The notes beneath the pieces are model-generated. The model did not search any database and was not told the DNA's origin. It was given only the letters and a program-made list of their open reading frames with translations. Positions 1 through 64,000 of a stretch of DNA of 64,000 nt are shown here, in pieces. The DNA is from Hydrogenophaga sp. (GTDB lineage: Bacteria > Pseudomonadota > Gammaproteobacteria > Burkholderiales > Burkholderiaceae_C). The position numbers and the translations under genes were made by a program. Position 1 is the stretch's first letter. Each line of letters opens with the position of its first letter. The stretch covers positions 1-64,000 of the forward strand of contig NZ_JAUSOO010000061.1 in NCBI RefSeq assembly GCF_030656115.1. The letters are read 5' to 3'.

Positions 1-311
1 CACGGAACCGGCACCAATGTGGTCTTGCCACAGGCGGTGCAGGCCACGCGGGGTACATCGGCGTGCAGCCACGCTTCGTACTGAAAGAAGTCCAGGTGCC
101 GCCAGGATTTGCTGATCCTGTCGTGTACGCCTTGGTCAGCCTGGCCGCAGTGTGGACAACTCAGACGCTTGGCGTTGCATTGGACATCGAAGTCGATGCG
201 GTGCTTGGCTGTATCGAGTTCGACGTGCTTGACTTGCCAGGGCGATTGCAAACCAAGGGCTGTGGTGAACAGGGCTTCTGTACTCAGGATCATGCTATTT
301 GTTGTGGTCAT
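1..311 (-). CDS. ISL3-family transposase, amino-terminal part (truncated by window edge)
   Basis: This is the first 103 codons of a transposase that continues beyond the left edge, so no stop codon is visible. The ATG is at 311. Residues 20-28 (GLQSPWQVK) and the following beta-rich segment match the start of ISL3-family transposases. Two cysteine pairs, CPHC at 52-55 and CTAC at 91-94, form the zinc ribbon typical of this family, and the SWRHLDFFQYE stretch near 69-79 is characteristic. The family moves DNA by a cut-and-paste DDE mechanism; the catalytic domain lies outside the window. Whether the full gene is intact cannot be judged. Confidence 0.85.
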   Translation of the reverse strand, partial: MTTTNSMILSTEALFTTALGLQSPWQVKHVELDTAKHRIDFDVQCNAKRLSCPHCGQADQGVHDRISKSWRHLDFFQYEAWLHADVPRVACTACGKTTLVPVP

Positions 312-347
312 TGAACTGATATCCGCAAATTTACGCTATCCATGAAC
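1..347 (-). mobile_element. Left-edge fragment of an ISL3-family insertion sequence
   Basis: The first 311 bases encode the amino-terminal part of an ISL3-type transposase reading out of the window. The 36 bases in front of its start codon hold no other gene. Read on the minus strand, the end near position 347 begins with a GGGGTTCATGGATAGCG-like stretch that could be the element's terminal repeat. That end is an inference, because the second terminal repeat and the target duplication lie outside the window. Confidence 0.5.
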
Positions 348-396
348 CCCAGCACACCCAGCTCGGTCAGGTCAAGTTCCACTCAGAACGTCATAG

Positions 397-720
397 AGCC
401 GTCAAGGCCAGAAGTTCCGCCCTGACCCTGAAAAGTTCGCCAACGACCCCGTAAAAAAGAATGGCGCAATCGGCGAACTTCAAGCCGCCGACATCCTAGC
501 CAAACACGACAACCTGCAAATCGTGCATTTGCCACCGGGAACTGGGAACACTCTAAGCAAAGCCGGTGGTCGGCCGGATAAACGGTGCCCGTGGCCGCCA
601 TGGCATAGCTGCGTCTGGGGTTGGGGTCAGCTCGTTCCGCTTTTGAGTTGTGCAACAAAGCCCCGCCACCGCCAAAGGCCCGATCAAAGCAAGAACCAGC
701 GCTTTGTCAACGGTGACTGA
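397..720 (+). pseudogene. Decayed fragment resembling a polymorphic-toxin C-terminal nuclease
   Basis: An open frame without a good start runs from just after a TAG at 394 to a stop at 720. Its first half reads KFRPDPEKFANDP, then KKNGAIGELQAADILAKHDN. The GAIGELQAAD-x-LA pattern resembles the start of the C-terminal nuclease domain of contact-dependent or polymorphic toxins. The rest (rich in W, R and P) looks like noncoding sequence read in frame. The fragment lies next to the insertion sequence, so it may be debris of a toxin gene broken by transposition. No immunity gene is visible. The rest of 312-793 holds nothing else apart from the terminator at 733-759. Confidence 0.35.
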
Positions 721-732
721 TGGCTACATGTG

Positions 733-759
733 AAAAAAGCGGCCAAGGCCGCTTTTTTT
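733..759. terminator. Rho-independent terminator, likely bidirectional
   Basis: A run of six A, the arm GCGGCC, a two-base loop AA, the arm GGCCGC and seven T form a perfect hairpin with U-tracts in both directions. It lies 34 bases past the stop of the minus-strand PpiC gene and ends that transcript. It could also stop anything entering from the left. Confidence 0.85.
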
Positions 760-793
760 AGAATTAAAAGTCCAACGCCCAAAGCGTTCAAAC

Positions 794-1573
794 TCACTCC
801 ACCTTGGCTTTTTCACGCAGGTTTTGCTGAAATTCAGACAGCTTTTGCTGTTGCATCTGCTGCGCAATCTGCGGCTTCACCTCGTCAAAGCTGGGCAGCT
901 GGGCCTGGCGCACATCGTCCACGCGGATGATGTGCCAGCCAAACTGGCTCTTCACCGGTGCGTCGGTCATCTGGCCCTTGCCCAGCTTCACCATGGCTTC
1001 GGAAAACTCGGTCACGTAGCTGCCAGCGGCCGCCCAGTCCAGATCGCCGCCGTTGGCACCGGAGCCTGGGTCTTTGGACTGCTTCTTGGCAATGTCTTCA
1101 AACTTGGCTCCGCCCTTGATGGACGCGATGATGGCCTTGGCTTCGTCTTCTTTTTCCACCAGGATGTGGCGGGCACGGAATTCCTGGCCCGCGTTGGCGG
1201 CGGCAAACTTGTCGTACTCGGCTTTGATCTCGGCGTCGGTCACCGGGTTTTTCTTCTGGTGGTCGGCAAACAGGGCACGGATCATGATGGTCTGGCGGGC
1301 CAGTTCCATCTGGGTTTTGTACTCGGCGCTGGTTGCAATGCCGCGCTTCTGGGCTTCTTGCATGAAGATTTCACGCAACACCACTTCTTCCTTCAATTGG
1401 GCGCGCACCGCGTCGTCCACTGGACGGCCCGAAGCCGCCACTTGCTGGGCCAGCGCTTCCACGCGTGCGGTGGGCACGGCCTTGCCGTTCACGATGGCCA
1501 CGTTTTGGGCCGCAGCCCAGGGAGCGGCTGCAATCAAAGCGGCCGCGGTCAGGGCCGACAGGGAAAATTTCAT
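794..1573 (-). CDS. Peptidylprolyl isomerase, PpiC/parvulin type, secreted
   Basis: A 259-residue periplasmic foldase that catalyses cis-trans isomerisation of prolyl bonds. Residues 1-22 are a signal peptide (hydrophobic core, AAA|Q cleavage). A SurA-like helical region at about 25-125 is followed by one parvulin domain at about 131-222, with the family's ARHILV start, GGDLDW at 175-180 and the closing FGWHIIRVDD. The ATG at 1573 is preferred over an upstream in-frame start because it has a GAGGAA ribosome site and places the signal peptide at the amino terminus. BolA and YciB lie upstream on the same strand. Comparable proteins handle outer-membrane protein folding; the client here is unknown. 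Confidence 0.93.
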   Translation of the reverse strand: MKFSLSALTAAALIAAAPWAAAQNVAIVNGKAVPTARVEALAQQVAASGRPVDDAVRAQLKEEVVLREIFMQEAQKRGIATSAEYKTQMELARQTIMIRALFADHQKKNPVTDAEIKAEYDKFAAANAGQEFRARHILVEKEDEAKAIIASIKGGAKFEDIAKKQSKDPGSGANGGDLDWAAAGSYVTEFSEAMVKLGKGQMTDAPVKSQFGWHIIRVDDVRQAQLPSFDEVKPQIAQQMQQQKLSEFQQNLREKAKVE

Positions 1574-1708
1574 GGTGTTCCTCGGGGGGTGAAAAAAAGG
1601 TGGGAGCCGACGCGCAGGGCCGGGTTTCAGCAAAAAGGTTTCAAGATGCAAGCGGGCATGTCGGGGCAGAGGGCGGGTTTACAAGCCCACCCAGCGGTGG
1701 CCTGGGGT

Positions 1709-1987
1709 TCAAGCCTTGATTTCAATGGCCAACGCGTGCAGGCCGGCGTCGGTGAAATTTCGCAGCGCATCATACACAAGGGGGTGTTGGGCAACGCGGC
1801 TGCGTCCGGCAAAGGCTGGGCCGCCAATGCGCACCCGGAAATGGGTGCCGTAACCCAAGTCGTTGGCGCCCGCGTGGCCCGCGTGTGCGGCGCTTTCATC
1901 GATCACGTCCAGCCAGGTGGGAGCCAAAGCCTCGCGCAACCGGGCTTCCAGCGCGGGGGCGGTGGGAATGCAGTTTTGATCGCTCAT
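1709..1987 (-). CDS. BolA family protein
   Basis: A 92-residue protein matching BolA: an amino-terminal helix ([10 protein letters not shown]), the beta segment with [23 protein letters not shown] around residues 50-72, and a final helix-strand ending [10 protein letters not shown]. Members act with monothiol glutaredoxins in iron-sulfur trafficking or as transcription factors. The central [14 protein letters not shown] segment is the usual signature, with a His that can bind a cluster. Its ATG overlaps the stop of the YciB gene by four bases (ATGA), so the two are probably translationally coupled. The precise BolA subgroup cannot be assigned by eye. Confidence 0.9.
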
Positions 1988-2532
1988 GATTTTTCAGCCC
2001 CGTTGCTGTCGTCTTTGATGTAGCGCGCAATGTAGAGGCCCTGGCCCACGATGAACACCACCGGGAAGATGTAACCCCAGAGCTTGAAGTTCACCCAGTC
2101 TTCGGTCGAATAGTAGGCGGCCACATAGCCATTGATGGCGGCCATGAACAAGAAGTAGCCCACCCAGATCACGGTGAGCCTGCCCCACACGGCGGTGGGC
2201 AGAGTCAGCTGGCTGCCCAGCAGAATTTGCAGAAAGTTCTTCTTCCAGCCCCAGAGGGCGGCGCCCAGTACGATAGCCATGCTGGCGTAGAGCACCGTGG
2301 GTTTCCACTTGATGAAGCGCTCGTCTTGCAGCACCAGGGTGAGCACGCCAAACACCAGCACCAGCACCAGCGTTACCTTTTGCATGGTTTGGAGCTTGCG
2401 GTCAATGCCATAGATGATGCCGGTCTGCAGCACGGTGGCCGCCATGAGCACGGCGGTGGCGGTGTAAATGTCTTGCAGCTTGTAAGCGGCCACAAACAAG
2501 GCTATGGGGAAAAAGTCAATAAGAAATCGCAT
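1984..2532 (-). CDS. yciB: Inner-membrane septation protein A (YciB/IspZ family)
   Basis: A 182-residue polytopic inner-membrane protein beginning [18 protein letters not shown], the conserved opening of the YciB family. About five membrane segments are visible; the [15 protein letters not shown] and [16 protein letters not shown] stretches are family hallmarks. In Escherichia coli YciB supports cell-envelope integrity and interacts with elongation and division machinery. The ATG at 2532 was chosen because the family begins there; an open frame continues 40 codons upstream without family similarity. The gene heads a yciB-bolA-ppiC cluster on the minus strand. Confidence 0.95.
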
Positions 2533-2673
2533 GGGCCGATTATCGGGGTTGCAGCGAAGGTGGGTGGCGGCGCCCAGGAAGCAACCACAACCGACGGCCC
2601 CGAACGTGACCGCGGAACTCGGTGCCTCCCCCGTGCTCAACAGCATGGCCATTCAACCTCATATCCACGCCCT

Positions 2674-3648
2674 ATGAACACCTCAGAACAAAAAGCCATT
2701 CTCACCGTGTCGTTGCTCGCCGCTTTTGCCGACGGCCACAAGGCCGACGCCGAGCGCGAGGCGATTCGCCGCCTGGCCGACTCCCTGGGGCACGAATCGG
2801 GCGGGGCTGGTCTCGCCCAGTTGTACCAGGACGTGTTGCTCAAGCGCGTGTCGCTGGCCGACGCGGTGGCCGGGTTGACCGATCCCGGACAGCGCCAGTT
2901 GGCCTATGAAATGGCGGTGTGTGTGTGCGACGCCGATGGCCGCCAAAGCCCGGCCGAGACCGCTTTTCTGGCCGATCTGAAGGCTCGCCTGAAGCTGGAC
3001 GCGGGTGAGGCGCAGGCCTTTGAACGGGAAGAGGGCGCGCTGCTGGACGCCACGGATGCGGCCGTGCCTGTGCTTGCCGCCGCGCCACAGGCAGCCAACA
3101 AACCGCCAGCGCCCGTGCAGCAGGTTCCTTCAGCGCTGGACGTCGATCTGGACCAGTCCATCTTGAACCACGCCATGCTCAACGGCGCGCTGGAGTTGCT
3201 GCCGCAGTCGTGGGCGTCCATGGCCATCATTCCGCTGCAGGTGAAGATGGTGTACGGCATTGGCAAAGCCCACGGCGTGGAGCTGGACCAGGGCCACATC
3301 CGCGAGTTCATTGCGGCGGTGGGCGTGGGCCTGACCTCGCAGTACCTGGAGCAATTGGGCCGCAAATTGCTGGGCGGCCTGCTGGGCAAAGTCGCCGGGC
3401 GCACGGTCGGCCGCCTGGGCGGTGCTGCCACGGGCATGGCGTTTTCGTTCGCCACCACCTATGCCCTGGGCCAGGTGGCCAAGCGCTATTACGCTGGGGG
3501 CCGGGTGATGAGCACCGCTTTGTTGCAAGAAACATTTCAAGGGTTGCTGGGCCCCGCCAAACAGATGCAGGCGCAGTATCTGCCGCAAATCCAGCAAAAA
3601 GCCCAGACGCTGGATGCGGCCAAGGTGCTGGCGATGGTGCGCGGGTGA
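2674..3648 (+). CDS. TerB-like plus DUF697-like membrane-associated protein
   Basis: A 324-residue protein with two parts. Residues 1-125 form an all-helical TerB-like domain (LTVSLLAAFADGHKADAERE, with a second FLADLKARLKLD unit). After an Ala/Pro-rich linker at about 128-150, residues 170-300 contain a DUF697/YcjF-like region rich in Gly (GRKLLGGLLGKVAGRTVGRLGG, split here by residues around 225-245) with hydrophobic helices that may insert into the membrane. TerB domains occur in tellurite-resistance and stress-sensing systems. It opens a three-gene overlap group with a small membrane protein and DedA. The function is not established; a role in envelope stress is an inference. Confidence 0.75.
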   Translation: MNTSEQKAILTVSLLAAFADGHKADAEREAIRRLADSLGHESGGAGLAQLYQDVLLKRVSLADAVAGLTDPGQRQLAYEMAVCVCDADGRQSPAETAFLADLKARLKLDAGEAQAFEREEGALLDATDAAVPVLAAAPQAANKPPAPVQQVPSALDVDLDQSILNHAMLNGALELLPQSWASMAIIPLQVKMVYGIGKAHGVELDQGHIREFIAAVGVGLTSQYLEQLGRKLLGGLLGKVAGRTVGRLGGAATGMAFSFATTYALGQVAKRYYAGGRVMSTALLQETFQGLLGPAKQMQAQYLPQIQQKAQTLDAAKVLAMVRG

Positions 3649-4004
3649 CACGGTTCAATGGATGGCGCCGCTGGGCCGGCCTGATGGCGCTGGTTCTCGG
3701 CGCTTTGTTGGTGACTTTTTTTGGCGCACGTGCCTGGCATCAATGGACGTACGCGCAGCGGGTCGCCAGTGGCGAGGTGCACGTGCAGACGCTGCGCGGC
3801 TGGATGACCCTGTCCTACATAGCACGGGTGTACCACGTCCCAGAAGCTGAGTTGCGCGCAGCCCTGGGCGCTCCAAGTACGGGTTTTGACGAGCGCAGCC
3901 TGAAGGACTGGCTGGCCCAGTCGGGCACCGATCCTGTAGAGGGACGGCGGCGTGTGGAAGCGCTGATCTTGCAAGCATCGGCGCGCCAGGGGACCCCGCC
4001 TTGA
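3645..4004 (+). CDS. Small single-pass membrane protein, function unknown
   Basis: A 119-residue protein with one membrane helix at about residues 12-29, then a soluble domain containing WMTLSYIARVYHVPEAELRAALG, a short helix-turn-helix-like or LysM-reminiscent segment. The GTG start at 3645 overlaps the stop of the preceding gene (GTGA), and its own stop overlaps the TTG start of the DedA gene. This tight coupling suggests the three proteins are made together and probably act in one envelope process. I do not recognise a named family. Confidence 0.7.
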   Translation: MTRFNGWRRWAGLMALVLGALLVTFFGARAWHQWTYAQRVASGEVHVQTLRGWMTLSYIARVYHVPEAELRAALGAPSTGFDERSLKDWLAQSGTDPVEGRRRVEALILQASARQGTPP

Positions 4005-4603
4005 GCGAAATCAGCGATCTGTTGCTGACGCTGTTGTTGAACCAGGGCGCAGCCTTGCTCGCAGGGGTGTTGTTTTTTGCCGCGCTGGGGGTGCCGCTGC
4101 CCGCGACGTTGTTGTTGCTGGCCACCGGTGCCTTTGTGCGGCATGGCGTTTTGCCCGTGGTGTGGACGGTGGCTGTTGCGTGGCTGGGGGCTGTGCTGGG
4201 CGATGCCTGCAGCTACCTGCTCGGTCGCTGGGGTGCTCACCGTCTGCCGGTGCGGATCACCACTGGGCCTGCCTGGCAGCGGGCAAGCACCTTGTTTGGG
4301 CGCTGGGGTGCAAGCAGTGTGTTTCTCACCCGCTTCCTGCTGACGCCACTGGCCTTGCCCGTGAATTTGCTGGCGGGCTCGACCCGCTATGGTTTATCCC
4401 GTTTTTTGGCGGCTGTGGTGTTGGGTGAAGCGGTCTGGGTGGTGCTTTTTGTCGGTCTGGGTTACACCTTTGCCGACCGTTGGGAATGGCTCGCACAGTT
4501 CGCCGGGGACTTGGTGGGTGTCTTGCTCGGTGCGGTGGTGCTGGGCTTGGGTGCGTTTCTGCTGTTGCGTCGGGCGCAGCGGGCCCATGCTGGCTCCGTG
4601 TGA
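4001..4603 (+). CDS. DedA family (SNARE-associated) inner-membrane protein
   Basis: A 200-residue polytopic protein of the DedA/VTT family, which includes membrane-potential maintenance proteins and the UptA/PopT-type lipid carrier recyclers. Visible signatures are GVPLPATLLLLATGAF near residues 30-45, GDACSYLLGRWG near 67-78 and FLTRFLLTPLALPVNLLAG near 107-125, where the family carries its conserved Arg and Pro. The start is a TTG that overlaps the preceding stop codon. The carboxy terminus ends in a basic tail (LLRRAQRAH). The substrate is unknown. Confidence 0.88.
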   Translation: MSEISDLLLTLLLNQGAALLAGVLFFAALGVPLPATLLLLATGAFVRHGVLPVVWTVAVAWLGAVLGDACSYLLGRWGAHRLPVRITTGPAWQRASTLFGRWGASSVFLTRFLLTPLALPVNLLAGSTRYGLSRFLAAVVLGEAVWVVLFVGLGYTFADRWEWLAQFAGDLVGVLLGAVVLGLGAFLLLRRAQRAHAGSV

Positions 4604-4711
4604 GGGCTTGTTTGTGAGCAAGTGACAGGGCGACAGGCTCACCCTGTGAGACGGATTCGGCGCAGAATGAATTTTGAGCACGAAGCACGAACACACCCAG
4701 GGACGCACGCC

Positions 4712-7180
4712 ATGTCTGTATATGAGAACTCCGAATCTCCAACCCGTCGGGGTCTGTTGACCCCTGTTGCCTTGGGCAGGCCGTTGGTCCGGTTCGCCGC
4801 ATGGGTGAGCGTGTGCTTGGTCATTGCCTTTGGCTTGGTGGGGTGCGGCGGTGGGTCCAGCGCAGACACGGGAACGCCCGCCCCCAACACCCCCACCGCC
4901 ACGGAACTGGCCCAGGCGGCAGCGGCCCAGTTCAGTGCCACCGTGCTCACCGAAACCACCCAGGTCAGCCTGAGTTGGAAAGACACCGTCCAGGGCGCCA
5001 GCGCTTACCGGGTGGAACGGCTACAAACCGCCACCCAATGGAGCGGCCTGCAAACCGTTCCTGCGCAAGGCGGCAGCGGCCAGACCCTGGCGACCACCAC
5101 GGCCGCAACCGCACAAGGCACCTACCGGGTGGTGGCCGTGCTGGCCAGCCGCACCGTGGTGTTGCGCACCGGCTCCGGGGCCGACAGCGTGGTGGTGCAG
5201 ACCAGTGCCACCGCACCTTCCAACGACAACCCACCGCTGGACACCGCCTGGCTGGCCTCGGTGGGCATTCGGCTGGGGCCTGATGACGCCTTGAGCGAAC
5301 CGGTGGGTGGCACGGTGCCGCTGTCGTTGCGCATGCCTTCGGGGTGGACGCCGCGCTCGGTGAAGTGGTACGCCAACCTGCAGGCTTTGCCCGCAGCAGG
5401 CACCGCGGCCACGGGCTTTGCCACCCTCTGGAACACGCAGGGGCTGGTGGATGGGACGTACCTCATCACCGCGCGGGTTGAGGTGCAAGCCGACAGCTTT
5501 GTCGAATGGCGCCGCACGGTGCAGGTGAGAGCCACCACGGTGGCGGCCTCGATCACGGTGTCGGGCACACAGGGTGTGGTGTCGGTGCAGGTGGGGGCCA
5601 GTTCCACCCACGGCATTGCGTCGGTGCGCACCTGGCTGAACGCCACCGACCTGGGCACGCTCACATCGCCCAATGGCTGCAGCGGGCGCGACTGCACGAC
5701 CCTCAACGCTTTTGTGTACAGCCTGGACACGCGCACCCTGCCCGCGGGCGCCTACACACTGACCAGCACCGTCACCGACACCCGGGGCGATGCGGTCACG
5801 GTGAGCCGCAGCGTGAACTTTGCCAACCCGCCCGTGCTGGCCATCACCCAGCCCCGCGATGGGCAGTGGGTGCATGGCCAGTTGTTGGTGGAGGGCAGCT
5901 CCACCGCCGAGCACAGCGTGAGCACCCGCATCACCCTGGGCAATGTTCCGGTGGCCACCAGCACATCCCCCAGCTGGAGCGCCACCTATTCGCTGGCGGG
6001 TCTGCCCGCCGGGTCGTACCTGCTGACCGTGCGTGCCACCGATGCCCAGGGGTTGTCCAGCACCCAGCAACGCACCGTGGTGGTGGTTTCCGACCCGCTG
6101 ATGGTGCAGGCGCCGCTTTTTGACATGGGTGCCTCTGCCCGGTTGATCGCAGCGCAGGGCGGCGATGTGCTGTGGCAGGCGGGCGACGGAACGGTCAACC
6201 GGCGCAAGGCCAACGGTGACAACGTCGAGATGAGCGGCTCTTCAGGCCTTCGGTACGCCAACGATTGGCAACTGGACCAAGGCCATGTGGTGGCTTATGG
6301 GCAAGGCAATGACTGTGCTTCACCGCTGTTTGTGTGTGTGTACGCCTGGGGGCCGGACGGGCAGCGGCGCAACCTGTCTGCGCTGGTGAGCGGCAGCCGC
6401 TCGTACGACCAGCACCCGGTGCTGCGCTATCCGTGGGTGATGTGGATCGCCCAGTCCAGCACCAGCCGCTATGCGGTGCAGCACCTGAATCCACACACAG
6501 GGGCTGTGGCCCAGTACCAGATTGCGCAGCCTGCCAGCGTCACCGGCACGCTGGGCAACTGGCAGTACGACCTGGCTGTGTCGCCCCAGCTGGGTGCAGC
6601 CGACGCGCTGACCGCGTTTTTCTGGGGAACGCTGTCCACCAGCGGCAGCCCTGTGGGGCCACGGGCCGACGTGTTTCGCTGGGATTCGACCAGCCAAAGC
6701 ACCCAGGCCCTGACGGCATCGGATGACCAGCAGGTGTATGTGCAGACCGATGGCCAGCGGGTGGCGTGGCAAAAGCGTGCGCCGGGCAGTGTGGACGCGC
6801 CATACCACCTGCAGGTGGCATCGGCCACAGCCACCACCGCAGCCGCCACCACGCTCAGCACCGACATGACGCGGTTTGTGCTGAAAGACGGTCTGCTGGC
6901 CTGGCACGAAGGGGTTTCTGGCGCGGTGACGGGCCAACGCTTGAGGGTCCACACCGGCACCGAAGCGGTCACGCTGTCCACCGACCGCACGGCCAGCTTG
7001 CTGGCAGTGGCCGGGCAGGCGGTGGTGTGGTCAGAAGGTGGAAAGCTCTACGCCTGGCGGGCTGCCACGGGAACGCGGTTGCTGCTGGACGCGACCCCGG
7101 GGGGGCTTGTCAGCGATGGAACCGCGGTTTACCTGGCCTCTGGCCAGCAGGGCAGCGTGTACCGGTTGGTCTTGCCCTGA
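4712..7180 (+). CDS. Large beta-rich lipoprotein with Ig-like repeats and a propeller-like end
   Basis: An 822-residue protein with a long basic start and a lipobox ending at Cys45 (AFGLVGC followed by GGG), so it is predicted to be exported and lipidated. Residues about 60-150 resemble a fibronectin-type fold (YRVERLQ...TYRVVAVLASRTVVLRTG). Two or three Ig-like modules follow to about 460, each ending with patterns like AGSYLLTVRATDAQG. The rest, about 465-822, consists of repeated strands with W and G (VLWQAGDG, RVAWQKRAPG, VVWSEGGKLYAW) like a beta-propeller. It carries only two or three Cys after the lipobox. It may bind a surface ligand; no catalytic motif is seen. An AGGGA ribosome site supports the ATG at 4712. 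Confidence 0.75.
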   Translation: MSVYENSESPTRRGLLTPVALGRPLVRFAAWVSVCLVIAFGLVGCGGGSSADTGTPAPNTPTATELAQAAAAQFSATVLTETTQVSLSWKDTVQGASAYRVERLQTATQWSGLQTVPAQGGSGQTLATTTAATAQGTYRVVAVLASRTVVLRTGSGADSVVVQTSATAPSNDNPPLDTAWLASVGIRLGPDDALSEPVGGTVPLSLRMPSGWTPRSVKWYANLQALPAAGTAATGFATLWNTQGLVDGTYLITARVEVQADSFVEWRRTVQVRATTVAASITVSGTQGVVSVQVGASSTHGIASVRTWLNATDLGTLTSPNGCSGRDCTTLNAFVYSLDTRTLPAGAYTLTSTVTDTRGDAVTVSRSVNFANPPVLAITQPRDGQWVHGQLLVEGSSTAEHSVSTRITLGNVPVATSTSPSWSATYSLAGLPAGSYLLTVRATDAQGLSSTQQRTVVVVSDPLMVQAPLFDMGASARLIAAQGGDVLWQAGDGTVNRRKANGDNVEMSGSSGLRYANDWQLDQGHVVAYGQGNDCASPLFVCVYAWGPDGQRRNLSALVSGSRSYDQHPVLRYPWVMWIAQSSTSRYAVQHLNPHTGAVAQYQIAQPASVTGTLGNWQYDLAVSPQLGAADALTAFFWGTLSTSGSPVGPRADVFRWDSTSQSTQALTASDDQQVYVQTDGQRVAWQKRAPGSVDAPYHLQVASATATTAAATTLSTDMTRFVLKDGLLAWHEGVSGAVTGQRLRVHTGTEAVTLSTDRTASLLAVAGQAVVWSEGGKLYAWRAATGTRLLLDATPGGLVSDGTAVYLASGQQGSVYRLVLP

Positions 7181-7187
7181 CGCGTCC

Positions 7188-8231
7188 TCAAGCGGTTGTG
7201 GCTGTCAGGGCGGGCTGCGCTGGCGGGCCACCGGCCATCACCTCAGCCGCAATGCTCAGCGAACGCAGCCGCAGCTCGGGCTCGTAGACATCGCTGACCA
7301 GCATGAACTCGTCGGCATCGGTGGCTTGCGCCAGCGCTGCAAAGCCTTCGCGCACCGTGTCAGGCCCGCCAATCACGGCGGCGGCCAGAAAGTCGGCAAT
7401 GCCGGCGCGCTCTTGCGGGTGCAGGTGCTCCATGAAGCCGTGCACCGGCGGCGGCAGCTGGCCGCGCCGCCCGGTGAGGATGCCCAGTACGCGCTGGTAG
7501 GTGCTGCTGGCCAGGTACTCGGCTTCGTCGTCGGTGGGGGCGGCGATAAGGGGCACACCCACCACCACGTAGGGTTTGTCCAGCGCGGCGGACGGCCTGA
7601 ACTGGCTGCGGTACACATCGAGCGCCTGCAGCAGCAAACGCGGTGCAAAGTGCGAGGCAAAGGCGAAGGGCAGGCCGCGCTGGGCCGCCAGTTGCGCTGA
7701 AAACAGGCTGGAGCCCAGCAGCCAGATGGGCACGTTGGTGCCGGCGCCGGGCATGGCCATGAGCCGCTGGCCGGGTTGCGCCGGGCCCAGCAGCTGCTGG
7801 AGTTCGGCCACGTCGCGCGGAAAGTCGGCTTCGGTTTCCACCCGGTCGCGGCGCAGGGCACGCATGGTCAGGGGATCGGTGCCGGGCGCTCGGCCCAGAC
7901 CCAGGTCGATGCGGCCCGGGTACAGCTCGGCCAGGGTGCCAAAGGCTTCGGCCACCACCAGCGGCGCGTGGTTGGGCAGCATGACGCCGCCCGAGCCCAC
8001 GCGCATGCGTTGGGTGCCGCCCGCAATGTGGCCCACCAGCACGGCGGTGGCCGAACTGGCAATGCCGCTCATGTTGTGGTGTTCGGCCAGCCAGTAGCGC
8101 TTGAACCCCAGCATTTCAGCGTGCTGCGCGGTGCGCAGCGCCACGGCCAGCGCGTCGGCCACGCTGCGGCCCTCGCGCACGGCCACCAGGTCGAGCATCG
8201 ACAGGGACATGTCGGTCAGTGTTTTCGTCAT
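7188..8231 (-). CDS. LLM-class flavin-dependent oxidoreductase, MsnO8-like
   Basis: A 347-residue luciferase-like monooxygenase that should use reduced flavin supplied by a partner. Family marks include [12 protein letters not shown] at the start, the block ending [10 protein letters not shown] at about 40-50, the [17 protein letters not shown] stretch, and [16 protein letters not shown] near 110-125. The ATG at 8231 has a GGAG ribosome site. It converges on the lipoprotein gene with a seven-base gap, leaving no room for a separate terminator. The substrate cannot be inferred from context. Confidence 0.9.
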
Positions 8232-8327
8232 TGGTTCTCCATGGTGCAGCAGCACCGCCATCCGGCAAGATCAGGAATCCACAGCGCCGGAGCGCTGCCC
8301 GCCACGCACGAAAAAACGCCACCCAAG

Positions 8328-8402
8328 GGCACCGCCGGGCTGGCTTTGCCAGACGGCCAGTGCCGCCCCCTTGAGGGGGGTGACGCGAAGCGGCGCGGGG
8401 GG
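8328..8402. repeat. Palindromic intergenic repeat, family A copy 1
   Basis: The stretch between the oxidoreductase and cysK contains nested palindromes: GGCAC...GTGCC around GGCTGGC...GCCAG, then CCCCCTTGAGGGGGG, then GACGCGAAGCGGCGCGGGGGG. The last part recurs in opposite orientation at 20041-20085 and 22354-22400 in this window. All three copies lie between genes, and this copy sits just past the cysK stop codon. It may act as a transcript end or mRNA stabiliser. Confidence 0.7.
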
Positions 8403-8411
8403 TATTTCAAG

Positions 8412-9332
8412 TCAAGCCGGCAGGAAGCCGTCCACCGACAGGTAACGCTCGCCAGTGTCGTAGTTGAAGCCCAGTACCACGGCGTTGGCCGGCAGTTCGG
8501 GCAGTTTTTGGGCAATGGCGGCCAGCGTGGCGCCGGAAGAAATGCCCACCAGCATGCCTTCTTCGCGGGCGCAGCGGCGCGCCATCTCGCGGGCGGGTTC
8601 GGCGTCGACCTGGATCACGCCGTCGAGCAGGGTGGTGTTCAGGTTGCCAGGAATGAAGCCGGCGCCAATACCTTGGATGGGGTGGGGCGCTGGGCTGCCA
8701 CCCGAGATGACGGGCGACGCCACCGGCTCCACCGCGTACACCTTGAGCTGCGGCCAGTGGGCCTTGAGCACCTGGGCGCAACCGCTGAGGTGGCCACCGG
8801 TGCCCACGCCGGTGATGAGGGCGTCGATGCCCTCGGGAAAGTCGGCCAGAATTTCTTGCGCCGTGGTGCGCGCGTGCACGGCGGTGTTGGCGGGGTTGTT
8901 GAACTGCTGCGGCATCCAGGCACCGGGTGTGGCGGCCACAATGTCTTCGGCGCGGGCAATGGATCCCTTCATGCCTTTTTCGCGCGGCGTGAGGTCAAAC
9001 GAGGCGCCGTAGGCCAGCATGAGGCGGCGGCGCTCAACCGACATGCTGTCGGGCATGACGAGGATGAGTTTGTAACCCTTGACGGCGGCCACCATGGCCA
9101 GGCCGATGCCGGTGTTGCCCGAGGTGGGCTCGACGATGGTGCCGCCGGGCTGCAGGGCACCGCTGGCTTCGGCGTCTTCCACCATGGCCAGCGCAATGCG
9201 GTCTTTGATGGAACCGCCGGGGTTGCCGCGCTCGGACTTGATCCACACCTGCTGGGTGGCGCCAGCAAACAGCCGCTGCAGGCGCACATGCGGTGTGTTG
9301 CCGATGGTTTGAAGGATGTTTTGGGCTTTCAT
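8412..9332 (-). CDS. cysK: Cysteine synthase A (O-acetylserine sulfhydrylase)
   Basis: A 306-residue PLP enzyme that makes cysteine from O-acetylserine and sulfide in the cytoplasm. The PLP lysine is K43 in GGSIKDR. The substrate loop PTSGNTG lies at 70-75, the phosphate-binding [10 protein letters not shown] near 180, and [13 protein letters not shown] near 220 is typical of CysK rather than CysM. Length matches the family. An AGGACA ribosome site precedes the ATG. It lies upstream on the same strand as nothing obviously sulfur-related except msrB, 38 bases behind its start. Confidence 0.95.
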
Positions 9333-9370
9333 GGGGGGTGTCCTGTGTGGGTTGGCCGCTTATTCGCTGC

Positions 9371-9787
9371 TTATTCGCTGCTTTTGGCCTGGTGTTCCAG
9401 CGAGGCCGAGTTCATGCAGTAGCGCAGGCCGGTGGGGGCGGGGCCGTCTTCAAACACGTGGCCCAGGTGCGCACCGCACTGGCTGCACACGGTTTCTACC
9501 CGGGTCATGCCCAGGCTGCGGTCGGTGATTTCGGTGATGGCGCCGGGAATGGCCTGGGAAAAACTGGGCCAGCCACAACCGGCGTCGAACTTGGTGTCGG
9601 CGTCAAACAGGGGGTTGCCGCAGCAGATGCAGTGGTAACTGCCGTCGGCCCAGACCTGTTCGAATTTGCCGGTGAAGGGCCGTTCGGTGGCGGCGTGGCG
9701 GGTGACTTCAAACGCGTGGCGCTCGGCGCCTTTGCTGGCCAGCAGGTCGCGCCATTCGGCTTCGGTTTTTTGAATGGGGTAGGTCAT
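9371..9787 (-). CDS. msrB: Peptide-methionine (R)-S-oxide reductase
   Basis: A 138-residue MsrB that reduces methionine-R-sulfoxide in proteins. Zinc-binding pairs CICC near residue 53 and CSQC near 102 are present, and the catalytic region [13 protein letters not shown] at about 120-132 carries the active cysteine followed by N. The GWPSF motif is intact. The ATG at 9787 has a strong TGAGGAG ribosome site, so the in-frame upstream extension is not used. The stop codon lies in an 11-base tandem repeat (TTATTCGCTGC, 9360-9381). selO lies 66 bases upstream, making a redox-repair pair. Confidence 0.96.
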
Positions 9788-9853
9788 ATCAATCTCCTCA
9801 GGGGCACCGGTACGGGCGTTCAAGCGGTCGCGCACCGGCAGGGTTGGGTCGTT

Positions 9854-11374
9854 TCAGGACGAGCAGCTGATTTCAATGTGAGTGGCCCATTCTGGCGGAA
9901 AGTCGGACAGGTCGTCGCAGCCGGGCAGGGCGTCAAACGGTTGTTCCAGCGCCGCCTGCAAACGCTGCAGGCGAGAAAAGTCGCCCTCGCGGGCGCGCTG
10001 AATGGCGATTTCACCCAGGTGGTTGCGCAGCACCACCTGCGGGTTGGTGCGCAGCATGCTGGCTTGGGTGGCCAGCGGGTCAAAGCCGGGCTGGCTTTGC
10101 AGCCGGGTGCGCCAGGCTTGCGCCCAGGCATCGAAAGCGTCACGCTGCAAAAACAGGTCGCGCACGGGCTCCAGGGCGCGGCGCGCGTCGGCTTCTGCCG
10201 CACCCGGTGCCGCAAAGTCCGCCACCGCGTGGCTCAGGCGGCGCCAGGCGATCGTGAAGTCCACCGCGTCTTTCGCCATGAGTTGCATGAATTGCTCGGT
10301 CAGCGCTTCGTCACCGGGGAGCAACTGGGCCAGGCCCAGCTTGGCGCCCATGCGCTGCTGCAAGGCCGCCGGGAACACGGTTTTGAAGGGTTCCAGGGCG
10401 TCCAGCGCCTGTTGCTGCTCGTCCATCAGAGGCAGCAGCGCCTGGCCCAGGCAAAACAGGTTCCAGTAGGCGATGTTGGGCTGGCGGTGGTAGGCGTAGC
10501 GCCCACCGCTGTCGGTGTGGTTACAGATGTGGGCCGGGTTGAAGGCGTCCATGAACTGGAACGGACCGTAGTCGATGGTCAGTCCCAGGATGCTCATGTT
10601 GTCGGTGTTCATCACGCCGTGGCAAAAGCCCACCGCCTGCCACTGCGCCACCATGTGGGCGGTGCGCTCGCTCACGGCTTCGAGCAGGTGGGCGTAGGGG
10701 TTGCCTGCGCGCTCGCGGCAGTGTGGGTAGAAATGGTCGATCACGAAATCGGCCAGCTGGCGCAGCTGCGCGTGCTGGCCGCTGTGTGAAAAATGCTCGA
10801 AATGGCCGAATCGGATGAAGCTGGGTGCGGTGCGCGTGACCACGGCGGCGGTCTCGATCTCTTCACGGCGCACCGGTGCATCCGACCCGGTGATGCACAG
10901 CGCCCGGCTGGTGGGAATGCCCAGCGCGTGCATGGCCTCGCTGCACAAAAACTCGCGTATGGAACTGCGCAGCACGGCGCGGCCGTCGCCCATGCGGGAA
11001 TAGGGCGTGAGCCCGGCGCCCTTGAGCTGTACCTCCCGCGGGCCCTGCGGCGTGGCCAGTTCGCCCAGCAAAATGGCGCGGCCGTCGCCCAGCTGGCCAG
11101 CCCAGTGGCCAAACTGGTGACCGCTGTACACGCTGGCCAGCGGGCGCATGCCGGGCAACAGCTGGTTGCCGGTGAAGGCGTGCAGGGCTTCTTCGCTCTG
11201 CAGCCAGGCGGGGTCCAGGCCCAGTTCGTGCGCCAGGGCCTGGCTGGTGCCGACCCAGTAAGGCGCGGGCAGCGGGGTGGGGCGCAGTTCGGTGTGAAAG
11301 TCGGGGCCGAGTTCGGCGAAGCGGTGGGACCAGCGGCTGGGGAGGTCGGCAAATGGAGCGTGCATGGATTTCAT
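9854..11374 (-). CDS. selO: Protein adenylyltransferase SelO (pseudokinase-fold AMPylator)
   Basis: About 506 residues. SelO has an inverted kinase-like ATP site and transfers AMP to Ser, Thr or Tyr of target proteins during oxidative stress. Recognisable family blocks are [23 protein letters not shown] near residues 85-107 (broken here by spacing), the [33 protein letters not shown] region near 115-150, the [32 protein letters not shown] catalytic region at about 245-275, and a short tail ending ISCSS that may form the regulatory disulfide. Each longer block is contiguous in the protein. Starts at 11374 and 11365 are both possible. It is co-directional with msrB. Confidence 0.95.
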
Positions 11375-11454
11375 TGTCCCCGAGACGACTTGAGCCCACA
11401 CGCGGGCGGGCTATCCGGGGCAACCCGGGTGCAGCCTGCCGGCCAGCTGCGGCA

Positions 11455-11472
11455 TGATACGAACGATTGTTC
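11455..11472 (+). promoter_or_regulatory. Predicted -10 box and adjacent palindromic operator for the acyl-CoA ligase gene
   Basis: TGATAC at 11455-11460 could be a -10 box. It is followed directly by GAACGATTGTTC (11461-11472), a palindrome matching at 10 of 12 positions, then CTTTTTTT-type sequence. A related motif GCACGACCGTTC plus T-run lies at 20186-20197, directly after a predicted -10 box of the fadJ-like gene. The form resembles TetR-family operators; a beta-oxidation repressor is inferred. Confidence 0.45.
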
Positions 11473-11607
11473 TTTTTTTACAGGACATGCGCAAAACCGC
11501 CTGGGTGTTGTTCCTTCGCCTTGCCGCACAGCTTGTGTTGCCGGCGGCTCCCAGCCCTGACCGTTTTGCACAAGTCTTTTTTTAGTTTGCCACCCAAGGA
11601 GAACCCC

Positions 11608-13251
<1,644 letters not shown>

Positions 13252-13285
13252 GCCGACCTCGCGCGCTTGGGTCGACAATGGGTCC

Positions 13286-14623
13286 ATGACGAAACCGCCG
13301 CCGTTTTCGCACCCGCAAGCCCAACCGGCCGCCCAAACCGCCGTGGCGCGGCACACGGTGCGACCGCCGCGGCGCCGCTGGTTGGGTGCGCTGTGCTCGG
13401 GTGCGTTGGTGTTGTTCGCCGCCTGGGACGCGCAAGCGGCCAACCCGCTGCCCTTGCAGGGCCAGACGGTGCGCATTGCCTTCATCGATCCGCTGTCGGG
13501 GCCGGCGGCCGACATTGGCCGCAACAGCCTGCGCAGCTGGCAGTTCATGGCAGAGCACAAAAGCGGTGCCGCCAACCCGGCGGGTGTGCGCTTTGTGGTG
13601 GCTGGGTTTGACAACAAAGGCTCACCGCAGGAAAGCCTGAACGCGCTCAAGGCCGCCATCGACCAGGGATTTCGGTACATCGTGCAAGGCAACGGCTCGG
13701 GTGTGGCCGCGGCGCTCTCCAGCGCCATCGCTCGGCACAACCTGCGCAGCCCCGAACGCGCTGTGCTCTACATCAACTACGCGGCCATGGACCCGGAGTT
13801 GACCAACGAAAAATGCAATTTCTGGCATTTCCGTATCGACTCCGACACCGCCATGAAAATGCGCGCCATGACCGGTTTCATGGCTGCGCAACCCGAGCTG
13901 CGTCGGGTCTACCTGCTCAACCAGAACTATGCGCACGGGCAGCAGTTTTCGCGTTATTTCCGCGAAACCATGGCGCAACAGCGCTCCGACGTGCAGATCG
14001 TCGGTGACAGCCTGCACCCGCCTTTTCAAGGCCACGATTTCACCGCCGATGTGCGCAATATCCAGGCCTCGGGTGCCCAGGCATTGGCCACGGGCAACTG
14101 GGGCGCTGACCTGCGCGACCTGGTGAAAGCGCTGCACAAGCAGGGCGTTTATCTGCCCATCTACGCGTATTACCCGGCACTCAAGGGCGTGCCCGCGGTG
14201 TTGGCCGATACCGCCGGGCGCATGCCGGTGTACCAGGTGGCCCACAACCACAGCAACCAGCCAGGCCCGATTCATGCGCTGGCCGCCGCTTTTCGCCAAC
14301 AGCACGGTGAAGATCTGACGATTTACGCCAGCTACGACGGCATCGAAATGCTGAGCCACGCCATGGCGCACGTGGGCTCCACCAACCCCGCGCAGGTGGC
14401 GGGGCGTCTGAGCGGCATGATTTTCAAAGGCTTCAACGGACCTGTGCAGATGCGTGCTGACGACCACCAGCTGCTCAAAGGTCTCTATGTGTCGCGGTGG
14501 CAAAAAGTGGATGCCACCTACCCCCGAAGCGCCGAGGAAACGGGCTATACCTTCGCCCCCGTGCAGTACATGGACGCGACCCAGATCAGTGGTCCCACAC
14601 GCTGCCAGATGCAGCGCCCCTGA
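13286..14623 (+). CDS. Branched-chain-type ABC transporter substrate-binding protein, first paralogue
   Basis: A 445-residue periplasmic type-I binding protein of the LivK-like superfamily. A long basic start (RRRW) leads into a signal peptide with cleavage near residue 52. The mature part opens VRIAFIDPLSGPAADIGRNSL, the usual ligand-binding start, and ends with SGPTRCQMQRP. It is clearly related to the next gene across its whole length (QGNGSGVA, NYAAMDPELTNEKCNFWHFR, GNWGADL). The basic amino terminus is longer than usual, and no clear ribosome site precedes the ATG. Two receptors for one importer could widen the ligand range. Confidence 0.9.
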   Translation: MTKPPPFSHPQAQPAAQTAVARHTVRPPRRRWLGALCSGALVLFAAWDAQAANPLPLQGQTVRIAFIDPLSGPAADIGRNSLRSWQFMAEHKSGAANPAGVRFVVAGFDNKGSPQESLNALKAAIDQGFRYIVQGNGSGVAAALSSAIARHNLRSPERAVLYINYAAMDPELTNEKCNFWHFRIDSDTAMKMRAMTGFMAAQPELRRVYLLNQNYAHGQQFSRYFRETMAQQRSDVQIVGDSLHPPFQGHDFTADVRNIQASGAQALATGNWGADLRDLVKALHKQGVYLPIYAYYPALKGVPAVLADTAGRMPVYQVAHNHSNQPGPIHALAAAFRQQHGEDLTIYASYDGIEMLSHAMAHVGSTNPAQVAGRLSGMIFKGFNGPVQMRADDHQLLKGLYVSRWQKVDATYPRSAEETGYTFAPVQYMDATQISGPTRCQMQRP

Positions 14624-14773
14624 AGCGCCCAACGGGTGCTCCGAATGTATGCAAATGCTACGGTTGTGCTAGCGCACAGTCACTTGCGCGATAGCGTCTA
14701 GGGGCAATCCCTGAGCGCTACCCCACACCAAAAAGGTACGCTGAGGTTTTCCTCACCACCCAGGAGACCGTCC

Positions 14774-16003
14774 ATGAATTTCGCTCTTAAATCGATAGCC
14801 GTTGCCGCGCTGTCCCTCACGCTGTCCAGTGCGTTCGCCCAGAAGGGCGAGACGGTCAAGATCGGCTGGATCGATCCCCAGACGGGCCTGATGGGTCCGG
14901 TGGGCAACAACCAACTCAAGAGCTGGCAGTTCTTTGCTGAAAAGTACTCACAAAACAACCCCGCCGGCGTGAAGTTCGAGGTCGTGGGTTTTGACAACAA
15001 GCTCAGCCCCGCCGAGAGCCTGACGGCCATGCAGGCGGCCATTGACCAGGGCGTGCGTTACCTGGCCCAGGGCAACGGCTCGTCGGTGGCCGGCGCCCTG
15101 ATCGACGCGGTGAACCGCCACAACGCGCGCAACCCCGGCAAAGAAGTGATCTTTCTGAACTACGCGGCGGTGGACCCCGACTTCACCAACAGCAAGTGCA
15201 GCTACTGGCACTTCCGCTTCGACGCCGACACGTCCATGAAGATGGAAGCCCTGACCACCTACATGAAGGACAAGTCGGACGTCAAGAAGGTCTACTTGTT
15301 CAATCAGAACTATTCGCACGGTCACCAGGTGGCGAAGTTTGCGAAGGAAAACCTTAACCGCAAGCGCCCCGACATCCAGATCGTGGGTGAAGAACTGCAC
15401 CCCTTGGCCCAGGTGCGCGACTTCGCCCCCTACATTGCCAAGATCAAGGCTTCGGGTGCGGACACCGTGATCACCGGCAACTGGGGCTCCGACCTGGCGC
15501 TGCTGGTCAAGGCGGCCAACGAAGGCGGCTACGACGGCAAGTTCTACACCTATTACACGGGCGTGACCGGCACCCCCACCGCGTTGGGCAAGGGCGGCGA
15601 AGGCCGCGTGTACCAGGTGGCCTACAACCACTACAACATGGGCGAGCCCATGAAGACCTGGATGGCCGAGTTCAACCAGCGCTTCAAGGACGACATGTAC
15701 ACCGCGGCGATTCCCAACGTCTACGCGGCGCTGGGTGATGCCATGGCCAAGGCCAAGTCGACCGATCCGGTCAAGGTGGCGGCCGCGCTGTCGGGCCTCA
15801 AGTTCAAGGGCTTCAACGGCGAGGTCGAAATCCGCAAGCTGGACCACCAGCTGCAGCAGCCGCTGTACATCACGCGCTGGCAAAAGACCGATGCCAAGCA
15901 CCCCTACAGCCCCGAAAACACCGGCATGACGCTGATGCCTGTGCAGGAATACCCGGCCTATGTGGCCAGCACCCCCACCAGCTGCCAGATGAAGCGTCCC
16001 TGA
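14774..16003 (+). CDS. Branched-chain-type ABC transporter substrate-binding protein, second paralogue
   Basis: A 409-residue periplasmic receptor with a clean signal peptide (MNFALKSIAVAALSLTLSSAFA|Q). The mature protein begins with VKIGWIDPQTGLMGPVG and shares blocks with the preceding gene, including NYAAVDPDFTNSKCSYWHFR and GNWGSDLALLVKA. A GGAG ribosome site lies upstream. A strong hairpin at 16024-16055 follows, before the permease genes, which fits a receptor made in excess over the membrane parts. The substrate is not defined by sequence; the neighbouring ligase and beta-oxidation genes point to a carboxylic acid rather than leucine. Confidence 0.93.
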   Translation: MNFALKSIAVAALSLTLSSAFAQKGETVKIGWIDPQTGLMGPVGNNQLKSWQFFAEKYSQNNPAGVKFEVVGFDNKLSPAESLTAMQAAIDQGVRYLAQGNGSSVAGALIDAVNRHNARNPGKEVIFLNYAAVDPDFTNSKCSYWHFRFDADTSMKMEALTTYMKDKSDVKKVYLFNQNYSHGHQVAKFAKENLNRKRPDIQIVGEELHPLAQVRDFAPYIAKIKASGADTVITGNWGSDLALLVKAANEGGYDGKFYTYYTGVTGTPTALGKGGEGRVYQVAYNHYNMGEPMKTWMAEFNQRFKDDMYTAAIPNVYAALGDAMAKAKSTDPVKVAAALSGLKFKGFNGEVEIRKLDHQLQQPLYITRWQKTDAKHPYSPENTGMTLMPVQEYPAYVASTPTSCQMKRP

Positions 16004-16023
16004 TTCCCGGGTGTGACCCCTTG

Positions 16024-16055
16024 CCTTCGGGCCGCGAGCACATGCGGCCCGAAGG
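16024..16055 (+). promoter_or_regulatory. Intercistronic stem-loop between receptor and permease genes
   Basis: A perfect 12-base stem, CCTTCGGGCCGC with GCGGCCCGAAGG, closes an eight-base loop. No T-run follows, so it is not a classical terminator. Such hairpins often protect the 3' end of abundant binding-protein transcripts and lower expression of downstream permease genes. Confidence 0.7.
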
Positions 16056-16158
16056 TATGCTGTCCGGCTGATTCGTCAAGCGGTCCACCTGCGGGGTGAC
16101 TGCCGCTCATTTCATAGTTCTCATGGGCCTTCGGCACAGGCCCGGAAAGTCGCACTCC

Positions 16159-17184
16159 ATGGAGTTCTTCATCATCTCCATGCTCAACGGGTTGAGCTAT
16201 GGGCTCCTGCTGTTCATGCTGAGTTCGGGCCTGACCCTGATCTTCAGCATGATGGGCGTTCTCAATTTCGCCCACGCCAGCTTTTACATGCTGGGCGCCT
16301 ACATCGGTTATTCGATCGGGCAGGTGGTGGGCTTCTGGCCGGCGCTGCTGATCGCACCGCTCGCCGTGGGCATGCTGGGCGCTTTGTTTGAGCGGCTCAG
16401 CCTGCGCAAGGTGCACAAGTTCGGGCATGTGCCCGAGCTGCTCGTCACCTTCGGCCTGTCCTACATCATTCTCGAACTGGTGCAGCTGGTGTGGGGCCGC
16501 ACGGCGGTGCAGTTCCGTCCGCCCGAAGTGCTGCAGGGCTCGGCGCTCACGCTGGTGAGCCACGCCACCGACGGCCTGAGCCTGGTCTGGGGCCGGGCGC
16601 CGGCCGAGATGTGCGGCGCAGCGGTTCAGACCATCTGCTCGCCATTCCCCGCCACCCGTGCGTTCATGATGTTGGTCGCCGTCGTGATGCTGGCCAGCGT
16701 CTGGCTGCTGCTCACCCGCACCCGCGTGGGGCTGGTGATTCAGGCCGCACTCACCCACCCCGAAACGGTGGAGACCCTGGGCCACAACGTGCCGCGTGTG
16801 TTCATGCTGGTGTTCGGCGCCGGTACCGGGCTGGCCGGGCTGGCCGGCCTCATTGGCGGCAGCACCTGCGTGACCGAGCCGGCCATGGCCGCCACGCTGG
16901 GTTCGCTCATTTTTGTGGTGGTGGTGGTGGGCGGTCTGGGGTCGCTTTCCGGCGCCTTTCTCGCGTCGATCATCATTGGCGTGGTGCAAACCTTTGCTGT
17001 GGCGCTGGACCATTCGCTGATTGGCCTGTTCCAGGGCATGGGGCTGCAGCTGTCTGACGCCTGGCAAGACAACTCGGTGCTCAAGCTCACCATCTCGCAG
17101 GTGGCGCCCATCCTGCCTTATCTGTTCCTTGTCCTGGTGCTGATCTTCCGGCCCAAGGGCCTGTTGGGCACCCGGGAGACCTGA
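16159..17184 (+). CDS. Branched-chain-type ABC transporter permease (LivH-like)
   Basis: A 341-residue inner-membrane permease with about eight helices. It begins MEFFIISMLNGLSYGLLLFML, matching the family opening. The LNFAHASFYMLGAYIGY motif near residues 36-52 and the GGLGSLSGAFLASIIIG loop near 260-276, which contacts the ATPase, are present. The ATG at 16159 is preferred because the upstream 21 codons do not resemble the family. It is followed after four bases by the LivM-like gene. Confidence 0.93.
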   Translation: MEFFIISMLNGLSYGLLLFMLSSGLTLIFSMMGVLNFAHASFYMLGAYIGYSIGQVVGFWPALLIAPLAVGMLGALFERLSLRKVHKFGHVPELLVTFGLSYIILELVQLVWGRTAVQFRPPEVLQGSALTLVSHATDGLSLVWGRAPAEMCGAAVQTICSPFPATRAFMMLVAVVMLASVWLLLTRTRVGLVIQAALTHPETVETLGHNVPRVFMLVFGAGTGLAGLAGLIGGSTCVTEPAMAATLGSLIFVVVVVGGLGSLSGAFLASIIIGVVQTFAVALDHSLIGLFQGMGLQLSDAWQDNSVLKLTISQVAPILPYLFLVLVLIFRPKGLLGTRET

Positions 17185-17188
17185 CACC

Positions 17189-18481
17189 ATGGCATCCACT
17201 CACTACAGTTTCAAACCCTACAACGTCGGCCGTTGGGTGATCTGGTCGCTCTTTGCGCTGGTTCTCCTGTTCGCGCCCAAGGTGTTCACCAGCAACCTGT
17301 CGGTGTCCATGCTGGCGCAGATGGGCATCGCGATCATTGCCTGCCTGTCCTACAACATGCTGCTGGGGCAGGGCGGCATGCTCAGCTTCGGGCATGCGGT
17401 GTACACCGGGCTGGGTTCCTACATGGCCATCCATGCCCTGCTCCGGGTGTCCGAAGGGGCGCTTTCGCTGCCGGTGAGCATGGTGCCCCTGGTGGGCGGA
17501 CTGGCGGGCCTGTTTTTTGGCATTTTGTTTGGGTATGTCACCACCAAAAAAGCCGGTACCACGTTCGCCATGATCACCCTGGGCATGGGCGAACTGGTGT
17601 TTGCCATGTCGCTCATGTTCTCGGAATTTTTCGGTGGCGAAGCCGGCGTCACAGCCGACCGCATGGTGGGCGATGCGGTCATGGGCATCACCTACGGCCC
17701 GGGCGTGCAGGTGTACTACCTGATTGCGGTCTACACCTTTGTCAGTGTGGCGCTGATGTTTGCCTTCACCCGCACCCCGCTGGGCCGCATTCTCAATGCC
17801 GTGCGCGACAACCCCGAGCGCGTCGAGTTCATTGGCTACAACACCCAGATGGTGCGTTATCTGGCGTTCATCATTGCCGGCTTCTTTGCGGGTATTTCCG
17901 GTGGTTTGGCCGCGATCCAGTTCGAAATCGTCACCGCCGAGGTGGTGGGACCGATCCGGTCGGGTGGTTACCTGCTGTTCACCTTCCTGGGTGGCGCCAC
18001 GTTCTTTTTCGGGCCCATCATCGGCGGCATTCTCATGGTGCTGGCCTTTGTGCTGTTCTCTGAAATCACCAAAGCCTGGCTGCTCTACCTGGGCCTCATC
18101 TTCCTGTTCATGGTCATGTACGCCCCGGGTGGCATTGCCAGCCTGATCATGATGAACCTGCGGGTGGCCGCCTTTGGCCGGCTGCGCGAGCTGTGGGTGA
18201 GCTACCTGGCCCTGGCGCTGACCGCGCTGGTGGTGCTGGCCGGCGCGGGTGCGCTGATCGAAATGGTCTACCACCTGCAGCTCAGCACCGCCATGGGCGA
18301 CACCGTGAAGTTTCTGGGTGTGACCCTGCACACGCACGCGGCCGACAGCTGGTTTGGCGGCGTGTTCGTCATGCTCACCGGCATGGGCCTGTTTGAACTC
18401 ACGCGGCGCATGTTCATGCAGCAGTGGTCGGCCATTCAGACCGACATTGAAAAAGAAATCAAGCGCCGGGAGACCCAATGA
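17189..18481 (+). CDS. Branched-chain-type ABC transporter permease (LivM-like)
   Basis: A 430-residue membrane protein, longer than many LivM proteins by an extra carboxy-terminal segment (about residues 325-430) with two more predicted helices and a charged end (IEKEIKRRETQ). The core shows SYNMLLGQGGMLSFGHAVYTGLGSY near 52-76 in blocks, the RDNPERVEFIGYNTQMVRYLAF coupling helix near 205-226, and LGGATFFFGPIIGG near 267-280. A GGGAGA ribosome site lies upstream. Its stop overlaps the LivG start (ATGA). Confidence 0.93.
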   Translation: MASTHYSFKPYNVGRWVIWSLFALVLLFAPKVFTSNLSVSMLAQMGIAIIACLSYNMLLGQGGMLSFGHAVYTGLGSYMAIHALLRVSEGALSLPVSMVPLVGGLAGLFFGILFGYVTTKKAGTTFAMITLGMGELVFAMSLMFSEFFGGEAGVTADRMVGDAVMGITYGPGVQVYYLIAVYTFVSVALMFAFTRTPLGRILNAVRDNPERVEFIGYNTQMVRYLAFIIAGFFAGISGGLAAIQFEIVTAEVVGPIRSGGYLLFTFLGGATFFFGPIIGGILMVLAFVLFSEITKAWLLYLGLIFLFMVMYAPGGIASLIMMNLRVAAFGRLRELWVSYLALALTALVVLAGAGALIEMVYHLQLSTAMGDTVKFLGVTLHTHAADSWFGGVFVMLTGMGLFELTRRMFMQQWSAIQTDIEKEIKRRETQ

Positions 18482-19329
18482 GCATCCACCGATCCACCCC
18501 TGCCCCGTCCGAGGCTGCGCACTTCGAGCAGTCGATGAGCCACGTCCACGCCGGTGGCTTTGCCCTGGAGCTGCGCGACTTGCGCAAGAATTTCGGTAAA
18601 ACGGAGATCATCCGCGGTGTCGACCTGGCGGTGCGCAGCGGCGAACGCGTGGCCATCATTGGCCCCAACGGCGCCGGCAAATCCACCTTGTTCAACCTGA
18701 TCTCGGGCCGGTTTGCCCCCACCAGCGGCGACGTCCTGCTCGGCGGGCAGCGCGTCAACGGCAAGAAGCCTTTCGAGATCAACCGCATGGGGCTCTCGCG
18801 CAGCTTCCAGATCACCAACATCTTCCCCAAGCTCAGCGTGTTTGAAAATCTGCGCTGCGGCGTGCTCTGGAGCCTGGGTTACAAGTACAGCCTGTTCCGC
18901 TTTCTGGCCGATCTGGACGATGCCAACGCGCGTGCCGAAGAGCTCATGCAGATGATCCGCCTGGACAAGAAGCGCGACGTGCTGGCCATGAACCTCACCT
19001 ACGCCGAACAGCGCGCGCTGGAGATCGGCATCACCATCGCGGGCGGTGCCGGCGTGATCTTGCTCGACGAGCCCACGGCCGGCATGAGCAAGAGCGAGAC
19101 CACCCGCTTCATCGACCTGATCCGCGAGGTGACGGTGGGCAAAACCCTGCTCACGGTGGAGCACGACATGGGCGTGGTGATTGGCCTGGCCGACAAGATT
19201 GCGGTGGTGGTGTACGGCGAGGTGATCGCCTTCGACACGCCCGAGGCGGTGCGGGCGAACCCCAAGGTGCAAGAGGCGTATCTGGGTTCGGTGCTGGCCG
19301 ATGAACAAGCGGCCTCCGTGGGCCACTGA
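18478..19329 (+). CDS. Branched-chain-type ABC transporter ATPase (LivG-like)
   Basis: A 283-residue cytoplasmic ATPase. Walker A is GPNGAGKST at 62-70. The signature-like LTYAEQRALEIG precedes Walker B VILLDEPTAGMS near 193-204, and the switch His lies in TVEHDMGVV near 222. About 28 residues precede the usual start of the domain. It is co-translated with the LivM-like gene through an ATGA overlap. Its canonical Walker A contrasts with that of the LivF-like partner. Confidence 0.94.
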   Translation: MSIHRSTPAPSEAAHFEQSMSHVHAGGFALELRDLRKNFGKTEIIRGVDLAVRSGERVAIIGPNGAGKSTLFNLISGRFAPTSGDVLLGGQRVNGKKPFEINRMGLSRSFQITNIFPKLSVFENLRCGVLWSLGYKYSLFRFLADLDDANARAEELMQMIRLDKKRDVLAMNLTYAEQRALEIGITIAGGAGVILLDEPTAGMSKSETTRFIDLIREVTVGKTLLTVEHDMGVVIGLADKIAVVVYGEVIAFDTPEAVRANPKVQEAYLGSVLADEQAASVGH

Positions 19330-19342
19330 AAAGGCGCGAACC

Positions 19343-20038
19343 ATGCTGAAAATTGAAAACCTTCACGCCTATTACGGCAAAAGCCACGTGCTGCACGGTG
19401 TGTCGTTCGAGGTGGGCAAAGGCGAGATCGTGGCTTTGCTGGGCCGCAACGGTTCGGGCCGCTCCACCACCGCCAAAGCCATCATGGGCCTGGTGGACTG
19501 CACCGGCACCATCGCCTGGAAAGACCAGTCCATTCAGGGCAAAAAACCGTTTGAAATTGCCCATTTGGGCCTGGGCTATGTGCCGGAAAACCGCGACATT
19601 TTTCCCAAGCTCACGGTACACCAAAACCTGCTGCTCGGGCAAAAGGGCAAAGGTCAGGGCTCGCGCTGGAGCTTTGACGACATGTACGCCATTTTTCCCC
19701 GCCTGAAAGAGCGCGAACACACCGAAGCCGGCGTGCTCTCGGGCGGCGAGCAGCAAATGCTCACGCTGTGCCGCACCCTCATGGGCGACCCGGATCTGAT
19801 CATCATTGACGAGCCGACCGAAGGCCTGGCGCCCAAAATCGTGGAGCTGGTGGGGCAGTACCTGCAAACCCTCAAGGCGCGTGGTGTGTCGGTGTTGCTG
19901 ATCGAACAGAAACTCACCATTGCCATGGCCATTTCAGACCGGGCGCTGGTCATGGGCCACGGCAGCATCGTGTTCCAGGGCACGCCGGACAGCCTGCGGG
20001 CCGATCCGTACACGCGCAAGGAATGGCTGGAGGTCTAG
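19343..20038 (+). CDS. Branched-chain-type ABC transporter ATPase (LivF-like) with arginine in Walker A
   Basis: A 231-residue ATPase completing the importer. The Walker A reads GRNGSGRST at 34-42, so the lysine that contacts the ATP phosphates is replaced by arginine (R40). The rest looks functional: signature LSGGEQQML near 134, Walker B LIIIDEPTEGLAP near 153-165, and LLIEQKL with the usual Gln/Leu in place of the switch His. The codon is CGC, a clear Arg. Such a change often weakens hydrolysis, so the LivG-like subunit may carry the active site. The ATG at 19343 fits the family start. Confidence 0.92.
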   Translation: MLKIENLHAYYGKSHVLHGVSFEVGKGEIVALLGRNGSGRSTTAKAIMGLVDCTGTIAWKDQSIQGKKPFEIAHLGLGYVPENRDIFPKLTVHQNLLLGQKGKGQGSRWSFDDMYAIFPRLKEREHTEAGVLSGGEQQMLTLCRTLMGDPDLIIIDEPTEGLAPKIVELVGQYLQTLKARGVSVLLIEQKLTIAMAISDRALVMGHGSIVFQGTPDSLRADPYTRKEWLEV

Positions 20039-20040
20039 AG

Positions 20041-20085
20041 TTCCCCCCGCGCCGCTTCGCGTCACCCCCAAAGGGGGCGAAGCCA
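20041..20085. repeat. Palindromic intergenic repeat, family A copy 2
   Basis: Directly after the LivF-like stop codon comes CCCCCCGCGCCGCTTCGCG followed by TCACCCCCAAAGGGGGCG. It is the reverse-orientation counterpart of the repeat at 8371-8402 and matches 22354-22400. The CCCCC-AAA-GGGGG hairpin could end the transporter transcript. Confidence 0.7.
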
Positions 20086-20156
20086 GTTCCGCGGCATCCT
20101 GCATGGGAGCACGCGCCCCGGCTGCGGCACCGAGACCCGCAGGGGACAAGCGGGCC

Positions 20157-20197
20157 TTGCCGCATTGCACAAACTGCCTAAAATCGCACGACCGTTC
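20157..20197 (+). promoter_or_regulatory. Predicted promoter and operator of the beta-oxidation operon
   Basis: TTGCCG (20157-20162), a 16-base spacer and TAAAAT (20179-20184) form a plausible sigma-70 promoter. GCACGACCGTTC (20186-20197) follows one base later and then a T-run. This imperfect palindrome (8 of 12) is related to GAACGATTGTTC in front of the acyl-CoA ligase gene, also placed directly after a -10 box. A common repressor is inferred. Confidence 0.45.
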
Positions 20198-20237
20198 TTT
20201 TTTTGCCTGTTTTCCCGTATCCAACAGAGGAGATTCC

Positions 20238-22346
20238 ATGAGCGCTGAGTACCAGGTCCACGGCGACGTCGCCGTCATCACGCTGAACAACCCGCCGGTC
20301 AACGGCCTGGGCTTGTCCACCCGCCAGGCCATCGTCGATGGGCTTGAAAAGGCCGAAAACGACGCCGCAGTCAAGGCCATCGTGCTGACCGGTGCCGGCA
20401 AGGCCTTTTCAGGCGGTGCCGACATCCGCGAGTTCGGTTCGCCCAAGGCGATCCAGGAGCCGAATCTGCTGTCGGTGATCGTCCGCGTGGAAAACACCAC
20501 CAAGCCGGTGATCGCCGCCCTGCACAGCGTGGCCATGGGCGGCGGTCTGGAGCTGGCGCTGGGTGCGCATTACCGCATCGCTGCCCCCGGCTGCAACGTG
20601 GCTTTGCCCGAGGTGAAGCTGGGCCTGATTCCTGGCGCCGGTGGCACGCAACGCCTGCCGCGCGTGCTGGGTGTGGAAGCCGCGCTGAACATGATCGTCA
20701 GCGGCGAGCCGGTCAAGAGCGAGATGCTGGCCCAGCTGCCCGGCCAGAAGCTGTTTGACAAGCTGGCCGCCTCGCCCGAGTCGCTGGCCGAAGAAGCCCT
20801 GGCCTTCGCCCGCGAGATGGCCGCCAAACACGCCGACGGTTCTGCCTTCCCGCTGGTGCGCAACCTGCCCTGCAAACACAAGGACGGCGACGCCTATTTC
20901 CAGTTCGCGCGCAACATGGTCAAAGGCATGGCCAAGCACTTCCCCGCGCCCGCCAAGTGCGTGGACGCCATGGAAGCCGCGACCCAGAAGAAATTCGTGG
21001 ATGGCATGGCCTTCGAGCGCGAGATCTTCATCAACCTGATGTGGACGCCCGAGTGCCGTTCGCTGCGCCACCTGTTCGTGGCCGAGCGCGCCGCGAGCAA
21101 GATTCCCGACGTGCCGGAAGACACGGCCAAGCGCACCATCGCGTCGGTGGCCGTGATCGGTGCCGGCACCATGGGCGGCGGTATTTCCATGAATTTCCTC
21201 AACGCCGGCATTCCGGTGAAGATGCTGGAGATGAAGCAGGAGGCGCTGGACCGGGGTGTGGCCACCATCCGCAAGAACTACGAAGCCCAGGTGAAAAAGG
21301 GCAAGCTCAAGCAGGACAAGTACGAACAGCGCATGGCCTTGCTGAGCACCACGCTGAGCTACGACGAGATCGGCGCGGCCGACCTGGTGATTGAAGCCGT
21401 GTTCGAAGAGATTGGCGTCAAGGAAGCGGTGTTCAAGGAACTCGACCGCGTGATGAAGCCCGGCGCCATTCTGGCCAGCAACACCTCGACGCTGGACGTG
21501 AACGCCATCGCCCACTTCACGAAACGCCCGCAAGACGTGGTGGGCATGCACTTCTTCAGCCCGGCCAACGTGATGAAGCTGCTCGAAGTGGTGCGCGGTG
21601 ACGCGACCGCCAAAGACGTGCTGGCCACGGTGATGGCGGTGGCCAAGAAGATCAAGAAGACGGCGGTGGTGTCCGGCGTCTGCGACGGCTTCATCGGCAA
21701 CCGCATGATCGAACAGTACGGCAGACAGGGTGGCTTTTTGCTGGACGAGGGCTGCACGCCCGCGCAGGTGGACAAGGCGGTGGAGAAATTTGGCTTTGCC
21801 ATGGGCCCGTTCCGCATGGGGGACCTGGCCGGCAACGACATCGGTTGGGCCATTCGCAAGCGCCGCTACCAGGAAAAGCCGGACATGAAGTACAGCAAAA
21901 CCGCCGACCTGCTGTGCGAGAAAGGCCGCTTTGGCCAAAAAACCGGCGCTGGCTGGTACGACTACGTGCCGGGCAAGCGCGATGCGATTCCGAATGCCGA
22001 GGTCGAGCAGATGATCGCCGACCACCGCGCCGCGATGGGCATCACGCCGCGCAAGATTTCGGACGAAGAAATCGTTCAGCGTCTGGTGTTCTCGCTGGTC
22101 AACGAAGCCGCGCACATCCTGGAAGAGGGCATTGCCAACAAGGCCAGCGACATCGACGTGGTCTACATCTTTGGCTACGGCTTCCCGGTGTACCGCGGCG
22201 GCCCGCTGAACTACGCCAACGAAGTGGGCCTGTTCAACGTGGTGCAGGCCATGAAGCGCTTTGCCAAAAACCCGCTGGACGATGCGAAGTTCTGGGAGCC
22301 TGCGCCTTTGCTGGCCCGATTGGCCGCTGAAGGCAAAACCTTCTGA
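20238..22346 (+). CDS. Bifunctional enoyl-CoA hydratase / 3-hydroxyacyl-CoA dehydrogenase
   Basis: A 702-residue multifunctional beta-oxidation protein. Residues 1-190 form a crotonase domain with the SGGADIREF oxyanion segment near 57-65, HSVAMGGGLELALG near 95-108 and PEVKLGLIPGAGGTQRLPR near 118-136. The NAD-binding dehydrogenase domain starts near 300 with AVIGAGTMGGG, carries HFFSPANVMKLLEVV near 438-452 and GFIGNR near 485. The carboxy-terminal domain ends with FGYGFPVYRGGP near 645. A GAGGAG ribosome site precedes the ATG. It pairs with the thiolase downstream. The arrangement is FadJ-like. Confidence 0.95.
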   Translation: MSAEYQVHGDVAVITLNNPPVNGLGLSTRQAIVDGLEKAENDAAVKAIVLTGAGKAFSGGADIREFGSPKAIQEPNLLSVIVRVENTTKPVIAALHSVAMGGGLELALGAHYRIAAPGCNVALPEVKLGLIPGAGGTQRLPRVLGVEAALNMIVSGEPVKSEMLAQLPGQKLFDKLAASPESLAEEALAFAREMAAKHADGSAFPLVRNLPCKHKDGDAYFQFARNMVKGMAKHFPAPAKCVDAMEAATQKKFVDGMAFEREIFINLMWTPECRSLRHLFVAERAASKIPDVPEDTAKRTIASVAVIGAGTMGGGISMNFLNAGIPVKMLEMKQEALDRGVATIRKNYEAQVKKGKLKQDKYEQRMALLSTTLSYDEIGAADLVIEAVFEEIGVKEAVFKELDRVMKPGAILASNTSTLDVNAIAHFTKRPQDVVGMHFFSPANVMKLLEVVRGDATAKDVLATVMAVAKKIKKTAVVSGVCDGFIGNRMIEQYGRQGGFLLDEGCTPAQVDKAVEKFGFAMGPFRMGDLAGNDIGWAIRKRRYQEKPDMKYSKTADLLCEKGRFGQKTGAGWYDYVPGKRDAIPNAEVEQMIADHRAAMGITPRKISDEEIVQRLVFSLVNEAAHILEEGIANKASDIDVVYIFGYGFPVYRGGPLNYANEVGLFNVVQAMKRFAKNPLDDAKFWEPAPLLARLAAEGKTF

Positions 22347-22353
22347 AGATGAA

Positions 22354-22440
22354 CACCCCCTGCGCCGCTTCGCGTCTTCCCCCAAGGGGGACGCTCCCAG
22401 TGACCCGGCAAAGCCGGCTCCATGGGAGCCCTGGAAGCGG
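22354..22440. repeat. Palindromic intergenic repeat, family A copy 3 with extra hairpin
   Basis: ACCCCCTGCGCCGCTTCGCG, TCTTCCCCCAAGGGGGACG, then GCTCCC...GGGAGC enclosing CCGGC-AAA-GCCGG. The first half matches the copies at 8371-8402 and 20041-20085. It fills most of the gap between the fadJ-like gene and the thiolase gene, so it may affect the relative expression of the two. Confidence 0.7.
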
Positions 22441-22477
22441 CGGTTTCGCTCCATTTGAATTTCACTAGGAACCCATC

Positions 22478-23653
22478 ATGACCAATGCCGTCATCGTTTC
22501 CACCGCCCGCACGCCCCTGGCCAAGAGCTGGAAGGGCGCCTTCAACATGACCCACGGCGCCACGCTCGGCGGCCACGCGGTGCAGCACGCTGTTGCGCGC
22601 GCTGGCATCGACGCTGCTGAAGTCGAAGACGTGATCATGGGTTGCGCCAACCCCGAGGGCGCCACCGGCGCCAACATCGCGCGCCAGATCGCCTTGAAAG
22701 CCGGCCTGCCCATCACCGCATCGGGCATGACCGTCAACCGCTTCTGCTCGTCCGGCCTGCAGACCATTGCGCTGGCCGCGCAGCGCATCATCGCCGGCGA
22801 GGGCGATGTGTACGTGGCCGGGGGCGTGGAAAGCATTTCCTGCGTGCAGCAGGAGATGAACCAGCACATGCTCAAAGACCTGGCGCTGGAAAAGCAGAAG
22901 TCCGAGATCTACTGGAACATGCTGCAAACCGCCGAGCAAGTGGCCAAGCGCTACGGCATCGGCCGCGACGCCATGGACGAATACGGCGCCGCCAGCCAGC
23001 AGCGCGCCACTGCTGCTCTCGAAGCCGGCCTGTTCAAAGCCGAAATTGCGCCCATGACGGTCACCGCTGGTGTGGCCGACAAGGTCATGGGTCTGATGAC
23101 CAAGCAGGTCACGATCGAGAACGACGAAGGCATTCGCGCAGGCACCACGAAAGAAGGCATCTCCGGCCTGCGTTCGGCCCTGCCGGGTGGCCTGGTCACC
23201 GCCGGCAACGCCAGCCAGTTTTCAGACGGCGCCGGTGCCTGTGTGCTCATGAACGAAACCCTGGCTGAAAAGCGCGGCCTGCAGCCGTTGGGCCGCTTCC
23301 TGGGTTTTGCCGTGGCTGGTTGCGAGCCCGACGAAATGGGCATCGGCCCCGTGTTCGCCATTCCCAAAGTGCTGGCCCGCCTGGGTTTGACGATGGACGA
23401 CATTGATCTGTGGGAGCTGAACGAAGCGTTTGCGGTGCAGGTGCTGTACTGCCGCGACAAGCTGGGCATTCCGCACGACCGCCTCAACGTCAATGGCGGC
23501 GCCATCGCCGTGGGCCACCCCTACGGCGTGTCGGGCCAGCGCCTGACCGGCCACGCGCTGATCGAAGGCAAGCGCCGCGGTGCCAAGCGCGTGTGCGTGA
23601 CCATGTGCATCGGCGGCGGCATGGGTGCTGCGGGTGTGTTTGAAGTCTTGTAA
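22478..23653 (+). CDS. Acetyl-CoA C-acyltransferase (thiolase)
   Basis: A 391-residue thiolase catalysing the last step of beta-oxidation. The acylated cysteine is C90 in NRFCSSGLQ. The [15 protein letters not shown] block near residues 338-352 supplies the catalytic His. The final [17 protein letters not shown] carries the deprotonating Cys near 377. Length and motifs match degradative thiolases. The ATG follows an AGGA ribosome site. The next gene, a thioesterase, starts nine bases after the stop. Confidence 0.95.
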
Positions 23654-23662
23654 GGACTTCCG

Positions 23663-24103
23663 GTGAGCGACGTCACCGTCAGCCCCGAGGTGTTTCTGGC
23701 GATGGGTCGCGAGGTCCTGGCCTCGCAGCCTTTTTCCACACTCATCGGTGCCGAGCTGGCGGCGCTCTCGCCAGGCCGTTGCGAACTGCAGGTGCCGATC
23801 ACGGAAGCGGTCAAGCAGCAGCACGGCTTCGTGCACGGTGGCGTGCTCAGCTACGCCGCCGACAACGCGCTCACCTACGCGGGCGGCACGGCCCTGCGCG
23901 TGCCGGTGGTCACCTCCGAGTTCAAGATCAACTACCTGCGCCCGGCCATCGGCGAGCGCCTGATCGCGCGCGCCGAAGCCGTGCACACCGGCAAGTCGCA
24001 GGCGGTCTGCCGCTGCGATGTGTTCGTGGTGAAAGACGGGGAAGAGAAGCTCTGTGCGGTGGCGCAGGGCACGATCGCCGCGCTGCCCGCGTCGCCAACC
24101 TGA
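23663..24103 (+). CDS. Hotdog-fold thioesterase, PaaI type
   Basis: A 146-residue acyl-CoA thioesterase. The hotdog helix motif QQHGFVHGGVLSYAADNALTYAGG at about residues 51-74 (split by HGGV at 58-61) carries the usual catalytic Asp. TSEFKINYLRPAIGERLIARAE follows as the core strands. The gene begins with GTG after an AAGGA ribosome site, nine bases past the thiolase stop, so it is probably part of the same operon. It may release blocked CoA from dead-end thioesters. Confidence 0.9.
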   Translation: MSDVTVSPEVFLAMGREVLASQPFSTLIGAELAALSPGRCELQVPITEAVKQQHGFVHGGVLSYAADNALTYAGGTALRVPVVTSEFKINYLRPAIGERLIARAEAVHTGKSQAVCRCDVFVVKDGEEKLCAVAQGTIAALPASPT

Positions 24104-24166
24104 GCGGGCGCCGGTGCCGGGGTTCACCCCATGTCCACCGCTCGCCTGTCGCACCATACTGCCACG

Positions 24167-25528
24167 ATGACTCCCTACCGCATCGGCTCCGGTGCCGGCT
24201 ACGCCGGTGACCGCATCGACCCCGCGCTGGACCTGGCCGAGCGCGGTGAACTGGATGCCCTGGTGTTCGAGTGCCTGGCCGAGCGCACCATCGCCCTGGC
24301 CCAGCTGCGCCGTGCCCACGATCCGCAGGCCGGGTACGACCCGATGCTGAAAGCCCGCATGCGCGCCGTGCTGCCGGCCTGTGTGCGCAACGGCGTGACC
24401 CTCATCACCAACATGGGCGCTGCGAACCCGATGGCGGCCGGGCAGGCCGTGCTGGACGTGGCGCGCGAACTGGGCCTGCCGCGCCTGCGCGTGGCGGTGG
24501 TGACGGGCGACGACGTGTTGCCCTGGATGCTGGCGAACGATGTGCCGCTGATGGACACGCCCGACAGCGTGCGTTCGCTGGATGGGCGCCTGATTTCTGC
24601 CAACGCTTATCTGGGCGCCGATGCTTTGTTGCCCGCGCTGCAGGCGGATGCGAACGTGATCATCACCGGTCGCGTGGCCGATCCCTCGCTGTTTCTGGCG
24701 CCGCTCATGGCGCACTTTGGCTGGGCCGACGACGACTGGCACCACCTCGGTCAGGGTCTGCTGGTCGGGCACCTGCTCGAATGCGCGGCCCAGGTCAGCG
24801 GCGGCTACCTGGCCGACCCGGGCCATGTGGACGTGCCCGATCTGCACCGCGTGGGTTTCCCGCTGGCCGAGGTCTCGGCCGATGGCAGTGCCGTCATCAC
24901 CAAGCTGCCGGGCACCGGCGGGCGCGTAGACCGGCTCAGCTGCACCGCGCAGCTGCTGTACGAAGTGGAAGACCCCGCGCATTACCTGCAGGCCGATGTG
25001 GTGGGGGATTTCTCCGGCGTGCGTTTCAGCCAACTGGCGCCCGACCGGGTGCAGGCCCAAGGCGCCAGCGGCCGCGCCCGGCCCGAGCAGCTGAAAGCCA
25101 CGCTGGGTTACCGCGACGGTTTCATCGGCGAGGGCCAGATCTCCTACGCCGGCCCGGGCGCCCGCGCGCGTGGCGAACTGGCGCTGTCCATCCTGCGCCA
25201 CCGGCTGGACGACGCCACGTTGTCCCACGGCCTCAGCGGTCTGGAACACCGCGCCGAGCTGATCGGCGTGAACGCGATGCACGGCCCTCAGCTGGGCGCG
25301 GACCGCGAACCCTACGAGGTGCGCGTGCGCCTGGCGGTGCGCTGCGCCAACCGTGCGCAGGCCGAAGCCGTGGGCCAGGAAGTGGAGGCGCTCTACCTCA
25401 ACGGCCCGGCGGGTGGCGGCGGCGTGACGCAGTCGGTGCGCGAGGTGATCGCCGCCGCCTCGGCCCTGGTGCCGCGCAACGCGGTACAGCCGCGCTGCGA
25501 CATCCTCGAACTGAGCGCGGAAGCTTGA
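24167..25528 (+). CDS. AtuA-like protein (DUF1446)
   Basis: A 453-residue protein starting RIGSGAGYAGDRIDPALDLAE, the opening of the DUF1446 family that includes AtuA of acyclic terpene (citronellol) use. Other marks are ITNMGAANPMAAG near residues 79-91, ITGRVADPSLFLAPLMAHFGW near 165-185 (with R and D conserved) and GGYLADPGHVDVPDLHRVGFPLAEV near 211-235. An upstream in-frame ATG at 24131 exists but lacks a ribosome site and family similarity. The reaction of this family is not well defined. The small partner encoded next corresponds to the carboxy-terminal domain fused in some homologues. Confidence 0.88.
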   Translation: MTPYRIGSGAGYAGDRIDPALDLAERGELDALVFECLAERTIALAQLRRAHDPQAGYDPMLKARMRAVLPACVRNGVTLITNMGAANPMAAGQAVLDVARELGLPRLRVAVVTGDDVLPWMLANDVPLMDTPDSVRSLDGRLISANAYLGADALLPALQADANVIITGRVADPSLFLAPLMAHFGWADDDWHHLGQGLLVGHLLECAAQVSGGYLADPGHVDVPDLHRVGFPLAEVSADGSAVITKLPGTGGRVDRLSCTAQLLYEVEDPAHYLQADVVGDFSGVRFSQLAPDRVQAQGASGRARPEQLKATLGYRDGFIGEGQISYAGPGARARGELALSILRHRLDDATLSHGLSGLEHRAELIGVNAMHGPQLGADREPYEVRVRLAVRCANRAQAEAVGQEVEALYLNGPAGGGGVTQSVREVIAAASALVPRNAVQPRCDILELSAEA

Positions 25529-25529
25529 C

Positions 25530-25862
25530 ATGACAGTACCGTCAAAAAAAACAGCCCCCCACCGCACGCTGCGCGACATCGCACTCGCCCGCTCGGGCGA
25601 CAAGGGCAACCGCGCCACGCTCAGCGTGATCGCGCTGGAGCCGGCCGACTACCCCGAGATGGAGCGCCTGCTCAGCGTCGAGCGGGTGCAGGCCCACTTT
25701 GCGGGCGTCGTGCAAGGCCCGGTGCAGCGCTACACCTTGCCCGATCTTGCCGCGGTGCATTTCGTGATGTTCGACGCCCTGGGCGGCGGCGTCACGCGCT
25801 CGCTGGCCCTCGATGCCCACGGTAAAACCCTGGGTGCGGCGGTGCTGGATCTGCCGCTCTGA
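25530..25862 (+). CDS. AtuA-like ferredoxin-fold small subunit
   Basis: A 110-residue protein with the ALARSGDKGNRATLSVIA block near residues 18-35 and the LPDLAAVHFVMFDALGGGVTRSLALDAHGKTLG region near 68-100, both known from the carboxy-terminal domain of longer AtuA/DUF1446 proteins. Here it is a separate gene starting one base after the AtuA stop, so the two products very likely form a complex. Its exact chemistry is unknown. Confidence 0.85.
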   Translation: MTVPSKKTAPHRTLRDIALARSGDKGNRATLSVIALEPADYPEMERLLSVERVQAHFAGVVQGPVQRYTLPDLAAVHFVMFDALGGGVTRSLALDAHGKTLGAAVLDLPL

Positions 25863-25909
25863 GCCCTACACTGACCCCGCCTTTTTACAACCACCCGAAG
25901 GAGACTCTG

Positions 25910-26878
25910 ATGCGTTCTGTGTTCCGACTGCTTGCCACCGCCGCCGCCGCGCTGGCGTGTTCATCCGCCGCGCTGGCACAGGCCTGGCCCGACAAACCCA
26001 TCAAGGCCGTGGTGCCCTTCGCGGCGGGCAGCGCCACCGACACCATCGGCCGGGCCTTTGCACAGAAGATGCAGGAAGCCCTGGGCCAGCCCATCGTGAT
26101 CGACAACAAGCCCGGCGTGAACGGCATGCTGGGTGCTGATGCGGTGGCCAAGGCAGCGCCCGACGGTTACACCATCCTGATCGGCACCAACAGCACCAAC
26201 GCAGCGCTCAAGAGCCTGATGAAGCAGCTGCCCTACGATCAGGACAAGGCTTTTGCGCCCGTGGCCTACATGGGCTCGGTGCCATTGATCATGTCGGTCA
26301 ACAACGATGTGCCGGCCAAGACGCTGAAGGAACTGGTGGACATGGCCAAGGCCAAACCCGGCAGCATCAACTTCGCCAGTGCCAGCACCTCGCAACTGGT
26401 GTCCACCGAGATGATGGCCGGCATGGCCGGCATCCAGCTCACCAACGTGCCTTACAAGAGCGGACCGGCGGCGATGACGGACCTGCTGGGGGGTGTGGTG
26501 CACATGTTCAGCGCCGACTTTGCCGTGATGCTGCCGCAGGTGAAGGCGGGCAAGGTGCGTGGCCTGGCCGTCACATCCTCCAAACGCTCGCCCGCCGTGC
26601 CCGACCTGCCGACGGTCAACGAAGCCCTGGGTCTCAAAGACTACGAGCTGATCGCCTACTTTGCGGTGTTTGCGCCGGCTGGCACGCCCGCCGACATCGT
26701 GGCCAAGCTCAACAAGGCGGTGAACGAAGCGGCCAACAGCAAAGAGATTCAGGATCGGTTCGCCGGCATCGGCTTTGCCGTGGACCCAGGCACACCCGCA
26801 GACCTGGCCAAGCGCAGCGTGACCGAAACCGCCAAATGGGCCAAGGCGATCCGCGACGCAAAAATCGAACCCCAGTAA
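25910..26878 (+). CDS. Bug-type (TctC family) extracytoplasmic solute receptor
   Basis: A 322-residue periplasmic binding protein with signal peptide ending SSAALA|QAWP. The mature start WPDKPIKAVVPFAAGSATDTIGR, and the VIDNKPGVNGMLGADAVAKAAPDGYT block at about residues 64-90, are hallmarks of the Bordetella uptake gene (Bug) family (each block read in parts). No TctAB membrane genes are adjacent, as is usual for orphan Bug receptors. A GAAGGAG ribosome site precedes the ATG. It sits within the catabolic block and may sense or bind its substrate. Confidence 0.94.
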   Translation: MRSVFRLLATAAAALACSSAALAQAWPDKPIKAVVPFAAGSATDTIGRAFAQKMQEALGQPIVIDNKPGVNGMLGADAVAKAAPDGYTILIGTNSTNAALKSLMKQLPYDQDKAFAPVAYMGSVPLIMSVNNDVPAKTLKELVDMAKAKPGSINFASASTSQLVSTEMMAGMAGIQLTNVPYKSGPAAMTDLLGGVVHMFSADFAVMLPQVKAGKVRGLAVTSSKRSPAVPDLPTVNEALGLKDYELIAYFAVFAPAGTPADIVAKLNKAVNEAANSKEIQDRFAGIGFAVDPGTPADLAKRSVTETAKWAKAIRDAKIEPQ

Positions 26879-27029
26879 CGGGTGCGCGGGGCGGTGCCGG
26901 CTGGCACTGTCCCGCAGCGGACTGTCTCGCGAGGGACGAAATTCACGGTCCTGTCGGGACTTGCCTCTTGTTCTCGCGCCTGCAGGCGGCACACTTGAAA
27001 TCCACTGCCACTCCGCACGAACCGTTGCC

Positions 27030-28853
27030 ATGAGCCTTCGCCCCACCATCGATTTTTTGCTTCACAACTGGCTCGGTGTCGAATCGCTCAACCAGCGTGA
27101 GCGTTTCGCTGACCACAGCCGTGAAACCTTTGACGCGGTGCTGGACACCTGTGAACGCATTGCGCGGGAAAAATACGCGCCCTTCAACCGCCTGGTAGAC
27201 ACGCAGGAACCGCACTTTGACGGCGAGCAGGTGACGCTGCCGCAGGCCACGCACGACGCGCACAAGGCCTATGCCGAGAGCGGCATGCTGAGTGCGGCGC
27301 AAGACTACGACGTGGGCGGCATGCAATTGCCCTACACGGTGGAAGCGGCATCGAATGCATTTTTTGCCATGGCCTCGGTCAGCATGGGCAGCGGTATGCT
27401 GACCACGGGCAACGCCAACCTGCTGATGAAACACGGCACCGAGGCGCAGAAGCGCGTGTTTGCGCTGAACGAATTCAACGGCCGATTTTCCGGCACCATG
27501 TGCCTGAGCGAACCGCAGGCGGGTTCCAGCCTGAGCGACGTGGTGACCCGCGCCGTGCCCGACGGCGAGGGCTTTGAGGCCGATCCACTCGGCCCGCGCT
27601 ACCGGCTCAAGGGCAACAAAATGTGGATTTCGGCCGGCGAACACGAGCTGACCGAAAACATCATCCACCTGGTGCTGGCCAAAATTCCGGACAAGCACGG
27701 CCAGCTGGTGCCGGGCGTCAAAGGCATTTCGCTGTTCATCGTGCCGAAGAAGCTGGTGGACACCGAAGGTACCCTGACCGGTGAACGCAACGATGTGGCG
27801 CTGGCTGGCCTGAACCACAAATGCGGCTGGCGCGGCACCACCAACCCGCTGCTGAACTTTGGCGAGGGCAAGTACCCCGTGAAAGGCGAAGCGGGCGCCG
27901 TGGGCTACCGGGTGGGCCAGCCGGGCAGGGGCCTGCAGTGCATGTTCCACATGATGAACGAGGCCCGCATTGGCGTGGGCATGGCGGCCACCATGCTGGG
28001 CATGGCGGGCTACCACGCGAGCCTGGACTACGCAAAAAACCGGCCACAGGGCCGCCCCATTTCCAGTGGCGGCAAAGACGCCGCCGCGCCGCAGGTTCGC
28101 ATCATCGAACACGCCGACGTGAAGCGCATGCTGCTGGCGCAGAAGAGCTACTGCGAAGGCGCGCTGGCGCTGGAGCTGTATTGCGCCCGCCTGGTGGACG
28201 AGATGCACACCGCCACGTCAGACGTGGCCGACGACGCGCGCCTGCTGCTCGAAGTGCTCACCCCCATCGCCAAAAGCTGGCCCAGCGAGTGGTGCCTGGA
28301 GGCCAACAGCCTGGCCATTCAGGTGCACGGCGGCTACGGCTACACGCGCGATTTCCCGGTGGAACAATACTGGCGCGACAACCGCCTGAACATGATCCAC
28401 GAGGGCACCCACGGCATCCAGGCCATGGACCTGCTGGGCCGCAAGGTGCTGATGGAAAACGGCAAGGGCCTGCAGTTGCTGGCCGGTCGCATCAACGCCA
28501 CCATCGAACGCGCCATTCAACAGCCCGAACTGGCCGCACACGCCCACGCCTTGGGTGCCGCCCTGGCGCAGGTGGGCGCTGCCACGAAGGCCGCCTGGGC
28601 CACCGGCAACCCGCAAGACGCGCTGGCCAACGCCGTGCCTTACATGCAGGCCTTTGGCCACACGGTGCTGGCCTGGATCTGGCTGGACGTGGCGCTGGCC
28701 GCGCACGCAGCGGCAGATTCACCGGCCCGCACCGGGCGCCTGGGCGCCATGCGTTTCTTTTTCCACTACGAACTGCCCAAAATTGGCGCCTGGCTGCAGG
28801 TGGTGAGCCACCGCGACCCGACTTGCGCGAACCTGCCCGAGGAGGCTTTCTGA
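27030..28853 (+). CDS. Acyl-CoA dehydrogenase, DmdC-like long form
   Basis: A 607-residue flavoprotein that oxidises acyl-CoA at the alpha-beta position. The flavin/substrate blocks GTMCLSEPQAGSSLSDV near residues 157-173 and KMWISAGEHEL near 198-208 are present. The core ends with GGYGYTRDFPVEQYWRDNRLNMIHEGTHGIQAMDLLGRK near 434-470 (read in parts), with the catalytic Glu in the EGTHGIQA motif. An additional carboxy-terminal domain of about 130 residues marks the long DmdC-like family that includes methylmercaptopropionyl-CoA dehydrogenases. Its stop overlaps the next start (TGATG). Confidence 0.93.
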   Translation: MSLRPTIDFLLHNWLGVESLNQRERFADHSRETFDAVLDTCERIAREKYAPFNRLVDTQEPHFDGEQVTLPQATHDAHKAYAESGMLSAAQDYDVGGMQLPYTVEAASNAFFAMASVSMGSGMLTTGNANLLMKHGTEAQKRVFALNEFNGRFSGTMCLSEPQAGSSLSDVVTRAVPDGEGFEADPLGPRYRLKGNKMWISAGEHELTENIIHLVLAKIPDKHGQLVPGVKGISLFIVPKKLVDTEGTLTGERNDVALAGLNHKCGWRGTTNPLLNFGEGKYPVKGEAGAVGYRVGQPGRGLQCMFHMMNEARIGVGMAATMLGMAGYHASLDYAKNRPQGRPISSGGKDAAAPQVRIIEHADVKRMLLAQKSYCEGALALELYCARLVDEMHTATSDVADDARLLLEVLTPIAKSWPSEWCLEANSLAIQVHGGYGYTRDFPVEQYWRDNRLNMIHEGTHGIQAMDLLGRKVLMENGKGLQLLAGRINATIERAIQQPELAAHAHALGAALAQVGAATKAAWATGNPQDALANAVPYMQAFGHTVLAWIWLDVALAAHAAADSPARTGRLGAMRFFFHYELPKIGAWLQVVSHRDPTCANLPEEAF

Positions 28854-29155
28854 TGCTGCACCACATCGTCATGTGGAAACTGAAAGACCACGCCGAGGGC
28901 GCGGACCGCTCGACCAATGTGCGCAAGGCCCAAGCATTGCTGCAAGCCTGCGCCGCGCTGGTGCCAGGCGTTGTGAGGTTTGAGGTGGGCACGGCCCAGC
29001 CCGGGCTGGAATGCACCTACGACCTGGTGCTCAACACCACCTTCACCGACCACGCCGCCCTGGCGGCCTACCAGAATCACCCCGACCATGTGGCGATCAA
29101 GCCGTTCATGAAGGCGGTGGTGCAAGAGCGCCAGTGCATGGATTACGAGACTTGA
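28853..29155 (+). CDS. Dabb-domain stress-responsive small protein
   Basis: A 100-residue alpha-beta barrel protein opening MLHHIVMWKLKD, with YDLVLNTTFTDHAALAAYQNHPDH near residues 56-79 and a closing VVQERQCMDYE. These are Dabb (dimeric A/B barrel) signatures. The ATG overlaps the stop codon of the acyl-CoA dehydrogenase gene, so it is co-translated. Related barrels act as small lyases or ligand-binding proteins; the role here is unknown. Confidence 0.9.
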   Translation: MLHHIVMWKLKDHAEGADRSTNVRKAQALLQACAALVPGVVRFEVGTAQPGLECTYDLVLNTTFTDHAALAAYQNHPDHVAIKPFMKAVVQERQCMDYET

Positions 29156-29174
29156 GATAAACGGCTGAGAACGT

Positions 29175-29212
29175 GCCCCCACCCCAACCCTCCCCCAGCG
29201 GGGGAGGGAGCC
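29175..29212. repeat. Palindromic intergenic repeat, family B
   Basis: GCCCCCACCCCAACCC is followed by CCCTCCCCC-AGC-GGGGGAGGG, a nine-base perfect stem with three-base loop (29188-29208). It fills the gap between the Dabb gene and the short-chain dehydrogenase gene. Three more copies lie together at 52590-52762, two in this direction and one inverted. Confidence 0.75.
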
Positions 29213-29235
29213 TTACAAACCCACAAGGAGACAAC

Positions 29236-30027
29236 ATGACCCGAAACATCCAGCAACTCTTCGACCTCACAGGCAAAACAGCCCTCATCACCGGTGGCTC
29301 TCGCGGCCTGGGCCTGCAAATGGCTCATGCGCTGGGCGAAGCCGGTGCCCGGGTGGTGATCAGCTCGCGCAAGGCCACCGATCTGGAAGAAGCCACGGCC
29401 GAGCTGCAGGCTGCGGGCCTGGATGCGCGCTGGATCGCCGCCGACTGCTCGCTCGAGGAAGACATTCGCCGCCTCACCAGCGAAACCCTGCAGCGCGTGG
29501 GCGACGTGGACATTTTGGTGAACAACGCCGGCGCCGCCTGGGGCGCCCCGGCCGAAGACCACCCGCTCGAAGCCTGGGACAAGGTGATGAACCTGAACGT
29601 GCGCAGCTACTTTTTGCTGAGCCAGCTGATCGCGAAGGCCAGCATGATCCCGCGCAAGAGCGGCAGCATCATCAACACCGCCTCCATCGCCGGCCTGGGC
29701 GGCAACCCCTCGGGCATGAAAACCATTGCCTACAACACGTCCAAAGGCGCGGTGATCAACTTCACCCGTGCGCTGGCCGCCGAGTGGGGCGAACATGGCA
29801 TCCGCGTCAACGCCATCTGCCCGGGCTTCTTCCCCAGCAAAATGACACAAGGCACGCTCAAGGCCATGGGCGAAGAGAAGCTGGCTTCGCACGCGCCCCT
29901 GCGCCGCCTGGGCGACGACGAAGACCTGAAGGGTTTGACGGTGCTCTACGCCTCCGACGCCGGCAAACACATCACCGGTCAGTGGCTGGCGGTGGACGGT
30001 GGCGTCAGCGTGATCACGGGAGGCTGA
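29236..30027 (+). CDS. Short-chain dehydrogenase/reductase
   Basis: A 263-residue NAD(P)-dependent oxidoreductase. The nucleotide motif TGGSRGLG lies near residues 18-25, NNAG near 95-98, the catalytic Ser in NTASIAG near 147, and the YNTSK active site near 163-167. The carboxy-terminal GQWLAVDGGVSVITGG is typical of 3-hydroxyacyl or gluconate-type SDR enzymes. An AAGGAG ribosome site precedes the ATG at 29236; the in-frame upstream codons are read through the repeat and are not used. The substrate is probably an acyl intermediate, from context. Confidence 0.93.
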   Translation: MTRNIQQLFDLTGKTALITGGSRGLGLQMAHALGEAGARVVISSRKATDLEEATAELQAAGLDARWIAADCSLEEDIRRLTSETLQRVGDVDILVNNAGAAWGAPAEDHPLEAWDKVMNLNVRSYFLLSQLIAKASMIPRKSGSIINTASIAGLGGNPSGMKTIAYNTSKGAVINFTRALAAEWGEHGIRVNAICPGFFPSKMTQGTLKAMGEEKLASHAPLRRLGDDEDLKGLTVLYASDAGKHITGQWLAVDGGVSVITGG

Positions 30028-30456
30028 GTGGAATTTTCGGTTCACATCCCTTTTGTCGAACATCTCGGCTTTGAATTGCGCACGTTCGAAGGCGGCGAGG
30101 CGGAAATCGCTTTTGCGCCCCGGCCCGAGCATGAAAACTCGTTCAACGTGGTGCACGGCGGCGCCAGCATGACCCTGCTGGACGTGGTGATGGCGCACGC
30201 CGCGCGCAGCGTGGAGCCCGCCATGGGCTGCGTCACCATCGAGATGAAAACCAGTTTCATGCGTGCCGCCAAAGGCCCACTGCTGGCCAAAGGGCGCCTG
30301 TTGCACCGCACCGCCACCATGGCGTTCACCGAAGGCAGCATTTTTGACGCGGCCGGCAAGCTCTGCGCCCACGCCACCGGCACGTTCAAGTTCGTGGCCC
30401 GCCTGCCTGTGGGTGGTAAATCCACCCAAGCCCTCAACACCATCAAGACCGACTGA
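30028..30456 (+). CDS. Hotdog-fold thioesterase, PaaI-like
   Basis: A 142-residue thioesterase whose GTG start follows the preceding stop codon directly. FNVVHGGASMTLLDVVMAHAAR at about residues 36-57 is the hotdog helix with the catalytic Asp, and EMKTSFMRAAKGPLLAKGRLLH near 72-93 forms the following strands. It is the second PaaI-like enzyme in the catabolic block; the sequence differs clearly from the one at 23663, so they probably serve different acyl-CoAs. Confidence 0.88.
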   Translation: MEFSVHIPFVEHLGFELRTFEGGEAEIAFAPRPEHENSFNVVHGGASMTLLDVVMAHAARSVEPAMGCVTIEMKTSFMRAAKGPLLAKGRLLHRTATMAFTEGSIFDAAGKLCAHATGTFKFVARLPVGGKSTQALNTIKTD

Positions 30457-30485
30457 TCGGCCTTTTACCCCCGGAGACACCCCCC

Positions 30486-31502
30486 ATGCCCACCAACCAA
30501 CAAATCGTGCTCGACAACCGCCCCCAAGGCGAAGCCACGGTCAGCAACTTCAAGCTGGTCACCACCGAAACCCCGGCTTTGGCCGACGGACAGGTGCTGG
30601 TGCGCCACCACTACCTGAGCCTGGACCCCTACATGCGCGGGCGCATGAACGACAGCAAAAGCTACGCGGCCTCGCAGCCGCTGGGTGAGGTCATGATCGG
30701 CGGCACCGTGGGCGAGGTGGTTGAATCCAAACACCCCAAGCTCAAGGCGGGTGACCCGGTGGTCGGCATGGGTGGCTGGCAGCAATACAGCGTGGTGGAC
30801 GCCACGCAACCCGGCGCGCTGCGCAAGGTGGACACCACCCACGTGCCGCTGTCGTATTACCTGGGCGCGGTCGGCATGCCCGGCGTGACCGCCTGGTACG
30901 GCCTGGTGAAGATCATCAACCCCCAAGCCGGTGAAACCATGGTGGTGAGCGCCGCCACGGGCGCGGTGGGCAGCGCCTTTGCCGCCCTGGCCAAGGCGCG
31001 CGGCTGCCGCGTGGTGGGCATTGCCGGTGGGCCGGACAAGTGTGCTTATGCGGTCGATGAATTGGGTTTTGATGCCTGCATCGACTACAAGCTGCACCCA
31101 GACATGTATTCGCTGGCCAAGGCGCTCAAGCAGGCCTGCCCGAACGGCGTTGACGGCTATTTTGAAAACGTCGGGGGCATGGTGCTCGACGCGGTGTTGC
31201 TGCGCATGAACGCCTTTGGCCGCATCGCCGTGTGCGGCATGATCGCCGGCTACGACGGCCAGCCCCTGCCGCTGGCCAACCCGGCGCTGATTCTGGTGAA
31301 CCGCCTGAAGATGGAGGGCTTCATCGTCAGCGAGCACATGGAGGTGTGGCCCGAAGCCCTGACCGAGCTGGGCACGCTGGTGGCCACCGGCAAGCTGCGC
31401 CCGCGCGAGACCATTGCGCAGGGCATCGAGAACGCGCCCGAGGCTTTCCTGGGCTTGCTCAAAGGCAAGAACTTTGGCAAGCAGCTGGTCAAGCTGATTT
31501 GA
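30486..31502 (+). CDS. Zinc-free NADP-dependent oxidoreductase (CurA/MDR type)
   Basis: A 338-residue medium-chain reductase without zinc ligands. HYLSLDPYMRGRMND near residues 39-53 and GAVGMPGVTAWYGL near 125-138 are typical, and the nucleotide site is VSAATGAVGSAFAALAKARGCRVVG near 157-181. YFENVGGMVLDAVLLRMN near 221-238 is a family marker. Members reduce the double bond of enones and 2-alkenals. A GGAGA ribosome site precedes the ATG. It closes the plus-strand catabolic block. Confidence 0.93.
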   Translation: MPTNQQIVLDNRPQGEATVSNFKLVTTETPALADGQVLVRHHYLSLDPYMRGRMNDSKSYAASQPLGEVMIGGTVGEVVESKHPKLKAGDPVVGMGGWQQYSVVDATQPGALRKVDTTHVPLSYYLGAVGMPGVTAWYGLVKIINPQAGETMVVSAATGAVGSAFAALAKARGCRVVGIAGGPDKCAYAVDELGFDACIDYKLHPDMYSLAKALKQACPNGVDGYFENVGGMVLDAVLLRMNAFGRIAVCGMIAGYDGQPLPLANPALILVNRLKMEGFIVSEHMEVWPEALTELGTLVATGKLRPRETIAQGIENAPEAFLGLLKGKNFGKQLVKLI

Positions 31503-31514
31503 GTGGTTGGGCGG

Positions 31515-31539
31515 GCAGAACAACGAGCACGTGTTCTGC
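31515..31539. terminator. Bidirectional hairpin between convergent genes
   Basis: GCAGAACA and TGTTCTGC form a perfect eight-base stem with a nine-base loop, and a GTTTAAAC sequence follows. It lies in the 39-base gap between the oxidoreductase gene and the convergent TRAP permease gene, so it probably ends both transcripts. Confidence 0.6.
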
Positions 31540-31541
31540 GT

Positions 31542-33389
31542 TTAAACGCCCAGCACCACACCCGGCAGCCAAGTCGACAAAAACGGCAGCAGCGACAACG
31601 TAAGCACACCCAAAAAGATGGCCAGTGCTGCGGGCAGCACGGCCACCGCCACCTCGCGCAGCGATTTGCGGAACATGGCCGATGAAAAATACAGGTTCAT
31701 GCCCGAGGGCGGCGTCAAATAGGCCAGCTCCAGATTGGCCAAAAAGATGATGCCGAAATGCACCGGGTGGATGCCGTAGGCCAGCGCAATGGGCAGCAGC
31801 AGCGGCACCAGCACCACGATGGCGGCGTAAATTTCCATCAGTGCGCCGGCCAGCAGCAAGAACAGGTTGAGCGCAATCAAAAACGCCCATTTGTTGGGCA
31901 ACACCGATTGCACCCATTCAATGGCCAGGTCGGGAATGCCCGCGTCCACCAGGTAATTGGTCAGTCCCAGCGCCATGCCCAAAATGAGCATGATGCCGCC
32001 GATGACTTGCGCGCATTCGGTGAATACGCGCAACACGCCGCGCCCGTCCAGTTCGCGGTGCAGCAGGCATTGCGTCAGCAGCGCATAGGCGGCGGTCAAG
32101 GCGGCGCTTTCGGTGGGGGTGGCAAAGCCGCCCACCAGCGAGCCCACGGCCACCACGGGCGCCAAAATTTCCCACTTGGCGGCCCAGGCCGCGCTGCGGG
32201 CGCCGGCCATGTCGGGGCGCGCTGCGGCCAAGGCTTCGGATTGGGTAGTCAGGCCGCCTCGGCGCAAATAGCCGCCCACCACCAGCAGAAAAAACACCAT
32301 CACCAGCGCGGGCAACACGCCGGCCAGAAACATGGTGTTGATGGGCACGCGGGCGATGATGGCGTACATGATGAGCGGCACCGACGGCGCCAGCAGCACG
32401 CCCAGCGCGCTGGCGCTGGTGACCAACCCAATGCCGCGCCGCTCGGGAAACCCGGCCTTCATCAGCAAGGGCAGCAACAGGCCGCCCAGCGCCAAGATGG
32501 TGACGCCACTGCCGCCGGTGAGCGCTGTGAAGCACGAACACAGCACCGCAGCGGCCACCGCCGTGCCTTTCACCCCGCCGCCAAACAGCGCGGTGAACAG
32601 CACGCCCAACCGGGCCGCTGCGCCGGTGCGGGCAAACACCAGACCGGCCAGCGTGAACAGCGGCAGCGCGGGCAACGACGGGTTGACCGTGATTTGGTAA
32701 TGGCTCAGCGGCACGGCGGCCAGCGGTTGGCCTTCGCTCCAAAACAGCGCCAGCGCCAGCCCGCCCAACACGGTAAACACCGGCGCGCCGCACAACAGCA
32801 ACAGCAGCAGACCCAAGGCAAAAGGCCACAGCGCCAGCGTGTGGCCGTCAAACTGCCCGGCAAACAGCCAACCCAGCAGCGGCAACAGCAGCGTTGCCAC
32901 ACGCAGCGAAAGTTGAAAGCGCCCTTCAGGCCATTCCAGCCGCCAGGCAAAGCGCAGCCCCAGCCACACAAACCCCAAGGGCATGGCCGCAATGAACACA
33001 ACGCCCGGTATGCCGTAGGCAATGGGGCGCGGCACCTGCATTTCGGCCAGCCAAAAACTGGCGCTGGCCTGCGCCAGCATGCCGCAGAGCAGCGCCGAAC
33101 CGGTGCGTGCCCACAGGGCCGCCAGGCGGCGCAGGCGCGGGTCGGCTGAGCCCGCCAAGCCAGCACCCAGCGACGTGAGGTGCCCGCCGCGTTCGGCCAC
33201 CAGGGCGCCAAACATGGCCAACACCAGCCCGGCGTGTTGCACAAACACGGGCGCGTTGGCAATGCCCATGCCCAGCAGCGGGCGCATCAGCATCTCAATG
33301 AGCGGCAGGGCCAGCATCAGCGCCAGCGCAGCCCCGGCCAACACGGCGTCAAACGGCCACAGCGCCGGGCGGCGCAGCACGGTCACCAT
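31542..33389 (-). CDS. TRAP transporter fused permease (DctQ-DctM)
   Basis: A 615-residue inner-membrane protein. Residues about 1-165 contain four helices of a small DctQ-type subunit (FVQHAGLVLAMFGALVAERGGHL is the conserved helix). Residues about 180-615 form the large DctM-type subunit with GGSGVTILALGGLLLPLL, the TSASALGVLLAPSVPLIMYAI block and LANLELAYLTPPSGMNLYFSSAMFR near the end. The family drives uptake with a sodium gradient. The fusion forces one-to-one stoichiometry. It is expressed with the receptor and a TatT-like lipoprotein. Confidence 0.93.
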   Translation of the reverse strand: MVTVLRRPALWPFDAVLAGAALALMLALPLIEMLMRPLLGMGIANAPVFVQHAGLVLAMFGALVAERGGHLTSLGAGLAGSADPRLRRLAALWARTGSALLCGMLAQASASFWLAEMQVPRPIAYGIPGVVFIAAMPLGFVWLGLRFAWRLEWPEGRFQLSLRVATLLLPLLGWLFAGQFDGHTLALWPFALGLLLLLLCGAPVFTVLGGLALALFWSEGQPLAAVPLSHYQITVNPSLPALPLFTLAGLVFARTGAAARLGVLFTALFGGGVKGTAVAAAVLCSCFTALTGGSGVTILALGGLLLPLLMKAGFPERRGIGLVTSASALGVLLAPSVPLIMYAIIARVPINTMFLAGVLPALVMVFFLLVVGGYLRRGGLTTQSEALAAARPDMAGARSAAWAAKWEILAPVVAVGSLVGGFATPTESAALTAAYALLTQCLLHRELDGRGVLRVFTECAQVIGGIMLILGMALGLTNYLVDAGIPDLAIEWVQSVLPNKWAFLIALNLFLLLAGALMEIYAAIVVLVPLLLPIALAYGIHPVHFGIIFLANLELAYLTPPSGMNLYFSSAMFRKSLREVAVAVLPAALAIFLGVLTLSLLPFLSTWLPGVVLGV

Positions 33390-33392
33390 GGC

Positions 33393-34400
33393 TCAGCGCT
33401 TGCCAGCGCGGTAGTCTTTCAGATGCCCCACCACCTCGTCAAAGGTGTCGGCAGGCACCATGCGCCCGCGTATCTGCGGGTGCAGGCGCTCGGCCAGCGC
33501 GGTCCAGGCCTGCAGTTGTTCGGCGTTCGGGGTGTTCACCGTGAGCCCGCGTTTTTGCATGGCGGCCACGGCTTCGTCCACCTCTTTGCGTGCCTGCGCG
33601 CGAATTTCAACACCCGCTTTGGCGCTCGCGGCGCGCATGGCTTGCTGGGTGGCGGGTGTCATCGCGTCCCACGACTTTTTGGTGACGACAAAGGCGCCCA
33701 CAATCGGCGCCCAGTTCAGGTCGAGCATGTGCCCGGCGGTGTTGTAAACCTGCGTGGCCAGCGCGAAATAGGGCGTGGAGGGCACGGCGTCGATCATGCC
33801 GGTCTGGATGGCGGGCAGGATGTCGGCGGTTTCCAGTGGCACCGGCGTGTAGCCCAGCCGCTTCATGATTTCTTGCTGCTCCACCTCGCCGCCCCAGGCA
33901 AAAAACTTCATCGACTTGTAGTCGTCGGGGTGGCGTGCGGGTTTTTTTGAGAAAAACCGCACCCAGCCCGCATCGCCCCAGGCCAGCACCACAAAGCCCT
34001 GCGCCAAAAACTTCTGCTCCATCGCCGGGCGAATTTTTTCGCGCACATAGTCCACCTCTTCCCAGCTGCGAAACATCAGCGGCATGGCCTGCAACGCGGC
34101 AATGGACGGCTCAATTTCGCGCAAGCCGACCACCGACATCAGCGCACCCTGCATCTGGCCAATGCGCATGCGCCGCACCATGTCGGCCTCGCCGCCTTGG
34201 CTGCCGTCGGGAAACACCAGGTATTTGCCGCCGCCTTGCGCCGTGCGCCAGGCTTCGCCCACCAGCATCAGCTGGCGGTGGTACAGCGAGTTTTTGGGCA
34301 CCAGGGTGCCTATGCGCAGCTGTTGTTCTTGGGCCGACACCCCGGGTGCCGCCGTCAGCAGCGAGGCGCCCATCAGCAGCGCGGCAAGCAGTTTTTTCAT
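33393..34400 (-). CDS. TRAP transporter substrate-binding protein (DctP family)
   Basis: A 335-residue periplasmic receptor with signal peptide ending TAAPGVSA|QEQ. The mature protein starts LRIGTLVPKNSLYHRQL and shows the DctP core: FPDGSQGGEADMVRRMRIGQMQGALMSVVGL near residues 62-92 (read in parts), with the conserved Arg (RRMR), and GMIDAVPSTPYFALATQVYN near 207-226. The ATG at 34400 is preferred over a TTG four codons upstream. It lies three bases from the permease gene. The TPAT-like partners suggest a hydrophobic ligand, which is inference. Confidence 0.93.
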   Translation of the reverse strand: MKKLLAALLMGASLLTAAPGVSAQEQQLRIGTLVPKNSLYHRQLMLVGEAWRTAQGGGKYLVFPDGSQGGEADMVRRMRIGQMQGALMSVVGLREIEPSIAALQAMPLMFRSWEEVDYVREKIRPAMEQKFLAQGFVVLAWGDAGWVRFFSKKPARHPDDYKSMKFFAWGGEVEQQEIMKRLGYTPVPLETADILPAIQTGMIDAVPSTPYFALATQVYNTAGHMLDLNWAPIVGAFVVTKKSWDAMTPATQQAMRAASAKAGVEIRAQARKEVDEAVAAMQKRGLTVNTPNAEQLQAWTALAERLHPQIRGRMVPADTFDEVVGHLKDYRAGKR

Positions 34401-34414
34401 GCGTTGTTTCAAAA

Positions 34415-35329
34415 TTAAAAAAGATCGGGAGATTGCTCAAGCAGCCAGGTCGCGCGCCGCCGCATGATCTGGTTTTGCAGCGTCAGCGGGCTGCCCGTGG
34501 CGTCGGGCACGGCCAGGGCTTGTTGCAGCAGTTGCTCAAAGGCTGAGCGGTCACCGGCGGGCAGGGCCAGGCCCTCGGCCTTGGCCACAAACGCCGCCAC
34601 GCTGCGCCCTTGGGCCAGGTGCAAGGCTTCGTCAAACCAGCGCGCCGCCTGCGCTTTGTCGCCACCGGGGCGCGAGGCTTCAAGGGTGGCTCGCAAACTG
34701 GTCAGGGCACCATTGCCCCAGCCGGGCGCGGAGGCGTCGGCCAGTGCAGCCAGGCGCACCACCAGCGGCAGGTCGGCCACCACATCAGGCTGGTCTTTGG
34801 ACTGGGCAATCCAGCTGCCCCAGGCGGCGGCCGCCCAATAGGCCAGCCCAACATCGTCCGGGGCCAGCCGCAGCGGCGCCTGTGGGTTGGCCAGTGCTTG
34901 CACCAAGCCGGGGTGGCGTTGCTCCAGTGCCGTGATGGCGTGGTTTCTGGCCCGTTGGTACAAAGCAGCGGCGCGCTGGCGCAGGCGGTGCGCGGCAGCG
35001 CTGTCTTGCGCTTCCAGGCGGTCGGCCTCCAGCGCCACAAAGGCGTAGGTGTATTCGGTCATGCGCGCGGCCAGGCCCTCGGCCAAGGCGCCATGCCCCG
35101 GGGTTTGGGCCAGCACCGCTTCAGACAATTTGAAATAAAACGGTGCCGCATCGCGGGCCAGTTCGGGGTCGTTTTCGGCCCCTTGGCTCTGGCCCGCCAG
35201 CTCGCTGGCCAGGCTGTTGATGACCAAATGGCGCGGCGAGCAGCCCGACAAAGCCACCGCCAACAAAACCATCAGGGGCCAAGAAACAAACACCATGCTG
35301 CGTCCGATCGTGTTGCTGAAGATGGCCAC
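34415..35329 (-). CDS. TatT-like TRAP-associated lipoprotein
   Basis: A 304-residue exported lipoprotein: basic start, hydrophobic core, lipobox LSGC with Cys30. The remainder is almost all helix, with Ala/Leu-rich repeats such as HRLRQRAAALYQRARNHAITALEQRHPG near residues 112-140 (read in parts) and YWAAAAWGSWIAQSKD near 165-180. This matches the TatT component of TPAT systems, known from Treponema pallidum, where a helical TPR-like trimer docks with the P receptor. Its place directly upstream of the receptor supports the call. An alternative start lies at 35296. Confidence 0.85.
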   Translation of the reverse strand: MAIFSNTIGRSMVFVSWPLMVLLAVALSGCSPRHLVINSLASELAGQSQGAENDPELARDAAPFYFKLSEAVLAQTPGHGALAEGLAARMTEYTYAFVALEADRLEAQDSAAAHRLRQRAAALYQRARNHAITALEQRHPGLVQALANPQAPLRLAPDDVGLAYWAAAAWGSWIAQSKDQPDVVADLPLVVRLAALADASAPGWGNGALTSLRATLEASRPGGDKAQAARWFDEALHLAQGRSVAAFVAKAEGLALPAGDRSAFEQLLQQALAVPDATGSPLTLQNQIMRRRATWLLEQSPDLF

Positions 35330-35487
35330 TGTATGAACGGCCTGTTACATGGGCGTGACATCCGGCGCACCCTTGGCCTGGGGCACTGGCTTTCTCACTG
35401 CCTCGCAGGTTGAACCGACCGTTGACACAGAGCTTTCATGGGAACGACGTAGCGTGTGGCACACCCCTTCACTTTCACCCACATCGC

Positions 35488-37194
35488 ATGAACACACACC
35501 CTTCACGTCGCGCATTCGTCATCCGGGCGGCTGGCATTTCGGCCGCGATCGCCAGCGGCGTGTCGCTCTCGGCTTGCGGCGGCAGCGACCCAGAACCCGA
35601 GTTTCTGTATGGCGTGGCCAGCGGCGACCCGCTGGCCGATCGGGTCATTCTCTGGACCCATGCCCAGTTCCCGTTCCTCAGCGACGCGGTGAACCTGCGC
35701 TACGAAGTGGCCCAAGACGCCAGCTTCAGCACCGTGGTGAGCCAAGGCACGGTGCGCGCCAGCGCTGACACGGGTTACACCGCCAAGGTGGACGCCACCG
35801 GCCTGAGCGCTGGCACGGTGTACTACTACCGTTTTGTCTACGGCAACACGCGCTCCCCGGTGGGCGTGACGCGCACCTTGCCCGCCACCGCCAGCAGCCT
35901 GAAACTGGCCGTGATGAGCTGTTCCAACTACCCGGCGGGCTACTTCAATGTGTACGGCGAAGTGGCCAGCAGCGATGCCGAATGCGTCATCCACCTGGGC
36001 GACTACATCTACGAATACGCCGCCGACGGCTATGCCTCGGGCACCGCCGCGTCCATGGGCCGCACGTCCAAGCCCGCCAACGAATTGCTGAGCCTGAGCG
36101 ACTACCGCGCCCGCCACGCCCAATACAAAAGCGACCCCGACAGCAAAAACCTGCACGCCAAACTGCCTTTCATCTGCATTTGGGACGACCACGAAATCGC
36201 CAACGACGCCTACAAGGACGGCGCTGAAAACCACAGCCCAGCCACCGAAGGCACCTGGGCGGCGCGCAAAGCCGCCGCCCTGCAGGCCTACCACGAATGG
36301 ATGCCCATTCGCACCGGCAGCGACAAGGCCAAGATCTACCGCAGCTTCAACTTTGGCGGCTTGGCCAGCCTGCACATGCTGGACACCCGCTTGATTGGCC
36401 GCGAAGCGCAAATCGACATTGCCGCCCTGGCCGGCTTGAAGGGTGCTGATGCCAGAAACACCGCATTGGCCGCGTTCAGCTCGCCCACCCGCCAACTGCT
36501 GGGCACCGAACAACTGCAGTGGCTGCAAGGGCAAATGGCCGCCAGCACCGCCACCTGGCAAGTTCTGGGTCAACAGGTGCTGATGGGGCGCATGGAGTTC
36601 CCGGCCTCGGTGCTGGCGGCACTCAACACGTCCGACACCTCGACCGAAGCGCAAGCGGCAGGCCAGAAGGCCGTGACCGACTACCTGACCGCCAAGGGCA
36701 CCCCGGCCAACTTGCGCACCCCCACCCAAGCCGCTCTGATGGACACGGCGCAGAACCCCAAGCTGGGCTACAACCTCGACGCCTGGGACGGCTACATCGT
36801 GGCCCGCGAAACCCTGCTGGGCACCGCCGCCCAGCTCAACAAACGCCTGGTGGTGCTCGCTGGAGACACCCACAACGCCTGGCACAGCGACCTGACCCTG
36901 ATGGGACTGGCCAACCCGGCGCTGGCCGGTGTGAAAGTGGGTGAAGAATTTGCCACCAGCTCGGTCAGCTCGCCGGGCCTGGAGGAATACCTCGTCACCC
37001 TGACGCCGGCCCAGATCAAAGGCATTTTTGAAGGCGTGGTAGACGACCTGAACTGGATGGACGCATCGCGCCGGGGCTACCTGAAAATGACCTTCACCGC
37101 CACCGAAGCCAAAGGCGAATGGTTCTTTGTGGACACCATCACCAGCCGCAGCTACACCGCCAGCCTGGGCCATACGGCCCGTTGGGCGGTCTGA
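35488..37194 (+). CDS. phoD: Alkaline phosphatase D (PhoD family), Tat-exported
   Basis: A 568-residue metallophosphatase/phosphodiesterase acting outside the cytoplasm. A twin-arginine signal SRRAFVIRAAG lies at residues 6-16, followed by a hydrophobic stretch and SACGG that could also be a lipobox. The amino-terminal PhoD domain (GVASGDPLADRVILWT near 42-57) precedes the metal core: HLGDYIYEYA near 171-180, WDDHEIANDAYKDGAENH near 232-249 and LAGDTHNAWHSDL near 454-466. It stands alone with its own upstream region. Phosphate control is plausible but no convincing Pho box was found. Confidence 0.94.
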   Translation: MNTHPSRRAFVIRAAGISAAIASGVSLSACGGSDPEPEFLYGVASGDPLADRVILWTHAQFPFLSDAVNLRYEVAQDASFSTVVSQGTVRASADTGYTAKVDATGLSAGTVYYYRFVYGNTRSPVGVTRTLPATASSLKLAVMSCSNYPAGYFNVYGEVASSDAECVIHLGDYIYEYAADGYASGTAASMGRTSKPANELLSLSDYRARHAQYKSDPDSKNLHAKLPFICIWDDHEIANDAYKDGAENHSPATEGTWAARKAAALQAYHEWMPIRTGSDKAKIYRSFNFGGLASLHMLDTRLIGREAQIDIAALAGLKGADARNTALAAFSSPTRQLLGTEQLQWLQGQMAASTATWQVLGQQVLMGRMEFPASVLAALNTSDTSTEAQAAGQKAVTDYLTAKGTPANLRTPTQAALMDTAQNPKLGYNLDAWDGYIVARETLLGTAAQLNKRLVVLAGDTHNAWHSDLTLMGLANPALAGVKVGEEFATSSVSSPGLEEYLVTLTPAQIKGIFEGVVDDLNWMDASRRGYLKMTFTATEAKGEWFFVDTITSRSYTASLGHTARWAV

Positions 37195-37303
37195 CAGCCA
37201 CCGCGCTGAAACAGCCCCGCTGGAGTTGGGCCGTCAAACGGGCGACGCAGATTCGCCGGGTTTTGCCCTAAGGTGTTGTCTTTCTCATTGGGGAGACACG
37301 CCC

Positions 37304-39013
37304 ATGCCCGCCACCCACGAAGTCTTCAACCAGCCCGCGCCGCTGGTCGATGTGAACCTCTTTGCCGGCAACCGGCCGCTGCAGGCGGCGCTGGCCTTCA
37401 ACGCACCCGCCCTGGACACGGCCCACCTGCACGCCCTGGGTCAACAAGTGGGCAGCGCCGACATGCAGAACCATGCGCGCCTGGCCAACGTGTTCACGCC
37501 CCAGCTCAAAAGCCACAGCCGCTTCGGCCACCGCATCGATCAGGTGGAGTTTCACCCCAGCTACCACGCGCTGATGACGGCGGCCACGGCGGCCGGTTTG
37601 CACGGCACGCCCTGGGCACAAACCCGCCGTGACGCCGGGCCGCCCCAAGGCGCGGCAGCCCCCTCGGGGGGCAGCGAACCACACGAAGTGGGGTGCGTGG
37701 GGGCTCACACCCTCCGCGCCGCCGGTTTCATGCTCTTCACCGAGCTGGAACCGTCCATGCTGTGCCCCATCTCCATGACCTACGCGGTCACCCCGGCCCT
37801 CAAAGACAACCCCGCCATCTATCAAGACTGGGCACCGCAGCTCACCAGCCGCGCCTACGACCCGGCCTTGAAGCTTTGGAAAGACAAAGCCGGTGTGACC
37901 ATGGGCATGGGCATGACGGAAAAGCAGGGCGGCTCGGACGTGCGCGCCAACACCACGCAGGCCGTGCCCGACGGGTCGGACGGCTGGGGCCAACGCTTCA
38001 GCGTCACCGGCCACAAGTGGTTCTTTTCAGCGCCCATGTGCGACGCCTTCTTGATCTTGGCGCAGACGCCCGCAGGCCTGAGCTGCTTGTTTTTGCCGCG
38101 CGTGCTGCCCGATGGTTCGCTCAACCAGCTGCACATTCAGCGCCTCAAAGACAAGCTGGGCAACAAGGCCAACGCCAGTTCCGAGGTGGAATTCACCGGT
38201 GCCACCGCCTGGCTGGTGGGCGAAGAAGGCCGGGGCGTGCCACAGATTCTGGCCATGGGCACCCTGACGCGGCTCGACTGCGCGCTGGGCACCAGCGGGC
38301 TCATGCGCCACGCCCTGTCGATCGCGCTCCACCACACGGCGCAGCGCAGCGCCTTTGGAAAAAAACTGATTGACCAGCCGCTGATGAAAAACGTGCTGGC
38401 CGATCTGGCGCTCGAATCCGAAGCGGCCACCGCGCTCTCGCTGCGCCTGGCCCGCAGTTTTGACCGCTCCGGCGACGCCCACGAACAGGCCATGCAGCGC
38501 CTGCTCACGCCGGTGGCCAAGTTCTGGATCTGCAAACGCGGCAGCCACTTTGCGCAAGAGGCCATGGAATGCCTGGGCGGCAACGGTTACGTGGAAGAGG
38601 GCGGCGAGGGCATCATGGCGCGCATTTACCGCGAAATGCCGGTCAACAGCATCTGGGAAGGCGCGGGCAACATCATGGCGCTGGACCTGTTGCGCGCTCT
38701 GCGCAAGGCCGACGCTGGCGCCGCGCTGGCCCACGAACTGGCCCCCGCCCAGGGCATGCACCCCGCGCTGGACCACCTGGTCGCCAGCCTGCCCAACCGC
38801 GTGGAGCTCATGGCCACCGAAATGGAAGCCCGCCGTCTGGCACAAGACGTGGCCCTGGCCGTGCAGGCCACGCTGCTGGCGCAAACCGCCCCCGCCGCCG
38901 TGTTCAGCGCCTTTTGCGATTCGCGCCTGGCGGGCCACTGGGGCCACAGCTTCGGCTCGCTGGGCGCGGGGGTGGACTTTGATGCCATCATCGCCCGCGC
39001 CATGCCCACCTGA
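37304..39013 (+). CDS. AidB-like acyl-CoA dehydrogenase with an in-frame repeat insertion
   Basis: A 569-residue flavoprotein related to AidB: VNLFAGNRPLQAAL near 17-30, RFGHRIDQVEFHPSYHALM near 73-91, FTELEPSMLCPISMTYAVTPAL near 145-166, GMGMTEKQGGSDVRANTT near 203-220 and EAMECLGGNGYVEEGG near 421-436. AidB binds FAD and DNA and protects against alkylation; related enzymes act on isovaleryl-type substrates. Residues about 106-132 (QTRRDAGPPQGAA...HEVGCV) do not fit the family and match a mobile-type intergenic repeat in frame. The ATG at 37304 follows a GGGGAGA ribosome site. Confidence 0.9.
   Translation: MPATHEVFNQPAPLVDVNLFAGNRPLQAALAFNAPALDTAHLHALGQQVGSADMQNHARLANVFTPQLKSHSRFGHRIDQVEFHPSYHALMTAATAAGLHGTPWAQTRRDAGPPQGAAAPSGGSEPHEVGCVGAHTLRAAGFMLFTELEPSMLCPISMTYAVTPALKDNPAIYQDWAPQLTSRAYDPALKLWKDKAGVTMGMGMTEKQGGSDVRANTTQAVPDGSDGWGQRFSVTGHKWFFSAPMCDAFLILAQTPAGLSCLFLPRVLPDGSLNQLHIQRLKDKLGNKANASSEVEFTGATAWLVGEEGRGVPQILAMGTLTRLDCALGTSGLMRHALSIALHHTAQRSAFGKKLIDQPLMKNVLADLALESEAATALSLRLARSFDRSGDAHEQAMQRLLTPVAKFWICKRGSHFAQEAMECLGGNGYVEEGGEGIMARIYREMPVNSIWEGAGNIMALDLLRALRKADAGAALAHELAPAQGMHPALDHLVASLPNRVELMATEMEARRLAQDVALAVQATLLAQTAPAAVFSAFCDSRLAGHWGHSFGSLGAGVDFDAIIARAMPT
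37628..37712. repeat. Palindromic repeat inserted in a coding sequence (family C)
   Basis: The sequence GTGACGCCGGGCCGCCCC, then AAGGCGCGGCAGCCCCCTCG, GGGGGGCAGCGAACC and GTGGGGTGCGTGGGGGC contains the CCCCC-TC-GGGGG core and GTGGGGGC end usual for Comamonadaceae intergenic repeats. Here it keeps the reading frame of the AidB-like gene and adds about 27 residues rich in Gly, Pro and Ala. Its exact borders cannot be set without homologues lacking it. Confidence 0.6.
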
Positions 39014-39040
39014 ACGTTCAACGCCCAACGCTCAACGCAC
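39013..39040. repeat. Heptamer tandem repeat upstream of the GST gene
   Basis: Four seven-base units AACGTTC, AACGCCC, AACGCTC and AACGCAC fill the gap between the AidB-like stop codon and the GST start at 39048. No purine-rich ribosome site is visible there, so the repeat occupies the translation-initiation region. Confidence 0.6.
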
Positions 39041-39047
39041 CACCACC

Positions 39048-39983
39048 ATGTCCGATCTCATCCTCCACCACTACCCCAGCTCGCCCTTTTCAGAAAAAGT
39101 GCGCCTCATCCTGGGCCACAAGCAGCTGGCCTGGCAGAGCGTGGTCATTCCGCGCGTCATGCCCAAGCCCGACGTGCTGGCCCTCACCGGCGGTTACCGC
39201 CGCACGCCGTTTCTGCAAATCGGTGCCGACGTGTATTGCGACACGGCGCTGATCTGCGATGTGCTGGAACACCGCCAGCCCACACCCACGCTCTACCCCA
39301 ACCACCTCAAGGGCATGGCCAGGGTACTGGCCCAGTGGGCCGACAGCACCCTGTTCTGGGCCGCCATGGGCCACAACCTCAGCCCCACGGGCGCGGCCGC
39401 CCTGTTTGCCGGGCAGCCCCCCGAAGCCGCCCAGGCCTTTGCCGCCGACCGGGGCGCCATGCGCGCGGGCATGTCCAGCCTGCGCCCCGGCGACGCCACC
39501 GCTGCTTACAAAAGCTATTTGCGGCGCCTGTCCACCCTGGTGGAAGACCAGCCCTTTTTGTTGGGCGAACGACCTTGCGTGGCCGACTTCGCCGCTTACC
39601 ACCCGCTGTGGTTCAGCCGCGTGGTCAACCCGGCCATGGCCGGCATTCTCAACGCCACCCCGGCGGTCATCGAGTGGATGGACCGCATGGCCGCCATCGG
39701 GCATGGGCAGATGAGCAAGCTCAGCGCCACCGAGGCCATTGCCATTGCCGCAGCCGCCCAACCGGCGCCCCTGGGCGACGATGTTTTTCAGGACGAACAC
39801 GGCATTGCGCTGGGCAGCCGCGTCACCGTGGCTGCCGAAGCCTTCGGGCAAGAGCCCACCGAAGGCATCTTGCGCGCCGCCACCCGCACCCGCTACACGC
39901 TGGAGCGCACCGACGAGCGCGCGGGCACCCTGCATGTGCACTTTCCGCGCATCGGCTTCGTGTTGCGGGCCGTGCGCGCTTGA
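39048..39983 (+). CDS. Glutathione S-transferase family protein with C-terminal extension
   Basis: A 311-residue protein. Residues 1-80 are a thioredoxin-like GST domain (LILHHYPSSPFSEKVRLILGHK, read in parts; the PSSPFSEK motif carries the usual catalytic Ser/Cys position). The helical domain runs to about 225 (FLLGERPCVADFAAYHPLW near 168-186). A further 85 residues form a separate beta-rich module (IALGSRVTVAAEAFGQEPTEG, read in parts) that is absent from ordinary GSTs of about 210-230 residues. Its stop overlaps the TTG start of the acetyltransferase gene. Confidence 0.88.
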   Translation: MSDLILHHYPSSPFSEKVRLILGHKQLAWQSVVIPRVMPKPDVLALTGGYRRTPFLQIGADVYCDTALICDVLEHRQPTPTLYPNHLKGMARVLAQWADSTLFWAAMGHNLSPTGAAALFAGQPPEAAQAFAADRGAMRAGMSSLRPGDATAAYKSYLRRLSTLVEDQPFLLGERPCVADFAAYHPLWFSRVVNPAMAGILNATPAVIEWMDRMAAIGHGQMSKLSATEAIAIAAAAQPAPLGDDVFQDEHGIALGSRVTVAAEAFGQEPTEGILRAATRTRYTLERTDERAGTLHVHFPRIGFVLRAVRA

Positions 39984-40474
39984 GCCCGACCGCTTTGGGC
40001 CCAACCGTTGCTCCCTCGGTGGTTTGGCGCTGCCTGCCGTTTGATGCGCTGCGCCCGCGCACGCTCTACGCCCTGCTGCAGCTGCGCAGCGCCGTGTTTG
40101 TGGTGGAACAAACCTGCGCGTTCCAAGACCTGGACGGCGCCGACCCAGCCTGCATGCACCTGCTGGGCGAGCGCCTGAGCCCGGGCCATGAGCCCGAATT
40201 GCTGGCCTACACCCGCCTGGTGCCCACCGGCCTCAAGTACCCCGAGGCCAGCATTGGCCGCGTGGTCACCGCGCCCGCCACACGCGGCACCGGCCTGGGC
40301 CATGTGCTCATGGCCGAGTCGGTGCGTTGCCTGCACAGCCTGTGGGGCGTGCAGCCCATCCGCATCGGCGCGCAGGCGCATCTGCAAAGCTTTTACCGCC
40401 AACACGGCTTTGAAGCCGTGGGCGAGCTGTACGACGAAGACGGTATTGCGCACACCGAGATGCTGCGCCTTTGA
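39980..40474 (+). CDS. GNAT acetyltransferase, ElaA-like
   Basis: A 164-residue acetyltransferase. LYALLQLRSAVFVVEQTCAFQDLDG at about 30-54 (read in parts) is the ElaA family opening, ASIGRVVTAPATRGTGLGHVLMAES near 91-115 is the acetyl-CoA binding strand and loop (RGTGLG), and SFYRQHGFEAVGELYDEDGIAHTEM near 137-161 closes the fold. The TTG start overlaps the GST stop; a later in-frame GTG is also possible. Substrate unknown. Confidence 0.88.
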   Translation: MSPTALGPTVAPSVVWRCLPFDALRPRTLYALLQLRSAVFVVEQTCAFQDLDGADPACMHLLGERLSPGHEPELLAYTRLVPTGLKYPEASIGRVVTAPATRGTGLGHVLMAESVRCLHSLWGVQPIRIGAQAHLQSFYRQHGFEAVGELYDEDGIAHTEMLRL

Positions 40475-40497
40475 CAACAACCCCCAGGAGACAACAC

Positions 40498-41406
40498 ATG
40501 ATCGACAACTTCAAACACAAAACCGCCGTGCTCACCGGCGCCGGTTCGGGCTTTGGCCTGGAATGCGCCCGCATCGGCGCCAGCCTGGGCATGAACCTGG
40601 TGCTGGTGGACGTGCAGCAAGACGCGCTGGACCGCGCCGCCGCTGAAATGACCGCCGCCGGTGCGCAGGTGCTCGCCCGTCGGGTGGACGTGTCCAACGC
40701 GGCGCAAATGGAAGCGCTGGCCGCCGAGGTGCAACAACGCTTTGGCGCGCCGCACTTTGTGTTCAACAACGCCGGCGTGGGCTCGGGCGGGCTGATCTGG
40801 GAAAACTCCGTCAAAGACTGGGAATGGGTGCTGGGCGTCAACCTCTGGGGCGTCATCCACGGCGTGCGCCTGTTCACCCCCATGATGCTCGCCGCCGCCA
40901 AGGCCGACCCGGCCTACCAAGGCCACATCGTCAACACCGCCAGCATGGCCGGGCTGTTAACCCCGCCCAACATGGGCATCTACAACGTGAGCAAACACGC
41001 CGTGGTGAGCCTCACCGAAACGCTCTACCAAGACCTGAAACTGGTGAGCGACCAGGTGAGCGCCAGCGTGTTGTGCCCGTATTTCGTGCCCACCGGCATC
41101 AGCCAGAGCCACCGCAACAAACCCGCCGAACTCGTGGACGAGACGCCCACGCAAAGCCAGCTGATCGGCCAGGCCATGAGCGACAAAGCCGTGAGTTCCG
41201 GCAAGATCACCGCCGCCCAGGTGGCCGAGATGGTGTTCCAGGCCATGCGCGCCGACCAGTTCTACATCTACAGCCACCCCAAAGCGCTGGGCAACGCCCG
41301 GCAACGTTTTGACGCCATCGTGGCTGGCACCAACCCAGCCGACCCGTTTGCGGAGCGGCCTGAGATTGGGGTGGGGTTGCGGGCGGCGCTGCGGGCGGGC
41401 GGATAA
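40498..41406 (+). CDS. Short-chain dehydrogenase/reductase
   Basis: A 302-residue NAD(P)-dependent enzyme. The nucleotide loop is TGAGSGFG near residues 14-21, NNAG lies near 90-93, the catalytic Ser in NTASMAG near 148 and the YNVSK site near 162-166. The tail beyond 230 is longer than in minimal SDRs. A GGAGA ribosome site precedes the ATG at 40498. It is the last gene of the 37.3-41.4 kb run. The substrate is not evident. Confidence 0.92.
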   Translation: MIDNFKHKTAVLTGAGSGFGLECARIGASLGMNLVLVDVQQDALDRAAAEMTAAGAQVLARRVDVSNAAQMEALAAEVQQRFGAPHFVFNNAGVGSGGLIWENSVKDWEWVLGVNLWGVIHGVRLFTPMMLAAAKADPAYQGHIVNTASMAGLLTPPNMGIYNVSKHAVVSLTETLYQDLKLVSDQVSASVLCPYFVPTGISQSHRNKPAELVDETPTQSQLIGQAMSDKAVSSGKITAAQVAEMVFQAMRADQFYIYSHPKALGNARQRFDAIVAGTNPADPFAERPEIGVGLRAALRAGG

Positions 41407-41415
41407 CGGCCTCGA

Positions 41416-41475
41416 ATAACCTGACCCCATGTCCTGCTTCAGAAAATGGGAAAAATTCACCGATTAGGTTATATT
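41416..41475 (+). promoter_or_regulatory. mqsRA control region with inverted half-sites
   Basis: ATAACCT at 41416-41422 and AGGTTAT at 41466-41472 are perfect inverted seven-mers, 43 bases apart. Escherichia coli MqsA binds palindromes built from AACCT and AGGTT, so these are probable half-sites. The second overlaps a TATATT -10-like box at 41470-41475 only eight bases before the mqsR start codon, which would give an almost leaderless transcript. Confidence 0.5.
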
Positions 41476-41483
41476 TCTAGCCG

Positions 41484-41786
41484 ATGGAAAAAATCACACC
41501 GCACTGCAAGCTGCCAGCCGTCAAAGCCTTGGTGGAGGCGGGCCAGGTTAGGGCCACAGCCAGCGCCTTCAGCGGGGCGCGTGAGCTCGGCATTGATACT
41601 CTGGACGGGATGTGTGCTGTTGTCCTGGCGCTCACTTCCGCCGACTTTTACAAAAGCATGACAACCCATGCCGATCACCGTGTGTGGCAGGACGTGTACA
41701 GAGGCAAGACGGCAGGCGGTGATGAGGTGTACCTGAAGCTGACCGTCATTGATGACGTGTTGATCGTTTCATTCAAGGAGCTATGA
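41484..41786 (+). CDS. mqsR: MqsR-type mRNA interferase toxin
   Basis: A 100-residue RelE-fold toxin that cleaves mRNA, in Escherichia coli at GCU. The family pattern is intact: MEKITPHCKLPAVKALVEAGQVR (read in parts), LTSADFYKSMTTHADHRVWQDVYR near residues 50-73 and the ending VYLKLTVIDDVLIVSFKEL (82-100). The conserved K and Y/R positions of the active site (DFYKSMTT, QDVY) are kept. The gene is first in the pair, as is usual for mqsRA, and its stop overlaps the antitoxin start (ATGA). No ribosome site is visible upstream. Confidence 0.95.
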   Translation: MEKITPHCKLPAVKALVEAGQVRATASAFSGARELGIDTLDGMCAVVLALTSADFYKSMTTHADHRVWQDVYRGKTAGGDEVYLKLTVIDDVLIVSFKEL

Positions 41787-42190
41787 CCATGAAATGCCCA
41801 TGCTGTGGCGCGGCCGAACTGATCCATGACACGCGCGACATGCCCTACATCTACAAGGGCGAGAACACCACCATCCCGGCGGTGACCGGAGACTTTTGCC
41901 CGGCTTGCGGTGAAGTCGTCTTGACCCGCGAGCATGGCGACCGTTACAGCGAGATGGTCGGCCTGTTTCAACGTCAGGTGAATGCCGCTTACGTCGATCC
42001 CAGCTACATCGCCAAGGTTCGAAAGAAGCTCGATCTTGATCAGCGGCAGGCCGCTGAACTCTTTGGCGGTGGCGTCAACGCCTTCTCGCGCTACGAGAAC
42101 GGCAAGACCAAGCCGCCACTGTCCCTGGTCAAGCTGTTCAAACTGCTGGATCGTCATCCTGATCTGCTCGCAGAGGTCAGAACCGCCTGA
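41783..42190 (+). CDS. mqsA: MqsA-type antitoxin and repressor
   Basis: A 135-residue antitoxin with a zinc-binding amino-terminal domain (C5, C8, C39, C42 in CPCC and CPAC) and a carboxy-terminal helix-turn-helix of the Xre type at about 70-125 (RKKLDLDQRQAAELFGGGVNAFSRYENGKTKPP, read in parts). In Escherichia coli MqsA neutralises MqsR and binds the promoter. Start codons at 41783 and 41789 are both possible; the first overlaps the mqsR stop. The pair looks intact. Confidence 0.95.
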   Translation: MTMKCPCCGAAELIHDTRDMPYIYKGENTTIPAVTGDFCPACGEVVLTREHGDRYSEMVGLFQRQVNAAYVDPSYIAKVRKKLDLDQRQAAELFGGGVNAFSRYENGKTKPPLSLVKLFKLLDRHPDLLAEVRTA

Positions 42191-42233
42191 CCTTCGCGAA
42201 ACTCGCCGTTCTCAGACCTCTGAGTCGAGAACC

Positions 42234-43349
42234 TCACCGAAGCGCTGTTCCCAAACCTGAATTCGCCGCCACCCCCTGCGCCAACGCCCGCGCCGACAGC
42301 GGCGCACAACCCTCAGCCTTGTTGCTGATCGTGACAAAGGCGTTCTGCCCCGCGCCCGTCACGCCGCGCACCGTGCGCACGATCAGCGCCCGCGTCTCTT
42401 CGTCCACATCGTGGATACGGTCGTAGGGTTCGTAGGAGCGCTGCGCATCCTCGTAGCCATAAGCACCGTGCAGCGGGTTCAGGTTCCAGCGGCACACCAT
42501 CGGCCCCGGCCAGAGCGCACGCAGCAGCGGCAGCTGCTCGGCCATGCGCGGCATCTTGGCGTGCAGGCCCAGGCAATAGGTGGCGCCGGTTTCCTTGAGC
42601 ACGTCCGCCAACAGCGGCGCCATGACCGGCGAAAGCCATTCCGGGTCGCGCACCTCCACCGCCACCACGCCATCGGGCGTGGCGCCGCGCACATCGGGCA
42701 GCGCCCGCAGCAAGGCGCGCAGCCGCGCCAGCACCAGCGGCAGGCGCTGCAATTGTGAAAAAGGCAGCGGGCTGAGCTGAAACACCAGCGCACCCACCTT
42801 GTCGCCCAGCCCGGCCAGCGCGGGGGCAATGAATTCCTGCGTGGCCAGCGCCGGGTCCAGAAACGCCGTGTTGGGCTGGCGGCCCTGGCCCTGTTCGCCG
42901 CGCACCAGCGCGTCCGTCACCAGCGCGGGCGCCTTCACCACAAACCGGAAATCGTCCGGCACCTGGCTCGCATAGCGTGCGTACTGCGCCTCGGTCAGCG
43001 GGCGGTAAAACGACCGGTCAATGCCCACGCAGCGCAGCAGCGGGTGCTGCGCGTAAGCCGTCAGGCCGTTTTTGGCCAGCACCGCATCGCTGTAAGGCCC
43101 CTCGTCCCACACGATGCCAGCCCAACCGGGGTAGCTCCAGGTCGAAGCGCCCAGGCGTATGCGCGGGTTCAGGCTGGCGGCCAGAGCGCGGGTGGTCTCG
43201 TCGTGGGGCAGGGTGCGGACTTCGCCCGAGCGGCGGCGGGTAACGGCTGGCGCGGCGGGGTCTTCGTCCACCGAGTCGGGCGCGGTGGCGAGCGGTTTGG
43301 GTTGGGTGGGCGGCGGTGCGGGTGGCGCGCCGAACAGGTCATCTTGCAT
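42234..43349 (-). CDS. DUF72 family protein
   Basis: A 371-residue TIM-barrel-like protein of the DUF72 (YecE) family. Marks are RIRLGASTWSYPGWAGIVWDEG near 62-83, the FYRPLTEAQYARYASQVPDDFRFVVKAP block near 114-141 and VVAVEVRDPEWLSP near 228-241 (read in parts where long). The first 60 residues are Pro/Ala-rich and probably disordered. A GTG at 43376 overlapping the Fic stop (GTGA) is an alternative start that would couple the two genes; the ATG at 43349 matches the family's MQDDLFG opening. The function of the family is not known. Confidence 0.88.
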   Translation of the reverse strand: MQDDLFGAPPAPPPTQPKPLATAPDSVDEDPAAPAVTRRRSGEVRTLPHDETTRALAASLNPRIRLGASTWSYPGWAGIVWDEGPYSDAVLAKNGLTAYAQHPLLRCVGIDRSFYRPLTEAQYARYASQVPDDFRFVVKAPALVTDALVRGEQGQGRQPNTAFLDPALATQEFIAPALAGLGDKVGALVFQLSPLPFSQLQRLPLVLARLRALLRALPDVRGATPDGVVAVEVRDPEWLSPVMAPLLADVLKETGATYCLGLHAKMPRMAEQLPLLRALWPGPMVCRWNLNPLHGAYGYEDAQRSYEPYDRIHDVDEETRALIVRTVRGVTGAGQNAFVTISNKAEGCAPLSARALAQGVAANSGLGTALR

Positions 43350-43372
43350 GTTGTGTTGGGACCAGTCGCCGC

Positions 43373-44944
43373 TCACCGGCGCGGCGCAGCCCCCACGCCG
43401 TCCTCAAACACAACACGAACCGCCTCCACCAAGTGGCCCTGCACGCCATAAAAGGCCCCGCCTTCTTCAAAAATCGCAGGCAGCGCCTGGCACAGCTTGC
43501 CGCTGACCACCCAATGGTTCTCGTACAGCGAGCGGATGATGCGGTCGGCGTCGGCGTCGGGCATCTCTACCCAGCGCTTGATGGCGGCGCGGGCCTCGCC
43601 GTGCTGGCGCAGCAGCAGCGCCTCTTGGGCCATTTCGTGTTCTACGGTCTGGCGCAGCAAGTCGCTCAGGTAGTGCACATGCGCCGTCAGGTCCAGGTAA
43701 CGCCAGACGTGTTGCGCGTCATCCGCCTGCAAAAACTCGAAGTTGGTTTCCACGCCATCGGGGCACACCCGGTGCGGCCCAAAGCGGTAGCCGTCGGCAT
43801 AAGCCCGCATGAACGGCTTGGACACACCCTCCAGCACCTGGTCGTATTGCGCCCGGCCTTGGGCCGATCCGGCAATCGTCGCCGACACCGGCACCACAAT
43901 GTTTGGCGGCACCGCCTTGTCTGCCGCCAGCAGGTGGTTCACCAGAAATCGGTGAACCCGCCCATTGCCGTCGCTCAGCGGGTGCAGGTACACAAAAGCA
44001 AACGAAACCGCCGCCGCACGCGCCACGCTGTCGGCGCCCCGCGTGCGCCGCTCGGTCAGCCGCAGCGCGTCCAGCATGCCGGGCACCCGGTCTTCATCCG
44101 GGGCGATGTAGTGCACGATTTGCGCCCGAAAAGTGCTTTGCCCCACAAACACCGGCGACTGGCGCATACCCACCCGCAACGCGTGCTGCCCCAACACCAC
44201 CTTCTGCAAGGTCAGCAGGTTTTCGGGCGCCATGGCGTCGTCCAGCCGCCCGCTGAACTCGCCCATGGCCGCTGCAAAACGGCGAACCTTGTCGTCCTGG
44301 TCGGCTTCGTGCTCCACCGCAAAACTCGCGCGCGACTCCTTGAACGTCAGCCAGGCCGCGCTGCGCAGCAGCAACTCCGGGCCAAAGGCATCGTCCAGCC
44401 TTTGCACGCCTGCGGCCACGTCGTACAGCCAGCCCCGCTCGGCTTGCGGCCCCAGATACACCAGCGGGCACAACGCAGGCGACCCCGGCAGGTTGTTGTT
44501 GACCCGCCAGCGCCGCACCCGGTCCGCTCGTGTCGCGGTCAGGTACTGCCCGGCATCCATCGCGTCCACATAAGCCACATTGGCCGCCGCGTCCGGCACA
44601 TCCAGGCGCCGCCCGGTGAACCACTCGTACAGAAACGCGGTGCGGCGGGCGTAGCGGCCCGTGGGTTCATCGCGCACCCAGGCCGCCACGTCCTCTGGGT
44701 CCAAGGCGGCAAACAGGCGCGAGAAAAACTCGAAATGCAGCCGCTCGTATTTCAGGCCGAACTCGAAATGCCCCCGAAAACTGTCCGACGGTTGGTACTG
44801 CGCAGGCCAAGTGAGCAAGGCCTGGCCATCCACAACCTCGCGCTGGCGCACGGCCCCCAGGTGGCTGCGGATGAGCAGCGGCTGCACCAGGCGAATGCTG
44901 TGGAGCTGGGCCAAGCGCTGGAAACCCACAGAGGTATCGGTCAT
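43373..44944 (-). CDS. Fic-domain protein (probable AMP transferase)
   Basis: A 523-residue Fic protein. The catalytic motif reads HPLSDGNGR from H321, with Leu in place of the usual Phe (HPFxDGNGR). Catalytic His, Asp, Gly-Asn-Gly and Arg are kept, so AMP transfer or a related reaction is likely. SRASFAVEHE near residues 203-213 resembles the inhibitory S-x-x-x-E-G helix that blocks ATP in autoinhibited Fic proteins, placed before the Fic core. A helical carboxy-terminal domain of about 150 residues follows. The target is unknown. The gene is followed by DUF72 with overlapping or near-overlapping codons. Confidence 0.88.
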   Translation of the reverse strand: MTDTSVGFQRLAQLHSIRLVQPLLIRSHLGAVRQREVVDGQALLTWPAQYQPSDSFRGHFEFGLKYERLHFEFFSRLFAALDPEDVAAWVRDEPTGRYARRTAFLYEWFTGRRLDVPDAAANVAYVDAMDAGQYLTATRADRVRRWRVNNNLPGSPALCPLVYLGPQAERGWLYDVAAGVQRLDDAFGPELLLRSAAWLTFKESRASFAVEHEADQDDKVRRFAAAMGEFSGRLDDAMAPENLLTLQKVVLGQHALRVGMRQSPVFVGQSTFRAQIVHYIAPDEDRVPGMLDALRLTERRTRGADSVARAAAVSFAFVYLHPLSDGNGRVHRFLVNHLLAADKAVPPNIVVPVSATIAGSAQGRAQYDQVLEGVSKPFMRAYADGYRFGPHRVCPDGVETNFEFLQADDAQHVWRYLDLTAHVHYLSDLLRQTVEHEMAQEALLLRQHGEARAAIKRWVEMPDADADRIIRSLYENHWVVSGKLCQALPAIFEEGGAFYGVQGHLVEAVRVVFEDGVGAAPRR

Positions 44945-45744
44945 CGCGTTTTTTTGGGTAGAGGAGGCTTTATTTTGATAGAAAAATGGTGATTTTTTAC
45001 CAAAACGATAGACAGGGTCTTCCCCCGGGCAGCTGGTTCGACCCCTACCGGACGGTTTGGACCCAGCCGCTGCAGCGGCTGGCGAACGAGGCGGAGGCGG
45101 GTAGGGCGCTGCAAATGACTAGCAACCGTCACAAGTTGTTGCAGAATGCAACTCTGAACGGAAAACAAAACAACACGTTCCAGCCTAAAGGGAGGCCATG
45201 AAACATCCATATACATCACCGCGACGACGCCGGGCCGAACCATCGGGCCGAGAGGCTTTGTCGTTCAGGACTCACAAACCAACTGGCAGAAAGCTAAGCA
45301 GCGAATCATGCGCTGGCGCACAAAGATGCCAGTACACCTGCAGAAGCAGCGAAGATGCTAGGGAGGGCTGAAGCTATGCAAACCCGTGTCGCTGAGTTTT
45401 TTCGTGCCATTAGCGAGCGCCAAGCTCTGGTGCATTATTTCTTGTTGTAATTTTTTGCAGCGACGACTTTGTTGATTCTGTTATACCTAAATGTTTTGTA
45501 CAGTCCACGGAGGTAAGTATATGGTTTCAAAGGATTCTTTGATAATAGTGCAACCGATTTCATCGGACTGCAGCCGGTCATATCCGGTGAAAAGTTGTCT
45601 ACATCAAATTTAGTACCCACATGCAGACAAGACCGAAGCACTATGGAAGACTCTAAAAAACTATACCTATCAGAATTTGCCGTGAATCTTTTCTCTGCCC
45701 GCTGGCTAATGACATCTGCAAGCCAGTTTATGACTGGAGGAACG
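44945..45744. other. Gene-poor stretch and base-composition boundary
   Basis: About 800 bases between the Fic gene and the GIY-YIG-like gene. The left half keeps high GC; from about 45420 the sequence becomes AT-rich and stays so to about 48600. Apart from one doubtful 57-codon frame (45198-45371) and a possible amino-terminal extension of the next gene, I see no convincing gene, tRNA or repeat here. The composition step suggests the edge of imported DNA. Confidence 0.6.
45198..45371 (+). CDS. Doubtful 57-residue basic small protein
   Basis: A short frame starting MKHPYTSPRRRR with an excellent GGGAGG ribosome site seven bases or less upstream. The product is very basic in its first third and has three Cys near the end. 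Nothing similar is recognised. The ribosome site is the only support, so it could equally be chance or the remains of a broken gene. Confidence 0.25.
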   Translation: MKHPYTSPRRRRAEPSGREALSFRTHKPTGRKLSSESCAGAQRCQYTCRSSEDAREG

Positions 45745-46659
45745 ATGGGGGCTAACGAGCAAGATGCTGCCAATAATTGCCATATATATTTAATATGCAA
45801 ATCCCCAGCAATTTCATTCTCAAAAGACTCCCTTACCTATGAGAGCGGCAAGCTCAGCGTAACAACCAATTATCGAGTCGAAGGAGAATTTAGAGAGCAA
45901 GAATTTTTATTCGAATTCCCGCTGCTTGACGGAGCAACTCACGTCAAACTCTCTAAATACCCCCACAAAGAAATACTCACGCTAGATTCGGCAGGAACTG
46001 AAGTTAGACACCTTCCAGCCAATATCGTGGCAATGGGCATGGGCTGGCATCTTAAAAACTCTGAACTTAGAAATTTAGAAGTTCTATACATCGGTCAAGC
46101 TTTCGGTGATGGTTCAAGGACAGCTTTCGAAAGGCTAAAAAGCCATTCAACGCTCCAAAAAATCCTTGCACAGGCACAATACGAGTCTCCCGATTCAGAA
46201 ATCCAAATCCTGACATTTGAATACGCACCATACCGAATAATTCACCAAATGGACGGAAGAGCAGGAAACGTCATTTCTGACTATAGAGATCTGAATAGAT
46301 TCAGAAGAATTCGAGACAATCATCTATCTAAATATGAGCAAATCTGCCTAATCGAAGCAGGCCTGATTCGTTACTTTCAGCCAAGATACAATGCAATGTA
46401 TAAAGACAACTTTCCGAACGACAAGCACAAGATTCTAGAGGGGTGCTATAACTTGGATTTCTCTGGTTTAATCGTAGAGATAAATACTGAAGAATTAAGA
46501 TTTAGCATTTTCTCCGAAACAGTAAACCCAAGAGATCATCACATTTGTCAAATTGACCTGCATGACCCTGAAAAACGGTGGGGCTTCTTTCATTGCGGAC
46601 GAGGTGACGGCACTTTCTTTAAAATACCAGGGGTTATAACGCGGAGTCCAAAGTGCTAA
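45745..46659 (+). CDS. GIY-YIG-like nuclease domain protein, AT-rich, uncharacterised
   Basis: A 304-residue protein coded by AT-rich DNA unlike its flanks. The middle part carries what looks like a GIY-YIG nuclease core: VLYIGQAFGDG at 113-123 (YIG at 115-117), ERLKSH at 129-134 with the Arg and His, and EAGLIRYFQPRYN at 204-216 with the catalytic Glu and the P-x-x-N end. The first 100 residues (beta-rich, NYRVEGEFREQEFLFEFPL) and the last 80 are unfamiliar. The ATG at 45745 has a GGAGG site; in-frame starts at 45643 and 45595 would add up to 50 residues. It may belong to an integron cassette, since an attC site follows. Confidence 0.6.
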   Translation: MGANEQDAANNCHIYLICKSPAISFSKDSLTYESGKLSVTTNYRVEGEFREQEFLFEFPLLDGATHVKLSKYPHKEILTLDSAGTEVRHLPANIVAMGMGWHLKNSELRNLEVLYIGQAFGDGSRTAFERLKSHSTLQKILAQAQYESPDSEIQILTFEYAPYRIIHQMDGRAGNVISDYRDLNRFRRIRDNHLSKYEQICLIEAGLIRYFQPRYNAMYKDNFPNDKHKILEGCYNLDFSGLIVEINTEELRFSIFSETVNPRDHHICQIDLHDPEKRWGFFHCGRGDGTFFKIPGVITRSPKC

Positions 46660-46757
46660 GTTATTTATATAAATTTTTTCACTCTGGGAAGAAGTGGATT
46701 TTTAGCCTAAATTATTGATTTATATAGAAATATTATAATAAAAAATTTTTATGGATG

Positions 46758-46845
46758 ACTTAACAAGTCACTCAACACCGCATGTTTCGCTCTCTGGACT
46801 TGCAAAAGCTTCGCTTTTGCTCTCCTATTAGTTCAATCGTTAGGC
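46758..46845 (+). other. Integron-type attC recombination site
   Basis: An 88-base site starting with R-Y-Y-Y-AAC (ACTTAAC, 46758-46764) and ending with GTTAGGC (46839-46845). The left part TAACAAGTCACTCAA and right part TTCAATCGTTAGGC closely resemble known attC arms (TAACAATTCRTTCAA and TTCAAGCGTTAGGC). The centre is a perfect hairpin GCAAAAGC-TTC-GCTTTTGC (46802-46820). The crossover point would be after G46839. The next gene starts 27 bases later, the typical spacing of a cassette gene. Resemblance to known arms is from memory. Confidence 0.75.
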
Positions 46846-46865
46846 TTCACATTTCACCGACTAAA

Positions 46866-47300
46866 ATGTTCAAACGAATCAAAGAACACCTCTTAGAGAA
46901 CGTTGCTGGTTGGCTCGTAACGGGACTGGCAACCGCGAGCGTCTTCATCATCACCTGGGGCTTTCCGAGCGCATGGGATAACTTTGCGAACTGGGCAACA
47001 ACAACATTGTCACCAAAAACCCTTTTCGCCCTTTTGTGTCTTTCACTGCTGGTCAGTGTGGCATTGCTCGCATTCTTAATTCCAAAGCTTGGGGAAGAGC
47101 GAAGAACCCTTCTTGGTGGCATCTACTGGGACAAAAACAAGAACCCTTACTGCCCATCGTGCAAAACGCCGGTGGCGAAGTATGGTGAATTTAACTTCGG
47201 CGACCACGGGTACTACTGCTCAGTTTGCAAAGAAGTCTTCGTTCTGGCGGACGCTTCAGGCAAACCAATCACGCCTGCCGAAGCGCAGAGCAGACTATGA
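46866..47300 (+). CDS. Small membrane protein with zinc ribbon, probable integron cassette gene
   Basis: A 144-residue protein with two membrane helices at about residues 13-35 and 52-74, then a cytoplasmic zinc ribbon with Cys pairs C96/C99 (CPSC) and C118/C121 (CSVC). It starts 27 bases after an attC crossover point and ends two bases before another R-Y-Y-Y-AAC box, so it fits the layout of an integron cassette exactly. The upstream in-frame extension would read through attC and is not used. No named family is recognised. Many cassette proteins are of this small membrane type with unknown function. Confidence 0.7.
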   Translation: MFKRIKEHLLENVAGWLVTGLATASVFIITWGFPSAWDNFANWATTTLSPKTLFALLCLSLLVSVALLAFLIPKLGEERRTLLGGIYWDKNKNPYCPSCKTPVAKYGEFNFGDHGYYCSVCKEVFVLADASGKPITPAEAQSRL

Positions 47301-47301
47301 G

Positions 47302-47325
47302 GTCTAACCTTAGGCTCAACCGGTC
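47302..47325 (+). other. Left half of a second attC site (truncated)
   Basis: GTCTAAC at 47302-47308 fits R-Y-Y-Y-AAC and begins two bases after the stop codon of the cassette gene. The following CTTAGGCTCAACCGG carries TCAA at the same distance as in the complete site at 46758. No matching right half with a GTTRRRY end is found before the NERD gene, so the site looks cut by a later rearrangement. Confidence 0.5.
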
Positions 47326-47782
47326 TGGATACTTACTCTAGCGAAACTCTGCAAAATCTAGTTTTATATAATATTGACCTATAAAAATCAATAACTTACA
47401 AATACAAAGTACTCTGAAAAATAGCAGAACTTCGGGGTCAAGAACTTCGGGGTCAGGTCTTGTATTGATACATCCAGCTATGCAATATCACTCCATGTCA
47501 ATACCCTTGAATAGTGAATTCTCTGGCGATCTGCGCAATACAAAGCCTCACCCCAATGTTTGTGCAACCGCTGGATTGGCAAATGGAGTTGTTGCAATAC
47601 AAGACCTGTCTCTGTATTTTTGACCCTGTATTTTCTTGATAATTTCTCTTGTCATTTTGTTCCCGCGTAGTCTTGAGGATAAGGGTGGACCTGATCCTTA
47701 ATTCTCCAATTAATTGATTCAAGCCACATTTCATTTGGCAAATTAATCTATTCAATTACAGCACAAATAAGAAATTATATAA
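47326..47782. repeat. Gene-free stretch with tandem and inverted repeats
   Basis: No gene is evident. AGAACTTCGGGGTCA is repeated in tandem at 47426-47455. GGGGTCAGGTCTTGTATTG (47449-47467) recurs inverted as CAATACAAAGCCTCACCCC (47536-47554, 16 of 19 matching) and as CAATACAAGACCTG (47595-47608, perfect over 14). ATAACCTGACCCC at 41416-41428, in front of mqsR, is a related inverted copy. The pattern resembles REP-type or small transposable-element ends. Confidence 0.6.
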
Positions 47783-48565
47783 ATGGACCTTTCACCACTC
47801 ATCAACCAAATATTCGGCGCTCTGTGGTATCTGATACCAATAGTAATCCTTGCAAGCATTTTAAAATCATCATGGTTTAAAGGTGTAGCTGGCGAGTTTG
47901 CCGTCAATTCGTCTGTCAAATTTCTACTTGACAAAGAAAAATACCATCTAATCAAAAATGTTACCCTGCCAACAGAAGATGGAAGTACGCAGATTGATCA
48001 CATCCTCGTTTCTGAATTTGGTGTATTTGTGGTTGAAACTAAAAACATGAAAGGATGGATATTTGGAAGCCCCACCCAAAAAACATGGACTCAGAAGATT
48101 TATAAACATTCTAATAAATTTCAGAATCCATTGCATCAGAACTACAAGCACTTAAAAACCCTTGAAACTTTGCTCGGACTTAATGATCAGCAATTGCATT
48201 CCGTGATTGTCTTTGTTGGAGATAGCACATTTAAAACGGAAATGCCTGAAAATGTAACCTATGGCGGAGGATATGCCCGGTATATTAAATCAAAAAGAAC
48301 ACCGGTTCTAACAGCCTCGCAAGTTGTAGAAATCACGAAAAAAATAGAGCAAGGAAGACTTGCGGCATTATTTAAAACAAATCGTGAGCATGTTATGCAT
48401 GTAAAAAATATTGTCGCCGAAAAAGAAAAGAGTGATATCCCAGGTTGCCCAAAATGCGGCAGTACGATGGTTATTCGGGAAACAAAGCAAGGCCAAAATG
48501 TTGGTATGAAATTTTGGGGTTGCACAAAGTTTCCTCAATGCAGAGGAACCATGAATATCAGATAA
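47783..48565 (+). CDS. NERD-domain nuclease-like membrane protein with zinc finger
   Basis: A 260-residue protein with an amino-terminal membrane helix (about 11-28), a NERD nuclease-related domain at about 34-150 and a topoisomerase-type zinc finger at about 221-256. The nuclease-like core shows QIDHILVSEFGVFVVETKN with D72, E85 and K87, the D-E-x-K arrangement. The finger is C-x-x-C (GCPKC) ... GCTKFPQC. NERD proteins are frequent in plasmids and defence regions; the substrate is unknown. The coding sequence is AT-rich like the neighbouring cassette genes. Confidence 0.88.
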   Translation: MDLSPLINQIFGALWYLIPIVILASILKSSWFKGVAGEFAVNSSVKFLLDKEKYHLIKNVTLPTEDGSTQIDHILVSEFGVFVVETKNMKGWIFGSPTQKTWTQKIYKHSNKFQNPLHQNYKHLKTLETLLGLNDQQLHSVIVFVGDSTFKTEMPENVTYGGGYARYIKSKRTPVLTASQVVEITKKIEQGRLAALFKTNREHVMHVKNIVAEKEKSDIPGCPKCGSTMVIRETKQGQNVGMKFWGCTKFPQCRGTMNIR

Positions 48566-48702
48566 CAGTTTGAAGGCAATCGACGGGAACCACCGAGTAG
48601 AGGGATCAGCCGCTCCAAGTTCTGGCCACCCAGCCTGTGGCAAGCTGCAACCCGTTCGCTCTTTCTAGACAAACGATATGAACGCATCAAGGAGGCATTG
48701 AG

Positions 48703-49743
48703 ATGAGCGATCAACCCGCATCCCTCTCGCCCGCGCCCGACGGCTACGCCGACTGGCTGCACGACCTGAAAAACCGCATCCACAGCGCCCAGCAGCGTGC
48801 GGCGCTGGCGGTGAACCGCGAGCTGGTCTTGCTGTACTGGCAGATCGGGCGCGACATTCTGGTGCGGCAGGCTGAGCAGGGCTGGGGCGCGAAGGTGATC
48901 GAGCGGCTGGCGCACGACCTGCGCACCGCCTTCCCGGAGATGAAGGGGTTTTCTCCCCGCAACCTCAAGTACATGCGGGCTTTTGCCGAGGCATGGCCCG
49001 AGGCGGCATTTGTGCAGCAGGCTGTTGCACAAATTCCCTGGGGCCACAACCTGGTCTTGCTGGACCGGTTGAACACGGAGGCTGAGCGCCGCTGGTATGC
49101 GTCCAAAACCATCGCGCACAACTGGTCGCGCAATGTGCTGGCGATGCAGATTGAAACCCGCCTGCTGGAGCGCAGCGGGTCGGCGGTCACCAATTTCCCG
49201 GCCAGCTTGCCCAAACCGCAGTCCGATCTGGCCCGCGAGTCGCTCAAAGACCCGTACCGCTTTGACTTTCTCGGCCTGAGCGACGAGGCGCAGGAGCGGG
49301 ACATTGAGCGTGCCTTGGTGAAGCACGTCACCGAATTTCTGCTGGAGCTGGGTGCGGGCTTCGCCTTCGTCGGGCGGCAGGTGCTGCTGGATGTGGGCGG
49401 CGACGAATTTTTCATCGATCTGTTGTTCTACCACCTCAAGTTGCGCTGCTATGTGGTGATCGAGCTCAAGGCTGGCAAGTTCAAGCCCGAGCATTTGGGG
49501 CAACTGGGCTTTTATCTGACGGCGGTGGATCGGCAGGTGAAGCATGAACTCGACAACCCGACCATTGGCCTGTTGCTGTGCAAGAGCAAAAACAAGGTGG
49601 TGGCCGAGTACGCCCTGGGCGACAAGGCGCAGCCCATGGGCATTGCGGAGTACAAACTGCTCGAATCCCTGCCCGAAGAGTTGCAAACCAGCTTGCCCAG
49701 CATCGAGCAGATTGAACGGGAACTGGGGAACCTGGCCGAATGA
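48703..49743 (+). CDS. YhcG-type PD-(D/E)xK nuclease family protein (DUF1016)
   Basis: A 346-residue protein of the YhcG/DUF1016 family. The amino-terminal DNA-binding-like domain shows LVLLYWQIGRDILVRQAEQGWGAKVIERLAHDLRTAFPEMKGFSPRNLKYMRAFA near residues 42-97 (read in parts), the nuclease domain has FVGRQVLLDVGGDEFFIDLLFYHLKLRCYVVIELKAGKF near 221-260 with Asp and ELK. The composition is GC-rich like the chromosome, so it differs from the AT-rich genes upstream. A GGAGG-type site (AAGGAGG) precedes the ATG. Members are linked to restriction loci and repeat elements; the role here is open. Confidence 0.92.
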   Translation: MSDQPASLSPAPDGYADWLHDLKNRIHSAQQRAALAVNRELVLLYWQIGRDILVRQAEQGWGAKVIERLAHDLRTAFPEMKGFSPRNLKYMRAFAEAWPEAAFVQQAVAQIPWGHNLVLLDRLNTEAERRWYASKTIAHNWSRNVLAMQIETRLLERSGSAVTNFPASLPKPQSDLARESLKDPYRFDFLGLSDEAQERDIERALVKHVTEFLLELGAGFAFVGRQVLLDVGGDEFFIDLLFYHLKLRCYVVIELKAGKFKPEHLGQLGFYLTAVDRQVKHELDNPTIGLLLCKSKNKVVAEYALGDKAQPMGIAEYKLLESLPEELQTSLPSIEQIERELGNLAE

Positions 49744-49881
49744 GCCCAGGCCCTTCCGAGCGAGCGGAAAACCGATGTGATGGACGGCGCGCCGTTTCCA
49801 GCACACCGAAATCGACCGCCGCCCCTGTGTGGCAAACTTCCCCGCTTCGTTTGAACTAGGGCGTTTGGCGCCCCTTGGGAC

Positions 49882-52296
49882 ATGCAAAAAATCATCGCGC
49901 AGATCGCGCAAGAAATCCGGGTTGGGGTGCACCAGGTGCAGGCGGCGGTGGAGCTGCTGGACGGCGGGGCCACGGTGCCGTTCATTGCCCGCTACCGCAA
50001 AGAGGCCACGAACGGGCTGGACGATATTCAGCTGCGTGAGCTGGAGGTGCGGCTGGGCTACCTGCGCGAGCTGGAAGACCGGCGCGGTGCGGTGCTCAAG
50101 GCCATTGACGAGCAGGGCAAGCTGACCGACGCGCTGCGCGCCGCCATTGCCGCCGCGCCCACCAAGCAAGAGCTGGAAGACATTTACCTGCCGTTCAAGC
50201 AAAAGCGCCGCACCAAGGGGCAGATTGCCCGCGAATGCGGCTTGGAGCCGCTGGCCGACAAGCTGTTTGCCGACCCGACGCTGGACCCGGCCACCGAAGC
50301 GGCCGCGTTCACCCAGCCCGCGCAGGTGTTGGACGATGGCAAACCCGGCCCCGATTTTTCGAACGTGCCCGCTGTGCTGGACGGGGTGCGCGACATTTTG
50401 AGCGAGCGCTGGGCCGAAGACGCCGCGCTGCTGCAGAACCTGCGCGAATGGCTGTGGGCCGAGGGTTTGCTGAAAAGCACCTTGGTGGCGGGCAAAGATG
50501 AAAACCACCCTGACGTGGCCAAGTTCCGCGACTATTTTGATTACGCCGAGCCGATGGGCCGCGTGCCGTCGCACCGCGCTTTGGCGGTGTTTCGGGGCCG
50601 TTCGCTGGAAATATTGGACGCCAAACTGGTGTTGCCCGATCCGCCCGAGGCGCAAGCTGCCACCGGCGCTTCGCGTTTGGCCGTGCCTTCGCTGGCCGAG
50701 GGCCGCATTGCGCTGCACCTGGGCTGGAGCCACAAGGGCAGGGCGGCCGACGACCTGTTGCGCAAATGCGTGGCCTGGACGTGGCGCGTGAAGCTGAGCC
50801 TGTCGAGCGAACGCGACCTGTTTGCCCGCCTGCGCGAGAGCGCCGAGGCGGTGGCCATCAAGGTGTTTGCCGACAACCTGCGTGACCTGCTGCTGGCTGC
50901 ACCGGCGGGGCCGCGTGTGGTGATGGGGCTGGACCCGGGCATTCGCACGGGTGTGAAGGTGGCGGTGGTGGACGCCACGGGCAAGCTGGTGGACACGGCC
51001 ACGGTGTACCCGCACGAGCCCCGGCGCGACTGGGACGGCTCGCTGCACACGCTGATCAAGCTGTGTGACAAGCACGGCGTGAACCTGATTGCCATTGGCA
51101 ATGGCACCGCCAGCCGCGAAACCGACAAACTGGCCGCCGATTTGATCAAGCTGATTCAGAAGGGCGCCGAGCCCGGCCACCCTTGCCATGGCCTGCAAAA
51201 GGTGGTGGTGAGCGAGGCGGGCGCTTCCGTTTACAGCGCCAGCGAATTTGCTTCGCTGGAAATGCCGGACGTGGACGTGAGCCTGCGCGGCGCGGCCAGC
51301 ATTGCCCGGCGCCTGCAAGACCCGCTGGCCGAGCTGGTGAAGATCGACCCCAAGAGCATTGGCGTGGGCCAGTACCAGCACGATGTGAACCAGAGCGACC
51401 TGGCGCGCACGCTGGACGCGGTGGTGGAAGACTGCGTGAACGGCGTGGGGGTGGACTTGAACACGGCCAGCGTGCCTCTGTTGTCCAAGGTGTCGGGCCT
51501 GTCGGGCAGCGTGGCCAAGGCGGTGGTGCGGTGGCGCGAGGCCAACGGCGCTTTCAAGAACCGCAAGCAATTGATGGACGTGGCCGGCCTGGGCGCGAAA
51601 ACTTTTGAACAAAGCGCGGGCTTTTTGCGCATTCGCGGGGGCGACAACCCGCTGGACATGACGGGCGTTCACCCCGAAACCTACCCGGTGGTGGAGCAGA
51701 TCATGGCCAAAACCGGCCAGCCGGTGGCCGCGCTCATGGGCCGGGCCGACATGCTGAAAACCCTGCGGCCTGAGCTGTTTGCGAATGAAAAGTTTGGCGT
51801 GATCACGGTCAAAGACATCTTGACCGAGCTGGAAAAACCGGGCCGCGACCCGCGCCCTGACTTTCAGGTGGCCCGCTTCAACGACGGCGTGAACGACATC
51901 AGCGACCTGCGCGAGGGCATGATTTTGGAAGGCACGGTGAGCAACGTGGCGCAATTTGGCGCGTTCATTGACCTGGGCGTGCACCAAGACGGCTTGGTGC
52001 ATGTGAGCCAGCTGGCCCACAAGTTCGTGAACGACGCCCGCGAGATCGTCAAGACCGGCGACATCGTGAAGGTCAAGGTGATGGAGGTGGACGTGGCGCG
52101 AAAGCGCATTAGTCTGTCGATGAAGCTGGGCGACGCGCCCGCGTCTTCGGGGCGCGACGGTGGCCCGCGAGACAACCGCTTTGAACCCGCCCGCCAAGGC
52201 CAGCGGCCCGGCCCCCGGGGCGCGCAGGCCTCGGCACCCGCGCCCGCTTCGGCCATGGCGTCGGCCTTTGCCAAGTTGCAGGGTGTAAAGAAGTGA
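49882..52296 (+). CDS. tex: RNA-binding transcription accessory protein Tex
   Basis: An 804-residue cytoplasmic nucleic-acid-binding protein. It opens with the Tex helical domain (ELLDGGATVPFIARYRKEATNGLDD near 26-50, read in parts). A YqgF/RNase H-like domain lies at about 350-480 (VMGLDPGIRTGVKVAVVD), a helix-hairpin-helix region at about 510-600 (SKVSGLSGSVAKAVV), and an S1 RNA-binding domain at about 670-740 (GMILEGTVSNVAQFGAFIDLGVHQDGLVHVSQLA, read in parts). The tail is rich in R, G and P. Tex affects transcription and expression of toxin and stress genes. It is complete. Confidence 0.96.
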   Translation: MQKIIAQIAQEIRVGVHQVQAAVELLDGGATVPFIARYRKEATNGLDDIQLRELEVRLGYLRELEDRRGAVLKAIDEQGKLTDALRAAIAAAPTKQELEDIYLPFKQKRRTKGQIARECGLEPLADKLFADPTLDPATEAAAFTQPAQVLDDGKPGPDFSNVPAVLDGVRDILSERWAEDAALLQNLREWLWAEGLLKSTLVAGKDENHPDVAKFRDYFDYAEPMGRVPSHRALAVFRGRSLEILDAKLVLPDPPEAQAATGASRLAVPSLAEGRIALHLGWSHKGRAADDLLRKCVAWTWRVKLSLSSERDLFARLRESAEAVAIKVFADNLRDLLLAAPAGPRVVMGLDPGIRTGVKVAVVDATGKLVDTATVYPHEPRRDWDGSLHTLIKLCDKHGVNLIAIGNGTASRETDKLAADLIKLIQKGAEPGHPCHGLQKVVVSEAGASVYSASEFASLEMPDVDVSLRGAASIARRLQDPLAELVKIDPKSIGVGQYQHDVNQSDLARTLDAVVEDCVNGVGVDLNTASVPLLSKVSGLSGSVAKAVVRWREANGAFKNRKQLMDVAGLGAKTFEQSAGFLRIRGGDNPLDMTGVHPETYPVVEQIMAKTGQPVAALMGRADMLKTLRPELFANEKFGVITVKDILTELEKPGRDPRPDFQVARFNDGVNDISDLREGMILEGTVSNVAQFGAFIDLGVHQDGLVHVSQLAHKFVNDAREIVKTGDIVKVKVMEVDVARKRISLSMKLGDAPASSGRDGGPRDNRFEPARQGQRPGPRGAQASAPAPASAMASAFAKLQGVKK

Positions 52297-52371
52297 GTAT
52301 GCGGGGGCAGAAGCACCCGAACAGTGCAATGTGATTCAAGATGTCATCTTGATTGATAAATGGAGTTTGTT

Positions 52372-52566
52372 ATGCGAACCACGGTGTCCATTGACGACGC
52401 GCTGTACCAGCGGGCTCTTGAGGTGGCCGATCCCGCCATGGACAAAGCCGATTTGTTTAAGGAAGCCATCAAGGCCTTCGTCCGTATCCAGGCTGCCAAG
52501 CGCCTAGCTGCCTTAGGAGGGGAGCAGCCTGACATGGCCGATATTCCCAGAACCCCGCCACGATGA
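52372..52566 (+). CDS. VapB-like antitoxin, apparently orphan
   Basis: A 64-residue ribbon-helix-helix antitoxin beginning MRTTVSIDDALYQRALEVAD, followed by ADLFKEAIKAFVRIQAAKRLAALGG, typical of VapB proteins. In vapBC pairs the PIN-domain toxin gene overlaps the antitoxin end. Here a start codon does overlap (ATGA at 52563) but after about ten codons the sequence turns into palindromic repeats, and no PIN toxin is found. The toxin was probably lost. Confidence 0.8.
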   Translation: MRTTVSIDDALYQRALEVADPAMDKADLFKEAIKAFVRIQAAKRLAALGGEQPDMADIPRTPPR

Positions 52567-52589
52567 ACCGCATTTGCTCTTGGACGCAT

Positions 52590-52762
52590 GCCCCCATCCC
52601 AACCTTCCCCCAGAGGGGGAAGGGGCGGGACATTACCCGTTGCGGTGCCCCTATCCCAACCTTCCCCCAGAGGAGGAAGGAGCAAGAAACCCCCGGCTGT
52701 GAGACGCCTGAGCGTGCCATGTCTGGCTCCCTCCCCCTCTGGGGGAGGGTTGGGGTGGGGGC
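52590..52762. repeat. Cluster of three family B palindromic repeats
   Basis: GCCCCCATCCCAACCTTCC plus CCCAGAGGGGGAAGG at 52590-52625 is repeated at 52647-52681 and appears inverted at 52726-52762 (CTCCCTCCCCCTCTGGGGG, then AGGGTTGGGGTGGGGGC). They match the single copy at 29175-29212. They occupy the place where a VapC toxin gene would be expected. Frames reading through them are not considered genes. Confidence 0.8.
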
Positions 52763-52812
52763 TCTGCGCGTGGTTCAACATGAGAATGGCTGCTAAGCCT
52801 TAACCCGCACCC

Positions 52813-53916
52813 ATGCCATCAACACCCCGCGCCCTGCGCCTGTACGCCGGTCCCAAAGCACGCCAACACCTGGCACAGCACGGCCTGCGCCCGCAAGACG
52901 TGGGCATCATTCCCGCCGCAGCGGGCGGGCCGAAGGGGTTGATTCTTGGGCCGCTGGACCGCTTCATTTTTGGCCAATGGTTGCCACAGAGCCAGCAGCC
53001 GGTGCACTTGGTGGGCGCGTCCATTGGCGCGTGGCGCATGGCCACGGCGTGTTTGGACCAATCGGTGGCGGCCTTTGAGCGGCTGGAGCGCGACTACATT
53101 GCGCAGCATTACGAGCCGCACCCCGGTAAAAAACGCCCCACGGCCAGCCAGGTGAGCGAGCAGTTTGGCCGCAGCCTGCAGCAGTTTTACGGCGGGCGCG
53201 TGCAAGAGGTGCTGAGCCACCCGCGTTTTTTGCTGCATTTGGTGGCATCGCGCGGGCGCCATGTGCTGGCGCAAGAAGGCCCGCTGCGCACGCCTTTGGG
53301 TTATGCCGGTGCGTTTGCCGCCAATGCCGTGCACCGCAAGGCGCTGGGGGCCTGGCTGGAGCGGGTGGTGTTTTCTTCGCACAGCGCCACCGGGCAGGCG
53401 GCGGTTTTGCCTTTTGGCACCCAGGACTTTCGCACCCGCCAGGTGCCGCTGAACAGCCACAACTTCATGGACGCTTTGCAGGCCAGTTGCTCCATTCCGT
53501 TTGCGCTGCGCGCGGTGCACGGCATTGCAGGCGCGCCGCCGGGGGCGTATTGGGACGGTGGCATCACCGACTACCACCTGCACCTGCGCTACCGGCCGCC
53601 CGCCACCGCGCCCATCGTGCTGTACCCGCATTTTCAGCAGGCGGTGGTGCCCGGCTGGCTGGACAAGGTGTGGAAGCGCCGCCACCGCGCCAGCCCGGCG
53701 CTGGACAACATGCTGTTGCTGGCACCCGACCCCGCCTGGGTCAAAACCTTGCCCAACGGCAAACTGCCCGACCGCAACGACTTCACCCACTATGGCCAAG
53801 ACCTGGCCGGGCGCATGAAAGCCTGGCAAGGCGCCACCGCCGCCAGCCAGCAACTGGCCGATGAGTTCGCGCAGTGGCTGGAGCAGCCTGATTTGTCGTG
53901 TGTGGAGCCGATTTGA
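52813..53916 (+). CDS. Patatin-like phospholipase family protein
   Basis: A 367-residue serine hydrolase of the patatin type. The oxyanion loop is AAAGGPKG at 35-42, the nucleophile is S70 in GASIGAW, and the catalytic Asp is D248 in DGGITD. The Ser-Asp dyad is therefore complete. No signal peptide is seen, so the protein acts in the cytoplasm or at the inner face of the membrane. Such enzymes hydrolyse phospholipids or acylglycerols. It stands alone; no effector-system partner gene is adjacent. Confidence 0.92.
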   Translation: MPSTPRALRLYAGPKARQHLAQHGLRPQDVGIIPAAAGGPKGLILGPLDRFIFGQWLPQSQQPVHLVGASIGAWRMATACLDQSVAAFERLERDYIAQHYEPHPGKKRPTASQVSEQFGRSLQQFYGGRVQEVLSHPRFLLHLVASRGRHVLAQEGPLRTPLGYAGAFAANAVHRKALGAWLERVVFSSHSATGQAAVLPFGTQDFRTRQVPLNSHNFMDALQASCSIPFALRAVHGIAGAPPGAYWDGGITDYHLHLRYRPPATAPIVLYPHFQQAVVPGWLDKVWKRRHRASPALDNMLLLAPDPAWVKTLPNGKLPDRNDFTHYGQDLAGRMKAWQGATAASQQLADEFAQWLEQPDLSCVEPI

Positions 53917-53988
53917 TGTCGGAAGCCGGAACGAAACCTAGCCGTACATAGCTGGAACAACCCAAACCGGGAAGAGGATAATTCCCCT

Positions 53989-54993
53989 ATGACTTTTGTG
54001 ACTAATCCCCCTTCAGCCCACACCGCCACCGCCGTGGTCCCTGCCGACACCCCGCCAGCGCGTTACCTCACCGCCGCGCTGTACAAGTTTGTGGACCTGC
54101 CCGACTACCAGGCCCTGCGCGAGCCCTTGCTGGCCTGCTGCGAAGCCCACCAGGTCAAAGGCACGCTGCTGCTGGCGAGCGAAGGCATCAACGGCACCAT
54201 TGCCGGGCCCGAGGCGGGCGTTCGCGCCGTGCTGGCCCACCTGCACGCCGACCCGCGCCTGGCCACCCTGCAACACAAAGAAGCCTGGGCCGACAAGCCG
54301 CCGTTTTTGCGCATGAAGGTGCGGCTGAAAAAAGAAATCGTCACCCTGCGCGTGCCCGAACTGGACCCCAACAAAACCGTGGGCCAGTACGTGAAGCCGC
54401 AAGACTGGAACGCCTTGCTGGCCGACCCGAGCGTGGTGCTGATCGACACCCGCAACGACTACGAAGTGGTCATTGGCACGTTCAAAGGCGCGATCAACCC
54501 CAACATCAAAACCTTCACCGAACTGCCCGCCTGGCTGGACGCCCAGCCCGCGCTGCAAGGGCCGAACAAACCCAAGGTGGCCATGTTTTGCACCGGCGGC
54601 ATCCGCTGCGAAAAGTCCACCGCGCTCATGAAAATGCACGGTTTTGACGAGGTGTACCACCTGGAAGGCGGCATCCTCAAATACCTGGAAGAAATTCCAC
54701 CCGAGCAAAGCACCTGGGAAGGCGAGTGCTTTGTGTTCGACGAACGCGTGAGCGTGGGCCACGGCCTGCAACCCGGCCCCTACGGCCTGTGCCGCTCGTG
54801 CCGCTGGCCGCTGAGCGCCGAGGACAAGGCGTCACCGCACTACGTCAAAGGCGTGAGCTGCCCGCAATGCCACGACAAGCGCACCCCCGAAGAGAAAGCC
54901 CACCTGGCCGAACGCCAGCGCCAGGTGGAACTGGCCGAAGCCCGGGGCGAGGTGCATGTGGGTGCGCGGCTGCACCACCATCACGAGCATTGA
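53989..54993 (+). CDS. trhO: tRNA uridine(34) hydroxylase TrhO, rhodanese type
   Basis: A 334-residue enzyme that adds an oxygen to uridine 34 of tRNAs, a step toward 5-carboxymethoxyuridine. Residues about 25-115 form the acylphosphatase-like domain with [15 protein letters not shown]. The rhodanese domain holds the catalytic loop [10 protein letters not shown]201-C207. A Cys-rich carboxy-terminal part (CRSC, CPQC near 265-297) is a probable zinc site, and the end is His-rich (LHHHHEH). About 20 residues precede the usual start. It converges on the alcohol dehydrogenase gene. Confidence 0.95.
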
Positions 54994-55002
54994 AGCAAAG
55001 CC

Positions 55003-56139
55003 TCACATAGAAGATTCCAGCATCGCCCGGTAATCCGCCACACTGGCCAGGCGCGGGTTGGTCTTGTGGCAGTGGTCGGCCAGGGCACCTTCAATCACCT
55101 TGTCGAACAGGTCGGGCGTCACGCCCATCGCGGCCAGGCCTGACGGCAGGCCCAGGCGGGCGTTCATGTCGCGAATGGCGGGGCCCAGGTCGGCCGCGCT
55201 GCCCAGGCCCATGGCTTGGGCCATGCGCTCCAGGCGCCGCTCTTTCTGCACGCTCTCGGCCCCTGCATTAAAGGCAATGACCGCTGGCAAAAACATGGCG
55301 TTCAGCGTGCCGTGGTGCAGGCGCGGGTTCACGCCGCCCAGGCTGTGGCTGAGGCTGTGCACGCAGCCCAGCCCTTTCTGGAACGCCATGGCGCCTTGCA
55401 TGCTGGCGCTCATCATGTTCAGGCGCGCTTCGCGGTCTTGTCCGTTTTGTGTGGCGCGTTCAATGTGTGCCCAGCCGCGCTGTAGGCCGTCGAGCGCTAT
55501 GCCGTCGGCCGGGGGGTTGAACGGTGCGGCCATAAAGGTTTCCATGCAGTGGGCGATGGCGTCCATGCCGGTGGCGGCGGTCAACAGGGGCGGCAGGCCG
55601 AGCGTGAGTTCGGGGTCGAGCAGGGCGGTTTTGGGCACCAGGTGCCAGCTGTGAAAGCCCAGCTTGCGGCCATCGTCCACGATCACAATGGCGCCGCGCG
55701 CCACCTCGCTGCCGGTGCCGGCGGTGGTGGGCACCGCAATCAGCGGCGGCACGCGGTCGGTGATTTTGGGCGATCCGCCTTCGATGGTGGCGTAGGTTTT
55801 CAGCGGGCCTTCGTGGGCGCTGGCAATGGCCACGCCCTTGGCGCAGTCGATGGCGCTGCCACCGCCCAGCGCAATCAGCCCGTTGCAGCCCTCGCGCTGG
55901 TACACCGCCACGGCCGCACGCACGGCGGCTTCGGTTGGGTTGGACGGCGTTTGATCAAACACCGCCAGCGGCAAGCCGGGCAGGGCGGCCCGCGCTTTGT
56001 CCAGCAGGCCCACGGCTTTCACGCCGGCGTCGGTCACGATCAGCGGGCGGGTGATGCCCACCCGCTGGCACTCGGCCTGCAACTGCGCCAGCGCGCCGAA
56101 CTCGATCAGGATGTTGGTCACATACAGAATTTGGGCCAT
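55003..56139 (-). CDS. Iron-type (group III) alcohol dehydrogenase
   Basis: A 378-residue NAD(P)-dependent alcohol dehydrogenase. The cofactor motif GGGSAIDCAKG lies near residues 92-102, PTTAGTGSEVARGA near 135-148, and the metal-binding region GMDAIAHCMETFMA near 190-203 followed by KGLGCVHSLSHSLGG near 255-269 supplies Asp and His ligands. Substrate may be a small alcohol or aldehyde. It is divergent from the hydrolase gene with a 111-base gap that may hold both promoters. Confidence 0.94.
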   Translation of the reverse strand: MAQILYVTNILIEFGALAQLQAECQRVGITRPLIVTDAGVKAVGLLDKARAALPGLPLAVFDQTPSNPTEAAVRAAVAVYQREGCNGLIALGGGSAIDCAKGVAIASAHEGPLKTYATIEGGSPKITDRVPPLIAVPTTAGTGSEVARGAIVIVDDGRKLGFHSWHLVPKTALLDPELTLGLPPLLTAATGMDAIAHCMETFMAAPFNPPADGIALDGLQRGWAHIERATQNGQDREARLNMMSASMQGAMAFQKGLGCVHSLSHSLGGVNPRLHHGTLNAMFLPAVIAFNAGAESVQKERRLERMAQAMGLGSAADLGPAIRDMNARLGLPSGLAAMGVTPDLFDKVIEGALADHCHKTNPRLASVADYRAMLESSM

Positions 56140-56250
56140 GGGTGTCTCGTGTTCTGGTTAAAAAAACAAAACTATACGGCTGCGCCCGCCCGGTGCCTAT
56201 GCCACCCACGCGACGACCGGTCCCGCAAAAGACAGCCACAATGCCCACCC

Positions 56251-57234
56251 ATGTCGCACCACCCAAATCCCCGGGCCCTGCTCACGCCGCTCATGCGCGG
56301 CCTGCTCGACCGCATCGCCCGCGCCGGGCACCCGCCCATGCATGCGCTGTCGCCCACCCAAGCCAAACAGTTTTACGAAGCAGGTGCCACTGTGCTCGAC
56401 ATAGCCCCCCACAAACTGGCGCGTGTTGAAGACCTGAAGATACCGGCCCGCGATGGCTTTGCGCTGCCCGCCCGCCTGTTTGCCCCGCAGGCTGAGCAGC
56501 CGCTGCCGGTGCTGTTGTACCTGCATGGCGGCGGCTTTACCGTGGGCAGCGTGGCCAGCCACGAACGGCTGTGCCGCCATCTGGCGCACTTGGCCCACTG
56601 CGCCGTGGTGTCGGTGGACTACCGGCTGGCACCGGAATGGAAATTCCCCACCGCCGTAGAAGACACCTGGGACAGCCTGGCCTGGTTGCGCGAACACGCG
56701 GCGGCGTTGCGGCTGGATAGCTCTCGCATCGCCGTGGGTGGCGACAGCGCGGGCGGCACGCTGGCAGCGGTCACGGCCATTGGCGCCCGCGACGCAGGCT
56801 GGCCGCTGGCATTGCAATTGCTGTTTTACCCCGGCTGCGCTGGCCACCAAAACACGCCTTCGCACCACACCTTTGCCAAAGGCTTTCTGCTGGAAGAGCA
56901 GCACATCAGCTACTTTTTTAACCACTACCTGCGTTGCCCCGCCGACCGGGACGACTGGCGATTTGCCCCGTTGGACGGGGTGGATACGACCGGGCACGTG
57001 CGCGAGCTGGACGGTGTGGCGCCCGCCTGGGTGGGCCTGGCCGAATGCGACCCGCTGACCGACGAAGGTTTGCTGTACGCCGACCGCCTGCGCATGGTCG
57101 GTGTGCCGGTGGACCTGGAGATTTACGCCGGGGTGGTACACGGATTCATCAACTTCGGTCGCGCCATTCCCCAAGCGCTGACCGCCCACAACGACGCCGC
57201 CCGCGCGCTGCGCCATGCTTTTGGAGACACCTGA
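56251..57234 (+). CDS. Alpha/beta hydrolase, hormone-sensitive-lipase family
   Basis: A 327-residue esterase/lipase. The HSL-family oxyanion motif LHGGGFTVGS lies near residues 92-101, the nucleophile Ser is in GGDSAGGTLAA near 164-174, and the catalytic His in VHGFINFGR near 298-306, with Asp near 270 (AECDPLTDEG). All members of the triad are visible. The ATG at 56251 fits the family. The next gene begins directly after the stop codon, so the two are co-translated. Confidence 0.93.
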   Translation: MSHHPNPRALLTPLMRGLLDRIARAGHPPMHALSPTQAKQFYEAGATVLDIAPHKLARVEDLKIPARDGFALPARLFAPQAEQPLPVLLYLHGGGFTVGSVASHERLCRHLAHLAHCAVVSVDYRLAPEWKFPTAVEDTWDSLAWLREHAAALRLDSSRIAVGGDSAGGTLAAVTAIGARDAGWPLALQLLFYPGCAGHQNTPSHHTFAKGFLLEEQHISYFFNHYLRCPADRDDWRFAPLDGVDTTGHVRELDGVAPAWVGLAECDPLTDEGLLYADRLRMVGVPVDLEIYAGVVHGFINFGRAIPQALTAHNDAARALRHAFGDT

Positions 57235-58101
57235 ATGAGCACCCTGAAACGCACCGACTTTCGCTTTTTCCACCGCATGCGCGTGCGCTGGGCCGAGGTG
57301 GACATGCAAAAGATCGTGTTCAACGCCCACTACCTCATGTACTTCGACACCGCCATTTCGGATTACTGGCGTGCGCTGTGTCTGCCGTACCAGGACACCA
57401 TGGACGCGCTGCAAGGCGACCTGTACGTGGTGAAAGCCACGGTCGAATTTCACGCCTCGGCGCGGGTGGACGACCAGATTGAGGTGGCCATGAAGTGCAG
57501 CCGCATTGGCAGCTCGTCCATGACCTTCACCGGCGCCATTTTCCGGGGCGACGAGTATCTGATCACCGGCGAAATCGTCTACGTGTTCGCCGACCCCGCC
57601 ACCCAAAAATCGCGCCCGGTGCCGCAGGCCCTGCGCGACATCATGCTGGGTTTTGAAGCGGGCGAAGCCATGAGCGCGGTGAAAGTGGGCGCCTGGAGCA
57701 CGCTGGGGCCTGATGCACAGCGCATCCGGACCGAGGTGTTTGTGCAAGAACAGCGCATACCCAAAGAGCTGGAATGGGACGCGGCCGACGCCAGCGCCAT
57801 GCACGCCGTGGCCTACAACCGCCTGGGCGTTCCCGTGGCCACCGGGCGCTACCTGGACAAGGGCGATGGCACGGTGAAAGTGGGTCGCATGGCGGTGAAC
57901 CGCGTGCTGCGCGGCGGCAGCCTGGGCCGCGACGTGCTGCACGCCCTGATGCACGCAGCCCTTGAACACGGCGCAACCGAGGTGGTGCTGTACGCCCAGC
58001 GCAGCGCCCAAGGTTTCTACACCCGTCTGGGCTTTGAATGCCGGGGCGAGCCGTTTGTGGAAGCGGGCATTGACCATGTGGAGATGGTCAAAAGCCTTTG
58101 A
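57235..58101 (+). CDS. Thioesterase-acetyltransferase fusion (YbgC-like hotdog plus GNAT)
   Basis: A 288-residue two-domain protein. Residues about 10-138 form a YbgC/FadM-like hotdog domain (RVRWAEVDMQKIVFNAHYLMYFD, read in parts, with the catalytic D and H/N positions). Residues about 148-288 form a GNAT domain opening VGAWSTLGPDAQRIRTEVFVQEQRIPKELEWD (read in parts), with VGRMAVNRVLRGGSLGRDVLHAL as the acetyl-CoA site and FYTRLGFECRG near 260. The gene begins right after the hydrolase stop. One domain could hydrolyse and the other transfer acyl groups from CoA; substrates are unknown. Confidence 0.92.
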   Translation: MSTLKRTDFRFFHRMRVRWAEVDMQKIVFNAHYLMYFDTAISDYWRALCLPYQDTMDALQGDLYVVKATVEFHASARVDDQIEVAMKCSRIGSSSMTFTGAIFRGDEYLITGEIVYVFADPATQKSRPVPQALRDIMLGFEAGEAMSAVKVGAWSTLGPDAQRIRTEVFVQEQRIPKELEWDAADASAMHAVAYNRLGVPVATGRYLDKGDGTVKVGRMAVNRVLRGGSLGRDVLHALMHAALEHGATEVVLYAQRSAQGFYTRLGFECRGEPFVEAGIDHVEMVKSL

Positions 58102-58142
58102 GGGCACTGCGTACCTGTGGGGGGCCACCGCTGCGGCCCTGT

Positions 58143-59087
58143 CTATCCACCCTTGCCAAGCCCTTGCTCGAACCGGGCTTGCAGATTGGCACCGGAGACC
58201 TCCAGGTAGCGCATGGCCGACTTGACGTCTTTCCAGCCCACGTATTCCATCAGTTCCTTGATGTCCCAGCCGCTGGCTCGGGCCCAGCCTGCGAAGCCGC
58301 GGCGCATGGAGTGGCTGCTGTATGCCTGGGGCGAATCGACACCCGCTTCTGTGAACAGGCTGCGCAGCACCGGGATCAAGCTGCTGGCATGCAGGCCTTC
58401 CTCACCCAGGTGCCCCCAGCGGTCGATTTTTCGGAACACGGGGCCCTCGGTCAAACCGGTCAGCTCGATCCAGTCGTTGAAGGCGCTCACGGGACACAGG
58501 CGCGATAACGCCGGGCATTTGAAGACGCGCCCCTGCAGCTGCCGGTCGGTCTTGCTGCGACCCAGGTAACAGGTCATGCCCTGGTCGGGGGTGACTTCGG
58601 TGTGTTCCACGCGCAGATGGACCAGCTCGTCGGAGCGAAAGCCACGCCAAAAACCCAGCAGCATCAGGCTGCGGTTGCGCGTGTGGCGAAGCAAGGCCTG
58701 CTGGTCACCGGTGCTGCGGGCCTGCTCAATGGCAGCGCCGAGCCACGCATCCACCTGCTGAAGCACCACCAACTCCAGAGGCCGTGCCCGCTTGTCTGGC
58801 ACGGCGTGGACCGCACGAATGCCTTTGAGAACCTGGCGCACCAACGGCGACTTGGTGGGGTCTGGAAAGCCGTGGTCGGCATGCCAGCGCGACAGCGCCG
58901 CCAATCGCTGGCGCAGCGTGTTGATGGCGTGTGTCGCGGCGTGGTCGGCCAGGTAGCGGGCCATGGCCTCGGCGGTGGACGGCAGCAAGCCCTTCCACTC
59001 GATTTCGAAATGGCGAACAGCGGAAGCGTAACTTTTGCGCGTGTTGTCGCGCTCTGCCGCCTGGAGGTACTGGTCCACACGGTTCAT
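58143..59087 (-). CDS. Tyrosine recombinase / site-specific integrase
   Basis: A 314-residue recombinase. An amino-terminal SAM-like DNA-binding domain (about 1-95) precedes the catalytic domain with R151 (FRSDEL), K179 (RSKTD), H259 and R262 (SHSMRRGF), W285 (VGW) and the nucleophile Y294 (MRYLEV). All catalytic residues are present. The ATG at 59087 matches the family; an open frame runs 42 codons further upstream to 59213. It is transcribed away from the KfrA-like gene across a 347-base control region. No phage or plasmid genes surround it. Confidence 0.92.
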   Translation of the reverse strand: MNRVDQYLQAAERDNTRKSYASAVRHFEIEWKGLLPSTAEAMARYLADHAATHAINTLRQRLAALSRWHADHGFPDPTKSPLVRQVLKGIRAVHAVPDKRARPLELVVLQQVDAWLGAAIEQARSTGDQQALLRHTRNRSLMLLGFWRGFRSDELVHLRVEHTEVTPDQGMTCYLGRSKTDRQLQGRVFKCPALSRLCPVSAFNDWIELTGLTEGPVFRKIDRWGHLGEEGLHASSLIPVLRSLFTEAGVDSPQAYSSHSMRRGFAGWARASGWDIKELMEYVGWKDVKSAMRYLEVSGANLQARFEQGLGKGG

Positions 59088-59434
59088 GGGCGGGCGCTGT
59101 GGCGGGCGTGAAAAAACCGCTGGAGGTTTTGGCTTGGGATCTTGATCTTCATCGTGGCGCGCATTGTCTACCGTGGCTGGTCTGAAAACGTGTTTTTCGA
59201 TCACTTCGATCACTTCGCGCCCTCACGCAGCCCGCTTCTCACTTTCCCCACCCCTAAAACGCCTTTTCATCGCACGGCATGCGCCAGCGCGCCTGTCCAC
59301 GTGGATTTCGCGGATCACCACAAATAATCAACCATTACTCTATGTGATTTTATATAGAAATGAAATTTTCTAGAAGATAAAATAGTATGTAATATCATAT
59401 TACGTACTGTAGTATGAAATAACCGAGGCAACCC
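59088..59434. promoter_or_regulatory. AT-rich divergent control region with a 21-bp palindrome
   Basis: The region between the recombinase and KfrA-like genes has a 21-base palindrome at 59386-59406 (arms TATGTAATAT and ATATTACGTA around a central C, 9 of 10 pairs matching). A second, weaker one (TAGAAA...TTTTCTA, 59355-59372) lies just upstream. The direct repeat AGTATG occurs at 59384 and 59411. CGATCACTT is repeated twice near 59198-59215. KfrA proteins repress their own promoters, so the palindromes are probable binding sites. No gene is visible here. Confidence 0.6.
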
Positions 59435-60541
59435 ATGGCCAGAGCCGGAATCTACAAATCTGAGGTGGTGCGCGCACGCGATAGGCTGCTGGCCAGCGGG
59501 CGCTATCCGTCGATTGATGCGGTGCGCGAAGAACTGGGGAATACCGGCTCCAAGGGCACCATCCACCGCTATCTGAAAGAAATCGAGGAGGAAGAGGGCC
59601 CCGCCACCGGCAGCCGGGTGGCCGTGAGTGAGGCGATCCAGGACCTCGTCGGGCGCCTGGCCTCCCGGGTGAACGAGGAAGCGCAAGAGCGCGTCACAGC
59701 CGCCCAGGCCCAACACGCCGAGCAGATCAGCCAACACGAGCAAGCCGCAGCGGCCCTGAAAGCAGAAGCGCTGTCAGCCCGCCAACAGCTGGAGCAAACC
59801 CAGCGCATGCTGGTCAGTGAAAAGGCGGGGCACTGCAAAGCGAACGAGGCGTTGAGCCGCAAAACCCTGGAATGCACCCAGCTCACCCAGCAGGTGTTGG
59901 ACTTGCAAGAACGCCTTGCAGCTGAGGAGCGGCACCGCCAGTCGCTGGAAGAAAAACACCAGCATGCCCGCCAGGCCCTGGAGCATTTCCGGCAATCCAG
60001 CAAGGAGCAGCGCGAACAAGACCAGCGCAAGCACGAGCAACAGATGCAATACCTGCAGGCCGAATTGCGCTCGGTGAACGAAGTTTTGGCAGGCAAACGG
60101 CAAGAAGCCGTTCACGCCCTGCAAGAGAACGCGCGGCTGTTGGGCGATTTGTCTCGCGCACAGAGCGATCTGCACACCGCACAAGAAGAGGTGCGATCCC
60201 TGCGGCCGCTGAAGGATGCGCTGGGTTTTGCACAGGGGCGCACCGAGGCGCTGGGCCAGCGTCTGGTGGAGCAAGATGCAGCACTGGAGCAGCTCAGCAC
60301 CGCCAAAGACCGGCTACAGGCCTGGGGCGATGGGTTGCTGGCCGAGAAACAGCAGTTGGAACTGGCGCTGGCTGTGGCCAGGGCGTCGGTGGCGGCGCAA
60401 GAAAACATCGTGGCCAGCGTGCTGGACCGCTTTGTGGCGGCTGCAACGGCTTCTGAAGCGGCGGTTAAAAAAACGGAAGTTGAAGCCGAGGGGGAAGAGG
60501 ATGGGGGAGAGGAAAAAATGCCACCGAAAACACAGGCTTGA
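59435..60541 (+). CDS. KfrA-like DNA-binding coiled-coil protein
   Basis: A 368-residue protein. Residues 1-105 form a KfrA-type DNA-binding domain (IYKSEVVRARDRLLASGRYPSIDAVREELG, read in parts, then GSKGTIHRYLKEIEE). Residues about 105-335 are one long coiled coil rich in E, Q, A and L. An acidic tail ends the protein (EAEGEEDGGEEKMPP). KfrA of plasmid RK2 represses its promoter and forms filaments. Here the gene is chromosomal and paired with a tyrosine recombinase. The GAGG ribosome site and ATG at 59435 are clear. Confidence 0.9.
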   Translation: MARAGIYKSEVVRARDRLLASGRYPSIDAVREELGNTGSKGTIHRYLKEIEEEEGPATGSRVAVSEAIQDLVGRLASRVNEEAQERVTAAQAQHAEQISQHEQAAAALKAEALSARQQLEQTQRMLVSEKAGHCKANEALSRKTLECTQLTQQVLDLQERLAAEERHRQSLEEKHQHARQALEHFRQSSKEQREQDQRKHEQQMQYLQAELRSVNEVLAGKRQEAVHALQENARLLGDLSRAQSDLHTAQEEVRSLRPLKDALGFAQGRTEALGQRLVEQDAALEQLSTAKDRLQAWGDGLLAEKQQLELALAVARASVAAQENIVASVLDRFVAAATASEAAVKKTEVEAEGEEDGGEEKMPPKTQA

Positions 60542-60558
60542 ACCCGATTCTGCGGTTT

Positions 60559-61440
60559 TCACCACACCAGTGTTTCGCTGCGGTGCTCGGGCTGCAAGCC
60601 CCCAACGGGCTTGGGCATATTCGGTGCAGCTGCGCTGTGCGCATGGGTCCATTCGTCCAGCTTGACCTGCCACCGCCCAGGCGTGCGTGCATGCGGCTGG
60701 ACGCGCACCACCAAGCTGCTGCGGGTGCCGTAGCCGCGCTCAGGCATGCGCACGAACGGACTGGACAGGTGGCGCTCCAACGCCAGCGCCACGCCGGTGC
60801 TGGGTAAATCCGCGTCAGCGGCCTGCTGCTCGTCAACCAAAGCCGGGGGCAAGTGGGCCCACCAAGGGGTGCCGTTTTCAGCCTGCCCCAGTTTCTCAAG
60901 CGATGAGCCCAGCGCCTGCGTCAGCCGCTGCGTCTTGGGCCACGGGGTGTTCAACGTGGCGTTGGACAAGCCATAAATACCAGCGCCCAAGCGTTGCGTG
61001 TGCAGCCGGGTCGTGTGGGTCGATGGCGCTTGGTGCGGGTTCTGGGGGTCGCGGTTGCCCAGCCAGGCCCAAAAACGCTGGTGAAAATCGCCCACGACCA
61101 GGTTGAAGCCGCCGTAGGCCCCGGGGTCGATGCTGGACTGCAGGGCGTCACCGTCCAGAGCGCCAGCGAGCCAACGCGTGGGCAACTCACCCCGGCTGCG
61201 CTGGGCGGTGCCCGGCTGAGCGTCGCGCACATTGGTCAGCATGGCCACGCGTCCGTTTGGGCTCACACCCAGCCAGGTGCCGCCGTCGCGCAGGTCGCGC
61301 CCGGCCACCACGTCGGAGCCTGAAGGCAAAGACCAGCGGTGCAGTCCCGCGGTGGGGCGGTCCAGAAACTCGTCGCGGTTCGCTGCAATCAGCAGCGGGC
61401 AGGCTGCGTGGGCGTCAATCGCAAAGGCGATCAGGCACAT
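60559..61440 (-). CDS. NRDE family protein (TANGO2-like)
   Basis: A 293-residue protein beginning MCLIAFAIDAHAACPLLIAANRDEF, read in parts, with the NRDE motif at 21-24 and Cys2 that could serve as an N-terminal nucleophile. Further family marks are RDLRDGGTWLGVSPNGRVAMLTNVR near residues 47-71 and SRGELPTRWLAG near 80-91. The ATG at 61440 is chosen because the family begins MC. Animal TANGO2 is linked to heme and lipid homeostasis; bacterial function is unclear. It converges on the KfrA-like gene with a 17-base gap. Confidence 0.93.
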   Translation of the reverse strand: MCLIAFAIDAHAACPLLIAANRDEFLDRPTAGLHRWSLPSGSDVVAGRDLRDGGTWLGVSPNGRVAMLTNVRDAQPGTAQRSRGELPTRWLAGALDGDALQSSIDPGAYGGFNLVVGDFHQRFWAWLGNRDPQNPHQAPSTHTTRLHTQRLGAGIYGLSNATLNTPWPKTQRLTQALGSSLEKLGQAENGTPWWAHLPPALVDEQQAADADLPSTGVALALERHLSSPFVRMPERGYGTRSSLVVRVQPHARTPGRWQVKLDEWTHAHSAAAPNMPKPVGGLQPEHRSETLVW

Positions 61441-61453
61441 GGGTGGATTGCCA

Positions 61454-62419
61454 TTAAATATCGTTGAGCAAAGGGTAGGGCAGTGGCAGCAGGGCCAGCG
61501 CCGGGCCTTGCGGGCCCACCGCGTTGAGCATGCCCGCCTCAGCCGCGCGCGTCTGCATGGACACCACGGCATGCCAGCCGCCGCCCGGGCAAGGCGCAGC
61601 GGCGGCCACGGTGCCGCAAGGTTGCTCGGTGTCGCTGCTGTGAAACACCTCTTGCCCCACGGCCAGCGGTGCATCGGCTTGCACCAGGTAGGCCCGGCGC
61701 TTGAGCGTGCCCCGGAACTGGCTGCGCGCCACCACCTCTTGGCCGGGGTAGCAGCCTTTCTTGAAGTTCACACCCCCCACCGATTCATAGTTGAGCATTT
61801 GCGGCACAAAAGCTTCGAAGATGGGCTGCGTGACCGCGGCCACGCCGCTCATCACATCGAGCCAGGCCCAATGCGCCGTCTCCAACAGCGGGCCTGTGGG
61901 CTGCGGCGCAGCACCGTCCTGCACAGGCAGCACCCACAAGGCTCGTGCCACGCCAGCGCCGGGGTACAGGCGCACACCATGCGCGCCATCGGGCCCGGTG
62001 GTGTGGCTCCACGGCGTTTGCGGCACATCCACCGGCGTCGGCCCTGCCACGCCCCACAGGGCGAACGCATCGCTGGCATCGCTGAGCTTGGCCTGCGCGC
62101 GCAGCACAAACATGGACAAGCGCTTGAGGGTGGCGGGCAACAGGTCGCGGCTGCAGACCAGCAAAATATCGTCGTGGCTGAGCTTGAAGCCCACAAAGCT
62201 GGCTTGCATGCGCCCTTTGGCCGAGCAAAAAGCGGCCAAACGCGCTTCGGACAAGCCCAGGAGTGAAAAGTCTTGTGTGAGCTGGCCGTGCACAAACTTC
62301 GCGGCATCGGCGCCATGGACGCGAATCACACCCAGATGGGGCAGGGGCGCTGCGCCCACCAGGGTTTGGGCATCAAAGACGCGCGCGAAATCGGGGGCTG
62401 TAGCGGGTGCGTTGCTCAT
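61454..62419 (-). CDS. ygfZ: YgfZ folate-binding iron-sulfur repair protein
   Basis: A 321-residue tetrahydrofolate-dependent protein of the GcvT-like fold that helps maintain [4Fe-4S] enzymes. The diagnostic motif KGCYPGQE lies at 221-228 with C223. Other marks are HGADAAKFVHGQLTQDF near 35-51 and CSAKGRMQASFVGFKL near 65-80. It is complete. It lies 13 bases upstream of the NRDE gene on the minus strand and is divergent from mltG. Confidence 0.95.
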   Translation of the reverse strand: MSNAPATAPDFARVFDAQTLVGAAPLPHLGVIRVHGADAAKFVHGQLTQDFSLLGLSEARLAAFCSAKGRMQASFVGFKLSHDDILLVCSRDLLPATLKRLSMFVLRAQAKLSDASDAFALWGVAGPTPVDVPQTPWSHTTGPDGAHGVRLYPGAGVARALWVLPVQDGAAPQPTGPLLETAHWAWLDVMSGVAAVTQPIFEAFVPQMLNYESVGGVNFKKGCYPGQEVVARSQFRGTLKRRAYLVQADAPLAVGQEVFHSSDTEQPCGTVAAAAPCPGGGWHAVVSMQTRAAEAGMLNAVGPQGPALALLPLPYPLLNDI

Positions 62420-62527
62420 GGTGGTGGTTCCATCGTCGTTCAGATGGCTGGATTATGATCACCCGCCCATTGCAGCGTACCCCGCTGTGCACGTACCCCC
62501 TCTCCTTTCCCAGACGCCCAACCTCCT

Positions 62528-64000
<1,473 letters not shown>

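Follow-up and report, generated by a model that had tools for sequence, protein, structure and literature searches.

The window analysed here, a 64,000-nt stretch of Hydrogenophaga sp. DNA, carries between two conserved chromosomal genes a divergent gene pair that most probably (probability about 0.88) represents an orphan cointegrate-resolution module (TnpS-TnpT-rst) that descends from a Tn3-family transposon of the Tn4651 type. An earlier note, made from the sequence alone, had described a complete recombinase gene and a KfrA-like gene transcribed apart from a shared region of 347 bp, and the ORFs reproduce this arrangement (Table 1) as well as the narrow gaps of 41 bp (58102-58142) and 17 bp (60542-60558) that separate the unit from its left and right neighbours.

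Table 1. Features of the TnpS-TnpT-rst-like locus (window coordinates)
Feature	Position	Strand	Basis
Left neighbour, 4HBT thioesterase-GNAT fusion gene, outside the unit	57235..58101	+	Pfam
tnpS-like tyrosine recombinase, 314 aa	58143..59087	-	Homology to pWW0 TnpS, conserved residues
Intergenic region, 347 bp	59088..59434	.	Only the last 120 bp AT-rich and common to relatives
rst-like accessory block (TAATCaaCCATTA...), probable TnpT site	59324..59346	+	Conserved in 16-sequence alignment
rst-like core region, contains the palindrome	59380..59421	+	Conserved in 16-sequence alignment, pWW0 included
21-bp imperfect palindrome, probable TnpS core	59386..59406	+	Conservation, symmetry
tnpT-like helper, KfrA_N DNA-binding domain, 368 aa	59435..60541	+	Homology to pWW0 TnpT, Pfam
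Right neighbour, TANGO2-family gene, outside the unit	60559..61440	-	Pfam

The recombinase matched Phage_integrase (Pfam, 38.5 bits) and, in PHROGs, three integrase families plus one family of unknown function, and showed 54% identity over 296 aa to TnpS from pWW0 in BLASTP comparisons (51% in a MAFFT alignment). Residues R148, R151, K179, H259, R262, W285 and Y294, which we take to be catalytic, are invariant across eight aligned proteins, and the nearest solved structures are those of Cre and its variant Tre (~1e-10). We rejected an identity as XerC or XerD, because scores of 23.9 and 21.9 bits fall far below the curated cut-offs of 335 and 330 bits, respectively. The C-terminal extension found on many transposon TnpS copies is absent from the window protein which, in a quick tree, belongs to a clade of 28 rows (SH-aLRT 99); none of the other 27 rows is labelled transposase-free.

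The KfrA_N domain scored 90.7 bits in the helper and 93 bits in TnpT from pWW0 (Pfam), and both proteins share 44% identity over 241 columns in BLASTP (36% over the whole MAFFT alignment). KfrA possesses a long helical part, as does the window helper, in which it is probably a coiled coil. The earlier reading as a plasmid-type KfrA was thus right about the domain but, since pWW0 TnpT is itself a KfrA_N protein, the domain points to a transposon resolvase module. With the helper as query, we obtained no PDB match up to E 0.1 and no PHROGs family, and the sole PADLOC match was a weak one to ZorA (E 0.0022). On the PHROGs and PADLOC results for both proteins we set aside a phage or defence origin. 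A passage of PMC7157771 states that TnpT has no apparent homology to other proteins. Among open-access papers we found none joining KfrA, a tyrosine recombinase and the Tn3 family, and such links may exist elsewhere; in the excerpts where KfrA co-occurs with TnpT, or with cointegrate resolution, the terms are used separately.

The intergenic region has the length previously given, but is AT-rich only in its kfrA-proximal 120 bp (59315-59434, 28% GC, versus 59% for 59088-59314). The palindrome is also present, although imperfect, with 18 of 20 positions symmetric. Equal or greater symmetry is found in nine sequences within the 64 kb, itself counted, and a palindrome as good arose in 22 of 2000 shuffled versions of the AT-rich stretch, so that symmetry alone is weak evidence. 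The argument against a chance palindrome is instead its conservation across loci, because 15 other loci, pWW0 among them, have a related core upstream of kfrA. Alignment of these 16 loci (128 columns, 14 invariant, mean identity 63%, without a shuffled control) shows a conserved rst-like stretch with core and accessory blocks between the window genes. Its conservation and symmetry suggest that the palindrome is the probable TnpS core, and analogy with the system treated in a section of PMC4619425 makes the accessory block a probable TnpT site.

The same organisation characterises Tn4651 from P. putida pWW0, where a tyrosine recombinase and a KfrA_N helper are likewise divergent and enclose a conserved core and accessory blocks. 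The window pair differs in being chromosomal and in lacking a transposase and terminal repeats, and its products are of different length (recombinase 314 versus 323 aa, helper 368 versus 332 aa). Two Comamonadaceae-type Tn3-family transposons contain the same rst-like region and related proteins, with identities to the window recombinase and helper of, respectively, 82% and 75% for L012 and 69% and 52% for L034; unlike the window, both contain tnpA and terminal repeats. L034 is organised as TIR-tnpT-tnpS-tnpA-TIR in 6,093 bp. L012, flanked by a CTTCA duplication, contains 37-bp TIRs, tnpT, a Gp49/HTH_37 toxin-antitoxin pair, mer-like genes, tnpS and tnpA, and further differs from the window in its cargo between tnpT and tnpS and in the C-terminal extension on its TnpS. 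According to excerpts of the literature, TnXax1, TnXocp1 and TnHdN1 share the tnpS-tnpT-rst organisation but, unlike the window, possess tnpA. Plasmid KfrA has the domain in common with the window helper, which differs in being chromosomal and in having a recombinase as partner. XerCD/dif and Cre/loxP also involve tyrosine recombinases on short palindromic cores, whereas the window recombinase has a dedicated helper.

Both genes co-occur in 16 of 399 family genomes, window included (Fisher p 1.8e-25, or 3.7e-24 without the window genome), and in 15 of these they are located on one contig, always divergent and 0.23-56 kb apart. Across the class, 5 of 369 surveyed genomes, that of the window among them, encoded the helper. 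The survey of co-occurrence and orientation suggested in the earlier note therefore revealed a recurrent divergent unit with a conserved site between the genes, which are neither neighbours in a single genome only nor always at one locus. Transposon copies often have cargo between tnpT and tnpS, and a Tn3 transposase was matched in 66 of 80 loci, within the stretch fetched per locus. Transposase-free pairs occur in seven genomes besides that of the window, and tight pairs without a nearby transposase occupy unrelated places in three Microbulbifer genomes, a Pseudomonas, and G185 and G407, two species of one genus that share the pair. Microbulbifer G830 contains Tn3 transposases elsewhere in its genome.

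Both neighbours of the window pair are chromosomal genes that the genus conserves, which speaks against a plasmid location; they adjoin each other in 51 of the 59 genus genomes where both were matched on one contig, and no other genus genome with both flanking genes on one contig carried the pair at this site. As previously claimed, Pfam searches with the immediate neighbours tested revealed no phage- or plasmid-type gene. Searches for the Tn3 transposase (PF01526) gave no match in the window genome, an absence rendered uncertain by an assembly in 190 contigs that is 97% complete. The 145-kb window contig contained no tnpA remnant, with one chance-level match (E 0.29), and no copy of the Wzy_C-type gene present in G039; the pair may have replaced such a gene or may have inserted separately. 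Tests for terminal repeats at the window comprised the L012 repeat, which matched 17-19 of 37 positions in both flanks (background mean 16.9, maximum 21), and a self-comparison of the flanks, whose best direct repeat (29 nt, 72%, E 0.034, uncalibrated) lies inside both neighbour genes. Nor could we assign any 5-bp target duplication to the pair, and arrival by transposition consequently rests on phylogeny and context.

Inside a transposon, the task of the module is resolution of the replicative cointegrate. TnpT, through its KfrA_N domain and long helical part, would bind the accessory block, and TnpS dimers on the core palindrome, aided by TnpT, would pair two directly repeated rst sites, at which TnpS would exchange strands through the tyrosine mechanism. 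Once bound, TnpS and TnpT would also regulate both divergent promoters. The locus probably arose when a transposon entered the space between two convergent genes close to the replication terminus and later lost tnpA, any cargo and both terminal repeats, leaving the module intact. The possible substrates of such an orphan would then be limited to sister chromosomes, for dimer resolution, and incoming DNA that carries a matching rst.

The window pair lies 9.1 kb from dif (C6:69671), and 11 of 28 loci are at most 45 kb from dif against 0.6 expected, a comparison made without a matched control for other mobile elements. Among transposase-free pairs, the distance to dif was 14.8 kb in G322, 28.7 kb in G185, 39.9 kb in G088, and about 35 kb in Microbulbifer G829 (3-mismatch dif match); transposase-bearing copies also cluster near dif (seven loci). 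As a check of the terminus, GC skew switches sign at dif in both G185 and G322, the window contig being uninformative. Unlinked Tn3 transposases in G302, G369 and G834, considered as a control for the clustering, were too few and included one fragment (G834) ~5 kb from dif. The known Tn3-family insertion bias for the terminus probably explains the position of the pair. The clustering of TnpS/TnpT loci near dif in natural genomes echoes laboratory data on Tn1 and Tn917 in a portion of PMC8116780.

There is slightly less than an even chance that the pair is a neutral remnant, i.e. that the transposon decayed and two genes useless to the host are not yet lost. The lack of the pair at this site in other genus genomes agrees with this, as do a long end branch of the recombinase (0.22 versus 0.014-0.12 for the remaining clade rows, quick tree) and pairwise dN/dS values of 0.102-0.159 against six relatives, which tend above those of four relative-relative pairs (0.055-0.099). 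However, neither ORF is broken, and the putative catalytic residues and the rst-like core are likewise preserved; dN/dS stays well under 1, with no increase for the helper (0.156-0.166 versus 0.149-0.228). At 43 codons invariant in 20 siblings, window-specific changes were four synonymous and two non-synonymous, which are small numbers. Additionally, transposase-free pairs recur in other lineages, and the pair shared by G185 and G407 is under purifying selection (dN/dS 0.157 and 0.139). Retention by selection is possible, perhaps as an auxiliary terminus recombination system, and so is the chromosome maintenance envisaged in the earlier note, but we consider it unlikely that the host keeps the module near dif for dimer resolution, or for integration or resolution of incoming rst-bearing DNA. 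The selection in G185/G407 and the 9.1-39.9 kb separating five transposase-free pairs from dif favour such a role, together with reports, in parts of PMC2731167 and PMC2680272, that Cre/loxP can replace dif, at the terminus only. Conversely, the transposase-bearing copies near dif indicate that a host function is not required to explain this position, G407 and G827 have the pair and dif on separate contigs, the empty site is already 8.8-11.9 kb from dif in 9 of 13 genus genomes, and the window genome already has a dif. The consulted section of PMC2731167 also reports that Res/Tn3 could not replace dif, so a topologically selective resolvase may fail, and that of PMC2680272 places the E. coli dif activity zone within ~10 kb on each side, leaving four of the five pairs outside. 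A little less probable still is the general claim that hosts have repeatedly kept transposase-free TnpS-TnpT-rst modules, under selection, as a second site-specific recombination system of the terminus, after insertion bias had delivered them and the transposon had been trimmed away. The section of PMC2731167 mentions that proteobacteria deficient in dif/Xer gave no evidence of Cre/loxP-like systems; unlike these, the genomes considered here contain dif.

The earlier note had also envisaged a two-gene mobile unit; the family is indeed mobile within transposons, but the window has neither a transposase nor the L012 terminal repeat. Autonomous insertion of such a unit between genes is very unlikely: it could account for tight pairs with no transposase nearby at unrelated places, yet no convincing terminal repeats were found (best E 0.007 in L067 and ~0.03 in L230 and the window, uncalibrated), the window repeat falls inside two conserved genes, and no exact pair of empty and occupied sites was found in close relatives. 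The core is internal to the unit, with no att-type recombined core at both ends; we also rejected insertion by recombination at rst, which should have left core halves at the ends, where none were seen. Scarcely credible is a KfrA-type partition or nucleoid protein beside an unrelated recombinase, because, despite the KfrA_N domain, the helper is homologous to TnpT and its partner to TnpS, and the genes co-occur far above chance.

Identification as an orphan TnpS-TnpT-rst module gives the KfrA-recombinase pair a concrete identity, places a KfrA_N domain in TnpT, a protein held to have no apparent relatives, and indicates that this resolvase module can outlast its transposon in several lineages. 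The clustering near dif raises the question of whether a captured transposon resolvase may take part in chromosome dimer resolution; a second terminus system, if it did prove true, would be a natural counterpart of the engineered replacement of dif by Cre/loxP.

The divergent recombinase (58143-59087, minus strand, 314 aa) and KfrA-like helper (59435-60541, plus strand, 368 aa) are identified by sequence as a TnpS/TnpT resolvase module like that of Tn4651 (pWW0), with cointegrate resolution as the predicted reaction. The layout described in the earlier note, two divergent ORFs separated by 347 bp with margins of 41 and 17 bp, was confirmed in full; a plasmid KfrA system was rejected. Pfam returned Phage_integrase for the recombinase (38.5 bits) and KfrA_N for the helper (90.7 bits). 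The pWW0 record contains divergent genes at 29463-30461 and 30642-31613, named DNA-binding protein and site-specific integrase, which from their sizes and order we take to be TnpT and TnpS of Tn4651. This TnpT shares 44% identity with the window helper (241 columns) and likewise has KfrA_N (93 bits), and TnpS is 54% identical to the window recombinase (296 aa).

A contig scan of genomes yielded 175 recombinase relatives. The best 80 of these 175 loci reach 84% identity and are spread over many genera; some have upstream DNA that is identical across genera, or occur several times in a genome. A Tn3 transposase match lay in the fetched stretch of 66 of these best 80; the other 14 had none, in some because the contig ends. 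The kfrA N-terminus was inside the stretch in 15 of the best 80, divergent from the recombinase in 15/15. DDE_Tnp_Tn3 was confirmed by Pfam in all four transposases tested. At 6,093 bp, locus L034 is a minimal transposon, with kfrA, recombinase and transposase, in that order, between two terminal repeats, and locus L056 lies within record FP929140, the source of the described TnHdN1. Another transposon, L012, is bounded by 37-bp terminal repeats (92% identical) with a 5-bp duplication, CTTCA, and carries a Gp49/HTH_37 pair and genes that by eye are mer-like between kfrA and recombinase. At L012:6931-7296, and at many other loci, TnpS of this clade on transposons often has a C-terminal extension of ~120 residues ending in HEPATDTYWD; it had no Pfam match in L012, the one tested, and is missing from the window copy.

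The survey of co-occurrence and orientation called for earlier found both genes in at least 16 of 399 family genomes, the window's included, with the helper in 18 (E up to 1e-30) and the recombinase in 17 (E up to 1e-60), counts that are lower bounds with five candidates scored per genome (Fisher p 1.8e-25; 3.7e-24 without the window genome). The pair was on one contig in 15 of the 16, always divergently (15/15) and with a separation of 0.23 to 56 kb; the exception, G238, has the genes on two contigs. Within the genus (67 genomes), nine other genomes had a strong helper match, nine a strong recombinase match and seven both, partial ones included.

The AT-richness ascribed to the shared 347-bp region holds for the last 120 bp before kfrA (28% GC), the remainder having 59% GC. 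A GTG extension of the recombinase ORF to 59213 is probably not used, since blastn matches of relatives end at, or a few bases from, the ATG at 59087. By blastn, L012 shares the window sequence from 59324 onward, and not 59088-59323. Alignment of 16 kfrA-upstream regions, including pWW0 and transposase-free copies, gave 128 columns, 14 of them invariant, with a mean identity of 63% (no shuffled control). The alignment shows a GATAAT-type block followed ~35 bp on by a AGTATGTA...AGTACGTAC...AGTACGAAAT core, of which the 21-bp palindrome reported previously (59386-59406) is part. By analogy, the block may be an accessory site and the palindromic core a recombination core; the accessible part of PMC4619425 describes a TnpS core and an accessory site for TnpT, and reports variation in the genes that separate tnpS from tnpT.

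A profile search of the whole window genome (97% complete, 190 contigs) found no Tn3 transposase, the window contig gave a chance-level tnpA match alone (E 0.29), and the L012 terminal repeat matched the window flanks at background level. A Tn3 transposon around the window pair was rejected, neither transposase nor ends having been found in these searches.

In 59 genus genomes, counting the window's, the flanking 4HBT-GNAT and TANGO2 genes both had matches on a single contig; these were adjacent (gap up to 333 bp) in 51 and apart in eight. The contents of this gap vary by species.

Genus genomes in which the 4HBT-GNAT and TANGO2 neighbors lie apart
Genome	Neighbors	Between them
G000 (window)	apart	tnpS-tnpT pair
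G010	apart	split 4HBT match, 664-bp gap
G039, G061, G030, G057	apart	one type of large ORF by eye; Wzy_C in G039 (Pfam, the one tested)
G032	apart	2.4 kb
G025	apart	TRAP-transporter-like ORFs by eye

In G062, the nearest genome by flank, similarity to the window is lost after 58091 and there is no TANGO2 match. Because no other genus genome had a recombinase or helper match between these neighbors, the pair is, as far as sampled, an insertion confined to the window lineage.

Transposase-free copies also occur elsewhere. A Tn3 transposase match was present in 10 of 18 genomes searched; G185, G407, G088, G322, Pseudomonas sp. R37 (G827) and the Microbulbifer genomes G828 and G829 had the pair without one, and G445, also without one, had only the helper at the threshold used. 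Other genes separate recombinase and helper in G088 and G322. Within the stretches compared, three Microbulbifer genomes have essentially the two genes in common; one of them, G830, has transposases elsewhere. In R37 the pair is flanked, by eye, by a gor-like and an ahpC-like gene. In both G185 and G407, members of a single genus, the pair has the same ligase-like gene on one side and an hrpA-like gene on the opposite side, G407 having one extra gene. Between these two, dN/dS was 0.157 for the recombinase (43.8 synonymous and 22.2 non-synonymous changes) and 0.139 for the helper (40.7 and 21.3), which, provided that their ancestor was already without the transposase, as we infer, would mean selection on transposase-free copies. 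On a quick tree, eight labeled transposase-free copies (the window, L072, L079, L080 and L230-L233) need six label changes, at least five forced by supported branches; this fits several origins of such copies, gains not being told from losses.

The motif ACRATGTNTATTATGTNAA, derived from these same genomes, was taken as dif because it fits the dif of Rhodoferax ferrireducens published in PMC2731167, as given in the part available. Of the 36 genomes searched, among which G199 and G832 look like a single genome, 31 had exactly one copy of it; the reversed control never occurred. In the window contig dif is at C6:69671, outside the window and 9.1 kb right of the pair; this copy (69671-69689) has an unusual right arm, TTATGTATAGT, and the ATTATGTATA variant occurs in G015 and G028 as well. 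In G185 and G322 the sign of the skew flips at dif; in the window it does not do so clearly. The 4HBT-GNAT/TANGO2 site is 8.8-11.9 kb from dif in nine of 13 genus genomes and 17-141 kb in the remaining four. In G088, of another genus, a transposase-free tnpT (L232:8180-10614) adjoins, by eye, ygfZ-like and mltG-like genes; the window pair is near their counterparts (61454-63541), and both sites lie near dif.

In genomes with a dif match, 11 of 28 loci lay within 45 kb of it, a limit picked after the distances had been seen (0.58 expected, p about 4e-12). With the five loci already seen to be close set aside, the count was 6/23 (0.47 expected, p about 5e-6). The nearness of G350 to dif depends on its transposase being part of the element; with G350 excluded the counts are 10/28 (p about 1e-10) and 5/23 (p about 9e-5). 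The list was made by hand, loci on contigs other than dif's being counted as far; G412, G039 and G828-G830, having no dif match, were left out, and genomes with matches G009, G020, G021, G038, G040, G042, G055, G238 and G341 lay outside the dif search. Three same-contig loci are far from dif (G361, 903 kb; G019, 137 kb; G834, 1299 kb). In HdN1 (G834) a Tn3 transposase fragment at C1:4235442 is ~5 kb from dif, the tnpS/tnpT transposon not being near. The motif also lay inside three of the best 80 of 175 recombinase loci, against 0.2 expected (p about 0.001) and none for the reversed control; L022, one of the three, is the G416 case. In G416 a tnpS/tnpA-bearing element has a transposase match that begins 284 bp from dif (L241:2831). 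The G829 pair is about 35 kb from a 3-mismatch dif match.

Seven transposase-bearing loci, counting G350, are near dif too (0.3-40 kb), so the location of either kind of copy is most simply explained by insertion bias. The accessible part of PMC8116780 reports 24 of 29 Tn1 insertions around the terminus in Acinetobacter baylyi; Tn917 is cited there as showing the same bias in Bacillus subtilis and Enterococcus, and not in staphylococci. The remaining question is why the resolvase module alone has been kept in several lineages. According to the parts available of PMC2731167 and PMC2680272, dif at the terminus can be replaced by Cre/loxP, not by res/Tn3; since Cre/loxP can stand in there, an auxiliary role of the module at the terminus is conceivable, if unproven. 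The window copy, considered by itself, is more likely a remnant in slow decay, given the long end branch of its recombinase on the quick tree and somewhat raised dN/dS, although that of its helper is not raised. As a module the window pair is known; what is unusual is its state, near the terminus and free of a transposase.
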